A stretch of 64,000 nt of DNA. It comes from Siphonodentalium dalli. Its lineage: Eukaryota; Mollusca; Scaphopoda; Gadilida; Siphonodentaliidae. The position numbers and the translations under genes were made by a program. Of the stretch, positions 1 to 64,000 are shown in pieces. Positions within the stretch are counted from its first letter, which is position 1; each line of letters opens with the position of its first letter. The notes under the pieces were generated by a model, which saw only the letters and a program-made list of their open reading frames with translations, did not search any database and was not told the origin of the DNA. The DNA lies in contig CP136062.1 in assembly GCA_032622095.1 (NCBI GenBank), forward strand, positions 53,027,349 through 53,091,348. The letters run 5' to 3'.

Positions 1-440
1 GTTATAGCAAGGAAATAATGCTAACGCTGTCAACTATGCTATCAACTTTCCCAAAAACTTTTTATTAATTTTGACAACATTTTGTTCAACAAAATATGGC
101 CGTATTACCATTTAAGTATCACGAAATTTGGCCGTACATGTATTACCACTTGATTTTAGAGTAATCCATCTTCATCCTCAATTTTGTCCGACGCCTTCCG
201 TTTGTGTGCCACATATTATTACATATCTCGAGAAATAACAGTATTTAAAAATCGATATCTCATCACTCTGAAATTTGATTGATGGGTTCTTCGACTCGAA
301 TAAAATATGTTTTATCCCCGAAGCCAAAGAAATAGTAATTTAGGAGCGTCTGATCGGATTGAGTACCTTTAACATCTGAAACTGTCATCAGATCTAAGAT
401 TTTTACAAAAACAAATTTGTCAGTTTAGAATTCGCTCCGG
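1..440. other. No gene or repeat recognised
   Basis: AT-rich unique-looking sequence. I see no open frame with recognisable protein similarity, no long inverted repeat and no tandem structure before the minisatellite that starts near 441. Confidence 0.5.
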
Positions 441-1078
441 TATACATATGCACCTCACCAATGGCCATATAGCATACACATACCCTCACCCATGTCACCT
501 GATATACTCCTTCACCTGACCTATGGCCATATAGGCATCCCGTGTGTTCCTATTCAATACACTCATAGATGATCATGGTCAATCATTGTATACATATTAA
601 CCTCAACATTGGCCATGTCACTCCCTGTATTCCCATTTGTCACACCATAGCCGAATAGCCACCCAAGATATACTAATACATCCCAGCGATGTCAATATAG
701 TCACTCCATGTATGCATATGCACCTCATCCATGGCCATATAGCCACTCGCTATATACACATATCCCTCGCCCATGACAATAAAGCAATACGTGTGTATAC
801 TGGTATAACCTACACATGACCATACCGCCACGAGTCACCAAACATGATAACCAGGTATAGTCATACGCCTGACACATGACCATTTAGTCACCCATGTATA
901 GATGTTCATTACATGTATGACCATACAGTCACTACATAATCGACACACATAGTCATATAACCACACACATGACAATTCAGCAATTCACTGCATAAGCATA
1001 CACGCCATCCATGATACAGCTTAGCCAAATATACCCACCAATGATAATACATCCACGAGATATATAAATATACATGAC
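441..1078. repeat. Degenerate minisatellite, block A
   Basis: A loosely repeated unit of about 40-50 bp recurs, built from words such as CACTCCATGTATACCTATTC, CACCTCACCCATG and GGCCATATAG. Copies are diverged and vary in length. The same unit resumes at 2393, so this is the left part of one array split by an insertion. Short ORFs here are products of the repeat, not genes. Confidence 0.75.
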
Positions 1079-1079
1079 T

Positions 1080-2392
1080 TGAAACATATTTTATTTGCAT
1101 AATATACAAAAGGGATTGGGTCACAAGTTTTTACAACTTATGAAGCCCCTCTCCCAATACAATATGGCAACATACATGAACTCAAGATGACGATACAAAC
1201 GTATTTACATGGTGATAAGTTTTGAGGTACGTAATATGTATTGCCTTCCAGAGATTATCTGGCTAGAACGAGGTTGGCTACTGGTCGAGGAAAATTTGTA
1301 TTTCAGAATGTCACTACATAATGGATGTCTGGTACGATTGGTGCGAGTGCTAATATAATTAGCTATTAGTAGTATTTGTATTATGGAGGTAAACTTAATG
1401 AAACACTTGTATTCGATTTGTGGTTACTGTTGTGATCTGGAAGGCCATACAGATAATTATTCAGAACGAAATGTTCGAATGTGATGTTTGTCCATATGTG
1501 AGGTGACTGAAATTTTTATTCCGGAAGTAATTTTAAGTGGATTCGAAAGTAAAACAAATACGATCTTTTATGGATCGAAACGCTTAGTCGCTGCAATATA
1601 TTGTTGCATGATGAAAAATAATTTCTTATTTTTTTGGGACGAGACATGGAGTATTCCACACATGAGTTATGCAGTATCGCTTATTGTGATATTTTCACGG
1701 TTCAGTTTCTCAAAAAATTCGAAGCGCTCTCTTTTGTACAGTGGGCACATGAAGAAATAGTGATAGGCGTCCTCATATCGATTTCCAAAGGGGCATGCGG
1801 GGCTATCAGCGATGTAATTGTTGAACATATCAGATCGGAGTTCACTTCAGAAGTAACGTATGCGACAATGAACAATGTTGTATTTTCTGCGTCCAGCGTA
1901 AAAATGCTGAGGGGGGGGGGGGGGGCAAGTTCAAGTTGATTTTAAAGGTAGAAAATTGGTCCGCGTCGGTGATTAATTTGGGAAGTTTATTCCGTTCTAA
2001 GACTATCATTGGAAAAAATGATTGTTTGAAGTGTTCAATGTTGCTATAGTATGAATCAAATTTACTGGGACGCCGCCAATTATAATCTGCAACTTCATGT
2101 GATCTGGGGGAAGTATGGTGGATAGATAGGAAGGTGCTAAATTATTAACTATTGTATAGAGTGCCTGCAATTTATGTAGTTGATGTCTTTTGTAGAGTGA
2201 AGGCCAACCAACTTCCTCTAGTACCATATTGTCCGAAGCAGAACGGGTGATTCCACTGACTATACGTCCAGCGTCGATATGAAACCGGTCAAGCTTCCCT
2301 AACAAGTAATCAGAAGCATTGTCCCACACTGCATCTGAGTAATCAAATATGGGTAATATATATATGTTTTGTAAATAATTTCGATGGTAAAT
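1080..2392 (-). mobile_element. 5'-truncated non-LTR retrotransposon (LINE) 3' end, degenerate
   Basis: Read on the minus strand, 2392 to about 2006 encodes the C-terminal part of a LINE reverse transcriptase polyprotein: ILPIFDYSDAVWDN, then EEVGWPSLYKRHQLHKL. After a frameshift the similarity continues (SYYSNIEHFKQSFFP, about 2060-2000) and, after a G/C homopolymer, into the terminal module around 1900-1730 (GRRKYNIVHCRIRYF, stop, SELRSDMFNNYIADS, then an EDAYHYFFMCPLY stretch). That last stretch matches the Cys/His-rich end typical of CR1/jockey-superfamily ORF2. Frameshifts and the in-frame stop, probably a former Cys codon, make it dead. A minus-strand AATAAA at 1090-1095 lies next to the left boundary. 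It sits inside the minisatellite, which resumes on both sides. Family placement below superfamily is not certain. Confidence 0.8.
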
Positions 2393-2925
2393 CACCCGTT
2401 ACCACAAGGACACTCCATATATACCCACACGCTCGATAATGTCCGCTCAGCTTACTCCAGGTATTCATATTCAATCATGACCGTGCAGTCATTCCATGTA
2501 TACCTATTCAAATTACCCGTAACCAATACAATCACTCCATATTTATCCACACACCCCATCCATGATCATACAGACAACACATATACATCCCACACATGAC
2601 ATTACAGTCACTCCATATATACATAATCAACACATAGATGACCATGTAGCTATATCCATACACCACACCAATGACCATACAGGCACACCGGGTGCACCCG
2701 TACTGGATATACACACTCATACACCATACAGTCACTCCATGCATACCGATTCACCTCACACCTGACCATGACCTCTCCCTGTATACCTAGATGCATCTTA
2801 CCATGGACAACACACTCATAACCATATTGTCACTCATTGCATACCTACTCACATCAGTCATGACATACAATAACTCCCTGTATACCTATTCACCTCACAT
2901 ATTATCATAGAGCAACTCCATGGCT
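2393..2925. repeat. Degenerate minisatellite, block B
   Basis: Continuation of the array seen at 441-1078 with the same words (CACTCCATATATAC, CACCCCATCCATGATCATAC, GTCACTCCATGCATACC). It starts directly at the 5' end of the inserted LINE. The small ORFs at 2384-2599 and 2562-2765 are repeat translations. Confidence 0.7.
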
Positions 2926-3189
2926 ACGATCTTGGCATCAACACTCTATCCTGTTGACATTTTTTTTTATCATAATGGACCAGAATAGCCCAAGATTATG
3001 GTCCATCTCAGTTATGTCTCAAAGTTCTACCCATTTCCTTCCAATACATATGGCCAAAATCACAACAGGTTCTCGGCAAAATTACATACTTTAAAATGAA
3101 TTTGTCATGCCCCATACGGAACTGGGACAACCAGAATAGAACATGTAGTTATCAGTTAATTAACTAACACGTACAATATTTGTTTAAAT

Positions 3190-3760
3190 ATTAACATTTT
3201 ACAAATTTGGTTGCCATTTTGGAAGCCATATTGAGCAATTTGGTCTATAAACACCGTAACACATTTAAGATAGACCAAAACAATAAATATCTTTCAATCC
3301 AAAGATAGTTATATTTTACCTGAAAAAAAATGGTCCAAACCTGAAAAGTGAATTTTTGCCAATATTTTTGTCATGTTTTTGAGAGAAAAGTCGGATTTTT
3401 GAGGGATCGGAAGGGGTTAGGACCCCAATAATTCCATATTTAATTGCTCCAAAAAACAGCATGAATTGATCTAGAAGATATTTGTGAAAACATGTCATAT
3501 TTTCAACTTCCGGCGGCCATTTTGGCGGCCATCTTGGGTGGTGATTTCAATTTTGGCCCAAAAAAAGTGTCATTATGTCTTAGCTTACGCAAATATATAC
3601 ATTTGTATACATTTTACTAGATTTTCCCGCTATAATTTGCATAAAACTGACTTAGGGTCTGGTCTGAAAAACGGCGGCCATGATGGACGCCATCTTGTCT
3701 GGAGTCTAAAAGGCCACTTTTTTTCTTCTTAACATTGCTTAAAAGTTGAAGGACATAATA
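3190..3760. repeat. Dispersed repeat of the GGCGGCCAT family
   Basis: Contains repeated phrases of the type GGCGGCCATTTTGG and GCCATCTTG. Positions 3668-3722 match the reverse complement of 46255-46312 (GGCGGCCATGATGGACGCCA shared). The repeat family recurs at 46.2-47.2 kb and 49.85-50.2 kb. No protein is recognised. Confidence 0.55.
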
Positions 3761-5189
3761 AGGAACAAAATGAGTGGGATGAAGTTAAGTCCCATGGGGG
3801 TGCAAGGGTACCCCTATTAGCTCCCGGACTATGGATCGACCGAGAAACGTTAGCGGGACATGAATAGCTTGCGATTTTCTAAGTCTCTTTCGTTATTCAA
3901 ATAACTTCATCAAAAGAACTCTTCAAATCGGAAGTTAAACGTTGCTGGGGCCGATTTGGAAGCGTGTCGTTTCTCGGAACCGAATCAATATTCGAGGTGG
4001 AGTTAAACCCCGTGCTTCCGACGCTACCATTTCGAATGCCATAATTAGTTTGAATATGGTCTACAACCTCTATTCAGTAAGACAACAGGTTCCCCTGGGG
4101 GGGGGGGTCTTCCTGGACCATGCTGTTTTGTGCGGAACTCATTAGAGGCGCCGCCATATTCGACACCAAATATAGTACTACTATTGTTACATATACAATG
4201 ATATATATACGTTTTATATACCAAGAAATAACTAGCTCCTGCATGTGCACGAACCAAGTATGTGAGGTGTTTTATGGCCTGAAATCGAATGAGGAAGTTT
4301 TAACACGTTTTGGATTTTTGTTGCGCCGCAACATGTCCAATTATCGTCTCATGCAAAAAAAACCCTATGCGTCCATTGACCAAAAACGGCAGATAATTTA
4401 TTACAGCGCATTCTCTTTTGTGCGCCTTTGTTATAAAGTTAAACACATTGTTATAAAAACTGCCTCGTGTATATTTTAAGACATTAACTAAATTTATAAT
4501 AATTGATAGAAACTTGTTCAGACTGTTGTCCACAATTCATTAGTTTGTATCCAGAATCTATAAATGGATATGAAACTTTCTGCGAAAAGATAGACCACGT
4601 ACAATGGATATCATAACAATTTTTATGTCGACAGAGAGCGGGGTAATATCCAGCCACCCCAATCCTCTTCTGATTAAATTACTACTACTAAACATACAAA
4701 TAGATATGGATAACCCGATAATCAGAGGGGTGGTGTAGTTAAATTAGCTGCTCAGTATCAAAGCTTTCGGCGACTGGCCTTCCTCTGTGATGATCCAAAA
4801 TACACTTTCGCCAACAAGATTTCTTCTCCAAACTGTGCGTCAAGATTGTCCACCATAACGTTAGAGATTCACATTGACGCAACAACGCTGGTGCGGGATT
4901 TTAGCCTTATATCGTTTCGTTTCGTGTGCCGAGTTTTAGAAACCACGAATTATATCTTATAAGTCTGAGTTGCTTCCCTCCGCTGACTAACTCTATCATC
5001 GAAACAATCAGGTCTTTAACAAAAGGTTCGGTCCTATTAAACCGTTTCTAAACGGTTTGTCTGGATTTAGCCTTACATGATTGTATGTCCCTGGAGTGTT
5101 CACCGATCATTTCCAAGAGCTGTCTCTCGCCCCCCCCCCCTCCACATATATACCACACAAACACAATTCTTACATTACAAATCGATGTG
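3761..5189. other. Intergenic, no gene recognised
   Basis: No coding similarity found. It contains a G run near 4098 and a C run near 5131. The open frames at 4120-4479 and 3942-4145 have no recognisable domain and no consistent splice context. Confidence 0.4.
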
Positions 5190-6390
5190 ATATGTGCGAT
5201 ATATAGAGGACTGGTTTGGAAAATGGACATATATCATGATCTGCAATCACTCAAAGAGTTTATACCACACACAAATACTATCCACAAACAATATTAAAGA
5301 AGAACTGAGGTACCAGTAACCAGTGAAATAAAGTTTCTGGACACCTACATGTACGGTACCTGAAGATATCGGAAGAGGAAATATATACGGATCTATATTA
5401 CAAGCCATAGGACAAAATCGTGTGTCTGAATAACACATCTAACCGCCGCGCATACTGTGTACATGTACTAGAGCCATCGAAAACGATCTCAGACTATATT
5501 ATAGGGTGAGGAGAATTTGTGCGAATGAAAACGAGTACAATATACATCACAAGTTATTGAAAACATAACTCAGAAGGAGAGGTTACGTGTATATAGCTCA
5601 CATTTTATCGAACGGGAACTGTTGAAGGCAGATGATGTTGAAAGGAAAAGCCTTTTGGATAGTCAAACTGGCAAGGACAGAGATCAAAGCGTGTTCACAT
5701 CGTAGCAACATGAGTCCTTATCAGATATTGGTGGAATATATAGGAGATATAATTATATCAAATCCAGTCGTAAGTCGGGATTTTTTTACCCTGTGCCAAT
5801 GCATTCTCTTATATATGCGAGTCGACCATAGGTCGCCTCGCATATATAAGAGAATGCATTGGCCTAACAATTTTTTACAATTTAAATAATTTTTTCTTGT
5901 ATTCTTTAACAATTTTATAATTTCACCCATACAGAGCCCCAGACAAACATGAGCAGACGACACTCTTCTATATGCTTCTATATATGTGTGGGGCTCCCTG
6001 CAGGGTAATGGATGTTTTTTTATTTTATGTCCTAAAAATTGTCAGAAACATTTATTTTAAAAAAATGATAAAAAATTGCTAGGCCAATGCATTCTCTTAT
6101 ATATGCGAGGCGACCTATGGTCGACTCGCATATATAAGAGAATGCATTGGCACAGGGTAAAAAAAATCCCGACTTACGACTTGATTTGATATGGCATACA
6201 AAATGTGCGCTGTTGTAAATTTCGATCAACTCACAGATACATCAGCTGATACATATTTCCGTGTTAAGAATAATGTTAATTGTAAAACGCCAAATTTGGT
6301 GTATGTACTCTCGTGTGAATGTGCGGTATATGTGGGGGAGACAGATATCGTGAACATATTTGTTCAATAAACACAAGCTATTTAATATGG
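5190..6390 (+). pseudogene. Penelope-like retroelement relic (RT C-terminus plus GIY-YIG)
   Basis: Plus-strand frames around 5190-5560 show the end of a Penelope-like (PLE) reverse transcriptase in several broken frames: YRGLVWKMD..LQSLKEFI, then TSEIKFLDTYM, then EIYTDLYYKP, then VRRICANENEYN followed by RRGYVYIAH. In the family this corresponds to the 'FLDT..lYrKPTD' and 'RrRIC' blocks. After the inserted foldback element, 6200-6330 reads continuously as a PLE C-terminal domain (KTPNLVYVLSCECAVYVGET), the VVY/YVG core of a GIY-YIG endonuclease. A further frameshift then leads to REHICSINTSY near 6350. Stops and frameshifts show it is inactive. The two halves are separated by the mobile element at 5755-6192. 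Family assignment is confident; exact ends are not. Confidence 0.75.
5755..6192. mobile_element. Foldback element FB-1 with palindromic ends
   Basis: An inverted-repeat element whose outer arms start ATATCAAATC and run through GTCGTAAGTCGGGATTTTTT to CCCTGTGCC. Each arm then contains a near-perfect 69-bp palindrome (5795-5863 and 6083-6151), beginning GCCAATGCATTCTC and ending GAGAATGCATTGGC. Between them lies an AT-rich interior with a second small inverted repeat (AGAGCCCCAG ... GTGGGGCTCC). There is no ORF of its own, so it would be nonautonomous. It interrupts the Penelope-like relic. I could not identify a convincing target-site duplication. Confidence 0.8.
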
Positions 6391-6392
6391 TT

Positions 6393-6913
6393 TATGTGTA
6401 ACTTAATAGACGTCGTTAGAGGAATCAGGGAGCTAAATGTGTTACAGAGTCGTGGAGCGAGTACACCGTGGAATTGCTAAAGGTGAAGGTAACTGGAGAA
6501 TGACCTTCACCCGATACACGTGACACGTTATTAAAGGAGGACATCTAAATAATTTAAACTGGTGAATTAATGAGGGAATGGATTTTAGAGAGTGTGAAAT
6601 TGATTTAACTAGCTGCTGTAGTTCTAGCTTTTTCCAGATCAAATTTGGATGTGGGATAGCCCTGTCACACACTTGGGGATTTATTTAAATAAGTAAACAA
6701 ATGACCTATGATTTTTCTTGCATTTTCGTGACCAACTGGTGTCAATCTAGCTGGATAAACACCACTGGAATAGCCTGCAGGCTTCAATTAAGTTAATTCG
6801 GTCGAAACGTTAACACTGTCGCCTATGGGAAACCATTTACTTCAGTGATTCCTGGCGTGTAATGTAATGAAGTTGGTGAGAGCTATATCTTAGAAATCAA
6901 TTGTGCTCCAGTG
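6393..6913. other. Intergenic, no gene recognised
   Basis: No domain-bearing open frame, long palindrome or tandem array is visible between the Penelope relic and the LINE that ends at 6914. Confidence 0.4.
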
Positions 6914-7785
6914 TTCAAAGTTCAAAGTTCAAAAGCTTTATTTATAAAGTCAGGCATTTTAAATTACAAACATGAGCATTGAGCTGTTAACCGACTTGTA
7001 GAATAATGAAAATTCACATAAACACTAACGTGAATAAAACACAACCTATCTGAAAAATAAATGACATGTATATTAGCTAAAACATTGTAAAAGACGAATA
7101 AAATCACTGAAGACAGGTTGTTCTGACTCGATCAAAAGCGTAAGACACAAATTTTTATAATATTCATATACAGCACAGTAATGTGCTCAACAAGTCCATA
7201 TTTTATTCCTGGATAACACGTTTTGTTCCATTCAGAGATACCAGACCAGAAAGTGATGATTAAAATACAAACATATACTTATATAATTAGGATATCCTAC
7301 AGGCACTGCATTTACATATAAAACCATTCCAGGTTGCTAACATACATTCAAAGTCTTTCATCGTCTCTGCGGTTCTGCATGACTCTGGAAGAGAATTCCA
7401 CACTTTAGGTGCCATGAATCTAAACGCGCTTAAACCGAAAGTAGTAGTATCAGGTGCTGGCAGTTCCAGAGTCTCATAATTTCTAAAAGAGTATGAACTA
7501 TGTTTAAGTTTCACCAGGCAGTCCAAATAGGAAGGAGTGCTAATGTCCTTTTTTAGTGTTTTGAAAACTGTGAGTGCCATGAGTCTGAGTCTTTGTAGAT
7601 GTAGATGCTCACAGTTTGCAAGCTTTAGGAGAAAGTCATAATCAGATTTGTAGTCGTTATAGATAAAACGAAAGCCACTCTCCTGAATTTTCTCCAGCCT
7701 GTCGGTAGAAGACACACTGCAGAAATGCCAGATAAGAGGGCAGTAATTAAAATTTGAGAGGATGAAAGATTTGAAGATACATTTT
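6914..7785 (-). mobile_element. 5'-truncated LINE 3' end
   Basis: Minus-strand reading from 7785 gives FKSFILSNFNYCPLIWHFCS, then SSTDRLEKIQESGFRFIYND and a long in-frame stretch to 7287 ending near KVWNSLPESCRTAETMKDFE. This is the classic C-terminal region following the reverse transcriptase in CR1/jockey-superfamily LINEs (thumb/linker followed by the 'WNsLP' block). The coding part is open for about 166 codons, so this is a younger copy than the one at 1080-2392. The 3' end carries AATAAA (minus strand, 6937-6942) and a short tandem tail of TTTGAAC units (6914-6934), as expected for this superfamily. Similarity stops abruptly at about 7785, a typical 5' truncation. Confidence 0.88.
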
Positions 7786-8811
7786 TTGCCTGAGAGGGTC
7801 CACCCTCCCCTCTCCTGACTCGCGATTCCGGGACACCTGATATGCTGACGTCTCTTGAATTATTTATGTTGTGTGAACGCAATGCATATGTACAGAACGA
7901 CCAATGTGGTAGCCATCATGATTAAGTAATGGATAATGATCGAAGCAGAGAGTATCCGGTAAAAGAATAGACGAGTCCATTCTTGACCGAATTCCCGACG
8001 CAGAGAATATTATCTGACTTAAAACCCATCCATCCATTGACTTGTCATTGGAGTCAACTATCCATTTGGCCTGGTCCCCAGCTGTGTCTTGATTACTTGA
8101 TTATATATACGCCCACAGTTCAGCACGGACAGTGTATGTGAGCAATCTATTTCTATCCAATTGTATTTGTTTATTTTTTTTTCTTTCTTGATTTAAAGAT
8201 GCCCCATCCAATTCGACATCAAATGAGTTAACATTCCATAATAATTTATCAGGCAATAAAACATGAAAAATAATGGTCGTTATGTATACATATGCAAAAC
8301 CAATAGAGCAACACTAGAGGAAAAGCCAAATACCAAAAGTGGTCGGATACCCCTACCCTCGGTAGAACAAGTTGAAACCAACTTTTTCTGGAAGGTAAAT
8401 CTATACTGATTACCGAAATGATTCTTGGCCTTGTCGGAATTGGTGCCAGCTATGTATTGTAAGACTATTTGTGAAGTTACCCTACCGAGCAATTGGCCTT
8501 TTTCAGCGATTGGCCATCAATAAACAATTGGTTAAAAGTTAATCACATCACCATAAACAGAACATTCTATTTGTCAGTTTTTATTTATTACACAAGAAAC
8601 ATCAAAAATAATGTAATCAGAATGATCATATATAGCTTATTTTCGAAATTTCTCTTCATATTTCATCGTTGGTTGGTAATGAAGTAAACATGCTCTTTAT
8701 ACAATGTGATTGTTCGAATATGCTGGCGCCAAACAACGCGAAACCTGGTAAAACTGTCTCATTACAAAGAAGTCGAAAACACACAAGAAGCTTGCATAAA
8801 TGTGACCCGCC
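7786..8811. other. Intergenic, no gene recognised
   Basis: No recognisable protein or long repeat. The ORFs at 8280-8492 and 8669-8887 show no domain; the second runs into the foldback element. Confidence 0.4.
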
Positions 8812-9140
8812 ATATCAAATCCAGTCGGAAGTCGGGATTTTTTACCCTGTGCCAATGCATTTTCTTATATATGCGAGTCGACCATAGGTCGCCTCGCATA
8901 TATAAGAGAATGCATTGGCCTAACAATTTTTTATCATGTTTTTTAAATACATTTTTAGGACATAAAATAAAAAACATCCATTACCCTGCAGGGAGCCCCA
9001 CACATATATAAAAGCATATAGAAGAGTGTCGTCTGCTCATGTTTGTCTGGGGCTCTGTATGGGTGAAATTATAAAATTGTTAAAGAATACAAGAAAAAAA
9101 TATTAAAATTGTAAAAAATTGTTAGGCCAATGCATTCTCC
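8812..9140. mobile_element. Foldback element FB-2, one end truncated
   Basis: Second copy of the FB-1 family with the interior inverted relative to it. The left arm starts ATATCAAATCCAGTCGGAAG and contains an intact 69-bp palindrome at 8851-8919. The interior (ACAGAGCCCC/GGGGCTCTGT hairpin, CCTGCAGGGAGCCCC) is the reverse complement of FB-1. The right palindrome is cut off after GCCAATGCATTCTCC near 9140, so the right end is deleted. Confidence 0.8.
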
Positions 9141-9916
9141 TAGCTGTACTGGCTTGAATTATAAGTATCATTCTATGGTTTATACACAGGGACGCGACTA
9201 GACGTGACTCAGAGCAGTATGACAATTTAATTTCGCACCCAACCCCTTCGGGGTAGATGTTTCAAACTGAAAGGTATCATAACATTTCCAGTTATTGGAC
9301 AACTCTTTAATATGACATGCCCCCCCCCCCCCCCGTGTTTAGCAAATTCCCATCAGTCCCATCGTATATAAATGATTGTCAACTGTTTCCCGCCCATCTT
9401 AACCAGGCCGAGCTCGCAATTTCGCATAATTTCATTTGCTTCCCACCCCGTGTCTTGGAATTTCCTAACTGTAGCTATTGTGGGGAGGAATCATGAAACA
9501 ATTTGAAATATGAGCATGCACTGTTAAAAATTTCCGTCGGTTCGACGGTTTCTCACCGTCATAATCGACGGCCCCATGCCGTTTCATCAGTTTGACGGCC
9601 CCATACCGTTATTTTATGTGCCCATGGAAATTGTCTAAATTAAATATGTTCGTGATTCAAAGTTACGATGTGAAAATTCAATAGTATATTTATCGGCAAC
9701 CATATTATATACGGCAATTACTCCGTACAGTAGGACTGAACCTTACTCTGCTGATATTTAATATATATTATTTATCCGGCATCCATTATGTGTTATGCGT
9801 ACAGTACGAATTAGCATGAGTACATAACTTATCTCTATCGGGGTTAAGTTACTCGCTTTAGCACAGCTAATTTATACTCCATTTTGTATTTGGCAATGCA
9901 TATTTGATCGTAAATT
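9141..9916. other. Intergenic with poly(C) tract
   Basis: A C run lies at about 9319-9334. A similar C run followed by comparable sequence occurs at about 19719-19735, just upstream of the second segmental-duplication copy, so the duplication may begin earlier than the clearly alignable part. Around 9537-9625 the word GACGG/CCGTC recurs several times. No gene is seen. Confidence 0.4.
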
Positions 9917-10679
9917 GTTTTTTGTTTTGGGAACCTGTTACCTTTTCGATTGTGGACAGTTCTTAAGACGGTCTGATTTCGGTTCCTTTGATAACCGGAC
10001 AAGTTTAAATTCTGCGAAAATCGACTTAATCATTGACAATTTCCACTAAGAGATCCATGCCAATCATGACATGATCCATGGTCTTACTTCAATGTCTTCA
10101 TTCAGTGCTGTGTTGTAACTCAGTATCAAAGCACTGGCACATTTACTGACACGTGAGGATACAGGTACAATTAACACGAGCTCCGATGACAACCAATAGT
10201 GACAATAATAACAAAACAACTCAACGAGCAGCTATTGCTATTATAATGTTGAAAATGCAGTTAACGGTGTTCAGAATCTGATTGTTTCAAAGCAAATGCA
10301 TGTATATTTACAAGAGATGATACACATGTACTGTGTGCACCAGTGTAATTCACAAGAGCTTCAATGTCAACAACACCGTAAACAATGAACTGACGCCGCG
10401 CAGTGATGGATGATCACATATCTACAATTCCAACTTTACAATTATACAGACCAATTCATCCCGTGTTCATCAATTTTCATTGAAACGACAATTTACCGGG
10501 AGTACACTATTGGTTGGATGTTCTTATCAAACCACCTTTGGCTGACTCACTGATATTTCATGGAAAATGTGCGACTACAGGAGAACATTGTCGCCAAGTC
10601 ATTGTGTACAGTTATTATGGGATCTTCTGTTGTCTTGAAGGTTCCAATACTAACTAGATGTTATTGATACCGGTATATA

Positions 10680-11177
10680 CAGTACCAGTCAAAAAGAAGT
10701 GGTATATTAAGCGCGCTATTTTCGCGCTCAATGTCGCAATAATATTGCAAGTGGAAGCGCTTATAAGCATGTCGCTTGTGATATTATTGCAATATGTTGC
10801 ACTTAATATCTCAATATTTTGCGCTTATATTGCAACATCTTGCGCTCAAAATTGTGACATTTAAATCAAATTATTGCCTCTTCTATATTGTTTATTGTAT
10901 AAATAGAGACAATGTTTTAGATATGTATATAATTATGTTTGTAAATGCTATATGTACACTATATGTACAGTATTTATCTAATATTATATTTATAACACTA
11001 TCGGGTCTGTATGAAATTTAGCGCGCTTAATATCGCAATATTTTGCGTTCAATATTGCAATTATAAGCGGGACAGATTTTTGGTATTGTGCTATAATCAC
11101 ACGTTTTTCTAAATTAAGCACGCTCATTATTACAATAAGGGTGCGCCTAAAAATACCACTTCTTCTGACTGGTACAG
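10680..11177. mobile_element. Tc1/mariner-type nonautonomous element (MITE), copy A
   Basis: Terminal inverted repeats CAGTACCAGTCAAAAAGAAG at the left and the complement of C(T)GTACCAGTCAGAAGAAG at the right, both followed inward by a GTGGTAT match. Each end is flanked by TA, the Tc1/mariner target. The interior consists of imperfect repeats of ATATTGCAATA and GCGCTTAATATCGC-type words and has no transposase. A diverged copy is at 20631-21135. Confidence 0.8.
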
Positions 11178-11333
11178 TATTGTCATGATGTACGGATTCA
11201 CCTGTTAAAACAAAAACTGTGTTTACAAGTGACTGGACAATTTCACGCCTTATATGTTACCAAAAGTATGTCATTAACCTATTTGACATTTACATGTACA
11301 TACATTTGAGTTTTAGCTGTGAAACATGTAGTA

Positions 11334-11445
11334 CAAGTCTTCTCGTACTGAAACCAGCTAAGATATTGGGATGGTTAGATGCTGGCATTTATGCCAGCAT
11401 CTAGCCGTCCCAATATCTTAGCTGGTTTTAGTACGAGAAGACTTG
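11334..11445. repeat. Perfect-loop palindrome (55-bp arms)
   Basis: Left arm starts CAAGTCTTCTCGTACTGAAA and the right arm returns to its complement with a 2-nt centre. Only a few mismatches are visible. The hairpin is bracketed by a 12-bp direct repeat TGAAACATGTAG (11320-11331 and 11451-11462), possibly a target duplication. It lies in the part of segmental copy A that copy B lacks. Confidence 0.85.
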
Positions 11446-12105
11446 GACTATGAAACATGTAGCTTTGTTTTTTTATGGCTTAAAAGGGCATACCGATTCA
11501 TGTTTTAGAATGGTCGAAATTAGTATTACTCATAACTGAATAGTGATGGGTTGGCTTAACAGCTATTACTAGTATCGTTTTTTTTTATTTACAGCCATAT
11601 TTATACAGTAGTTAGTGAAAGGCGAACACATTACGCTTGCGCATCCTTTTCCGGATTAAATTCTATGAGGCAGATAACAAGCTTGATTCTCTGCAAACTG
11701 CAAAGTTTCATAAGTATCGTCTATCGCTTTATGCATTGAGGATTTACATTTCATCTAAACTATGCTCATAACATAAGAACTAAGATGTATTTTTTCAGTT
11801 ACGAATAATACTAGTTTCGACCATTCAAAAACATATCAATCGTATTGCCTACCGGGAAATCATATTGTCACATGGGAACCTGGCTAATTCTATGGTAAAT
11901 TGGCAAATAAAGAGTAAAACATCGGTGTTGACCAATGAAAAATACCATTGTTCTGACCTTTATTAGTTACGGTCTTGCTATTGATTAAAGGGTGCTGAAC
12001 CGTAAAAAATACAACGGTCTGACAGTTACTGGTTGCGGTCTGCAAGTTACTATAACGGTTTTATACCGTGGAACAAGCTACGATCTGAGCGTATGTTTAA
12101 CGGTC

Positions 12106-13737
12106 AAAAATTGGCAGCGGTGTTGCGCGGTCGGTGACCGTTGAAACGAAGGTATTGTTTTAGAATATATATGTATAGGTCTCACTACAGACAAATTCGG
12201 GCCGCCATTTTGTTTTAGTTTGATTTATTTGTAATTTGTAATTGATTAGCAGGTTTTGACTGGCCAACGATTAGTGAGGTGGGAGAATTTTTTTATTTTA
12301 CTGGCCTCAAGATTTCCAAACTGACACTAAGATTGGAAAATTCCCTTCGAACGTATTGACCGAATGTGGGAAATTCCCCGCTAATTACTAATTATCCCCC
12401 ACCCCATATAATTAACGCCCGAGTCCCTGTTACGACACACGTTGTATGTATAGTTTTATTCTATTTTTTAGACTCGCGACGGGAGTATAGCATCAAATAA
12501 TCCCTTGCGTGGTCTTAAAGAATGCCCATGGGTATTCTTAAAAAATAATGCCCACGGGCATTCTTAAAAAAGAATGACCATGCATGGCGTTCAATAACAT
12601 TCATGCGATCAAATCGCTTGATCATTCTGCCGGATAAGAGCCGTGTCAGGGCAAAGGGATAACACGCCGGTGGGTTTTAACACAGGGATAAAAACTAGTC
12701 TACCCCCGCCCTGTCCATCAAATTGTGACCCCCCCCCCATTTGTTTTTGTAGCTTCCGTTTTAAAGCGGGTGTGATTGCGCGAGACTGCGGTTTCTAATG
12801 GCAATTGCATAAACAACATGGCGATATCCACGACAATTGTCGTAGTCTTAACCACAAATATTAATGAAATAAAACAAAACCAAACATTTGTACGTGGGTT
12901 TAATATTATCAGAGCATTACATGAGCGTGATATGCCAAACAACTCATCATGTTTACGTCTTCTTTTATTTTAATAGCAATTATAGCATCGTAATTCGTAT
13001 TGTTAATCCTGTGTGCAATTAATTACGATCTCCATATTAGTATTAGCCATTATTGTCAAGGCTGTCAAGATATAACTTATATTACTTATTTCAAATCATT
13101 TCAACAAAGGGTCGCCATTCCACAACAGACACTTTGTTTGTTTTGCCGACGGCGGTGATGAAATTAATTACTTATTATGACTATTGCAATTCATTTAGTT
13201 ACATAATCATTTTAGCATGTGTGAAGTACAAATTGATATCATTTTTCACCAAAAGGAAAAACATTGTCTTTAATACCCATTACATATTTGGCAACTGGCT
13301 TCGTTTTGAGAAGTGAAACAATGCAAACGGTCCATTGTTATCTCAATATGAAATTATGAAATCTATGTTAGTCTGTTGTAAAAATATTCACACCATACTA
13401 GTACTTATGAATTGAGTAATAGTGTAAGTGTGACATTTGTAACAATATTGTCAAAACTCTTTGACCGTTTAACATAATTATGTGAAGCACAACTACAAAT
13501 GAAAACAACTCAAACAAAACTTGCAAGATTGGGCTAAATGTGTGTTTATTATAATATAAGACACATTTAAATTAATTCCACGGCACTAGTACCAATTTTC
13601 CAATATTACGTAAAGCTAAATTGGCAACTGGGTTCTGTTAAATTTGTCCACAGAGTGGGTGTATATTAATTATCTCCTAAATGATCTATCGAAACGTATT
13701 GCATATCTAGTTAACACCTATATATATACTATTAAGT
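12106..13737. other. Intergenic; cluster of short palindromes at 12517-12625
   Basis: No gene found. Around 12517-12625 several short palindromes follow each other (AATGCCCATGGGTATT, AATGCCCACGGGCATT, GAATGACCATGCATGGCGTTC, GATCAAATCGCTTGATC), separated by TTAAAAAA spacers. A C run lies near 12728. Confidence 0.4.
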
Positions 13738-14115
13738 GACGTATTTTTAGCTCAACGTCACAAGGTAAAGTTTGAGCTATTGTTATGAGTTGGCGTCCGT
13801 CATCCGTACGTGCGTGCGTCAACAATTTCCTTCCGCACGCCTACAGGCCGCATCCCTAATCAGATCTTCACCAAACTTGATATGTATCTTCAGATTGTCC
13901 TATCGATGGGAGCTGTCGAATTTTGATAAAAACATGGCCACCAGCAGCCATCTTGGATTGCAAATTTGAATCCATCGGCACACCTACAGACTGTATTTCT
14001 AACCGGATAATTTTTTTTTGGTTTTTGCAGGCACGATTGTGATCACCTGTAGATGGGAGCTACTGAATTTGAACAATTTTCGATGGAAAAACATGGCCGC
14101 CAGCAGCCATTTTGG
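13738..14115. repeat. Dispersed repeat fragment with two internal copies
   Basis: Contains AGCTCAACGTCACAAGGTAA and then two related modules: AAAACATGGCCACCAGCAGC (about 13931) and AAAACATGGCCGCCAGCAGC (about 14089). Each module follows a 'CACCTACAG/CACCTGTAG ... ATGGGAGCT' lead. A related phrase (AAAACATGGCTTCCAGCGGC) occurs at 33057. Probably an old dispersed element; no coding similarity. Confidence 0.5.
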
Positions 14116-15889
14116 ATTTTGCTCTTTGAATGGTAATGTTTGAAAAACAATATTTTTTTTGAAAAAGAGCGATTTTTCAGGAAAAAAATAAATGCAGTTC
14201 CCGTTCGATAAAAAATAATTGATTCGGTTCCGAACGGCAGGACAATCTAAATTAACAAACACTTTTTCCTATAGAGTAGAGATATGGTATGATTTAGTCA
14301 ATTTAACAACAATGTTGGCAAATAAGTTATGACTCAGCCTTACCAAAGTCGTCGTTAATTTCTGAAGAAAAAAATCACTGGTGTGTATCGTTCGTCGGCG
14401 ATTTGACAACAGCCACCACGGATACCGTTATTTTTTACTATCATTTTCGTGGACAATATATATTTCTCCTTTTAAAAATATTTGGTTTCATCTTGTCTAT
14501 TCTGTGCGATAGTACACGCCACATCTCGGTCGGTCTCCTTGTGGTGGTGCGGTCGGCGGGTGATATTTTCGCGTTTTTGCGTACATTCATAGCGAATTCG
14601 ACAGAAGCGTATGGGTTAATTTATTCACTTCCGCTACAGTTAGCGACTTGGCCGATCGCCCATTAATAACAAACAAAATACGGATGCTTTGGGTCCTATA
14701 TAGCCTATATATGCTGTTTTGAATTTTTGCTAGCACTTTTATCGCACAATAGATCGGTAGACTTAAAGCATTAATGTCGTTCTCTGGAATAAACGTGTGC
14801 GTCTTTCAATGGCCGGCGTTCCAAATTGAGGGGAGTTACTATCGGAATTATGCACAGTGAAGTTCATTCGTAGCCGCGGTTTACATTTTATTGAGAACAT
14901 AATTATAACATATTGTGGACTGTCAAATATTTGCAATGCATGGAGTGACCTAAAATATAAATGTCGAGTGCAATGGGAAAATCTCAATCACTCTGGCTGG
15001 GCTGGGGACAATACCGGAGTCGAAATTTAAATTCGTGATGCAAGCAAACGTTATTATATCGCGTTTAAATTATCCTAATATTGCATAGTACATACGTGGA
15101 TTTGATAATCCTCAGATACCCTTCGTGAATCTCTGATTTCTCACACGCCTTGGTGTATGATACGATTGACCTAATTGATACACGAAATTGCTATAGAACC
15201 CACTCTGTCGATGAACCCTTGTGCATGTCTGGAGTGTAATATATCATAATCACACCACGATATAAGGCCTATATAAGTTAATCTTATTTGATGGGAATAC
15301 GCATCTATGAAGTTATTTTATAGGATTAAAAATACACATATATATCCTAGCTTATGCGTTGGTTCGTTAATTACGATAGCGTATACGGTAATATTAAAGA
15401 GGGGTAGTCGCTGTATGGCATGATGTCCATTTCCGTGGTGAGGTAGCCAGGGTCGGCGCGGTCGGTGTCTTTTTTGTTCTGCATCCCGGACGGAACCAGC
15501 CGCAAGTTATGGGTTAACAGTGCGTTTCCACTCGAGCTATCAACTTTGGGATTGGTACTTTGGTACATACAGCTTTATTTTGTACGATGGTACATGACAC
15601 ATCTCGCTCGGACCCATTGGGGGTGGTGCGGTCGAGTGCGGTCGGGCGCGGTCGGTTGAGTTCGGCTTTTAGTAGGACCGCCGTTATTGATCCCATAATT
15701 CTGATGAATGCAAAATGCACAGTTTTGTACTGGGCCCGTACAATGTTCCAGTTGTATTTTTGATGACTTAAATGTGTTTTACCGTGATATACAATGCTCG
15801 TAGAAAGGTTGAGCAGGAATGTGTTGGCCAATATTATGTCTATACCGAAAACAATTAAAAAGCGAATATTATTAAGTGTATTTCAAAGC
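14116..15889. other. Intergenic, no gene recognised
   Basis: Two short related segments at about 14515-14570 and 15590-15650 share CACATCTCG and GTGGTGCGGTCG. Otherwise I see no gene, tandem repeat or long inverted repeat. Confidence 0.4.
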
Positions 15890-16240
15890 ACAACCCGACA
15901 TATATGTATTTTTGCTAAGCCTGTTTGAGTGGTTGTTGTAGATGTCAAAATGGATGTGGATTAATAGTATCCTTACCTTCAGAATCGATTGATTATAACT
16001 AGCTCTGTCACGAGGCGCTTCAACGATCAGCTTCAAGGCGGAGATCCTGAGCGAATATCCACTGCGTGTGGTTTCTATCCCGATCAAAAGGTGTGGCCTT
16101 ATTTTCCACGCGATGTACGTCGTCCTTTTTTATTGGCTATGTGATTCCACGTTAAGTATCTGAGAAATCCAATAATGTTCAAAGTCTCCAGTTCTATGTC
16201 GCGCGCCCATTCTTACAGCAATCGTCTCGACTGATCACCC
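15890..16240 (-). repeat. Dispersed repeat containing an exon-like segment with conserved donor, copy 1
   Basis: Direct repeat of about 45765-46070. On the minus strand both copies end an open stretch with a conserved block ASYNQSILK immediately followed by GTAAG, a good 5' splice site. The block around the donor (TACCTTCAGAATCGATTGAT on the plus strand) is nearly identical while the rest has diverged. It may be a duplicated first exon or a retroposed gene fragment. Frames upstream of the conserved part are broken, so no intact protein can be claimed. Confidence 0.55.
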
Positions 16241-16305
16241 GTTTGTTTAGTTATAAGAGATGGATTCCTGGTGAGTGGCATGGCACCGTTTGTTCTGGAT
16301 TTTAA

Positions 16306-16696
16306 CCCTTTACCCAACAGAACGGCCCTGTGCCAATGCATTCTCTTATATATGCGAGTCGACCATAGGTCGCCTCGCATATATAAGAGAATGCATTGGC
16401 TTAACACATTAAAAATTATAAAATTGTTAAAGAATGTAAGAAAAAATGGTAAAAAGTGTTAAAAAAAGATTTTTTTTAGGCCAATGCATTCTCTTATATA
16501 TGCGAGGCGACCTATGGTCGACTCGCATATATAAGAGAATGCATTGGCACAGGGCTAACTGTAACTATCACATTGTGGTCAAGGAGCCGGTTCCAATGAT
16601 ATCCATATTTGTATGGTTCTATTGAGACAGACCGAAGATATTTTAGGCTGTTGAAGCTTTATTTGGCCGGTTTTGGCCGGTTTGTTGGGTAAAGGG
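16306..16696. mobile_element. piggyBac-like nonautonomous element, TTAA-flanked
   Basis: Flanked by TTAA at 16302-16305 and 16697-16700. The terminal inverted repeats are CCCTTTACCCAACAGAAC(GG) at the left and the complement of CCCTTTACCCAACAAACCGG at the right. TTAA targets with CCC-starting ends are characteristic of piggyBac. There is no transposase ORF. The foldback element at 16326-16554 lies inside it, about 20 bp from the left end. Confidence 0.75.
16326..16554. mobile_element. Foldback element FB-3 (short form)
   Basis: Bounded by CCCTGTGCC and its complement GGCACAGGG. It has the same two 69-bp palindromes as FB-1 (16332-16400 and 16480-16548) around an interior of about 80 bp (ATTATAAAATTGTTAAAGAA) shared with FB-2. 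It lacks the outer ATATCAAATC arm, which shows that CCCTGTGCC is a natural boundary of the core. Confidence 0.85.
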
Positions 16697-16859
16697 TTAA
16701 ACTAGGTTTCATCTTTCAACTTGTTTCCCTCATATACGTCCCACACAATGTTAGTCGATAAAGGTCGTTGTTTTCTAATTGCTTTCATAAACAGTATCGG
16801 GAATGGATGTGTAGTTACCCGTGACATTCCGTCGCTCAAATAAGCGATAACGCAACAGA

Positions 16860-17590
16860 AGCAATAGGTTTTTATCTTTAAGAATGTCTGTCGTCTGTCT
16901 GTTCACCAGATACGTTAACGTGGGACAATCTCAAGAACTTCAAACAGGGTCTAAAAGGGACAACGTGTTTTGAGAAAATTAATTGTGTAGGTTAAAACTT
17001 TCAAACGTGACGTTGTAAATTTGCACCAAACTTCTCCATTCATCTTCTCCAAGTAACTTAATTACACCACACGACATATGTGTACAGTAATCCATAGTTG
17101 CCAATGTATGCCTGTCCAGTATGGAAATTTACAAGGAGGATAATTATGCTGGTTAAAAATTTCTAAAGATTCAGGGGTGCAAGGGTGACACCACCATATA
17201 CATAAAACATTTTGGTCACCGATTTCATTCCGACATAAATAATGATCTCCGTCATATAGGAAATCGATTGCGTGGTTTAAGAATCCATATCATTATGTGG
17301 TGCCGTCGAGGGTCAACGGTGGGAGTTAATGGATGGACTCCAAAATTAATTTGAAAAACACTGCTGGCTATTGGTGTACTTCTATCTTTACAAGGGCATG
17401 TCCGTCTGTCTGCCTGTCCATCACACACGTTAGTGTGGGACAAACTCGAGAACTCAAAAGAGGTATAAGAGGGGCTGTTTTGAGAAAATAAATTGTGCAG
17501 GTTAAAACTTTCAAATGATGTTGTCAATTTGCAACAAACTTCTCCATTCATCTTCTCCAAGTCATCTCCATTGTATATGGAAATTTAATA
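16860..17590. repeat. Two tandem copies of a dispersed repeat
   Basis: About 16875-17060 and 17390-17570 align directly: GTCTGTCTG lead, (A)CGTTAGTGTGGGACAA-like block, GTTTTGAGAAAATTAATTG, GGTTAAAACTTTCAAA, and CAAACTTCTCCATTCATCTT. The minus-strand ORF at 17252-17560 is a repeat translation without recognisable domain. Confidence 0.6.
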
Positions 17591-18174
17591 GAGTCGTTTC
17601 AATATACAAAAGTAGGCTCAGTACAAGCCATAAATGCGGTTGTGGGAGGGGCATTAAATATAATAAAAACTTGTTTATCGCCGATTTTTTCAAGACGTAT
17701 ACATATATGTTGTCAACTTTCGATATATATGAGCGAAGAGTCTAATGGTGCAGTGGCAATTTTCCGAAGTGATATCATCCTGTTAGGGATGGGGGTTAGA
17801 GTGGCGCAAAATGCTTTGAAGCGGATTTCTACGCAACTTGTATGTAATAATTTTTACTATCCCCTCCGTTATAAATACAGGGAATATAATTGTGGGTTCA
17901 AAGTTGCCACCGCCATCATAAGGGATGGGGTTTTCGACAAAAGCATACTGAGTCGAAACTGATATTCATCTAAGGCAGGAATGAGTTCAGGAAGCGTGTA
18001 GAATTTGACTAATTTAGTTCGCTGGTATTTATCGGCATATGAGTGATTCGTGGAGTCAAATGTTTTGGTTTAAAGTTCCCCACGTGGTGCTGTCAAATTC
18101 AGGAATAAAGTTAGGAACGAGCCGGCAAGTTTTTTGTCAATTGTGATCATTTTATATAGCATTAAACCAATATG
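17591..18174. other. Intergenic, no gene recognised
   Basis: The open frame at 17642-17962 has no recognisable domain. No long repeat is visible. Confidence 0.35.
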
Positions 18175-18224
18175 TTAACCCTTTCGTGGCGGGAGCAGCG
18201 CTGGTGCAGCATTAATGAGTATTT

Positions 18225-18293
18225 GCCAGTGCATTGTTATATATGCGAGTCTCCCATTTAGAGAGTATCGCTTATATAAGAGAATGCACTAGC
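18225..18293. repeat. Diverged FB-family hairpin
   Basis: GCCAGTGCATTGTTATATAT followed by a changed loop and TTATATAAGAGAATGCACTA. The arms are recognisably those of the FB-1 palindrome with several substitutions, and the loop has lost the CATAGG centre. Older relative of the copies at 5.8, 8.9 and 16.4 kb. Confidence 0.7.
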
Positions 18294-18332
18294 TTGCAAG
18301 TTCAAGATATATCTTGTCAGCATATAGAGGAT

Positions 18333-18465
18333 ATCTACACTTTTTGGTTGGATATGGGAATTATCTCATGAGTAATGACCAAAAAAAATAATTTCTACGA
18401 GTTGAAATTCATTTTTTTGTCATCACGAATGAGATAATTACCATATCCAACCAATTAGTGTAGAT
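18333..18465. repeat. Long palindrome P1
   Basis: Left arm ATCTACACTTTTTGGTTGGA, GGAATTATCTCATGAG and so on pairs with GAATGAGATAATTACCATAT and CCAACCAATTAGTGTAGAT. It is the same structural family as P2 at 18900-19062: the same layout and a CATGAG/GAATGAG asymmetry at the same place. Confidence 0.75.
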
Positions 18466-18899
18466 TTTCTGTTACGACCATTACGACTCAACTCGAAGAA
18501 GAGTAAACATAGAAAATTTGTATACCCAAGCACAACCATGGTAATGAGCTTGTGCATATAAAACTAGTTCCATTTTTGAGACAAATTGGTTGAGTGATAA
18601 AGGGGTTAACATCATAGTACGTTTAACAAAATAATTTAATATAGTTAATTTAATATATATCATAGTATGTTTAACAAAATAATTTAATATATATCATATA
18701 TCATATTTTTTCAACCTGAACACTCAGGTACGTTTAGCTTGGTCTCCCATCAAGAAACCTAATCACTTTTAACGTTAGCGCGGATGGATACGAGTGAGAT
18801 ATCGATATCTCACTTGACGGATAAGAGTTTGTATCTGATGCAAATATACTATTATTTGATAGCTTAGCATTCAATGAAATGCATTATCTAATATATAGA

Positions 18900-19062
18900 G
18901 AATACCTACGGGTTTTGGTTGAATACCCGGATTATCTCTTGAGTGGGTACAAGAAAATACAAAATTTCCACGAGCGGCTACAAGCCGCGAGTGGAAATTC
19001 TGTATTTCCTTGTACCCACGAATGAGATAATCCGGGTATTCAACCAAAACCCGAAGGTGTTC
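18900..19062. repeat. Long palindrome P2
   Basis: Left arm AATACCTACGGGTTTTGGTT, ACCCGGATTATCTCTTGAG, GGGTACAAG pairs with CTTGTACCC, GAATGAGATAATCCGGGTAT and AACCAAAACCCGAAGGTGTT, with a GC-rich apex (GAGCGGCT/AGCCGC). It is related to P1, yet positions that differ from P1 are mostly changed in both arms. Confidence 0.8.
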
Positions 19063-19870
19063 TTTTTATTATATGCGCTATAAACCGCACCAAAACTGCT
19101 AGTTTTGTCCTACAGTTCACTTCAAATTGTTAGAAAGCTTCGACATTTGCATTTTGTTTACATTCCATCAATTGATTTGCTCACCACTGAATGACAAATA
19201 TCGAGCATAGCCGCCATAAGAAATAGTCCCCATTGTTTTATTCTGAAATGATGCGAGAAAATTAATGTATACATAATTTAGTGATAAGAATATATTAAAA
19301 CAAATGAGTTAACATTATAACAATTAAATAACAGTTTATGAACCGTGAAAATCAATAATTAAAACTAAAGTCCGGCTGTTATTGATACGCTTTGAAACTT
19401 AATGTGATTCGCCGCTATAAACCGGAAGTAATCTCCGAAAAAGTAATACTATTGTGTTATCCATCGAGTCGGTCAGTGTTATCCATCGAGTCGGTCCAGG
19501 CGATGGATATAACGCTCTACGCCACGGCAATTTCCCACTATTTAATGGGGAAGCATATAATAAATGCGTATATGGGAGATTCGTATGACATAACTATAAC
19601 TGAGATGACGAATCCGTCTTTTCTGTACCTCAGTTTAAATGGATGCAAGTTCAACTGATACCTCAAACTTTTCAATTGTTGGAATTTGAAAACTATGACA
19701 AAAGTTGGAGGCGTGACTTCCCCCCCCCCCCCCGCCACACAATTTTCCATCAGCCCCAAACAGTGATGAAAACACTCAACTGTTAAATATATCACAATTG
19801 AATCAAAAGCAGTTAGAACGTCCAGATATTAACACAACATTGATTTATCGTTGATAGCAAACAGTTACTG
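19063..19870. other. Intergenic, no gene recognised
   Basis: A 16-bp word, ATCCATCGAGTCGGTC, is repeated at about 19460 and 19481. A C run lies at about 19719-19735. No gene is seen. Confidence 0.4.
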
Positions 19871-20195
19871 TGGTTTTTTGGGGAACCTGTTACCCTTTCG
19901 GTTGTGGACAGTTGTTAAGACAAGTTTCAATTCAGCGAATAGCGGCTTAATCATTGACAATTTCCACTAAGAGATCCATGCCAATCATGGCATGATCCAT
20001 GGTCTTACTTCAATGTCTTCATTCGCCATGTTATCTTCAAGTTATTACGACAATTTACCGAGTACACTATTGGTTGGATGTTCTTATCAAGCTATCTTTG
20101 GCCGACTCACTGATATAAGTCAGTGTCGTGATACCAATTTGATGCATCGTGCTTTAAAATTTCATGGAAAAGGTGCGACTACAAGAGAACGTTGT

Positions 20196-20535
20196 CACTG
20201 CTGCTCAACTGCTCCTATGAGATCACTTCTTAGCAGTTGTATGTGCCATTTCGTTTCGATTAGGTTCCGCAGCGATACTGATTTTTTATTGTTTTTTAGA
20301 AGTTGAAAAGAGCGGCAAAGTGATAATAATGGCGAAAAGGTGAGTTCCCGACCACTCAACCAATCGTTGGAAACCCCGTAATGAAATTGCCATGTGGATA
20401 GATGGTTTATGATTTTTTTTGGACAATACCCTCCATTTTTCTCAAAATCGACTATGACTGTCAACAAAAATCAGCTAAGAAATGTCACATAAACCGGCTA
20501 AGAAGTGATCTCATAGGAGCAGTTGAGCAGCAGTG
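20196..20535. mobile_element. 340-bp inverted-repeat element with 5-bp target duplication
   Basis: Starts CACTGCTGCTCAACTGCTCC and ends with its complement; the inverted repeat continues through TATGAGATCACTTCTTAGC (about 39 bp in all). It is flanked by GTTGT on both sides (20191-20195 and 20536-20540). The paralogous site in copy A near 10588 reads straight through (ACATTGTCGCCAAG) and serves as an empty site. There is no ORF for a transposase. A 5-bp duplication with CAC termini would fit Transib, but this is inference. Confidence 0.8.
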
Positions 20536-20630
20536 GTTGTCGCCAAGTCATCGCGCAGTTATTATGGGATCTGCTGTTGTCTTGAAGGTTCCAATCCCAA
20601 CTAGATGTAGCTGTTATTGATATACCGGTA

Positions 20631-21135
20631 CAGTACCAGTCAAAAGAAGTGGTATATTAAGCGCGCTATTTTCGCGCCCAATATCGCAATAATATTGCAA
20701 GTAGAAACGCTTATAAGCATGTCGCTTGTGATATTATTGCAATATTTTGCGCTTAATATCTCAATATTTTGTGCTTATATTGCAACATCTTGCGCTCAAA
20801 ATTGTGACATTTAAATCAAATTATTGCTTCTTCTATATTGTTTACTGCATAATTAGAGACAATGTTTTAGATATGTATATAATTATATTTGTAAATGCTA
20901 TATGTACACTATATGTACACTATATGCACATTATTTATCTAATATAAATATAACACTATCGGGTCTGTATGAAATTTAGCACGCTTAGTATCGCAATATT
21001 TTGCGTTCAATATTGCAATAATAAGCGCTACATATTTTTGGTAGTGTGCTATATTCACGCCTTTTTCTAAATTAAGCACGCTCAATATCGCAATAAAGGT
21101 ACGCCTAAAAATACCACTTCCTCTGACTGTTACTG
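20631..21135. mobile_element. Tc1/mariner-type nonautonomous element (MITE), copy B
   Basis: TA-flanked, left end CAGTACCAGTCAAAAGAAGT, right end the complement of CAGTAACAGTCAGAGGAAGT. Same interior as 10680-11177. Because it sits at the same place in both segmental copies, it inserted before the duplication. Confidence 0.8.
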
Positions 21136-21824
21136 TATTGTCATGATGTACGGATTCACATGTTAAAACAAAAACTCTGTTTACAAGTGACTGGACAATT
21201 TCACGCCTCACATGTTACCAAATTTACATTTCATCAAAACTATGATCGTAACATAAGAACTAAGATGTATTTTTCAGTTACGAATAATACTAGTTTCGAC
21301 CATTCAAAAACATATGATTCGTAATGACTACCGGGAAATCATATTGTCACCATGGGAACCTGGCTGATAATTCTACGGTAATTAGCAAATTAAGAGCAAA
21401 AAATTGGGGTTGACTAGAAAAATACCATTGGTCTGACATCTATTAGTTACGGTCTTGATATTAATTAAATGGTGCTGAACGATCTGACAGTTATTGGTTA
21501 CGGTCTTCCCGTTACTTAAACGGTTTTATACCATGGAACATGCTACGGTCTGACTGTATGTTTAACGGAAATAGTACCAGGTGACCATTGATCCCATTTG
21601 TCGTCTGTTTACATTCCGTACTATAGGTCTCAAAATAATATGGCCTCCAAAGAGTCTTTATTTATCTGGGACTATTTCTCTACGCAGGAAAACAATGCAC
21701 AGTTACGTGAAATGTCACCACAGGCCTCATATAAGCCGATGTTAGTTTTCACGTCCCATTTGTTGATATAAGTATGTATTAATATAGGTTTTTGATCATG
21801 TAATACATAGAATATGCCACTCGT

Positions 21825-22078
21825 CCCCAGTTTATAGCGGAATTTATAAAACTCGTGCAGCAAATTAGGTCTGGAACTCACCAAAGGCTCGGCCCAGACC
21901 TAATTTACTGGACTCGTTTTATAAATTCCGCTATACACTGGGGACTCGTTTTATAAATTCCGCTATACACTGGGGACTCGTTTTATAAATTCCGCTATAC
22001 ACTGGGGACTCGTTTTATAAATTCCGCTATACACTGGGAACTCGTTTTATAAATTCCGCTATACACTGGGGACTCGTT
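21825..22078. repeat. Hairpin with one arm amplified into a 32-bp tandem repeat
   Basis: Arms 21825-21874 and 21893-21943 are complementary (CCCCAGTTTATAGCGGAATT ... AATTCCGCTATACACTGGGG). The outer part of the right arm is then repeated head to tail as a 32-bp unit beginning CTCGTTTTATAAATTCCGCT. There are five full copies (21913, 21945, 21977, 22009, 22041) and a stub at 22073, with a single GA variant in one copy. The left arm is not amplified. Confidence 0.9.
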
Positions 22079-23600
22079 GTAGATCCTCTATAACGGGAGC
22101 TATTGATAGTGAAATAAAAAGTGTTTTTCTGCTCAATTTTTATTAGAAAACAATCACAACACAACTGTCATAAACAAAACAAATCCGGCAAGCATTTCTT
22201 CTCACATTGCACAAACTTTCCTGGCTTACTATTCTTTTACTCACCAGCGGCATAATATGATACTACATCCATGTATATGATAAATGTAGAGAGCAGATAC
22301 ATTTCTCAGAAGTTCTTTCTTTATATTTGATGTTGCGGATATTTACAAATATCAACAAACATGACAGGGTGTGATTGTTGGGGTATCGGATTTTAACGAC
22401 CATAGACTTAGTTTGTTGGAAATTAACTTGGCCCGTTATCTAGTTTGCATGGGGTATGTGTTCAGTACAAGTCTGCCACTCTGTTATATGTCTAAATTGA
22501 ATTGTATACGTTGAAGTACATAGTAGGGACAGTATCGTGGCTGTCTGTCTGACTCTTTCAAATTCATAATACGTCGACGAAAAGATCACATTACAGGAGA
22601 GTTTTTTCCGAACAAATACCTACATGCAACATGGACAACGGGGTTCAATATATAGTTCCCCCAATTACGTATAACAAATAATTTATTTGCCATACCTGCA
22701 TGTACATTCTCAAAACGTAAATTGAAAAAATGGCACGGAACTATATCTCAGAGATAGTTTGTGGAACAAGTATAAGTAATTATCGTATATATCGAAACAA
22801 TTGAAATGATGGTCCGGGAAATATAAATCACAAGGACCGTAGACTCATAATACTGACAAACGGCCCATTAAATGCACAATGACTGTTAAACGTGTATGCT
22901 CTGTTGTGTTGGTGTTAAATATTGGTAAGGGTATTACTCTTCATCATAGGCACAGTTGATGGACACAAACATTAATTGTATTTATCATGTTACTAATTAA
23001 CCTTGTCTAAATTGTCAAATATTGTTGTTGTTGTAATCCAAAACGAACAGTTTCCAAAAAACGCGACACACACAACGGATCAACCGCCTACAACCGTTCT
23101 CGGAAAGTTTGAATTCGAGTGCGATTTTCAAATATTGATTCGTTGGTTGTTTCCATTAGGGTAAAGCAGTGTAAATGTAGACACAATGGTAAATGTAGAC
23201 ACCTCGTGATTCGGCCTGAATTGAAGATGGTGATAATGACAGCATGCGAAATTGAGTGCAGGTTGCATTTTGTATTTTTTTTTCATAATTAAAACTGGAC
23301 ATTGTGGTCTTAGCCCGTGGTAAAGTTGCTGGGCAGTATCATATGTACACATCCGCGTGAGAAACAACGATACATCGAAGATAGGTAGCTTGCCTAACTG
23401 GTCTGTTTTATTGGTAATTATATATGTATGATAAATGCAATTAATTTCCGTGTCGAACAATTGTGATCACAGGCGATATTTAATTGTGGACGTCTGATGC
23501 GATATTTAATTTTGGACGCCTTTTTCAGAACCAGATAAAAATATATCAGCTAAAAGTCAATACCCGACAACCAAAGCCTTCCATACATTAGTTGCTTTAT
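22079..23600. other. Intergenic, no gene recognised
   Basis: No protein domain and no long repeat visible. The minus-strand ORF at 23128-23460 has no recognised motif. Confidence 0.4.
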
Positions 23601-23975
23601 CGTATCGCTTACTCTAATATGTTCTCTCATCTCTCACTCTGCGTGCACCATGCCACTATCGTGCACCATGTCACACCTGATTCACTTCACCATCTTGTTC
23701 ACACGCCTTTCCTCAATCATATCATTCTCATTGCATGTTATCCTCTCTCCCATATACATATATCACAATCGGTTTGTCTCTCCATCTCTCTCTCTGAATA
23801 GCCATTTTACTCTGTCACACATACCTCACTTCACACATCTCGATCTTATTGTCGTCTATCACATTCCTCTTTCACATACGCCCCCCTCGATATCTTACAC
23901 ACTCCACTTTCTCACATACATCTCTCCCATTACTCCTTTCTCTCACTTTCTTACTTCCTTCTTTTCCATATATGT
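23600..23975. repeat. Polypyrimidine (CT-rich) tract, left
   Basis: Plus strand strongly enriched in C and T with TCTCTC, CACACA and CATCTC words. The ORF at 23650-24048 is low-complexity Ser/Leu/His/Pro translation, not a gene. Confidence 0.7.
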
Positions 23976-23990
23976 GGATCCATATTATAT

Positions 23991-24129
23991 AAATAATGAA
24001 TGGCTTGGAGTTGACTATGCCAAAATAGTGGTCCTCGAGGAGGAATAGTCCACGAGCCTGCTGCTCGTGGACTATTCCTCCTCCAGGACCACTATTTTGG
24101 CATAGTCAACGACAAGACATTCATTATTT
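23991..24129. repeat. 139-bp palindrome (67-bp arms, 5-nt loop)
   Basis: Left arm AAATAATGAATGGCTTGGAG ... GGAATAGTCCACGAGC; right arm GCTCGTGGACTATTCC ... CATTCATTATTT; loop CTGCT. Only a few mismatches are visible. It lies between two polypyrimidine tracts and has no coding content. Confidence 0.9.
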
Positions 24130-24739
24130 AGTATATTATATCGAACATTTGTGCCAATTCTCACACAATTTCTAAGTCTGATTTTGTCACCTTTTTATTT
24201 ACCTTGAATTTTGGAAATCGGTCTCAGATTTTACAATTTACGGCAATATATTGACGATGGCAGGGGAGCACAACTATGTTATTAGTTACATCTAACAGCA
24301 TTTCTTCATGGTTCATTTCTATAAATACGTCATTAGCAAAGACATTTTGGCGAAATTTTAGAAGTCAACTTGTTTAACTTCGATTAACCGGAAAAGGAAA
24401 TTATAAATAACGACCACTGGCATTGCAAAATTAGGACTAGCCGCTTGCCAACTAAACGGACAAACTATGAAATACATTGGCTTAATATCATCGGACATTT
24501 GTAAGATCATTGCAATTCATCAATAATTTCTAATGATATACCGATATTGCAACAAATATCACACATGGTATAGTTTAAGATTGGCCGTATCTTCAGGCGG
24601 CAGCCCGATTTCGCGAAATGAGTTGTTACTATAAATAGAAAAAGATAGTAGGGATGTAGGAATCCTACTGGGGTACTATCGTAAAATAGTATAGCAGTGT
24701 GCAGCCAATCAGAATGCGAGAAAGTCACGTGAGATATAA

Positions 24740-25560
24740 TATATACCAATATACCCCTCTCTCCCTCTCTTGCACATTCTCCTTTCGCACACACCCCTCT
24801 CTTCCATCGCTATTTTTCATATATTTGCATGTCTCTCTATCTTCATCCCTCTCCCTATCTAGTTCTCTCTCTCTATTTCCCTATACCACCCCTATCCATC
24901 TCCCTTCCCTCCCTCTCTACCCCCTCTCTATTGGCAGAGCTCCCATCCCTCTCTATCTCCATCCCCTCCCTCTATCACATCCCCTCCATCTCGGACTCCA
25001 TCCCCTCCCTCAACATCTTCCTCCCCTCCATCTCCATATCCCCATCACCTTCTATATCTCCCTCCCACTCTCTCTAATTCCCCCTCTATCTCCATCCCTC
25101 ATCTCTAGCTCTCTCCCATGTCCATTCCTATCTTCTCCTCTCATCCACATATATCGCCCTCCCTCTTCCTATCCCTTTCTTTATCTCTCCCTCCCTCTCT
25201 ATCTCCCTCCACTCCATGTCCCTCTCTATCTCCACCCTTCCCCCTATATCTCCATCCCTATCCCTCTCTATCTATCCGCTACACACCCCACTATAGTGTT
25301 CTCACTCCCATGCGTCTCTAGTGGTCAATTCTAGCTATATGTTATCTCTCCGTCTCTTTCTCTCCCTCTCGGTATCTCTTGCACGTCCTCCGTTCGCAAA
25401 GATCGCTCTCTTACATCCATCTCGCTCTAGTTATCCCTCTCTCTATTCCCTACACATCCCTCTGTAGTGTTCTCCCTTCCATGCCTCTCTATGTGTCTTT
25501 TAGAATGGTATGTTATCTCTCCTTCTCTCTGTCTCCTATCATATATGTTCTGTCTGTCCT
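24740..25560. repeat. Polypyrimidine (CT-rich) tract, right
   Basis: About 800 bp with almost pure C/T on the plus strand, built from CTCTCTATCTCC, CATCCCCTCC and CTCCCTCTC words. The 211-codon ORF at 24699-25334 (Pro/Leu/Ser/His-rich) and two overlapping ORFs are artefacts of this composition. Confidence 0.85.
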
Positions 25561-26848
25561 TCCCTCAATAATATTCCACTTGGACATTTCTGACCATCTC
25601 ATGTTCTCGACCCTAGCACTCTCTCAATCCTCAACCATCTTCATCCTCAATCTCACAATACAACATAAATACACAGATTTGACAGACTGAAGATTCTACA
25701 CAAACATTTCAACGATCATCGATGTTGCTTTCTTGATAGAATGGCTATGTATCAAGAGTGGCAAAACATTTTTTCGCACATGCCAACAAAATATACACGT
25801 CCTTGGGTATGAAATTTTCGATATTTTTCAGAGATAACAAAGGACACCTCTTTTGCCTTCGTCTTCTTAAAAAATTGTGCTCTAAGTGTATTTATCCCAA
25901 ACTGGTATCTTAATAAAGTTTATGATAAGAAAATTACATGAAAGTGATGACTGAGATTGATGTGGCGCATGATTTTCAGTCCAAAATAGTCCTTTGGAAC
26001 CACGCATAATGCTAGATCCTGTGTCATACAATTATACCCCACAAAAAGCCATTGCTTATGGTTTGGGAATTGTTATCTGTAGCATGGATATGCAAACATT
26101 TACTTGGCGACATGTAAATTGTTCTCATTTTGTTTGAATGTCCAATCAGTGATTAGTGGGGAATATATTTTTAGACCAACAGCAGCATATTTTTATACTT
26201 TTTGTCAACATTTCTGTCAGAAATTGCCTTCAGTTGGAAAGTTAGGGGGTGTCAGGTCGAAAATTACAAGCAGGTTGAAAGTTTGAGAGATTACGGTTAG
26301 GCCCAAGGGGCGGGGATGCAGGTGGGAATTGACAAATGGACACCCCTCAACGGATACCATATATCACGTCCCTGCTGTGTCACTGGCATGAAACGAAACG
26401 TTTATACATTACAAAGTTATGAACTATTGTTTGCAATAGTGAAGGCGAATACATTTACTTTAATGTAATTCCCATCTGCTTGAAACATTATAGTTATTTG
26501 TGATAACCGGATTATACAAGTGTCATCTGATTTACACTGCAATGATTGAAACAGGATTACAAACGCCATCAAAAATAACTTCATTCCTTTGATAATATAC
26601 CTTCATTTAATAGTTTTAATAATTTTCGACGACCGAATATGTTTCATACATCAATAGTCGTTTATTATAGTTGAATGTTATCATAACATACACTCTATGG
26701 TATCCATTATTATAGTAGACATCGTGTCTGCCTTGTAAAGCACATATTGCGTTCATACAATCAGCTGAGTCCGCTTATTATGATTGTGTGGACCTCCAAT
26801 GACATTTGACCCCAAATGACCCTTCTATCGAGAAAGCAATGGGGCATT
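25561..26848 (-). other. 3' flank of the fibrinogen-domain gene; candidate poly(A) signal
   Basis: No gene is recognised. On the minus strand, about 180 bases after the stop codon at 26849, there is an AATAAA at 26661-26666. It is a plausible poly(A) signal for the fibrinogen-domain gene, giving a short 3' UTR. Confidence 0.45.
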
Positions 26849-27492
26849 TTATCTAACCGAGCGGAGCATCATCGTGGTGTGCATCATGGAGTTCCTGTCG
26901 AGGTTGTAGTACCAAACCATTCCGTCCCAACCTCCGGACGTTGTGTTTTGATACTCTCCGTTTAGGTTGGAATCAGAGCAACAGCGGTACCACCACGCCC
27001 CGTGCTCAGTGACGGGACATTGCGAGGTATATGAACATCCAGGTTGGGTGTGGTCGTTGTCGAAAGTGCTGAACGGCATCCCGTTATGAGCCACCAGAGA
27101 ATCGCCCGCGTCACCGTTGTACATTGACACGCGGATAGTGTAGTTGCTTGAAGCGCTATCGATACTGAAAGTGGAATATCGAGCATATTTATTCAGTCCA
27201 TTTGTTGTGGTCAGGCTGACGTACAACTCGGTAGTGCCAATTGAAGATAGTTGGTGAATGTTCTTCAGTCCGATCCAGTAGTTTCCAACTGTGGTACGAT
27301 CGCCAAATCCGTTCTCATACTCTGTCCAGTTCCTATAAAAATTGGTGCTTCCGTCTCTTCTTTGCTGCAAAATGGTCCATCCACCTCCGGCTGTTGTCAT
27401 GTCACAGACGACTTCGACTTCCGTGGTGGCAACTGGTGTGATTTTATACGAACCGTCGTTCAGAACGCCAGCATCCTTCAACTCTTTACAAT
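26849..27492 (-). CDS. Exon 4: fibrinogen C-terminal domain (FReD) and stop
   Basis: The acceptor TTTTTTGTTGCAG precedes 27492; the first two bases complete an Asp codon and the domain starts DCKELKDAGVLNDGSYKI. Visible hallmarks in order: CDMTTAGGGWTILQQRRDGS, NFYRNWTEYENGFGD, NYWIGLKNIHQLS, FSTFDNDHTQPGC, GAWWYRCCSDSNLNGEY, and WDGMVWYYNLDRNSMMHTTM ending LRSVR and TAA. The length (about 214 residues) is that of a complete domain. The FDND acidic pair is where family members bind calcium, and the WWYRCC...NLNG block borders the ligand pocket. No stop or frameshift is present, so the exon looks functional. There is no usable ATG at its start, which agrees with its being a terminal exon rather than a whole gene. 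Confidence 0.93.
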
Positions 27493-30400
27493 CTGCAACA
27501 AAAAATTAAATTACATACATATAATTGTGTCAATTGTATTCCATTAAGTGTGTATCTTCGCGTACATGTACATAATGCTTTATGGGCCAAGTTCATAAAA
27601 CATCTTCACCAATTATTCAACAGGATGTTATTGAACTTGGACGTAACTACAGTCCCCGATATGGTGTCCACTGGGATTTTCAACTGTCTCCCGGCCTTGA
27701 ACGAAACCAATATTGCCAAGTTCAGGACATTTCGTTTGCGCCCCATTGGATAGGAATTATCCAACTGGTACATAAATTTATATTGGAATCCCTCGACTGT
27801 GTTGGCAATTTTTCAACTAATGGTCAATTCAACCCAAACATTTACAAAATATTTGACACTGTATACTGGTTGGAGTATCAAACTATCAGAACAAATACTA
27901 TCACATGTTAATTTGATTTTAAAACTAATGATGTGCAAGGCATGTAATGTGTCTCTCTGATTGCATGATACATGTACAGAGTATTTTTGAGAAATTTCAA
28001 TTCATATATAATAATACGCAAAATGGCGCCATTTATCCAAAATACAAGAATATCTTGTAGCCAGGAAGAACCTACTGATCATATCCAAATTTTCAGATAT
28101 ATCTTTGAGGTTCATACTGAGTTTCAAATCGCACCTATCACAATGCGCCAAATGGCACCATCTATCATTTTGGAAAAAACGAAACACTCTTTAAATTAAG
28201 TAAGCCCAATTTTAACCGAAACTCCAAAATTCAAGAATGGAAACAAGTAAATCATGAAAATAAACCTACTGAATGTACAATCTGTTTTAAGATCGCTCTT
28301 GGCAAGCAAAAGATGTGACATGACATAAGAAAACTGACTATTTGTCAAACGCGTTACTAAATATCGTTTTGGGGGAGGGGTAATTGTTTGCCCTGTATTC
28401 GGGCTACATACGCCACAGGACCAACATAACACACCCAGACATACCACGGATCACTAAAAGGCATACATATTGTGAAAATATGCGATAAGTTTCTGATAAA
28501 CGGAGTTGAAACCGACACATTTAGCTGAATAACGAAATACGTCACAGCTCAATCGTCAAACGATTATCTGACAACTATTTACCATTTGCAATACCACTCA
28601 CATAGCCCTCTCCCAAATCAAAGAAAGAAAAGGTTAAGTTGGACACAGATTAAGAAGCTTATACTGATGAACATCACATGAACTAACCCGAAAAATGCAT
28701 AAAAATAAGGTTGGGTAGCATGAGGAAAATGTGAAAAAATATCGTATTTGCCCCCCACCCCCAACCTAGATTGATCCCGCAACAGCCGGATCCTGATATT
28801 AGAATAGTTGGGTTACACAAATATAGTGGTTGCTGAAAATCCCCTCTCTGGTGACACCTCGGGTAATGAGAGCCCATACTAATATGATCATACGCTAGCG
28901 TAATTAACGAACCAAAGCTAACCCACTCACATGAGGGTAGCTGTGGCATTTTTTCCCCATCAAAATCAGTTTATAGATTCCCTGGTATTCCCCAAATAAG
29001 ATTCACATAAGCCTGGGTGATTATAAGTAATTACACTCCGTACACATCGGTTCGTCGAACGAATTCCCCCCCCCCCCATAATTTAGAATATAAATTAGGC
29101 CAATCGCACTTCCAGGTAGTCTTGATTGACAGCTAGACTATACATGGTATAAACTACCAACATCAAAGTGAAAATAGTTATACCTTGTCGAGAGGGGAAC
29201 GGGGACATTTTTAATGAATTTAACCTATATATTTCTTTTCTTGACGCTGGGTGAGCGCTGCGGTTGTGATACTATATGGAGAATCGTGTTCGTTTCATAG
29301 CTGTTCTTTTCGTTCATAAGATGTCATACGAACAACGTCATCGTGTAACTTTCCCCAATTGACCGAGTTCGCCTGAACCTGCACGAGTGTATCTTCTGCT
29401 TTGTTCATAATTGTGTATTTCCTTTCGATTCCAGAAAATAATATGATATTTATGGATAATCACATGCATGTATGTACTATGTAGTCTTATGATAACAATT
29501 AATTCCATCTTAAATATATGTTATTTCGTTTCATACAGTACCGTACAGTACCAAGTGCTGTACATTAAAGGCCTCCACACAGTCAATCTTATCAATCTTA
29601 TGCCAATCTTATTATATTTCCTAGGTTTGGACTTTTGGGATGATTCCCGGGAAGATTTGGTACAACCCTACAACCCGCATTATTATATTTCACATCAGGA
29701 ATTCACTTTTCACTCGCCCCGAAGTTACTGTAGTGTCGTTATTTATTGTGTCTTATTTTCTCAATAAAAGGTAAATATGGTAAAATACCGCTACGAATGA
29801 AATTACTTTGTAATTCAATATTCATAATTCTCATTTGCAATACAGTAATCGAAAGACACAGTTACAAGATTTTCCGATTACGACATTAATGATTTAAGCC
29901 CATTGATCTACTCTGCGACAAAAGTGGTCGCACAAATTCAAAACAGCAGCGTCGTATTAGATAATAATTGATGACGTCACAAAATAAGTTATAGTCTATA
30001 TGCGACCCAAAGCGTCCGGCTTTGGTTCATTTCGCTCTCCGGGTGTATAATCAGCTACTGTTTCTTGGTATTCAATGGACGCATGGAGGTTTTATTTATA
30101 GAAATTGTGATTTTTGGGACACATTAAAAGTTGTAGTATTGTTCTTTAACCTGCTTTGTTGCATTGTTATTAGAATATCTTTCGATTATTTTCACGTGAC
30201 ATAAATCAGAATGCTATCTACTATTATACTGCACGGGGATTTGACGATTGTATAAGAAATTTAATTCCAACATGAATCCTACGAGGTGTTTTTTTTATAT
30301 CGGTGTTTAACATGTTATTTAAGATCGTTTAATGAAATTTTTCATTTAGTTATACGCGACAAATATCGGAATGTTACATTCTAAATTGAATTGGGATGGT

Positions 30401-32186
30401 AATTATTAACCAATTCCCACGTTACTCCTTCGTGCTGTTTGTAAATATTGACTGTTCATTTCTTTATATGCGGAATATATCGGAGTTATGCATAGAGATG
30501 TTATTAAGAAATGCTCCAACACTAACCCTTCACATTGGTTGTTTAACATACAATATGGTCTAATTCTAAACATCATTTTTATTTATGTGTACCGATGATA
30601 TATCAGAATGCTATATGAATTGAAGAATGTTCAGAAATGACCCCCCCCCCCCCCTTCCTGTGACCATGTTTTAATTGCTCCTCGTGGGAGAGGGGGCATA
30701 TTATAATTAGTCCTCATTGGACCATATTTTTTTTACCCTCATGGGACTATATTGTATTTCACCACATGCAGTGAGGCCATAGTTTAATCAACACTGATTA
30801 CACCATATTTTTATTTTAATTAACCCTCATAATGGGACCATATATTTATTCTTTAATTAAATCACGTTACCATATTTTAATTTACCTTAATGTGACCATA
30901 TATAAATTAACACTCATGGGTCCATATTTTTATAAACCCTCATGGGACCATATTTTAATTAACATACAGGGTACAATTTTAATTAACCATCATGGGACCA
31001 TATTGTTTTTAACCCACATTGGACCATATATTAATTAACCCTTATGGGACCATATTTTATTTAACCGTGATGTGACCATATTTTAAATTACCCTCATCGG
31101 ACCATATTTCAAATAACCCTCTCTGGGAGTGACCATATTTTAATTTACCCTCATGGAACCATACCTGTATTTTAATTAATCCTTATGAGAGGTCAATTCT
31201 AGAGTGCATTACGACAATAAAGTTGTTATATTGTATATATGGCTAATAATATGATCTTGAGGGTGTTACCATTTCTGACTATGGTTTTCTTGCTATTACA
31301 TGCCCTGGCTATCTTCGCTATGTTTTACAGTGGCAGACTTTGTATTGTGTTGATTGGGCTGAAACTTGTGTGGCTGCGTTTTTGGGTTTGGTGTTATATT
31401 ATGCAACCAAACATAGACTTACAATGCAACATCACACATATGAAGATCCCTCTCATAGAGCAAAGACAATAAGTTATATGGTGAGTTGCTTGTGTGTAAA
31501 GTTATTAATTAATAATAATTAATTTACCTCTCAAATATATTCAAATCCGTTGTTTTGAACCATTATTAACTGTTTAAATTCAATAAGCAATGAAGAGATG
31601 ATAAGTAAAATTCAAGAGTTTTTACTTCATAGATCCAGATATATACATACCTGCGTATATTGGTGTTGGTGTTGTTGTTGGTATGGTTGTTGTTGTTTCA
31701 CTTTCTGATGGTGTAAGGAAGAGGGAGATAGGTTATTTCTCCATCACAACACATATTTTTTGTATTATCATACAAGGCCGTTCGTGGGAATAGTTATATT
31801 ACACTGTTGCCATTCATGAGGTAATTCAGATATTCACTCGAGGGCCGCAGGTATCCTCTATATATCACGACCGATAACTTATGTCATAATTTGTTCGAAA
31901 ATGACGAAATGAAGACTCACATGGAACCAATTTATTATTTGTCGTTTATATGTGTATATGTATCACAATAAAATGAGCTCATGTGCGTGTATATGCTATA
32001 ATTATGTATCATGTTTTCCTACATCGCTAAGAATCCTGTATATTCATATGACGGTTCGCAAGATGCCTTCGTCATCGCTATCGAGGATCAGAAGTGTGAA
32101 CACCAAAACTAAAATTGTTCAACATTCGCTTTCTTGCAGAATCCAAGATAAGTTCTCTGGTAGCTCATTAGTTTAATCATTTACCG

Positions 32187-32218
<32 letters not shown>

Positions 32219-35200
32219 CTATATATATATATATATACGTGGAACATGTGGAACACACATAGAAAAAACGAATGTTGAAATTGTGAGGAGTGATATCTTT
32301 CCGCCATTTTCGAGCACATTAAGATGTAAGTGTCCGATTCTGTACATATATGTGTGAATACGATAAATACCCTTTACATGTCACTTGATACAATTGAGAC
32401 GGGCAGCCCAGTTGTGAATACCGGTACATTTGCGAGAATATTTCTTGTAATGATCACTTTGAGAATGGTACTGTTGACAAAATGTTAGCCATCGCCATAG
32501 CCTCCAATGTTAATGGGCAAAATATTTGATGCATCAAAGGAAGTTCATAGCTCGTTCTAGTTGACCGAGAGCTGTGTTCTATATCGTATAGTGTTTTGAT
32601 CAATTTAGCGACTCTACTTTAGCATCTTGCTAACTTTAGCACAATAATATACCAAAATATACCGAAATTGTACACACGCAACTTTAAAAAAAATTGTCAA
32701 CGGTTGGAACTTTCATTTCTGTCACAACATTCAGTTGGACATGTTATGCCACTTATCGTTTGAAAACAGCAATTAGTGCAGGGGGGGTCGGATAAAAATT
32801 TCAGGCACGTATGCTGATTTTTTCATTTCGACCCTTGTTGGGACCCACCCAACCCCGCTTCCAATTTGTTTTCCGTGTTCGGCAGTTTTTTCCCGACCAT
32901 TTTTGGACACCCACCCCCTTTTAACACTTAAACAGAGAGCTGCGGGGGGAAATTCACTGTAAACAGCTGTATATGAATTTCTGTGCATACTATTTGTCAT
33001 GGATGTTAACATTGACATGTAAATAGGAACGAGTCATTTTGGGGTCATTCGGCCAAAAACATGGCTTCCAGCGGCTATCTTGGATTTCAAAATTCAATCC
33101 ATTAGCATGGGCTACAGGCTATACTGTTTGTCTGATCATCATGAAATGTTTAATTTATGTTAATATTGACATTATAAGGTGTTTTAAGCCAAACTCATTG
33201 CAAAAACAATCAAAAAAGACTTGCAGGAAAACAGTAACATATTTTGTACATTTGGTCAAACTTGGTTCAACAGTTGGAAAGCTGAGGTACAAATGTCACG
33301 TCCCTGAAATTGGCCTGAATACACGCTTCGGTATATTGAACTAGAGTAATTCAAGCAATTCTTGCGACGGTTATGTTTTTCTTAAGCTGTTTATTGGCAA
33401 GTGGATAAACATATTTGTTCTCAGTGAGATTAGTTGCAGTTTATTTCTATTAACTTCTCCCGGGGGACTTTAACTTATCGAGCAATTCGTGTTGGTTACA
33501 ACTTGGTAGGATACAGTTATGTAGTATGCATGTTCCAAGTTCAGATTGTTAGGTGAAATGTAATAAATAGAGGATGTCCTGTCGTTTAATACGAGGATGG
33601 TGTCCACTGGGTGGGAGTATTTGACTCGGCTTCGCTTCGAGGACTATACCCACCCCATATATAGGATAGGATAGGATAGGATATTTTATTTCAATATACA
33701 CATATTAATGAATAATACATTTGACAAATATTATATTGTATATTCGATGGGGTGGCATAGTCAGACTAGACTGTCTTACTGCCATCCCCTTAAAGAAGAA
33801 AAGATGTTACGATAGGCGGTCAAGATTTCTTGTACAATGCACGGCTATATAATTATGTATCACACAGTGGTTGCATTTAACTGGATTATATACATGGAGG
33901 GTATACGTCTAGATAAATCGCTTATTGGTTACTCGATGGTTTGTCTCTTTCTTGTCAGTGGGATGTTCCTTGTAAGTCGAGTAGGAATATGCTGAGTGAG
34001 GTTGATGATTGCGATATTGGGGAAGTCACTTATTGACGAGCTACCACACAGTCGGGACATCTTTGATTGTTGCATTTAATTGTTGCAGCATATTTTTTAA
34101 TGCCATCGGCATGTATACGCCGTTTGAATGTGTGTCTGGATTGGTATGATGTAAATTCGTTATCTAAATTGTTCCATATAGTTGGAAAAGAATGGAATGG
34201 TAGTTGTTGGGACCAAGATGTTCTTGGTTTTTTTAAAAATAGTGGGTGCTTTTGCCGGGTTTCTGGTCCGGTTTTGCGTTTGGTAAACATGTCGGTGAAT
34301 GATTCTATTAAGCGCATATGATACCAATCATGCATGAAAACAGCCGCTTGTACTTTGTGGATGTCGTAGATTTTGAGTATATTTTCTTTTTTAAAGAGAG
34401 GTTCTGTGTGGCTTCTATATTTCTTATTACATAAAACTCGCATCGCGCGTTTTTGAAGCATGAAAACTTTTTTGACCGCAGGGACATGTCCCCATATTTG
34501 AATACCGTAAACGAGATGGCTTTGTATTAGAGCATAATATAATGTTTTAAGTGCGCTACCAGGAAAGAAGTGTTTAACTTTATTGATGTGGTATATGGCA
34601 TTCACCATTTTAGAACAAACAGAGGACACATGTTTTTTGAAAGTCAGGTTTTCATCTATATGGATTCCTAAGAATTTTGTGGAGGATTCGTGCTCAAGAT
34701 TTCCTACCTTGTTTAGTTCTGTATTATTTAAGTAAACCTTTATAAAGTTCCATTTGTCATCATTGTTCTCTGGGTGTATTAGCATATAGTTGCTTTTTTT
34801 AGTATTGATCACTAACTTATTGCTACAGCACCAAGCAAATATGTTGCGTAACTCATTATTCACATAACTTTCTACAAGAATGCCATCTTTTCCACCAGTT
34901 ACTAGAGTCGTATCGTCCGCGTATGATAAGATATCCATGGTTGTCGAATTTGACATATCGTTAACGTATATTAAGAAAATTATCGGTCCCAGAATAGATC
35001 CCTGGGGCACTCCACACGTCACTTCCGTTAATTTAGATTTAATACCATTGAGTTCAACATATTGCCTTCTATTTTGCAGATAGCTCTGAAACCATGAGTA
35101 TGCTGTGCCTCGTATACCATAGTGATCTAGTTTATGGAGTAAAATATCGTGATTTATCGTGTCAAATGCTTTTGAGAGGTTGAGAAATAGGGCTAAAGTG

Positions 35201-38200
35201 GAATCTCTTGTCATTTTGTCATTATTATATATCCTCGTAGTCATCTCCAACCTATGATCTATGTATATATAAGACCCATCTGAGTTTTATAACGTGTTCC
35301 TCGATTTCACCCCTATTGTTTCATCACTAGCAGCTTCTGTGACTTACAATATCATGGCAATTGACAGGGACCCACAGCATCGTCATATCAAACTAACAGG
35401 TCCAATCCACCATGGTTGTAGGTGACGCAACATAGTAAGTGGACGTCACATGTTTTGGTGAGTGGTACTCAACATTGAATATACTCACCGGTTCTATCGA
35501 ATGGAATGCAGAGGTATCCTGTATCACTGATGAAGCTCGGTGAACATATCGAGTTGGCGCCACACTGAGAGCTGATGCATGGGTGAGAGGGTTCCTGTAA
35601 GAATGAATGAGGTGAGCACCGAACAACGAACTGGTCCTCATATATAAACAGGGACGTTGCTACATATGAGTGTATTTGGGGTGTCTCACTCCCACCGTTG
35701 TTCAACATATTATTTGGAAATTCCATGCATGATGCAACATTATAGTTGGAATATTTACACCACAATTTGGTTGCTGCAATTGTGCTCATTATTTGATGAC
35801 CCAACCAGTCATCAGTGGGAATTGTTTTGTTTTTCCCCAACCGTCCGGGAGTTTCAGGTTGGAATTGTGTGAACTGAACGCGTGAGGTATCAGTTATAGA
35901 GTTACATCTATCAGGGTCCAACGTAATTTCTGAAACCTTTGAGTTTTGTCTGGTTAAAAGGTGGGGTCCAGTTGGAAAATTCCCAGGTTGATACCCCAAA
36001 CGGAGTCCCTCTAGCCTCGTCCCTGTATGCAAACTGTTCATTTCTTCGGCCCTTCACATGACGAATCAGGTAACATTGTATATTAATTTGTGCAACGGTT
36101 TTATCCAAAGGGACCCACATTGAATTTGGTATATTATGTATTTCATGCATTCAGATTAGGCCGAGGTCGACTGTAAGCCAGCTTACAGTTTAACGTCGTT
36201 GGTTACAATAATTTGGTTCATGGGCCAATGATATAGAACACGTATAATTTAGAAGACGGTAAAATTTAGAGTGCACTGTAATCGGCAATAAAAATACATA
36301 TCGCATGTGCTTTCTTATATATATAAATAGTAACACGCGCGCTGCCATTGTCTATACACAATTGGCGATTTCAGACGAATATGTTCCTAAGATCAATTTA
36401 AATGAATAGAGTCAACGTTGACATTGTGCAACTGAGTGGGTTATCATTTTACCATTAACTTTTTCTCAACAGAACACTTTTATCATGTGGAGACAATTTA
36501 AAATCCATCAAAAAAGATAGTGACGCTGACAAATATGTTCCAAATATGGCGGAATATGTCACAAATATGGCGGAATCGAGATCGCTAATACACTACTTAT
36601 AGAAGAGGTCTTGGTTGACATTTAATTTGTACCGTCTTGTAGTATACACGTATAAGTGTTATAGTACAGGGCCGAGGAGATCATCAGCGATATAAAAACC
36701 CACAATCTCACCTCCAATACGCGATGTATCACCACCGTTACTAAACGCACTAGACAACAACACAAAGACGCAGATTAATCCGCATAGGTTTGTCTAATAG
36801 ATAATAGATAATATGTAATAGTTATTAGCAAATCATAGAAAATATGATGTCTGCTACAAAAGTGGCATAAATAATTTTGATAATATAATACAATATGGAT
36901 GGGATTAAGAGACATTGTATGCGGTCTAATACTACAATATGAGTTACATGTAGTATGTACTTGTACATTGTATATATGGATAGCCATGCTTCTCATTCTT
37001 TAAGCGTCATTGGATTTAGAATGAGTATCGTTCTACCGAATCGAACAGGTTATATATAGTTACATACTGCCTTTGAAACTTTAACGGTTTTTGTTTTGGG
37101 TTCAGTAGTACTTTAAGACACTCTTTGGATAAGGTGTTCAAACTGTTAGTGCCTATGTTAAGTTTCTTAATCTGTTACTCAGATCGAATAACAATCGCTG
37201 TATAATCGTGAACACAGAGAGTCTTCTATTAGACAAAGGATTTTCTTTGCTCATCATATTTTTTGCAGCGCAAAATGAAATGCTCCTCATTTTCCATCAT
37301 ATTGCAGTGTATGCATTTTCTATATATTCTATCAAGTTTGGGCCTCTTTTATCTTCCAGTTTCAATAGCTAGTGTGTGAGCACTGACTCTGATAGTTGTT
37401 AAATATCTAACCAACGATGTTTGGATATTCTGAGTTAAATACTTTTGACATTCAAATTTATCATAACAATCTCGGGGCTAAAGATTAGATAGTGATTTGT
37501 ATTCAATGTGAGTAACGGTTGCCACGCAATGTTATACTTGTATTTCAAAATAAGTTTCCAGACTTACTCGTCTTTTTGTTTGTATTTATAGAAGTGATAC
37601 CCACCCAATATGTGAATTTGACTTGTGTACGACCAAATCTGTTTACTTGTAGTGTCGTAAACTATTTCTATATTTGGTTGTCACCTTCCCATTAACTCGT
37701 GATACTCATTCCGAAATAAAATCCGAACATCGCTTGGCACCTGTTACTCAGATTGAATAGCAATCGCTATGTAATCGTGAACACAGAGAGTCTTCTATTA
37801 GACAAACCGATTAATTTTATTTCGCTATTCGATAAAAGACAGCGCCTTGCTTTAACTTTAACGGCAACAGAAAGGTTCTTCACATGGGGCATATTCTACT
37901 CAATTATCTAGATTATTTTCAATTGAGTGAATTTATATCGATATACATCTCAGTGTACACGTACTACAATCTGGTATGACATACATACCGGGACGGTCTT
38001 ATCGGTATAACATACAGACCAGGACGGTCTTATCAGTAAAACATACATACCGGGACGGTCTTATCGGTATAACATACATACCGGGACGGTCTTATCGGTA
38101 TAACATACAGACCAGGACGGTCTTATCAGTAAAACATACATACCAGGACGGTATTATCGGTAAAACATACATACCAGGACGGTATTATCGGTAAAACATA

Positions 38201-38976
38201 CATACCGGGACGGTCTTATCGGTATAACATACATACCGGGACGGTCTTATCGGTATAACATACAGACCAGGACGGTCTTATCAGTAAAACATACATACCA
38301 GGACGGTATTATCGGTAAAACATACATACCAGGACGGTATTATCGGTAAAACATACATACCAGGACAGTATTATCGGTAAAACATACAGACCAGGACGGT
38401 ATTATCGGTAAAACATACATACCAGGACGGTCTTATCGGTATAACATACAGACCAGGACGGTCTTATCAGTAAAACATACATACCAGGACGGTATTATCG
38501 GTAAAACATACATACCAGGACAGTATTATCGGTAAAACATACAGACCAGGACGGTATTATCGGTAAAACATACATACCAGGACGGTCTTATCGGTATAAC
38601 ATACAGACCAGGACGGTATTATCGGTAAAACATACATACCAGGACGGTATTATCGGTAAAACATACATACCAGGACGGTTTTATTGGCGTGTCCCCATGC
38701 ATTGTTGGTAGGGATTGCACTGCTTCCGTTTCTCAGGAAATGGCAGATATTGTTGGTAGTATTGTAGGCAAACTCTTGACATCCAAGTGTGTAATCACAC
38801 GCCCTCTGACACCGCATCATATTCAGACTCCTCATGGTATGCGTGATGGTAAGTGATGGATCTGGCAGTACGGTCATATCGGGTGGCTGGCATTGGTCGG
38901 CGATCGCATACATACAGAGGGTCGAGAATGCAGCAAACATCACCCCGGCACGCCACGTGACATCGATCCAAGTCAT
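26849..38976 (-). CDS. Secreted PAN-EGF-fibrinogen-domain protein (spliced gene, 4 coding exons)
   Basis: The assembled CDS is 38671-38976, 35489-35594, 31651-31704, 26849-27492 (1110 nt, 369 aa plus stop). All junctions have GT/AG borders and compatible phases (0, 1, 1), with split codons G|AA (Glu138) and G|AT (Asp156). Domain order: signal peptide (about 1-26), PAN/Apple-like module (about 28-98), short EGF-like module (about 103-135), Ser/Thr/Pro linker (138-155), fibrinogen C-terminal domain (156-369). Fibrinogen-related proteins of invertebrates are mostly secreted carbohydrate- or pathogen-binding lectins, and PAN and EGF modules mediate protein or glycan contacts; an extracellular recognition role is therefore inferred, not shown. 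Introns contain a minisatellite, a LINE and LINE relics. The start is the first in-frame ATG; an in-frame stop lies upstream near 39058. An upstream untranslated exon cannot be excluded. Confidence 0.8.
27493..30689. other. Intron 3 of the fibrinogen-domain gene, part without other features
   Basis: No coding similarity is visible. Poly(C) runs occur near 29066 and 30640. The plus-strand frame at 29468-29767 ends with a stop next to AATAAA, but nothing in it is recognisable. Confidence 0.45.
30690..31190. repeat. Degenerate minisatellite in intron 3
   Basis: The phrase ATGGGACCATATTTTAATTA followed by ACCCTC recurs at roughly 28-45 bp spacing, more than a dozen times, with many substitutions and length changes. 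ORF 30832-31038 is a repeat translation. Confidence 0.8.
31331..31480 (+). other. Exon-like segment on the opposite strand, unidentified
   Basis: A 150-bp stretch open for exactly 50 codons between a pyrimidine-rich stretch ending TTTTACAG and a donor ATG|GTGAGT, phase 0 at both borders. It encodes a hydrophobic run (CVAAFLGLVLYYATKH) followed by a polar tail (HHTYEDPSHRAKTISYM). It lies inside intron 3 of the minus-strand gene. I do not recognise the protein, and no partner exon was found. It could be a nested gene's exon, an exonised transposon fragment, or chance. Confidence 0.25.
31651..31704 (-). CDS. Exon 3: Ser/Thr/Pro linker
   Basis: 54 nt, phase 1 on both sides, with acceptor CTCCCTCTTCCTTACACCATCAG (shown from the minus strand, upstream of 31704) and donor GCAG|GTATGT at 31651. 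It encodes SETTTTIPTTTPTPIYA plus the two split codons. Such mucin-like linkers between an N-terminal module and a fibrinogen domain are common and could be O-glycosylated. It is too short to find by ORF length; it was found by following the phase-1 requirement of exons 2 and 4. Confidence 0.75.
32189..32236. repeat. TA microsatellite
   Basis: Nearly pure (AT)n with a few interruptions, inside intron 2. Confidence 0.9.
33660..35255 (-). mobile_element. 5'-truncated LINE with reverse transcriptase, catalytic Asp lost
   Basis: The minus-strand ORF 35250-34030 (406 codons, uninterrupted) begins inside the reverse transcriptase. Motif A reads LFLNLSKAFDTINHD, then GVPQGSILGPIIFLIYVND, then the catalytic box SYADDTTL, the thumb (KFLGIHIDENLTFKKHV), and the C-terminal part ending near WNNLDNEFTSYQSRHTFKRR. 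The first Asp of motif A in this family ('LDLSKAFD') is Asn here (codon AAC, one change from GAC). The 3' end has AATAAA (minus strand, next to 33685-33692) and a short TCCTA tandem tail (33660-33684), typical of the CR1/Daphne-like part of the jockey superfamily. The endonuclease and ORF1 are missing, so it was dead on arrival. It lies in intron 2 in the same orientation as the host gene. Confidence 0.92.
35489..35594 (-). CDS. Exon 2: four-cysteine EGF-like module
   Basis: 106 nt between acceptor TTCATTCTTACAG (exon begins at 35594) and donor CCG|GTGAGT (exon ends at 35489). It reads EPSHPCISSQCGANSIC, SPSFISDTGYLC and IPFDRTG in the frame that continues phase 0 from exon 1 and leaves phase 1. 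Spacing fits cysteines 1-4 of an EGF-like domain, but the expected fifth and sixth cysteines are absent. The module is therefore either a shortened EGF-like fold with two disulfides or a diverged relative. The longer open frame extending upstream to 36041 is not needed to join the exons and shows no domain. Confidence 0.75.
35595..36170 (-). other. Open, unidentified stretch upstream of exon 2
   Basis: Two overlapping minus-strand frames (36041-35595 and 36150-35911) are open for long distances and look like one older coding sequence with a frameshift near 35980. I recognise no domain. It is not needed to join exons 1 and 2 of the fibrinogen-domain gene. A decayed mobile-element ORF is likely but unproven. 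Confidence 0.3.
37172..37806. repeat. 66-bp direct repeat pair at the LINE 3' end
   Basis: 37172-37237 and 37741-37806 share CTGTTACTCAGAT(C/T)GAATA, CAATCGCT and GTGAACACAGAGAGTCTTCT, running to TTAGACAAA, with a few substitutions. The first copy overlaps the end of the decayed LINE; the second is the 3' end alone, so two LINE ends or one local duplication are possible. Confidence 0.75.
37195..37565 (-). pseudogene. Decayed LINE C-terminal fragment
   Basis: One minus-strand frame from about 37560 to 37228 reads LETYFEIQV, stop, HCVATVTHIEYKSLSNL, stop, PRDCYDKFECQKYLTQ ... TIRVSAHTLAIETGR, stop, KRPKLDRIYRKCIHCN ... EEHFILRCKKYDEQRKSF. The 'RiSaH.LaIEtGR' and 'C.hC...EeHFilrCkkY' blocks are those at the end of CR1/jockey-type LINE ORF2. 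Three in-frame stops, otherwise the frame is kept. The 3' flank is duplicated at 37741-37806. Confidence 0.75.
37979..38683. repeat. 31-bp minisatellite carrying the exon-1 splice donor
   Basis: 22 complete 31-bp units (37979-38660) plus a 23rd partial unit that runs into exon 1. The plus-strand unit starts ACATACATACCAGGACGGTA and ends TTATCGGTAAA. Reading the minus strand, each unit contains ACCGTCCTG|GTATGTATG, the same sequence as the exon-1/intron-1 junction. Sixteen units (including the real junction) keep GTATGT; seven read GTCTGT. Variants (CAGG/CGGG, GGTA/GGTC, GTAAA/GTATA) recur in blocks, suggesting higher-order duplication by unequal exchange. The ORF at 37976-38194 is an artefact. 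Confidence 0.95.
38671..38976 (-). CDS. Exon 1: signal peptide and PAN/Apple-like module
   Basis: 102 codons from ATG at 38976-38974 to a donor CTG|GTATGT at 38671/38670. The N-terminus MTWIDVTWRAGVMFAAFSTL continues into CMYAIA|DQC, a good signal peptide with likely cleavage after AIA. Five cysteines follow with PAN-type spacing: Cys at the start of the module, then CQRACDYTLGC, an EFAY motif and CHFL. The exon ends with AWGHANKTVL in phase 0. Upstream GGCATGA gives G at -3; a second in-frame ATG (VMFAAF) is a weaker alternative start. The last 9-10 exon bases (ACCGTCCTG) are part of the tandem repeat that continues into the intron. Confidence 0.78.
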
Positions 38977-39059
38977 GCCCAAACTTCTTCCTGTGTATAT
39001 CCCGCAGTAATAATGTGGTATGGTATGAAACCGCAATAATAATAAAACAATAATTCATT

Positions 39060-41098
39060 TTATATTACCGTAAAACCACAGTTGCTCTCTAAACGGTTTA
39101 CAAATAATGACACAACTCGTATAAGATAAAATATGTGCACACAGGTAATCTAAAATAAATACATAACATATAAGTCCATATGCATATAAGTAGTTTTAAC
39201 AGTTTACAAAAAACATATGGCAAAGGAAACATATTGCGGATATGAGAAATATTTACAAATCAGTGGCTTGAACAATTTGGAATACACACATGCATGTAAT
39301 GTCTGTATGTAAAATACATGCATTTTACATGGCCACACCAATAATTGACAAAATTAATCACCTGCGCGCGAGAGGTCAATTTCACCAGTGAGTAGTTATA
39401 AGCCATTATCAAACAAACTGCCATCAAGAAATTTCAGGCCAGTCATAAACACGTCTTCTTTCATGGATGCCGAAATGAGTAATTCTTGTCTGATATATGT
39501 TGCTGTTTTTCACGAGTTATAATTCATTTAGAAAAGTGGATTAGAGCCGGTCGATTTTATACTTGATTTGTTTCTGTCATTTCTTGGAAACAGGGTCATC
39601 CAAAACAAAAATTAAATATGCAGAATTCTTTTATAGGATGATACCGGCTTGTTGAGATTTCTCTGATAATTTAAGAGCGAGCTCATGTGATAACATTAAT
39701 TCAATTGGGATTGCAAATATTCATTATAGCGCCAAAAAATAATGCAGGCACAGCGTTGAAATTAAAAAGAGTGACACCCCCCCCCCCCATTGATATATAT
39801 GTTTCTCAAGCCAAAGGTTGAGCAAGCTCCTAACTGTCACAAGCTTGAATTATAACATTTTCGACCATAATCCATGATTGGGGGAGGGGCTGGTTCTCGA
39901 AAGCTTCCAATAACTAAGGGAGTTAATTGAATGTATCAGCCGGGATATCTGGGCAAGAATTACAATATAATGTTTTACTTAAATATTCCATAGTTGTAAA
40001 TTTTGCGTATACATGTATAACTGTATAACACAAGAGAGGAAAGGTGGCGTAGTTGGGAACTCTTAGCTAGGCAACCCTTTCGCCGAATGAAGACAAACAG
40101 CAACACCATGCATTCAAATTTAAAGCTGTATAATATGTTCATAATTATATGAATATCATAAATTGCTGCATATTAGATTAATCACTCGTAGAAAACAGAC
40201 ACGACAGACATGACTACGATATTTATAAAGCAGGGTGTCAGGACTCAGGGTGCTGCATGCACACACCCGTCGAGGAAATATGCAATGGTGAATTCGGTAG
40301 CTTCTGGGATAATATAGCTCCCCGTGCATGTTGGGGTTCATAGCCCCCTGCGTTGGGGAAGAGGCCATCACTGGTATTAACATCAATAGAAGACTGATAA
40401 TGATTTAAACAGAACGTCAACCATTTGAGTTATCGCGCGAATAATTATTTTAAGCGGCCTGACGACTTCGTCCCAGTCAACGGCTCTTCAGCGGTTCAGA
40501 GTTTAACTCACTGTGACATGGTCAAACACAGTCGCAATGATTGGGTTGTCAGCGGACACATATTACAGGGTGTGTATGATCCATGTAAAACGCCAAATAC
40601 ACGATATTTACAGAGATTACATGCCTGTGTGTATCCACCCTAACAGTATGCTTACTTATTTGAATCATATAGTGAGTAAAATTAATTGTATACCACCAAT
40701 CCATGCCGAACATAATCACGCTACGTAAATATAACCAAATTTTAAGACTGTAGCTCGATGCTAACACTAATTAATAATCCATCAATGTAAATATTTTGCA
40801 TTATGTAATTAGCATATATATACCTAATAACGTGAGGGACTCAGAAAAAATTATAAATAATACATATACCCAATATTTCATTTTCATTATATTTATTATT
40901 ATAACTAATGGAAATTTAATATAACTAAATAACACAACATTCATAAACCATTCACTCCACACTCTTTTTTCTCTTCTACCTTTCTACAGTCTCAAAAAAA
41001 AAAAAAGAGACAAAAACTGTTTTATTACCAACCATTAACTGTAATATACTACATGTATTATCATAATGTATTTGTCTTTTTTCAAATAAATTTTTTTA
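39060..41098. other. 5' flank of the fibrinogen-domain gene; no other gene recognised
   Basis: Presumably contains the promoter (minus-strand transcription from about 39.0-39.1 kb), but I see no convincing core-promoter motif. A C run lies near 39776-39787. Open frames at 40156-40767 show no domain. Confidence 0.4.
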
Positions 41099-42607
41099 GG
41101 AAGCCCGTGCACCATTCCACTTGACAATTAAATGAGCTGGAAAAACTCTTACATGTATATATATTTAACAAATGCTGATTAAAATGTCCATAAACATTCT
41201 AATTGTGACCTGGATGTAAATAATGGAGGCAAACGATTATCTGCCCAAAACACCGCGTGCGACGATGCGATCCAGTCGCTTTCGGTGTGAATATAAAAAT
41301 CGCGCGCTTGGAACCGCTACGGACGACAGTAATCGGCCGTTATAATCGCGCGCTCGCGACCGGTGTGGATCGGCCCTTAAGGTCAATCCACACCGGACGC
41401 GAGCGCGCGAAAATAGCCACCATTTTCTGTCGTCCGTAGCAGTTTTAAGCCCGCGATTTTGATTTTCACACTGCAAGCGACTGAATCGCTGACCACGAGG
41501 CGATCACATCAGTGATTTTATGCTTCGTCGATTTCTCGCTTTGCGGCAAACCAGCTGGATAATTGGGTCGCTGCCAACTATGATATTTAAACGGTCGTAC
41601 TTCTCCTATTTGAAGACGACACATTCATTCGTCGTCGCGATAACAAAGGTAGCGGAGCACTTTAGCGACATGCTGATAACTGAAGTGCAAGAATATATGA
41701 GAATAGCAAATGAGGATAAATAAGTAATAGCATGATCGTCTGGTTAATTTTTGGTCCTAATCTATTCCAAGCTTGTGAAGTCAATTTGCCCTCAATTTGC
41801 ACCCTCGCCGATAAAAAAAATATAACAAACTGGAATTATAGAATGAAATTCAATTAGACGCAATTGCTATGAAAAGTTAGGAAGCCCGTGCACCATTCCA
41901 CTTGACAAACTATATTTGACAATTAAATGAGCTGGAAAAACTCTTACATGTATATATATTTAACAAATTCTGATTAAAATGTCCATAAACATTCTAATTG
42001 TGACCTGGATGTAAATAATGGAGGCAAACTATTATCTACCCAAAACATCGCGTGCGACGATGCGATCCAGTCGCTTTCGGTGTGAATATAAAAATCGCGC
42101 ACTTAGAACCGCTACGGACGACAGTAATCGGCCTTTATAATCGCGCGCTCGCGACCGGTGTGGATCGGCCCTTAAGGTCAATCCACACCGGACGCGAGCG
42201 CGCGATTATAGCCACCATTTTCTGTCATCCGTAACAGTTTTAAGCCCGCGATTTTGATATTCACACTGCAAGCGACTGAATCGCTGACCGCGAGGCGAGC
42301 ACAGCATGCAGTGATTTTATGCTTCGTGGATTTCTTGATGGGTGGCAAACCAGCGGGATAATTGGGTCGCTATCAAATAGAATATTTATACGGACGTATT
42401 CATCCTATCTGAAAGCGACATTCATTCGTCGTGGCAGGAGATCGACGTAGTAACAGGATCGTCCGGTTAATTTTTTGTCCTAATCCATTCCAAGCTTGTG
42501 AAGTCACTTTGCCAACAAGTTGCATCCCCATGCCCCCGATACATAAGCTCACAAACTGGAATTATATAACTAAATTCAATCAAACGCAATTGCTATATGG
42601 GAATTTA
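41099..42607. repeat. Two tandem copies of a CpG-rich palindromic element
   Basis: Unit 1 (41099-41879) and unit 2 (41880-42607) both begin GGAAGCCCGTGCACCATTCC. Each contains a long imperfect palindrome of CpG-rich words centred on GGCCCTTAAGGTC: TCGCTTTCGGTGTGAATATA, GCGCGCTCGCGACCGGTGTG on the left, ATCCACACCGGACGCGAGCG, TCTGTCGTCCGTA, TTCACACTGCAAGCGAC on the right. The units are very similar. A third, truncated copy starts at 42608. The surroundings are AT-rich, so the CpG density stands out. Confidence 0.8.
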
Positions 42608-42913
42608 GGAAGCCTGTGCACCATGCATTCCACTTGACATACTATATTTGACAATTAAATGAGGTTTAAGGTCAATTCACAACGGGCGCCGTTTTCTGTC
42701 GTCCGTAGCGGATCAAATCGCGCGATTTTTATATTCACACCGAAAGCGACTGAATCGCTTCGACGCTGGCGAAGAGAAGGGTAGGTAATCGTTTGAGTTC
42801 ACTTTTGGCTGGCAGGTCACAAATACAACGTACATGAAGATTTTAAACATAATTTACTCATCTTATAAATGCAAGAGTTTTTTAAACTCATTTCATTGTC
42901 AAATATAAGAATG

Positions 42914-43071
42914 CGGGCTGATACGGACCCTGACTCTTACGGACCCTGGCTGATACGGACCCTGGCTTTTACGGACCTCCGGCTCATACGGACCCTGGCT
43001 TATACGGACCCCGGCTTTTACGGACCCTGGCTTTTACGGACATCCGGCTCATACGGACCTCAATTAAAATT
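42914..43071. repeat. 16-17-bp minisatellite, forward array
   Basis: Nine copies of TACGGACCCTGGCTTT-like units, with CTCCGGCTCA variants at regular places. It is matched by an inverted array at 43563-43696. Confidence 0.9.
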
Positions 43072-43270
43072 AAATTAAAGTTTTTGCAGTCATCCATGGC
43101 TCATATATATTCATTTGTTGCATACATTCTGTTTGGTAATATGAGATGGTCCCATAAATGGCAAAATTAGTGTTAAGTATCACTTGGGGTGACAGGAATG
43201 AATATGTCACCAATGACAATATACATATATATTTAGTCTGCTATACCTATTTGTATTTGTAATTTTTCAT

Positions 43271-43522
43271 GTGTATATTGTGAATGACATTATCCTGTCC
43301 TATCGTATCGTTTTAATGTTCAGGTATGAACACCATTCAATAAATGTGTACAAGCCAGAACACAACGGAAATAAGTCAGTTATACATCGTGTTCTCTTAC
43401 AACAAGTGAGTAACAAACATAAATATTATTTAAAGTTAAAAGGAAATAATCCGAAAGTAAAAAAAGTGAAAGATGAAAAATTTAAAAGATATACAAAATT
43501 TAGAAGATATATAAAGAATTAA
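43271..43522 (+). other. 83-codon open frame between inverted arrays, unidentified
   Basis: The frame has a Lys-rich C-terminus (KVKKVKDEKFKRYTKFRR) and no domain I recognise. It lies between two oppositely oriented copies of the 16-bp minisatellite. It may be cargo of a composite element or a chance frame in AT-rich DNA. Confidence 0.2.
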
Positions 43523-43562
43523 ATAAAAATATAAATAAAATAAATTTTAATTTAATTTGAAT

Positions 43563-43696
43563 GAGGTCCATATGAGCCGGAGCTTCGTAAAAGCCAGGGT
43601 CCGTAACAGCCGGGGTCCGTATAAGCCAGGGTCCGTATGAGCCGTATGTCCGTAAAAGCCAGGGTCCGTAAGAGCCAGGGTCCGTATCAGCCGTAT
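43563..43696. repeat. 16-17-bp minisatellite, inverted array
   Basis: About eight units of GTCCGTAAAAGCCAGG-like sequence, the reverse complement of the array at 42914-43071, including the CCGTAT/GCCGGA variants. Short flanks (TTTAATTTAATTTGAATGAG against CTCAATTAAAATTAAATTAA) are also complementary. Confidence 0.9.
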
Positions 43697-44600
43697 ACCA
43701 AATATAATATGTCAAGTGGAATGGTGCACGGACGTCCTAAATTCTCATAAGCAATTGAATTTAATTGAATTTCATTCTATAATTCCAGTTTGTGAGTTTT
43801 TGTTATCGGTGGTGGGTGCAAAATGTGGCCATAGTGACGTCACATGCCATATATCTCTTCTTTTTTTAATTAGTGTACTCTTTCGTCTTCGTGTCATAAA
43901 GACACGCATGGTGTTGCACTTCAGTTATCAGCCTGTCGCTAAAGTACTCCATCACGTTTGTCATCGCGGCGACACATGAATATGTCGCCTTCATATATAG
44001 GACAAATACGCATGGGTAAACATCTTATTTGACATCGACTCAATTATCTCGCTGGTTTGCCACAACGCGAGAAAATCGACGAAGCATAAAATCACGGTTG
44101 TGACCGCTTCGTGGTAAGGGTCAATCCACATCGACCGTTTTCTGTCGTCCGTAACGGTTCAAAGTTCGCGATTTTTATATTCACACCGAAAGCGACTGCA
44201 TGCTTCGTCGCGCGCGATGGTTTGGGTAGTTATCCTTTGAGTGCATCATTTACAGGCAGGTCACAAATACAATGTCTATAGACATTTTAATCATAATTTG
44301 CTAAACATGTACATGTAAGTTTTTCAAAGTAATTTAATTGTCAAATATAGTATGTCAAGTGGAATGGTGCACGGGCTTCCTAAATATAACAATTGCGTTT
44401 AATTGAACTTTATTCCATAATTCCAGTTTGTGATTTTTTTTTATAGGTGATGGGGTGCAAATTGTGGGCAAAGTGACTTCACAGGCCGCTTTCTGTCGTC
44501 CGTGTCGGTTTAAAGCGCGCGATTTTTGTATTCACGCCGAACATGACAGTATCGCTTACCACGAAGCTGCCACAGCCGTGATCAGCCTTCACAACGATGG

Positions 44601-45398
44601 GACCAACTTGACTTAATATTTCCCATTCAGATTCGTTTTTTTTAAACTGCTATTTCGGAAATCCAATTCCACAGATGGATTTACATGTTTATTTAGTTTG
44701 ACATAACAAAATAGCTTTTCATATGCTGTGCAATAAATAACACATATCAAATATATGAGTTCTCTTTTTATATTTTTTGAAGACTGTGTATTTGAAAGTG
44801 AACATTAATCCCATCATCTTATATTGCTTCTGGGACATAATTATTTTCATTATCCTCATTTATGTTAGTGTTTTCTGGATTTTATCCAGAAAGAAAGAAA
44901 CAAATATATTTTTATATTTATATATTTTTCCAGTGTGTTTGTTGACTGACACTATTATATTGCATAATATATGTTGTTCTTTCATTGTTTTGCCTGGAGC
45001 TTTACAACGGATCTGAGACATATAGAATATGTTCTGACTCGATATTCAACATATATTGGTGAAATGGCAGATCCAATGTGACATTGTTGTGGCCCTCGTG
45101 ACATGGGTATGGTGTTTTGTAGTTATCATATGTTTCAAACTGTTACACATGTAAGATCTGGGCATAAAAGTTTATTTGTACAAACCATAATTCGTACACC
45201 ACCTTTTCTCGGTTGCAAAATTCATCAGAATTGCAGAAGAATATTATGTCACCACTTTTCCCAAGACAACAATGTTCATCTGATCACCTGGGTCCAAGTA
45301 TCTTGAAATGAGTACCTTTCCAGTGGAATTTTCCTCGGTCTGTGTAAATACAAGAATCAAACTAGACACGGGGATGTATACAATCACCTCAATTAAAA
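44601..45398. other. Intergenic, no gene recognised
   Basis: The ORF at 44777-45016 is hydrophobic but has no recognisable domain and no splice or promoter context that would support it. Confidence 0.35.
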
Positions 45399-45606
45399 CC
45401 CTTTCAGTGCCAAGTCCGATTTTTGTATCAACCCATATTTCTTTGATCAATTTTTAAAATTTATTGATTATAATAATGTGATACATTGATGGAAAGAGCT
45501 ATAAGAGCTCTTACCATCAATGTATCACATTATTATAATCAATACATTTTTAAAATGATCAAGGAAATATGGGTTGATACAAAAATCGGACTTGGCACTA
45601 AAAGGG
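45399..45606. repeat. 208-bp palindrome, probable foldback MITE
   Basis: Left arm CCCTTTCAGTGCCAAGTCCG, TTTTTGTATCAACCCATATTT and so on to GTGATACATTGATGG; right arm is the complement, ending CGGACTTGGCACTAAAAGGG. The apex is AGAGCTATAAGAGCTCT. The CCCTTT start resembles the TTAA-flanked elements at 16.3 and 18.2 kb, but a TTAA duplication is not clear here. Confidence 0.85.
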
Positions 45607-45764
45607 TAAAGACAATTGCGTGATAACATCTTTGAATTGCCCCTTATAAATAAGGAATTTTCGTTGTGCACACAAAAGTGTTGACTTATTATTTTGTGTA
45701 GCCTTCCAGTGGCAAAAACAGGCGACAAATGTATTTCAGAGCGCAAACCGCCATGTTGCTTTAA

Positions 45765-46070
45765 TACATGTAAGATGTATTTTTACAAACCCCTTTTGAG
45801 TGGTTGTTGTACATGTAGATGTATATATGGATGTGGATTAATAGTTCTCTTACCTTCAGAATCGATTGATTATAACTAGCTCTATCACGAGGCACTACTG
45901 CGGGGATCCTAAGAGAATATGTCCTTGCATGTGGTTTATATCCCAACAAAATGTGTGACCTTCTGTCCCACGCGATGAGCGGTGTGCTTTATGGCTGAGA
46001 AATCCAATACCCGTCAAAGCTCCGAACGTCACGTCGCCGTTTCTATGTCGCACGCCCATTCTTACAGCCA
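45765..46070 (-). repeat. Dispersed repeat with exon-like segment and donor, copy 2
   Basis: Partner of 15890-16240, same orientation. On the minus strand it ends PRDRASYNQSILK|GTAAGAG. The match around the donor is almost perfect and fades with distance. The upstream frame is broken (a stop after GHILLGSPQ in one frame, with SLRIPAVV in another). Confidence 0.55.
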
Positions 46071-46249
46071 AGGTATTTATTGGTTGCCCATTAATTTTGT
46101 TTAGTTATCCAATATTTCCTATGAGTATCTTCACTTGTGCATTTTAAATGTAGTCCAGGGGATATTGGTCGACCTCTGCACCCCCAAGACTTAACTTCAC
46201 CCCACTAATTTTCATTCTTAATGTCTCCTCTAATTTTGTTCGGTTGTTA

Positions 46250-46312
46250 AAAAGAAAAAAAGTGGCCGCAGAGACTCCATACAAGATGGCGTCCATCATG
46301 GCGGCCATTTTT
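46250..46312. repeat. GGCGGCCAT-family copy
   Basis: Contains ACAAGATGGCGTCCATCATG and GGCGGCCATTTTT, the reverse complement of 3668-3722. Confidence 0.6.
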
Positions 46313-46662
46313 GTTATATGCACCAGGTCTCTTTGATCGCCGTTATAGTACAGATGATATCACATACGGTCTTGTTTTCCGCTCGATTCGTTATGCTAAT
46401 ATACGACCCTTACAATTAGCCAAAAATCCGACACCGGAATCCAGTATGGCGGCCAACATGTGAAAATATGCTATTATTCTGACGTGTTACCACGTTTCGT
46501 TTGTCTCTGTGGGAAAGTATTGGCATCTTTGTGTGATGTTATACATTTATCGTATAGAGGAGTCATTGTCGAACACATCAGGACCGTAACATACATTCAT
46601 TGTGGGATATTTTTGTCCGATATTACGTTTTCCCAAATGCCGATATAATAGGTCAAAGCCGA

Positions 46663-47133
46663 ATCTACGTTAATAACGCAATGTAATGTTTCGAATCAAT
46701 GTATGTTATTGCTAACATCACAACATCCATGCATATATATGTGCAGGAGATACTCGAGCTAGGATTCCTCTTATACCTGAGTTGAGGGATTTTCGCCCAA
46801 ATCCAAGATGGCGGCCAAAATGGACACCAGAATTAGAAAAATCGCCGAAAATCGCTGATTTTAACATCAGTGAGCATTATTGTCATGACAACTCCACACC
46901 TGCTTACTACTGTGAGTTGGGAACACTTAGGCGAAGAAATTACCTTGTATCATATCCAAATAAAAGTCCCCCAAATCCAAAATGGCGCCCACAATGGCGG
47001 ACATATTTTGAAAAATCACCGAAATTCCCTCATATTCACATCATTGGCATTATTGTCGAGACAACTCCACCCATGCTCACAGTTGAGTTTGAAATACTGA
47101 GGTGAAGTAATTACCTTACATCTCATGCAAGAA
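46663..47133. repeat. Left member of a large inverted repeat
   Basis: Pairs with the complement of 49850-50301. Shared words include GAATCTACGTTAATAACGCA, GAGGATTCCTCTTATACCTGAG-like sequence, CCAAATCCAAGATGGCGGCC, TGTCATGACAACTCCACACC and CATCTCATGCAAG. Inside it a roughly 180-bp unit is itself duplicated (about 46795-46970 and 46970-47150). Confidence 0.85.
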
Positions 47134-49849
47134 ATGGTTTTCCAAATCGAAGATGGCGGCCAAAATGGCGAACGAAATTTGAAAACACGCCTACATTACT
47201 TTACTTTCTTACGATGGGCGTAATGTTTCGCGATATACCCACCATTACTTGTTGATATTGAATATTGATATGAAATATTCATTATGGTTTGGCAACTGAT
47301 ACTCACAGTCAATATGGCTGCCAAACTGGCGGCCAGAAATTGAAAAGAAGCCGATATTATCACATACTAATATCAACTTTTTGTCATAATATCGATCTGT
47401 ATAGAGGAAACGTACATAATATAAGCCATCTATTAGTTCCAACATAGGTCGTAGCTTTTTGGAAGGATGAAAACCCACAATGGCGATGTGACATTTCAAA
47501 ATCCATTCTCCACTAAGGGCCCATACTGGCCCGTAACCGTATACAGGTGCGCCGAATAGTCATAATATAACTTCCAAGAATCAAAACAACAGTACCTGAG
47601 CTTATTCGGATTTGTCAAAAATTCAGCATTATCTAGACCAGTTTCCGTCTCTTCGTCAGATTAATCTATCTCGCTCACAACAACAGTTTTCTACACTTCT
47701 TTGTAGAAGGGTCCCACTAATCGGAATGTTTCAAACAATACATATGCCGGTGTCCAGCTCACGTGTTTGTTTCGAAAGCTTGGAATTCTTATCCTTATTC
47801 TTGGCGAGCTTCAATCGTGGTTTAGCTTATGGTATAATTCAGATGCTACATATGGGGTATGGGCGTCATCTTATGCGATACACTATTCGGTCGATGCATA
47901 TACTAGCTTTCAGAAAGACTTATCTATCTGCGTATTGTCAGATTTGGCGACATAATGGGGATAACAACATGTACACCTGGTGATCTTCCTAAACAGCCAC
48001 TTCTCAATATATGGTTAATCAATTCACATGCTCATCTAATGAACTGACAGACCCGGACAACTTCTGTATATGGCTTGGAATGTTCAAAGCCTGACATTTG
48101 ACGGATGCCTTTTTGCTTATGCGTAGAAGACCATAATGCATAATATACCTAAACGTCTTGAACATGATCCTAAGAACAATCTTGTTGGCGTCCAGCAATC
48201 GTCTGACCGAACAAATCCAAGCAGATGATAACAATACACACGGTGCTAGTTTATGGGAATGTGTCATGATAGTGGACATGAAATTGGACCATGAGTGCAC
48301 CGCCCCTTATTTTGGTATGTTTTAGATTCAGACAGGATCTATTGTGTGGCGTTGCTTTCCTTGTATGCTAAGATTGTATGTTCCCATCCGTTTGGAATCA
48401 GTTCTTAATCAACTGGACCAGGCGTGTGCCATTGGCTACTACATTATAAGCCACACCAAGACTGTGGTGTAGTCTTAAAGGCGATACCTTTTGATAGTTG
48501 GTTGATATGTAATACTCACGCTGGGTGGTATGGTTCAAGAAAGTACAAATGCCATCAACAAAAGGGTGAAATGTTCAACGCGAAGTACACCCAGAGGAAT
48601 GTTACGTGGATGAGCTCTTGCATTCAGTTCAAAATACGTTGGTACACCAAGTGATTTCTTGGTAACATCACCATTGCGACCATGTTCCTGCATGAGACAT
48701 TAACTACTATATTCTAAAGTTATATATATATATTATCATAAAGGTCGCGTTCCCCAACGTCCACGGCCATTGCCATCGATAATATAAATTGTTCTTTAAA
48801 TACATAGTGAAATAAATGCACCACAGTTCCTGACATTTTCTTGAATAATACCGCCCACATACTGACCCTAACCCTGAGAGAGGATAACAAAAACGCATAC
48901 CTTCATGCTATAAAGTTTAGTTCATCCGACTGTTTTGAGGGAGGCTAGCATAGTATTATCCAGAAAAATTGTAAGTCTGGTCAAGTTGAATCAGAACGGC
49001 TTCGAAACGGATATGGAAATACAATCTTACCACACACACAAAAACCGACACGCATGACATTCTATATTTTAAACATGCACCATGTGTAGGGGCATGGTGT
49101 ATACCGTGGCCCATTTTATTCCCACTATCATGGCGCATGTCCACAATCTAGCACTGCTAGTATTATTCTCCTCTGCTGAGATATTCGACAGGACAACTGC
49201 GGGATGTCACACAGTTTGCCTCTTGGGATTGTCTGGGCAGTAAAGAGTAACGGTCATTCATTATAACCAATTCAGTTTTATTTGGATAATTGTTGCAAAT
49301 TAACATTACTTGCAATCATTCAAGATGAGAAATAACCAGAAGGAATGAATTTGATTACATGCCAGAACAAGACAGTATTTCAGACATTAGAAATTTATGA
49401 GATACCCTTTTCAATTTCATGTTATGCAACAATCAGGTTAATGATATCTAGTCACCATGTAGTATCCAATTTGTGATACAGTTTTTTTTGTTTTAGTACT
49501 TTTATTCAGGTAATACAACTGGGTAATATATTAATTTTGTTACTAAATTTTTCTTCCGTTGATCATAAGTTTCCTGAACGCTATTACGATGGTCCACTGT
49601 GAAGTGGGCCGGATCCTGTGAAATCGAGAATGTTGCTAAATCTGAGGCTAAAGAGTCACTATAGCTGCTATATAGCCCTATACCAACAAGCATGGTACTA
49701 ACATGCTTAAAAACAACATTACATGGCCAGTACTTGTAAATTGTTTGAAAAAAAAAACATTTTGGAAAAAGTTTACAAGCACGATTTGTTCGGCCTCTGG
49801 GCCACCCACCCACCCCGGCCCTATATACGGAATTTTTTTGCAGACCCCC
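47134..49849. other. Interior between the inverted repeats; no gene recognised
   Basis: The ORFs at 47612-47983 (plus) and 49502-49813 (minus) are moderately long but I recognise no domain. If the flanking inverted repeat marks a transposon, any coding region has decayed beyond recognition by eye. Confidence 0.4.
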
Positions 49850-50301
49850 CTTGCATGAGATGTAAGGTAGTTACTTCAGTATTTCCAACTCAACTGTAAG
49901 CATGGGTGGAGTTGTATCGACAATAATGCCCAATGATGTAAATATGAGGGAATTTCGGTGATTTTTCAAAATCTGTCCGCCGTTTTGGATTTGGGGGACT
50001 TCTATTTGGATATGGTACAAGGAATGTTCTTCGCCTAAGTGTTCCCAAATCACAATAGTAAGTAGGTGTGGAGTTGTCATGACAATAATGCTTATTGATG
50101 TTAAAATCAGCGATTTTTATATTTCTGGTGGCCATTTTGGCCGCAATCTTGGATTTGGGCGAATTTTCCTCATCTCAGGTATAAGAGGAATCCTATCTCG
50201 AGTATCTCCTGCACATATAGATGCATGGGTGTTGTTATTGTAGCAATAACATTCATTGATTCGAAACATTACATTGCGTTATTAACGTAGATTCATCCAT
50301 G
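49850..50301. repeat. Right member of the large inverted repeat
   Basis: Reverse complement of 46663-47133 with scattered differences. ORFs 49871-50080 and 49890-50135 correspond to those in the left member (46782-47105) and are repeat translations. Confidence 0.85.
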
Positions 50302-53300
50302 ATTCCGCCTGCGTCATTTCGGAAAATGTTATCTGCACCATTTTCCATTCTACTCCCCGAATCATTGTGTTGCCAATCAGTTTGGAGAAAAACATCGATA
50401 TTTGTGACCCTCATTCAAAAGTTCCATTCCTGGAAATGACATGCAGTGCCACGTTGGCACATTTGAACAACACAGATGGGAGCAATCTAAACAAAAGACC
50501 TCAATGACTCCAGTCATAACATTTTAATTACCATGTTGTTTGCATAGTTCGTAGAGTACATGAGTTTATTTTGCACTTACCCATAGCCCAAATTCATTTA
50601 TTTGTTACATATATTATGTTGAGTATAAAAGTAGATGGTTCCATAAATGGCCGCATTTGGGAGACAGTACCCGTTTAATTCCCTTTCTAATAATTTGAGG
50701 AATGTACATGTATTTGTATTATAACGCCATTTTTTTTTTAATTTATTATATTTATGTAAAATGCTTATGTTAAATTTTGACTGGAAATAAATATGTTTAC
50801 ACTAAGTATTAATTACTGAATTTCTCATTTACATTTAACAGAGTTCCCAATATATAATTTTAGTGAAATTCGGCGGCAAAGATTTGTTGGTAATAACGGA
50901 ATACTCTCGGCCCTCAAAACCATCCATGACATATGTGCTATTCGTATAACTCCACTGCCATCTTTAAACGAAACCAGTACCTGAATCATGGAAATGATGA
51001 TGGAAATCAGCGACAAATTACACATCTGGTGCCCGTCTTCTTTACCTCCTTGACTCCCGACTGAACGTTTAAAGACATATTATGCACCTGTTCGGGTGCC
51101 TGAAATTTATAAGTTAGTACTCAGGCGCTATACCAATATGGGGATTGTAGCATTCTACTAACATCGCCAAAAAAATTCAAAGCAATCGACCATACCACTC
51201 CATAGAAAACATCGTGTGAACTGCGCACAATTGTATATATTTACATCTCGATCCGGGACGCAACTATCGGCGATAATATAACACAAACGATTTCGCCATC
51301 GAGAGCCATTGCATTTAATCAATATATAACAATGACAATGTTTATCGTCAATTTGGATTCATATTAGTAACAAATAACTACTTTGAGCAAGATTATTCTC
51401 AATTTCTATTTGATCACCCAACCTGAGTGTTTCATATCACTTTAAACTGCACCATTTACATAACCTTCCCCGTACATTTACCACAGTTCGACCCGTTTTG
51501 GAGCTCGCTAGATGGTCACACGTAAATGGCCATATCGGATAGACAACATTTGCAAATACATAAAACTCAAAATTAGAATAAGTAATGGCTCCGTAGTCAG
51601 TATCTGTTCATTGCCTCATAATATTATGTTCACGAACATATCATTTTAATTATAATCGATAAGATTACAGCAAGGTTACTTCAACTGTTGAGTTATGAAT
51701 ATGAAAGCTCTATCTATGTAATATATCATTCTCATAATTTTAGAAAATAGCCCCGCATTCTTCTAAACTAACTCTGATCATGTGGCTCGCATAATACCGT
51801 ACATTTGCACTTGCTTTTCAGATGCCAGCCTTACCTTATCTCGTCTGACACATTGCTCGCTTCTGTTCCCCGGTGGGGAGAGTTTCAAATCAAGTGACAA
51901 CCTTTTAGAGACTTCTAACGCTCAATATACGAAATAGCGTATGGAAAATTCGCGCCCTTTCGGAAGATACCTACAACAATACATCACAGCGACTGCATCA
52001 GGATAATAAAAGAGTTATTTGATTGCAATCGGTCGTGTATCTTGTGTCCATTAGATCTCGCTGCTATAAACATTTACAGTGCTGTGGGGATTATATCTCA
52101 ATATACTGCTCGAGATTGCCGGACAATCTCAGTGTTGCCGTGCGTCTATCAGTGTGATAATTGTCGATTTTTCCTCTTCGTTGTGTGTGGTAGCAACAAT
52201 ACAGGCTATTGAGCGGACTCCATCTTCAATTTGAAATCCGAAATATGGTCAGTTATTGATTATATGATGCAAGTGTGTAGTGATAAAAATATCACAATAT
52301 TGAAAAGTGTATATTCCACCCAATTACCCAGATGGCAAAGCCCCTGACGGCTTTATTTTTTGGGTGCCTGGTGATGATTTTTTTTAGATGAGCCAAATTT
52401 CTTGTATATCGATGACCATGACTCCCAAGATAACTTTGACCTCTAGCTAGCTGCTACTCGAAATTGCTAGTTTGCTTGAAATAGCGTTGTACGGGCTGAT
52501 CCACGGCGATTATGAGATGTACTATATACTACCCCTGGGTAATGACCACAAACTATGCTAATATCCATTGAAAACATAAACGCTATATCTCGTTAGCGAA
52601 AGTCCACATAAGTATATCATATTTCGTGAATGGGGCATTGGTTCGATCCATTGTCTACAGATTATATGCCAATACATGTATGTCTTGCAGTCATATGGGT
52701 TCAATATTTGTGAAAATTGTCACATATGTTTGTCTCTGTGAGAGAAACCGTAATTAACATTTTTTTTTAAATATTGAAAATGCACTGTCAAGTAATTTGT
52801 GTATCTGCCAACCTGTATTTTATCGGAACGTGATAACGACGAGTTCTCTTGGCAAAGTTGTCCTGCTGATTTGCAATGATGTTGTTCTGGCAAACAAATG
52901 TATTCATGTCGTTCTGCAAACTCCACAATACGACACAATGACGGTACCTTTTCCGTACATTATGGTTCGTTTTGGTTAGTGCATTGGTCCATGTTTGTGT
53001 CAAATGTATTGTATGTTTGTGAATATTAACTGAAAAGGACACACCGGTCACCTTACTGATTAACATCTACGGCGAGAATAACGGCACTGAATCTACAAAT
53101 ATAGCCTCCAAAACAATAGGTTGATAATTGGGATTGATATGAACTATGAACAGGAACGGAACCGGGAACAGGAACATCTTCCGAGTAACACGTGACTTTT
53201 CCGAGTAACACGTGACTATTTCGAGTAATAGGAACAGAAGCAAGCGGGGATATAAACTCAATTTTCTCGCGTTTTACGCACCGCAACAATACATACTATA

Positions 53301-53557
53301 CATCATTCGAAAGCTTGGCATCTCCTATGCATGACTATATTTGAACATTAACATTTATAAACTTCATTTGAGAATTAAGCATTTCAAAATACAATGTAGA
53401 ACGTAGAACTGTTATGTTTTTTTTACCAAGAGAGCAACATTTATTAGGATGTTAATCCGTGTAACGTGGACATGCATGGGTAACGGCGGATGCGACTCAC
53501 GGGCGATTGCAAGCACTGTCTCTGATTGCACAAGAACGAAAAACGGTGGCTAAATGC

Positions 53558-53562
<5 letters not shown>
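50302..53562. other. Intergenic, no gene recognised
   Basis: 50598-50670 resembles 43110-43160 (ATTCATTT...TGGTTCCATAAATGGC), a short dispersed repeat. A 20-bp unit, CTTTTCCGAGTAACACGTGA-like, is repeated two to three times at about 53177-53228. No gene is seen. Confidence 0.4.

Positions 53563-53605
<43 letters not shown>
53563..53605. repeat. TA microsatellite
   Basis: Uninterrupted (TA)n of about 43 bp. The ORF at 53526-53822 reads through it and is not credible. Confidence 0.9.
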
Positions 53606-53607
<2 letters not shown>

Positions 53608-56065
53608 ACCTACATTTTAGTGTGTGTTGGGATTTGGGACAATATTATACATCTAGTCTTAATCTGTGGGTTCGCACCAATGTGTCCACATTTAAGGTAT
53701 ATAAGAGCATAGTGATGCGATACTCGCTAGATTTCACGCAAAATGACCCACTGTATATTATTATCACGACCAAATCTGAACAAAGCGTTACGTTACGACA
53801 CTACTTGGATCGCGGTCATTGAAATATAGGCAATACAACCACAACCAAGCAACAGTTTCCAGAAATCAGAATATTTTGTATTAGCTATTGACAACGAGGA
53901 TGCGCGGAGTTTTTGTGGGAAGGTAATGGATTTTAGAAGAACAATTAAGATCAACTTGTTGTGATATGCCATTTAATAATCGGATGTCATATTTTTAAAC
54001 AACATAATGTGCCTGTAACCTAATGTTTTCCGTTCTCGACATGGTAAATGGTGGACTTCAGTTGCGCCTAGTGAAGGAAGGGGCCTGGATCAGGCGCTTG
54101 GACACGCGGATTCCGAATGGACTGAATTTACAATCCAATTCACGTGACGGTAAAAGCAACGTCATAATAAATTACGTCATCGTCGATCGAGGCACTAATG
54201 TCGAAGCAAAGGTGTGACTATTGAACGGACTTGTTAAATTGGAGTCAACATTAATATTGATTGATTGTACCTGTATAACTTGTTTTGGCCGAAGAAGGCC
54301 ATGTGGCCGAATGTTTCCAATAAGAGTTTTACGTTGTTATTTGTTGGATCATCATAAAGTCCCTTTTGGCTAGACTATCTATTGTAATATGATAAGAACG
54401 TACTACGTTATTCGAAAACTTACTCCACCCAAGGCCATGATATGTAAATATACAATTAGATTAGATGAATAATAATTGTACCCGCACAGGTGGATAATTT
54501 GAAGTATATTCTCAAGTCGCATGTGCCGGTTTAAATCCGGTTTCAATGGTGCCGTGTATTTATATTTCACGGACATGTACCGGTATATAACAATTGAATG
54601 TATGTTCCACGCACTGTTACTGAAAGCATACATATCATTTGGACCTTATTGGTTAAGACATGGATGGCCTTCGTTATAGGTTATAATTTAGGAATACCAG
54701 TTACTAAATTAGAATACCCTGACACTGTATGTTGTAAAGAATATACTAATATTATACTATAATAGTATAATACTATGATAGTATGAATGCCATATTATCC
54801 TCAAAACACACATTGTGTGGGTCAAGCGTTTGTTTATATACAGCACATAGAGAGTGAGCAATAAGAACAACACTCAACACCGAGGAAATGTGTTTAGGAG
54901 ACTTATTCGCAGTGACTCATTCAACACCGAAATCTTGAAAGGTGAGGGTTAGCTAGCGCTATACTGATACGTTATAAACAATTTGGTGGAATTTCTAACC
55001 AAAGTTCACTTAATGCATGGGGTATATCTGGCGATTAGTGTTTTGGTTATCTCATACTATTTACATACTGTTTGTTTACATAACATGGGGTTCATATACA
55101 TGATTTAGAAATAGCATTTAATACAACTATTAGTTATTTAAGTCAGGCATTTAGGTTCATTGTACCTGTGTACATCTGGTGGGCTAAGTCCTCGTTTTGG
55201 AAGATTCGTCAGGACTCTATATATCAGCCATTTATTAACTCTGAAATATGTTTGTAAAAGTAAAACATAAAGTGATCCAGACAGACTGATGGACAAAACA
55301 AACCAAAACACTGCCACTGATGGTTATTTAAACCAAATATCCGGCTACCACCTTTGACCAAAAAATCTTAACAAAATATGTACCATGCAAATTTCCATTG
55401 CGAGCTATTTCTGAATACTGAATAAAACCTGGTATAAAATTGTCTACTGTGAGGGTTTACGAGCAGATAATTTAACCCATTCACAATACAAACCGTTCAT
55501 AACACCATGCATACATGGCCTCAATAGCCCGAAGACGAGTGTGACTCATCACACAGTAGTATTTCAACCTGGCTATACTCATGATTCATTCAATGAACTG
55601 GATATTGCATGTACACTTCTGCTACAGTGATTGGTACTTGATAGCACTATTGGTGCTAATGATATGATATTATATGCATATCGCGATTCAATTTAGTCTT
55701 TTAGACTTGGAAAAATTATTGAAATTTCAGCACGCAGTGACGAATGGTGACCTCGTATAATGATAATTTTGTTTCTCATTTATAATAGCATCCTATTCCA
55801 TGCCTAAGCTAAAATAAACACTCTGTAACAAATGAATGTGGTACCCGGAAAAGTTCCAAAAAAAAAAGGCACACTATCAGTTCAGAATATGCATTGCATG
55901 TACGCAGCAAAACACATTTCAAATAACTTGAATTATAGGTATAAACGGACTGAAATGTAGAAATTACAGTAAGTTTGCACAACCTTCCCCGAAGCAGCAT
56001 GCAATTTGCCCAAAAGTTCCACAAATAGAGAGCGCCACTGTGTGGTAGGATTTACATTCCATCAT
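53606..56065. other. Intergenic, no gene recognised
   Basis: A small palindrome ATTATACTATAATAGTATAAT lies at about 54751-54771. No coding similarity is seen. Confidence 0.4.
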
Positions 56066-56074
56066 GACATAAAC

Positions 56075-57546
56075 TAGATCATGCCATGAATCTCTACTAA
56101 AGCTGACGCCCGTGGAGATCATATTCCACCTGTACAAAACCCGGGAACTTTTTTTAAGTTTTGACAGGGAACCTTATAATGTCAAAAAAAATAACATGGG
56201 GAATGTACATGTACTTCTTTGTTCATACATGTACCTGTGGCTTAATGATTTATTCATCGGTACGTGAAGTTCCCAGCTCGATATTACAGAATTGCTTTCG
56301 CGTTATGTCGCTTAGGCCAAAGAAAAAAGATTGTATGTTTTCGATAACGTAGCGAAAAAATTAGGGTAGGTAGGTACACTGGTAGGTAGGGAAATTTTTG
56401 TTTTTAATTTTATTTCGATATATTTTATCCAGCTGCAGAAATATTGAACTACATCGACCGAAGTGACATAAAATGCCAACCCGTGTTGTGGGGAAAGTAT
56501 TACTTGATCAACACAGTGGAAACTGGAAATATATATTAAGGTTGATAAAAAAAATCAAATTTCATGCTTAGGTATGTTTTTTATTATTCACATATGTACA
56601 TGACATGTAGCACATTTTCATAAATTTGGCTATGAACTTGGTAGGAAATTGATGTCACTAACTTTTTATAAGAATTTTACCAATACTAGTAATACTGCCA
56701 TTATATATACTGTACTGTACTGTACTTGTATTGTGGCGACTACATCCCATTGTCTGGAGGTAGCCAGTACGTCCACCGAGTATGCCTGGTTTTTGGAGAG
56801 AGTAGCTACCGTATACCCCTAACATATGTGGTGATAACCTCTATACATGTATATATACACCCACCATGTCTGTTGATAAGTGTTCCATAAGTCCCAAACA
56901 AGACATAAAGCACTGTAAAAGCAGGCAGGAGATAGTCTGAGATACACTATCAGGAATTTAAAATTGCAAAATGTATGCCCATCAATCCACAACCCATCAC
57001 AAACCTGGGGCCTTTGAGACAGCCGTCAATTCATGGTCACTTTTCACAGGGATATGTTAGAAACCATGTGTTTTGCACACTAAAGGTCATCAATTCAATA
57101 TTTATGAGCATTAGTGGTAAAAAACAGTAAATTTTAGAAATTTTTTACTTTTTCTCAAAATATCAATAAAAAATTTAGGGTCGGCGGGTTATTTTTTAGG
57201 GTCGGTAGATGTACGGAAACATAGTATCTTTTTACTTTGGCCTTACGACAATAATTTTCGTGACAGGGAATAAAATAAATATTTATCGCGGAATCAGGTC
57301 TTAAAAGTCACGTAAAACGGTAAATAATATAATCTCGAGCTGGGAACTTCACTTACCGATGAATAAATCATTAATGATTAAGCAACAGGTATGAACAAAG
57401 AAGTACATTCCCCGCGTTACTTTATAAGGTCCCCAACAATGCTACATGTCAAAACTTTAAAAAACTTCCTGGGAATTGCAAAGGTGGAATATGATCTCTA
57501 CGGCGTTCTAGCTTTAGTAGAGATTCATGAATCATGGCATGATCTA
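56075..57546. mobile_element. Mutator-like (MULE) nonautonomous transposon with 9-bp target duplication
   Basis: Ends TAGATCATGCCATGAATCTC at the left and its complement (GCATGATCTA) at the right. It is flanked by the perfect 9-bp direct repeat GACATAAAC (56066-56074 and 57547-57555). The terminal inverted repeats are about 210 bp long (to about 56285, and back from about 57335), with diverged pairing continuing to about 56345/57205. The interior has no transposase-like ORF. Long terminal repeats with 9-bp duplications are the signature of Mutator-like elements. The 110-codon ORF at 57391-57723 runs through the right terminal repeat and is not a gene. Confidence 0.88.
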
Positions 57547-57555
57547 GACATAAAC

Positions 57556-59706
57556 AATCAGCATCCATCTTACTTCTTCTTCTTAGTCTTACTTGTGTTG
57601 ATATGTCGTTTGGGACAAGCGTGTCTCCGTGTATTTATGTTTCCTATTTATGTTACTTTCACAAAACTGGCACTAGTAGTATTCACATTCAAATTACACA
57701 AAGCGGAATGTATATACAAATAGTACAATCCTTGAATTCACGTTGTGACAAGTGCGTAGTGTAAACTGGTAAATGTGATCACGATTCACGGTATTCACCG
57801 GAAATCTGGCCATTAATTAGAATCTTCTTACTTACAGCCGTCGGTCATTTGATTTGCTGACCATTATTATCAGATAATTTTTAACTAACGCCCGCTAAAT
57901 CCACGTTGAAAAGACGAAGTCAGAATAATTCCTCACGTCCAAGATGAAGCATAATTTCATTTCAATTTCAAGGATTTTAATTTTTGTTTTGAGAATTGTC
58001 CCGACCTTGTCCTTCACCTTGTTGGAATAACCGGAAATGTGTTTCGATTTTTTTCCGGTCTTCGCTAATGACAACTGTTGTTAAGCTTTGGAGTTGGAAC
58101 AGAGACTGCTGAGAATTGATCAATTAGACGCATTTTTGCGATTAAATTCATTCAGTTGATGGCACCTATGATCTAGTTATCTTGCCAAGTTAACTTTCAG
58201 TTAATCATTCATTGAAACATGAACGACAATAACAAACACTCAGAGTTTGAAACTGTCAGTTTCAAACACAAACTTGACCAAGTCAGACTCAAACAACGGA
58301 AGTCTCAAATCACAGTAAAAGTGTTTTGGTGACATTTTTCGGTCCGAAACAATATATGAAGTACATTTTTTATTTAGATCACTCACCTTCTATGTATATA
58401 GTTTTCATCTCATCCTTTTGTTGTGTGATACTAGGTAATTTGTGGAAATACTAGTAACGCCGAGGTGGTGAGTTCTGTATTTGAACTACAAGGCTTAGCA
58501 AAAACCATGTCTATGCAACGTCAAATCTGATTGGTTAAGGGGATGGCAAAGTTTGGTCAAGATGGCCACCGCGGATTGCACCCTACCTCCAGATGATCAA
58601 TAATTACTCACCGGCCATAGAATGGATAAACTTCATATTTTTCACACATAATAATCAATAATAAACAAAGATCTTGTCATTAGTAGAGAAATTTTAGCTG
58701 TTATAATTTACTCGCGGTAGAGTGACAAAAAATCATGTCCCCAAACGGCGTTTCTCCAGTTCCAATGGTTAACTTTTTGCACAAACTGAACAGTCAAAAT
58801 AGTCCTATAAGAATCTGGCTAGAGACAAGGAGACATCATTTTGAGGAAAAACAAGAACTTTCCCAAATACCCTGCCTGTGAAAATAGTACTGTCATCCTG
58901 AATAATGGCAAAATGTCCTCCATTTGCATTGTTTACATTCTTAGGAACTATTTTTCTTGGTATGGGAGACCATAATATCCTAACATTATTTTTGCGATAG
59001 CCGATACACATGCCATGGGGGCGGGGCGGCCATGATTACAAACAAACCCATCCGTCAATACTAGAATACGATTACGAATGGAAATCGATCAGTATAGACA
59101 ATCGCGCATGGGATCAAGCTTTTGATTATGCCCATCAATATATATGGGTTATAAGCTATATGATTGTACCTGATAACCGACAATTTCTCGATTAATTTAC
59201 ATTCAAATGTTATTAAACGTATTTTTCTCCACAATGTTTTTCTCCCAGTGCACCAAAATAGAATTGACCGGAAGTGAACTCGCACAAGGAGTCCGTCGTA
59301 AAATATGACATATTTCGTCGGAATACGGTACTTTCCTATTCATAAATATGTTTTTATATAGGCTATTTGATTTTAGAATAATACAATATTCTGAAACATG
59401 TAAGTTTTCTATTTATGTGATTTGCGTAATAATACGACATCTTGTAATCTCGCTTTCGACTATAGACTGGTAATTCTAAAAATAAAATATCAACATTTCC
59501 ATCTGTAAACAGCACAAAACTTCATAAATCGTGGGTAATCAAGCAACTAAATTAATTCCAACAACTTAAATAAACTGAAAGCATCGATTTCATATCATAA
59601 ACTTGCCCGATTGCAGGATCGAATTGCTTTTCTGGTCGATTTTCATGTACCTGCCGCGAATTAAAAAATGACAACAACATCATGAACATGTGTTTACAAT
59701 AGAAAT
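57556..59706. other. Intergenic, no gene recognised
   Basis: No domain or long repeat identified. 58540-58555 (GGGGATGGCAAAGTTTG) and the complement at about 60080-60100 share a short inverted word. Confidence 0.35.
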
Positions 59707-59806
59707 ATGGCGACTGGCTCCCAAGAAAAACTGACACGTTTTAGCGGACGTTTTTCAAACGATACAGTGAACATTAATCTAAAGCATAGCTCCTTGGCTT
59801 TTAACG
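59707..59806 (+). CDS. Possible first coding exon of an unidentified gene
   Basis: AATATGGCG gives a favourable start context. The frame is MATGSQEKLTRFSGRFSNDT and continues 13 further codons to AACG|GTATGT, a good donor in phase 1. I do not recognise the N-terminus and could not find the next exon. It may be chance; an alternative is a minus-strand frame (60077-59694) over the same DNA, also unrecognised. Confidence 0.22.
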
Positions 59807-61703
59807 GTATGTCACTTATCATAATGGGCTGCCTAATGATACTGTTGAAGTTATAGTTTTTCACATTTGAATGCCAAAACAATGCCATAATATTGCAGAT
59901 ATACTCTGTTTCAAAGTCATTTTTCTGGTACAAAAAGCTTTTTAGCTCACATCTATTCGTGGCACCTCCTTTAACGATATATGCTCTATATATTATCTGT
60001 ATGTTGTTATTTCTATTTCTGTCTGCTTTTATGTGAAAAATACCAATTTTGTCAGCCCGTTTCCAGACATTTTTCATGAAACAGACTTTGCCATCCCCTT
60101 AAGATAGACAATATGACCAATAGGGAAATCGTTTTTATTGCGCCTTTCATTTGTGGTAATGTTGGGTGATTTCACCCACTTGTTAACAGGTCTTACATGT
60201 AAGGTGTCTTTTCACTAAATGCCCATTAATGGTGAACTGGTCACCACGTCAACGTTGGACTGATCCAATGTGTGCAAAGGGGCAGTGGTTCTGATTCGTC
60301 GATTTGAGCGGTGACCTCCGATTGGTCGGCCAATACGATCTCCCGATCCGCTCAAATCGTATAAAAAGGCCACTGTTTCTTGCAACATTGGTTCAGTCAG
60401 AATTATCTTGAGTATGGTCACCATCTCTTACTATTAGCTCTGACTACCCAGCCAAGGGCAACAGTTTTGGGGGACATTATAATTAACACGAACTTGGGGA
60501 ACATTTTATACACCGGGAGTTGTATTCTCCGGCTGTTTACACTGTCCGCTAATACATATTTACCGGAAGTAGATTTCTCCGTCCACTCTCTGTATCGGAA
60601 GTGGCGTATTCTGTCTGTTTAACCAGACTGGTACCCTGTCCCAACTCCTGCTACTCGCCAGTAGGGACAGGGATAGGCTAAACAGAAAGTGGAATTTTGA
60701 ATTGTGTTTCCGGTTTGTGAGATATTGTTTTAAAATATAAAAGCACATTTCAACATCGGAAAGTTTTTCCTAATTTAATAATACAAGACGCAAGTATATA
60801 ACTTTGACAACTACTCGATCAAATTGAATAGAGTGTTTTTCACAGGAATCGACTAACCCCGATCAATGGCAATAAGTTAAATAGTGCGAAATCATGTTTT
60901 TGTAGCTTGGATATTTGGAAATTCTGATGTCAACAAACACCCCCGGTAACCGGTTACATCAATTTTGTGTCGAAGTTTGCTGGCTCATGTCGCATTTTAT
61001 TAACTAAATTCGTCGGGGATATATTTACGCTCATGTTGATACCAGAATGAACACAATGGGTCAATGTGATTTGTCTGGGTGGACCTTTTACCATAAATTG
61101 CCAAACTTGGCTATACCGTCCCATGCTCTGACAAGTTGGTCAGTCTGTACTACATACATTTAAGGGATTTATTTACATTACTGATACTAACAGGTATCTC
61201 CTTCACACAGATATGTCAATATAAGTTGATGACGATAGTTGTATTTGTTCCAACACCCCCCCCCCCCTCGTGCACGGTTACATCAACATTGAAGAAGTTT
61301 GCTGCCTCATGGCTGATGTTTTTATTTCGATATTTTGGCTATATTATTGTGGTCATTTTAGTACCAAAATCATCTATATGAGGCAGTGCTGTATGAGGCA
61401 GATATATTTTGTTTGCGTGAGGTGTTTTGTGTCAAACGGGGAAATCTGAGTTGTCTGGGGAGCAACGGAGCCTGAGGGTTAATATTACTATTTGCATAGT
61501 ATTTGTTGTTGTCTGTATGTCAGTATGGCTATTCATGTTTGACCATACCAGTATAAACAAAATTTATAATAATTTTGAGTCTCAGCAAAATGTGTACTAT
61601 ATTGCATGTAAATAATTAAAAATAGTAGTAGATGAAAAAAAATCATGTTGCTATTATAGCATAGTTATAGCATAGTACTAGTAATATGTTTAATATTTTG
61701 CAG
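59807..61703. other. Intergenic, no gene recognised
   Basis: A short imperfect inverted repeat, GATTTGAGCGG/CCGCTCAAATC, lies at 60301-60358. A C run lies at about 61254-61267. No coding similarity is seen. Confidence 0.35.
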
Positions 61704-62622
61704 AAATGGACCGTACACCAAGTTATATATCAACGAGTGTCCGTACAAAGAGAAGAAATGTAAAAAGAAATCGGGATATCAGCACCCCGACCAAACAAAC
61801 ACCACTCCGTGAGAAAAAAAGACAAAGTTTTTCTGTAAGTTTTCTGAAATACATATCATATTTTAGTGGTTATTATTTTAAATACAATTTTATAATATAT
61901 TTGGAATAAATGGCTAACAGCTCTGAAATCAAGCTCTGGATAAGGAACGAACAAGTCACAATCACTTGTAAATGCTCAATTTCGCAGTTGAAACTATTGG
62001 CTGGAGTTATGTGTCAGAAGATCTGACTTCAAATAGATGTATTTAAGATATTATTATGATCACAATAGTGTCTTTTGCGCCGCAGGCGACGGGATTTGAA
62101 TGCTACGCCCACAATAATAAAATGGATACAACCTCAAAATTTATGATTTATTCATGTGTATTTATTTGGTCAATGACTCAATTCAGTTAAGTATGACATT
62201 ATTGACAATCTATCATAACTTATATTGAGAGATAGTATGCATTGAAAAGCTGAATGAGAGTACTATAGTATCTTTCGAAAGTTCAGCAAAAAAGTAACAA
62301 AAAAAATGAAAATTCAATAATAAAAATAAATTAATTATCAAATTGATTATTAATTAATAATAATAAATTGATCTATATATAATTGTATTATGATTGTTGC
62401 CATTTAATATACAAATAAACAGACTGATGGATTTTTTTTTACAAGTTCAATTGATTTATTATTTGTCTATCCTGTCCTCCATTTCAAAATAGTCCCAATT
62501 GCAAATGTCTGGCTTATTATTGCCATTTTTCAGAATAGGGTACTCATAATTTGACTTCATTAATAAGAATTGTGTTCCTTCTTCTGCAGAAAGACGGCTC
62601 CTCTCATGGAAAACAGATATGA
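61704..62622 (+). CDS. Possible two-exon small basic protein, unidentified
   Basis: TTTAATATTTTGCAG|AA precedes ATG at 61706. The exon is open for 43 codons (MDRTPSYISTSVRTKRRNVK ... REKKRQSFS) to TCT|GTAAGT at 61834/61835, phase 0. The next plausible acceptor, CCTTCTTCTGCAG at 62589, continues in phase 0 as KDGSSHGKQI and TGA at 62620-62622. The product would be 53 aa, with an Arg/Lys-rich centre and Thr/Pro-rich segments such as STPTKQTPL. I do not recognise it. Splice signals are good on both sides, which is why it is listed, but length alone gives little support. Confidence 0.28.
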
Positions 62623-62790
62623 TGCTACATCTGTCACCAGAGTTTAACGATGAAAGTGGAAGTTGATAAAAGTTATCGGTACCTAAAGTGAACTGATTAT
62701 AAAATGTTACAAATCTCTCTTAATTACTCTCATGATGTTCATATTTCAAAATGTTCAATACTATGGGAGGCCAAATTCACATTTAATAAT

Positions 62791-62931
62791 TAATTGTGCT
62801 TAAGCGCAATCAATTGTGCTTAAGCGCAAATAATTATGCTTAAGCGCAATCAATTGCGCTTAAGCGCAATCAATTTCGCTTAAACGCAATCAATTGCGCT
62901 TAAGCGTAATTATTTGCGCTTAAGCGCAATT
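62791..62931. repeat. Tandem array of palindromic TTAAGCGC motif, left
   Basis: Seven units of 19-20 bp, each centred on GCGCTTAAGCGC or a one-base variant (GTGCTTAAGCGC, ATGCTTAAGCGC, GCGCTTAAGCGT) with AATCAATT spacers. Confidence 0.9.
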
Positions 62932-63245
62932 CATGGTTATATGTAACAAAACACCCCTGGTGAATAAATAGGTTTCTCCATAACTTAGCATTAACTCCTA
63001 TTGACATGTCACCTCTTGGTTTCATTGGTTTGATTGGGTAGGGAGCTAGCCCAACTTCTTTATCAAAATGGCTGACTCGCAATAGTATCACCTTCTGTTT
63101 TAGTTGGAGCGACTCGTGATAGCATTATATTATCTTCGGTATATATTAGTTGGGGCTACTTGCAATAGCATTACTTTCTGTATTAGTCGGGGCGACATTG
63201 ATTTTCTTAAATTTTCGAGTATACAGGCACACCATATGAGGGAAG

Positions 63246-63800
63246 CAAGCCCTCGGTGACACCACATTCACACTATATGATCATGGAAATACTATAGATT
63301 TGTGCAAGAGATGCTAATTTAATAAGTAAAACTAGAGCTCCAGGACTGAGACACCAAAGCTCCAGTGATTACACACCATTTTTTGGACAGGGATGCTGAT
63401 AATATGAAAATAGGGTTTTTTTCCCCTGATTTAAGTCAATAAGTAAACCATACAGTAATGCTCTAATTAATCGACTCCTTAACCACAGCAGAATTATGGA
63501 TAACTTTTCAGGATTTAGTCGGAAATATGGCTTTTCGATGAATGGCAACAAGCCATATTTCCGACTAAATCCTGAAACGTTACCCATAATTCTGCTGTGG
63601 TTAAGAAGTTGATTAATTAGAGCATTACTGTATGAGGTAAGAAAGCCCTCATGCAGTGACACCGCATGCATGTATAGGCTAAAATCTGTGCAAAAATACA
63701 TTAAAAACATCATACAAAAAATTACTAAGAGTTCCGGGAAGGCGACATCAATTCTTTGGATAGAGGGATGCTGATAATATGTAATTAGGGATTCTCCTTG
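63246..63800. repeat. Diverged tandem duplication of about 395 bp
   Basis: AAGCCCTC...GTGACACC...CA at 63246 and 63643, and AGGGATGCTGATAATATG at about 63388 and 63764, mark two diverged units. The first contains the palindrome at 63449-63634. Confidence 0.55.
63449..63634. repeat. 186-bp palindrome
   Basis: Left arm CATACAGTAATGCTCTAATT ... GTCGGAAATATGGCTT; right arm AAGCCATATTTCCGAC ... AATTAGAGCATTACTGTATG; loop of about 16 nt. Arms of about 85 bp with a few mismatches. The minus-strand ORF at 63369-63713 spans it and is not a gene. Confidence 0.85.
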
Positions 63801-63920
63801 TTGAACACATACTCACAGTTGACTGTTGAGTACAGGTCAAAATTAGCCCAATGCTCATCTTGTGTTGCTAGGTGATACACCAGGTCATGCTAATAGTTTA
63901 TGGGTAGGCTAGATAGTAGT

Positions 63921-64000
63921 CACAATTATGCTTAAGCGCAATTGATTTGCGCTTAAGCGCAATTAATTGTGCTTAAGCGTAATTAATTACGCTTAAGCGT
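63921..64000. repeat. Tandem array of palindromic TTAAGCGC motif, right (runs off window)
   Basis: At least four units of the same 19-20-bp motif as 62791-62931. The spacer AATTGATTTG is in the opposite sense to most of the left array, so the two arrays may be inverted ends of one element of about 1.2 kb or more. Confidence 0.85.

Follow-up and report, generated by a model that had tools for sequence, protein, structure and literature searches.

A minisatellite repeating the exon-1 splice donor of a PAN-EGF-fibrinogen-domain gene and of several paralogs in the scaphopod Siphonodentalium dalli

Introduction

When a tandem repeat runs across an exon-intron boundary, the splice signal is repeated with it, raising the question of which copy is used and whether the choice matters to the gene. 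Such an array is found in the scaphopod Siphonodentalium dalli, within a stretch of 64,000 nucleotides that is referred to here as the window (GCA_032622095.1, contig CP136062.1, positions 53,027,349 to 53,091,348). An initial annotation of this DNA proposed that donor choice could tune the output of the gene and that changes in copy number could alter it or, alternatively, that the donor is redundant and the array harmless. If the array is passive, an apparently intact gene tolerates many near-perfect donor copies right behind the real one; if the decoy donors are used, they would provide repeat-length control of a lectin-like family.

The gene and the end of its first exon

On the minus strand of the window, three exons are joined by phase (0/0, then 1/1) into an open frame of 352 codons, including the stop codon at its very end. 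Exon 1 (38671..38976) contains the start codon, a likely signal peptide (by eye) and a PAN domain (Pfam PAN_1, E=2.5e-05, 24.5 bits against a cut-off of 21.4), and its 102 codons end in phase 0. Exon 2 (35489..35594), EGF-like by eye, is 106 nt long and is entered in phase 0 and left in phase 1. It came to light when the open frames of the window were set against those of four paralogous loci, its frame being conserved in the paralogs, and is bordered by ttcttacag|GAACCC...GAACCG|GTGAGT; the exon has 87 matches in the genome at E<=0.01. Exon 3 (26849..27492), entered in phase 1 (tgttgcag|ATTGT), encodes a fibrinogen-related domain (Fibrinogen_C, E=1.3e-57) followed by the stop codon. With PAN and Fibrinogen_C in one phase-coherent frame, the gene model is that of a PAN-EGF-fibrinogen-domain (FReD) protein.

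The predicted true 5′ splice site of exon 1, CTG|GTATGT (38665..38673, minus strand), was placed by phase and conservation, with the exon ending at 38671 and the GT at 38670-38669. A GT is present at the equivalent codon boundary in 45 out of 45 paralogous exons compared, GTAAGT and GTGAGT forms included, and in 39 out of 40 more divergent paralogs; in the lone miss, L055, the cut had been placed 10 nt off and a GT is visible 10 nt upstream. The phase match to exon 2, together with the shared place of the GT across paralogs, makes it very probable that exon 1 ends at the donor named in the initial annotation. A donor four bases later (GTAT|GTATGT) was considered, as exon 1 could then be joined in phase to the fibrinogen exon without an intervening exon, but it was ruled out by the 0/1 phases of exon 2, which fit the first donor. 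In addition, where a paralog has GTAAGT or GTGAGT at the first place, no GTATGT follows four bases later.

Selection may constrain the window gene only weakly, since the dN/dS ratio of its exon 1 against the array-free paralog L026 is 1.04; the ratio between L002 and L026 is 0.49. In three pairs of array-bearing exons (see below), dN/dS is 0.50, 0.30 and 0.72, and among 11 array-free pairs ten lie between 0.25 and 1.11 and one is undefined.

Two further elements were seen in the introns. A reverse-transcriptase frame (34030-35286; RVT_1, E=1.3e-24) lies inside intron 2 on the same strand as the gene, and intron 1 contains an imperfect direct repeat of ~64 bp, seen by eye at 37174-37237 and 37743-37806.

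An array of exon-intron junctions

The minisatellite was detected with TRF as a 31-bp repeat of 22.8 copies at 37979..38684 on the minus strand (92% matches, score 1153), and its units were then cut in register from the exon-1/intron-1 junction. In this register, the minus-strand unit reads approximately (C/T)GATAA(G/T)AC(C/T)GTCC(T/C)G|GT(A/C)TGTATGTT(T/A)TAC. The repeated segment, present ~23 times head to tail, takes in the last ~16 bases of exon 1 and the first ~15 of intron 1. The first copy, which is coding, is CAATAAAACCGTCCTG. The window array is thus an exon-intron-boundary minisatellite, a tandem repeat lying over the boundary whose units repeat the splice signal. A scan downstream of the junction gave 22 31-mers that share at least 21 of 31 bases with the junction 31-mer, while the mean for 20 mononucleotide shuffles was 0.0, which indicates that the repetition of the junction in the window is not due to chance.

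The initial annotation had the array begin exactly at the junction, but according to TRF it extends from 13 nt inside exon 1 to 692 nt into intron 1. It was right that the unit carries exon bases together with the donor; the exonic share, however, is ~16 bases and not ~9, as seen from the CGATAAGACCGTCCTG of the unit, with which exon 1 of paralog L015 ends (GCC GAT AAG ACC GTC CTG) and to which the exon ends of L022 and L026 come close. Its counts of 23 donor-bearing units, 16 of them as GTATGT, were reproduced. A GT is present in every one of the 23 units, and the homologous place reads GTCTGT in the other 7. The full CTG|GTATGT occurs in only 11 of the 23, CCG|GTATGT in 5 and GTCTGT in 7.

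A higher-order pattern is superimposed on the array. With the first and last units left out, 10 of 16 comparisons between units at a distance of five show identity, while every other distance from 1 to 12 gives 0-3. Blocks of five units (155 bp) were thus probably duplicated within the window array.

Paralogs with repeated junctions

The genome (2,226,750,531 bases in 9 contigs) harbours a very large lectin-like expansion distributed over C1-C9, with at least 127 PAN-exon and at least 150 fibrinogen-domain matches, a few of which have internal stops. The paralog set comprised 45 of the top 47 PAN matches, the two omitted being C7:185838845 (one internal stop) and C2:54872971 (score equal to that of a kept match), and includes the near-identical duplicates L013/L014 and L043/L045. 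The divergent set comprised 40 of the 80 remaining matches, chosen as the best-scoring ones whose match reaches query residue 98 or beyond, with five shorter matches skipped.

A downstream copy of the exon's own junction (>=21/31) was found in 8 of the 45 paralogous exons, six of them among the 16 exons of this set that lie on C2, in a search spanning 1.4 kb downstream, or 5 kb in the case of L002 and L010. The mean number of copies after mononucleotide shuffling was 0 for all but one exon (0.05). In the 40 more divergent paralogs, no junction copy was found within 700 bp. Besides the window gene (31 bp x 23), the same search revealed five C2 paralogs with repeated junctions: a 31 bp x 21 array at C2:44.785 Mb, a 31 bp x 6 array at C2:44.870 Mb, a 39 bp x ~102 array of ~4 kb at C2:44,992,717-44,996,711 (44.996 Mb), a remnant of ~1.7 units just at the threshold at C2:53.975 Mb and, at C2:53.559 Mb, a remnant that follows ~740 bp of other sequence, in which a distinct 62-bp minisatellite is found. 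Copy number among the paralogs hence ranges from ~1.7 to ~102. An EGF-like exon lies downstream in 6 out of 6 array-bearing genes. A chance overlap between the junction and ordinary minisatellites of the intron was also considered and informally set aside. TRF returned 28 repeats near the 45 paralog junctions, some of which overlap, and three of these cross the junction (L001, L010 and L022).

The array at C2:44.785 Mb has a more complicated structure. Its second junction unit is interrupted by a 2,156-bp DNA transposon (C2:44.783-44.785 Mb, L002/L008) with perfect 29-bp terminal inverted repeats, a CCTGG target duplication and a longest frame of 97 residues. When the flanks of the transposon are rejoined, a head-to-tail series with donor spacings of 34 and 30 bp is restored, implying that this array once began at the exon; the insertion has put most of it ~2.2 kb away.

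An origin of the unit from a dispersed repeat or transposon was considered and rejected, as 14 out of 14 matches in a DNA search lie beside a PAN exon or within ~4 kb of one, although absence elsewhere is not proved by this search, in which only 8 candidates were scored and common words were skipped. Long tandem arrays are error-prone in assembly, and the present data come from one assembly. Nevertheless, it is extremely improbable that the copy number in the window was inflated or collapsed by the assembler: related arrays or their remnants are present at five further paralogous loci and differ there in unit, length and insert, which one assembly error would not create.

A different type of duplication was seen in two paralogs on C9, L046 (52.11 Mb) and L047 (52.50 Mb), each of which has one dispersed junction duplicate, 428 and 559 bp downstream, respectively. 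By eye, the duplicate comprises ~40 bases from the end of the exon and ~40 from the start of the intron, and in L047 a 38-bp x 5.3 minisatellite lies between the junction and its duplicate. This duplication is apparently an event separate from the C2 arrays.

Decoy donors and the predicted effect of their use

The first decoy donor of the window gene, CTG|GTATGT at 38634..38642 (minus strand), lies 31 nt into the intron, and its bases are identical to those of the true donor. Translation reproduced the frameshift described in the initial annotation: use of this decoy adds 31 nt and reads L-VCMFYR-stop, ending at an in-frame TAA (38650..38652, minus strand). Because the TAA sits in the first extra unit, it is met by every later decoy as well. 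Extensions of 31 and 62 nt, and likewise retention of the intron, lead to the same stop and a product of 108 residues.

In a crude duplex calculation, the energy of U1 pairing is -7.2 kcal/mol for both the true donor and the first decoy. Of the 23 units of the window array, 11 have a value of -7.2 and 5 of -7.4, and the 7 GTCTGT units have -5.8. Counting the true donor itself, the pairing is equal to that of the true donor or slightly better in 16 of the 23 units. No local sequence feature marks the first donor as the better one. Competition experiments often favour the intron-proximal of equal donors, which makes real use of the decoys plausible and stands as counter-evidence to a passive array.

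The decoys could act on gene expression, decoy splicing leading to the early stop and to nonsense-mediated decay, with copy number setting the output of full-length lectin. In favour of such a rheostat, 15 of the 22 further units carry GTATGT at the homologous place, 15 of the 22 have a computed U1 pairing at least equal to that of the true donor, and the use of any decoy leads to one early stop. In human IFI6, moreover, two downstream repeat units are said to serve as donors (PMC4526556). Against it, copy number differs widely among paralogs (~1.7, 6, 21, 23 and 102), the transposon has shifted most of one paralog's array away from its exon, and the unit of the 102-copy paralog is in frame for ten units, so that the stop mechanism is not applicable there.

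The conservation of the donor bases also argues against a rheostat. Positions -3 to +6 of the donor are no more conserved than the other positions of the unit in the window array (consensus identity 0.942 and 0.945, respectively; 23 units), and the corresponding values are 0.905 and 0.881 at 44.785 Mb (21 units) and 0.978 and 0.940 at 44.996 Mb (103 units). By this measure, the arrays show no purging of their decoy donors. At the level of the genome, tandem repeats with the perfect donor word (AGGTAAGT three times at minisatellite spacing) are not enriched, with 2014 matches (1181+833) compared with 2199 (1496+703) for the word read backwards, counts in which overlapping matches from large arrays dominate the listed part. 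Regulated donor choice in the window gene is considered possible but unsupported, and the proposal that copy number sets lectin output is judged unlikely.

The more probable interpretation, held with reasonable but not full confidence, is that of a passive exon-intron-boundary minisatellite in which the first donor is mainly used and which arose by ancestral duplication followed by expansion. An ancestral exon-1 donor junction would have been duplicated, and unequal exchange or slippage would then have expanded, contracted and homogenised the copies. The spliceosome would use mainly the first donor, the sole one yielding the full protein, and the array would consequently be tolerated as part of the intron. 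Where later donors are used at a low level, the transcripts would have an early stop and would either be lost or encode a 108-residue PAN-only product. Supporting this interpretation, copy number, distance from the exon and effect on the frame differ widely among related genes, and regular splicing is reportedly left undisturbed by the mirage minisatellites of lancelets (PMC3087553; PMC3902484). The alternative already offered in the initial annotation, a redundant donor with a harmless array, is therefore the best fit to the evidence, and the array is most likely harmless in the window gene.

Ten in-frame units in the 102-copy paralog

In the 102-copy paralog, the array fills ~4 kb of the ~5-kb intron 1, and its 39-bp unit corresponds to 13 codons. 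Every one of the first ten spacings measures 39 bp, and no stop interrupts the frame in the first ten extra units, which leaves 276 open residues counted from the start codon; GTATGT is kept in 8 of these ten units. Since these units are in frame, donor choice at C2:44,992,700-44,996,990 could lengthen the protein by 13-residue units (VCTVLCFTDNIIL-like) between its PAN and EGF parts, producing length variants of a secreted lectin-like protein. This possibility is a slight one. By our own estimate, a 39-bp unit has about an even chance of being stop-free, and the absence of odd spacings among the first ten (0/10) compared with 16/92 later is unremarkable and gives no telling sign that selection kept the frame open at the start of this array. 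Furthermore, a hydrophobic unit with two cysteines looks unlike a secreted linker, and exon 3 of this paralog was not located.

Taken together with the early stop of the window gene, the junction arrays could be regarded as splice-donor ladders, whose later rungs would silence the window gene by one fixed stop and whose first ten rungs would each add 13 residues in the 102-copy paralog. If this were true, changes in the arrays would lower the output of one gene and lengthen the protein of another, but the general idea appears just as doubtful as the length variants themselves.

Origin of the arrays

In a tree of 45 exons, the array-bearing exons fall into three supported pairs, L001/L002 (95/92), L010/L021 (100/91) and L015/L022 (99/97). 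The enclosing group of 20 exons is weakly supported (83/37) and includes array-free exons of C2, C7 and C8; L020, the sister of L010/L021, is without an array. Variants of the distal unit are shared between loci: CCCG is common to the window gene, L015 and L022, and TATGTTTGCAGTAT to L021 and the 102-copy gene (the L010/L021 pair). At 44.785 Mb, the sister of the window gene, the last unit reads CCTG, without the CCCG variant.

The common distal-unit variants suggest, as the simplest account, an old duplication of the junction in the ancestor of the paralogs, followed by separate expansions. Two or three origins of the junction arrays are also possible, given the weak support of the enclosing group, the array-free L020 and the missing CCCG at 44.785 Mb.

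Comparison with known systems

Tandem repeats at exon-intron boundaries are already known from lancelets, from human segmental-duplication paralogs and as donors in IFI6. In cephalochordates, the mirage minisatellites of amphioxus were described in Adh3, globin and TnC, along with similar repeats in PGBD5 (PMC3087553, PMC3902484), and the range of unit sizes given for Adh3 (10-72 bp) spans the 31 and 39 bp found here. Unlike in amphioxus, several paralogs repeat one and the same junction in S. dalli, with up to ~102 units. Undisturbed splicing, probable for the window array, was reported in amphioxus.

In human segmental-duplication genes, repeats with units of ~30 bp on average were described in recently duplicated paralogs, in variable number and some of them at exon-intron boundaries, as is the case here (PMC2812944). 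However, copy number is reported to average ~4 in the human repeats, where RNA data back the gain of introns or the retention of repeats (PMC2812944), compared with up to ~102 copies in S. dalli. Similarly, a minisatellite with multiple splice donors was described in human IFI6 (6-16) (Turri 1995, cited in PMC2572611 and PMC4526556). One minisatellite provides several donors in both cases, with the difference that two downstream units of IFI6 are stated to be used, while the decoys of the window gene are predicted.

A role as raw material for intron or exon gain was proposed for the lancelet mirages (PMC3087553) and the human paralog repeats (PMC2812944). In the present arrays, a cryptic acceptor and donor of the unit could in principle be recruited to form a micro-exon or shift the intron, and some units do have an AG upstream of the donor (GATAAG|ACCGTCCTG|GT). 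The unit nevertheless lacks, by eye, an acceptor-like pyrimidine tract and the exon ends at the same place in 45 paralogs, so that such recruitment seems improbable, marginally more so than the length variants of the 102-copy paralog.

Among lectins, the Rlec genes of prawn resemble the present family as an expanded group with 30/33-bp repeats varying between members, but there the repeats belong to exon 2 and become part of the protein, whereas those of S. dalli lie at the donor and are intronic on the gene model (PMC7536079). PAN domains are mentioned in molluscan fibrinogen-domain proteins (PMC7588048). No report of junction repeats in a PAN-EGF-fibrinogen family was found among the literature matches listed, in a library with few subscription journals. 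The present case adds a long copy-number series of junction repeats within one lectin-like family. Related genes with 1-2, 6, 21, 23 and ~102 copies constitute a natural series for spliceosome choice among identical 5′ splice sites. They are also a warning for gene predictors, as arrays that copy the donor invite wrong exon ends.

Other tandem repeats in the window

Further tandem arrays were observed in the window outside the gene. One 16-bp unit is arrayed twice in opposite orientation, ~500 bp apart, at 42916-43059 and 43565-43696 (TACGGACCCTGGCTTT, the complement being recognized by eye). Finally, 20-bp tandem arrays are present at 62788-62930 and 63930-63999, with units that contain, by eye, self-complementary words (e.g., GCTTAAGC).
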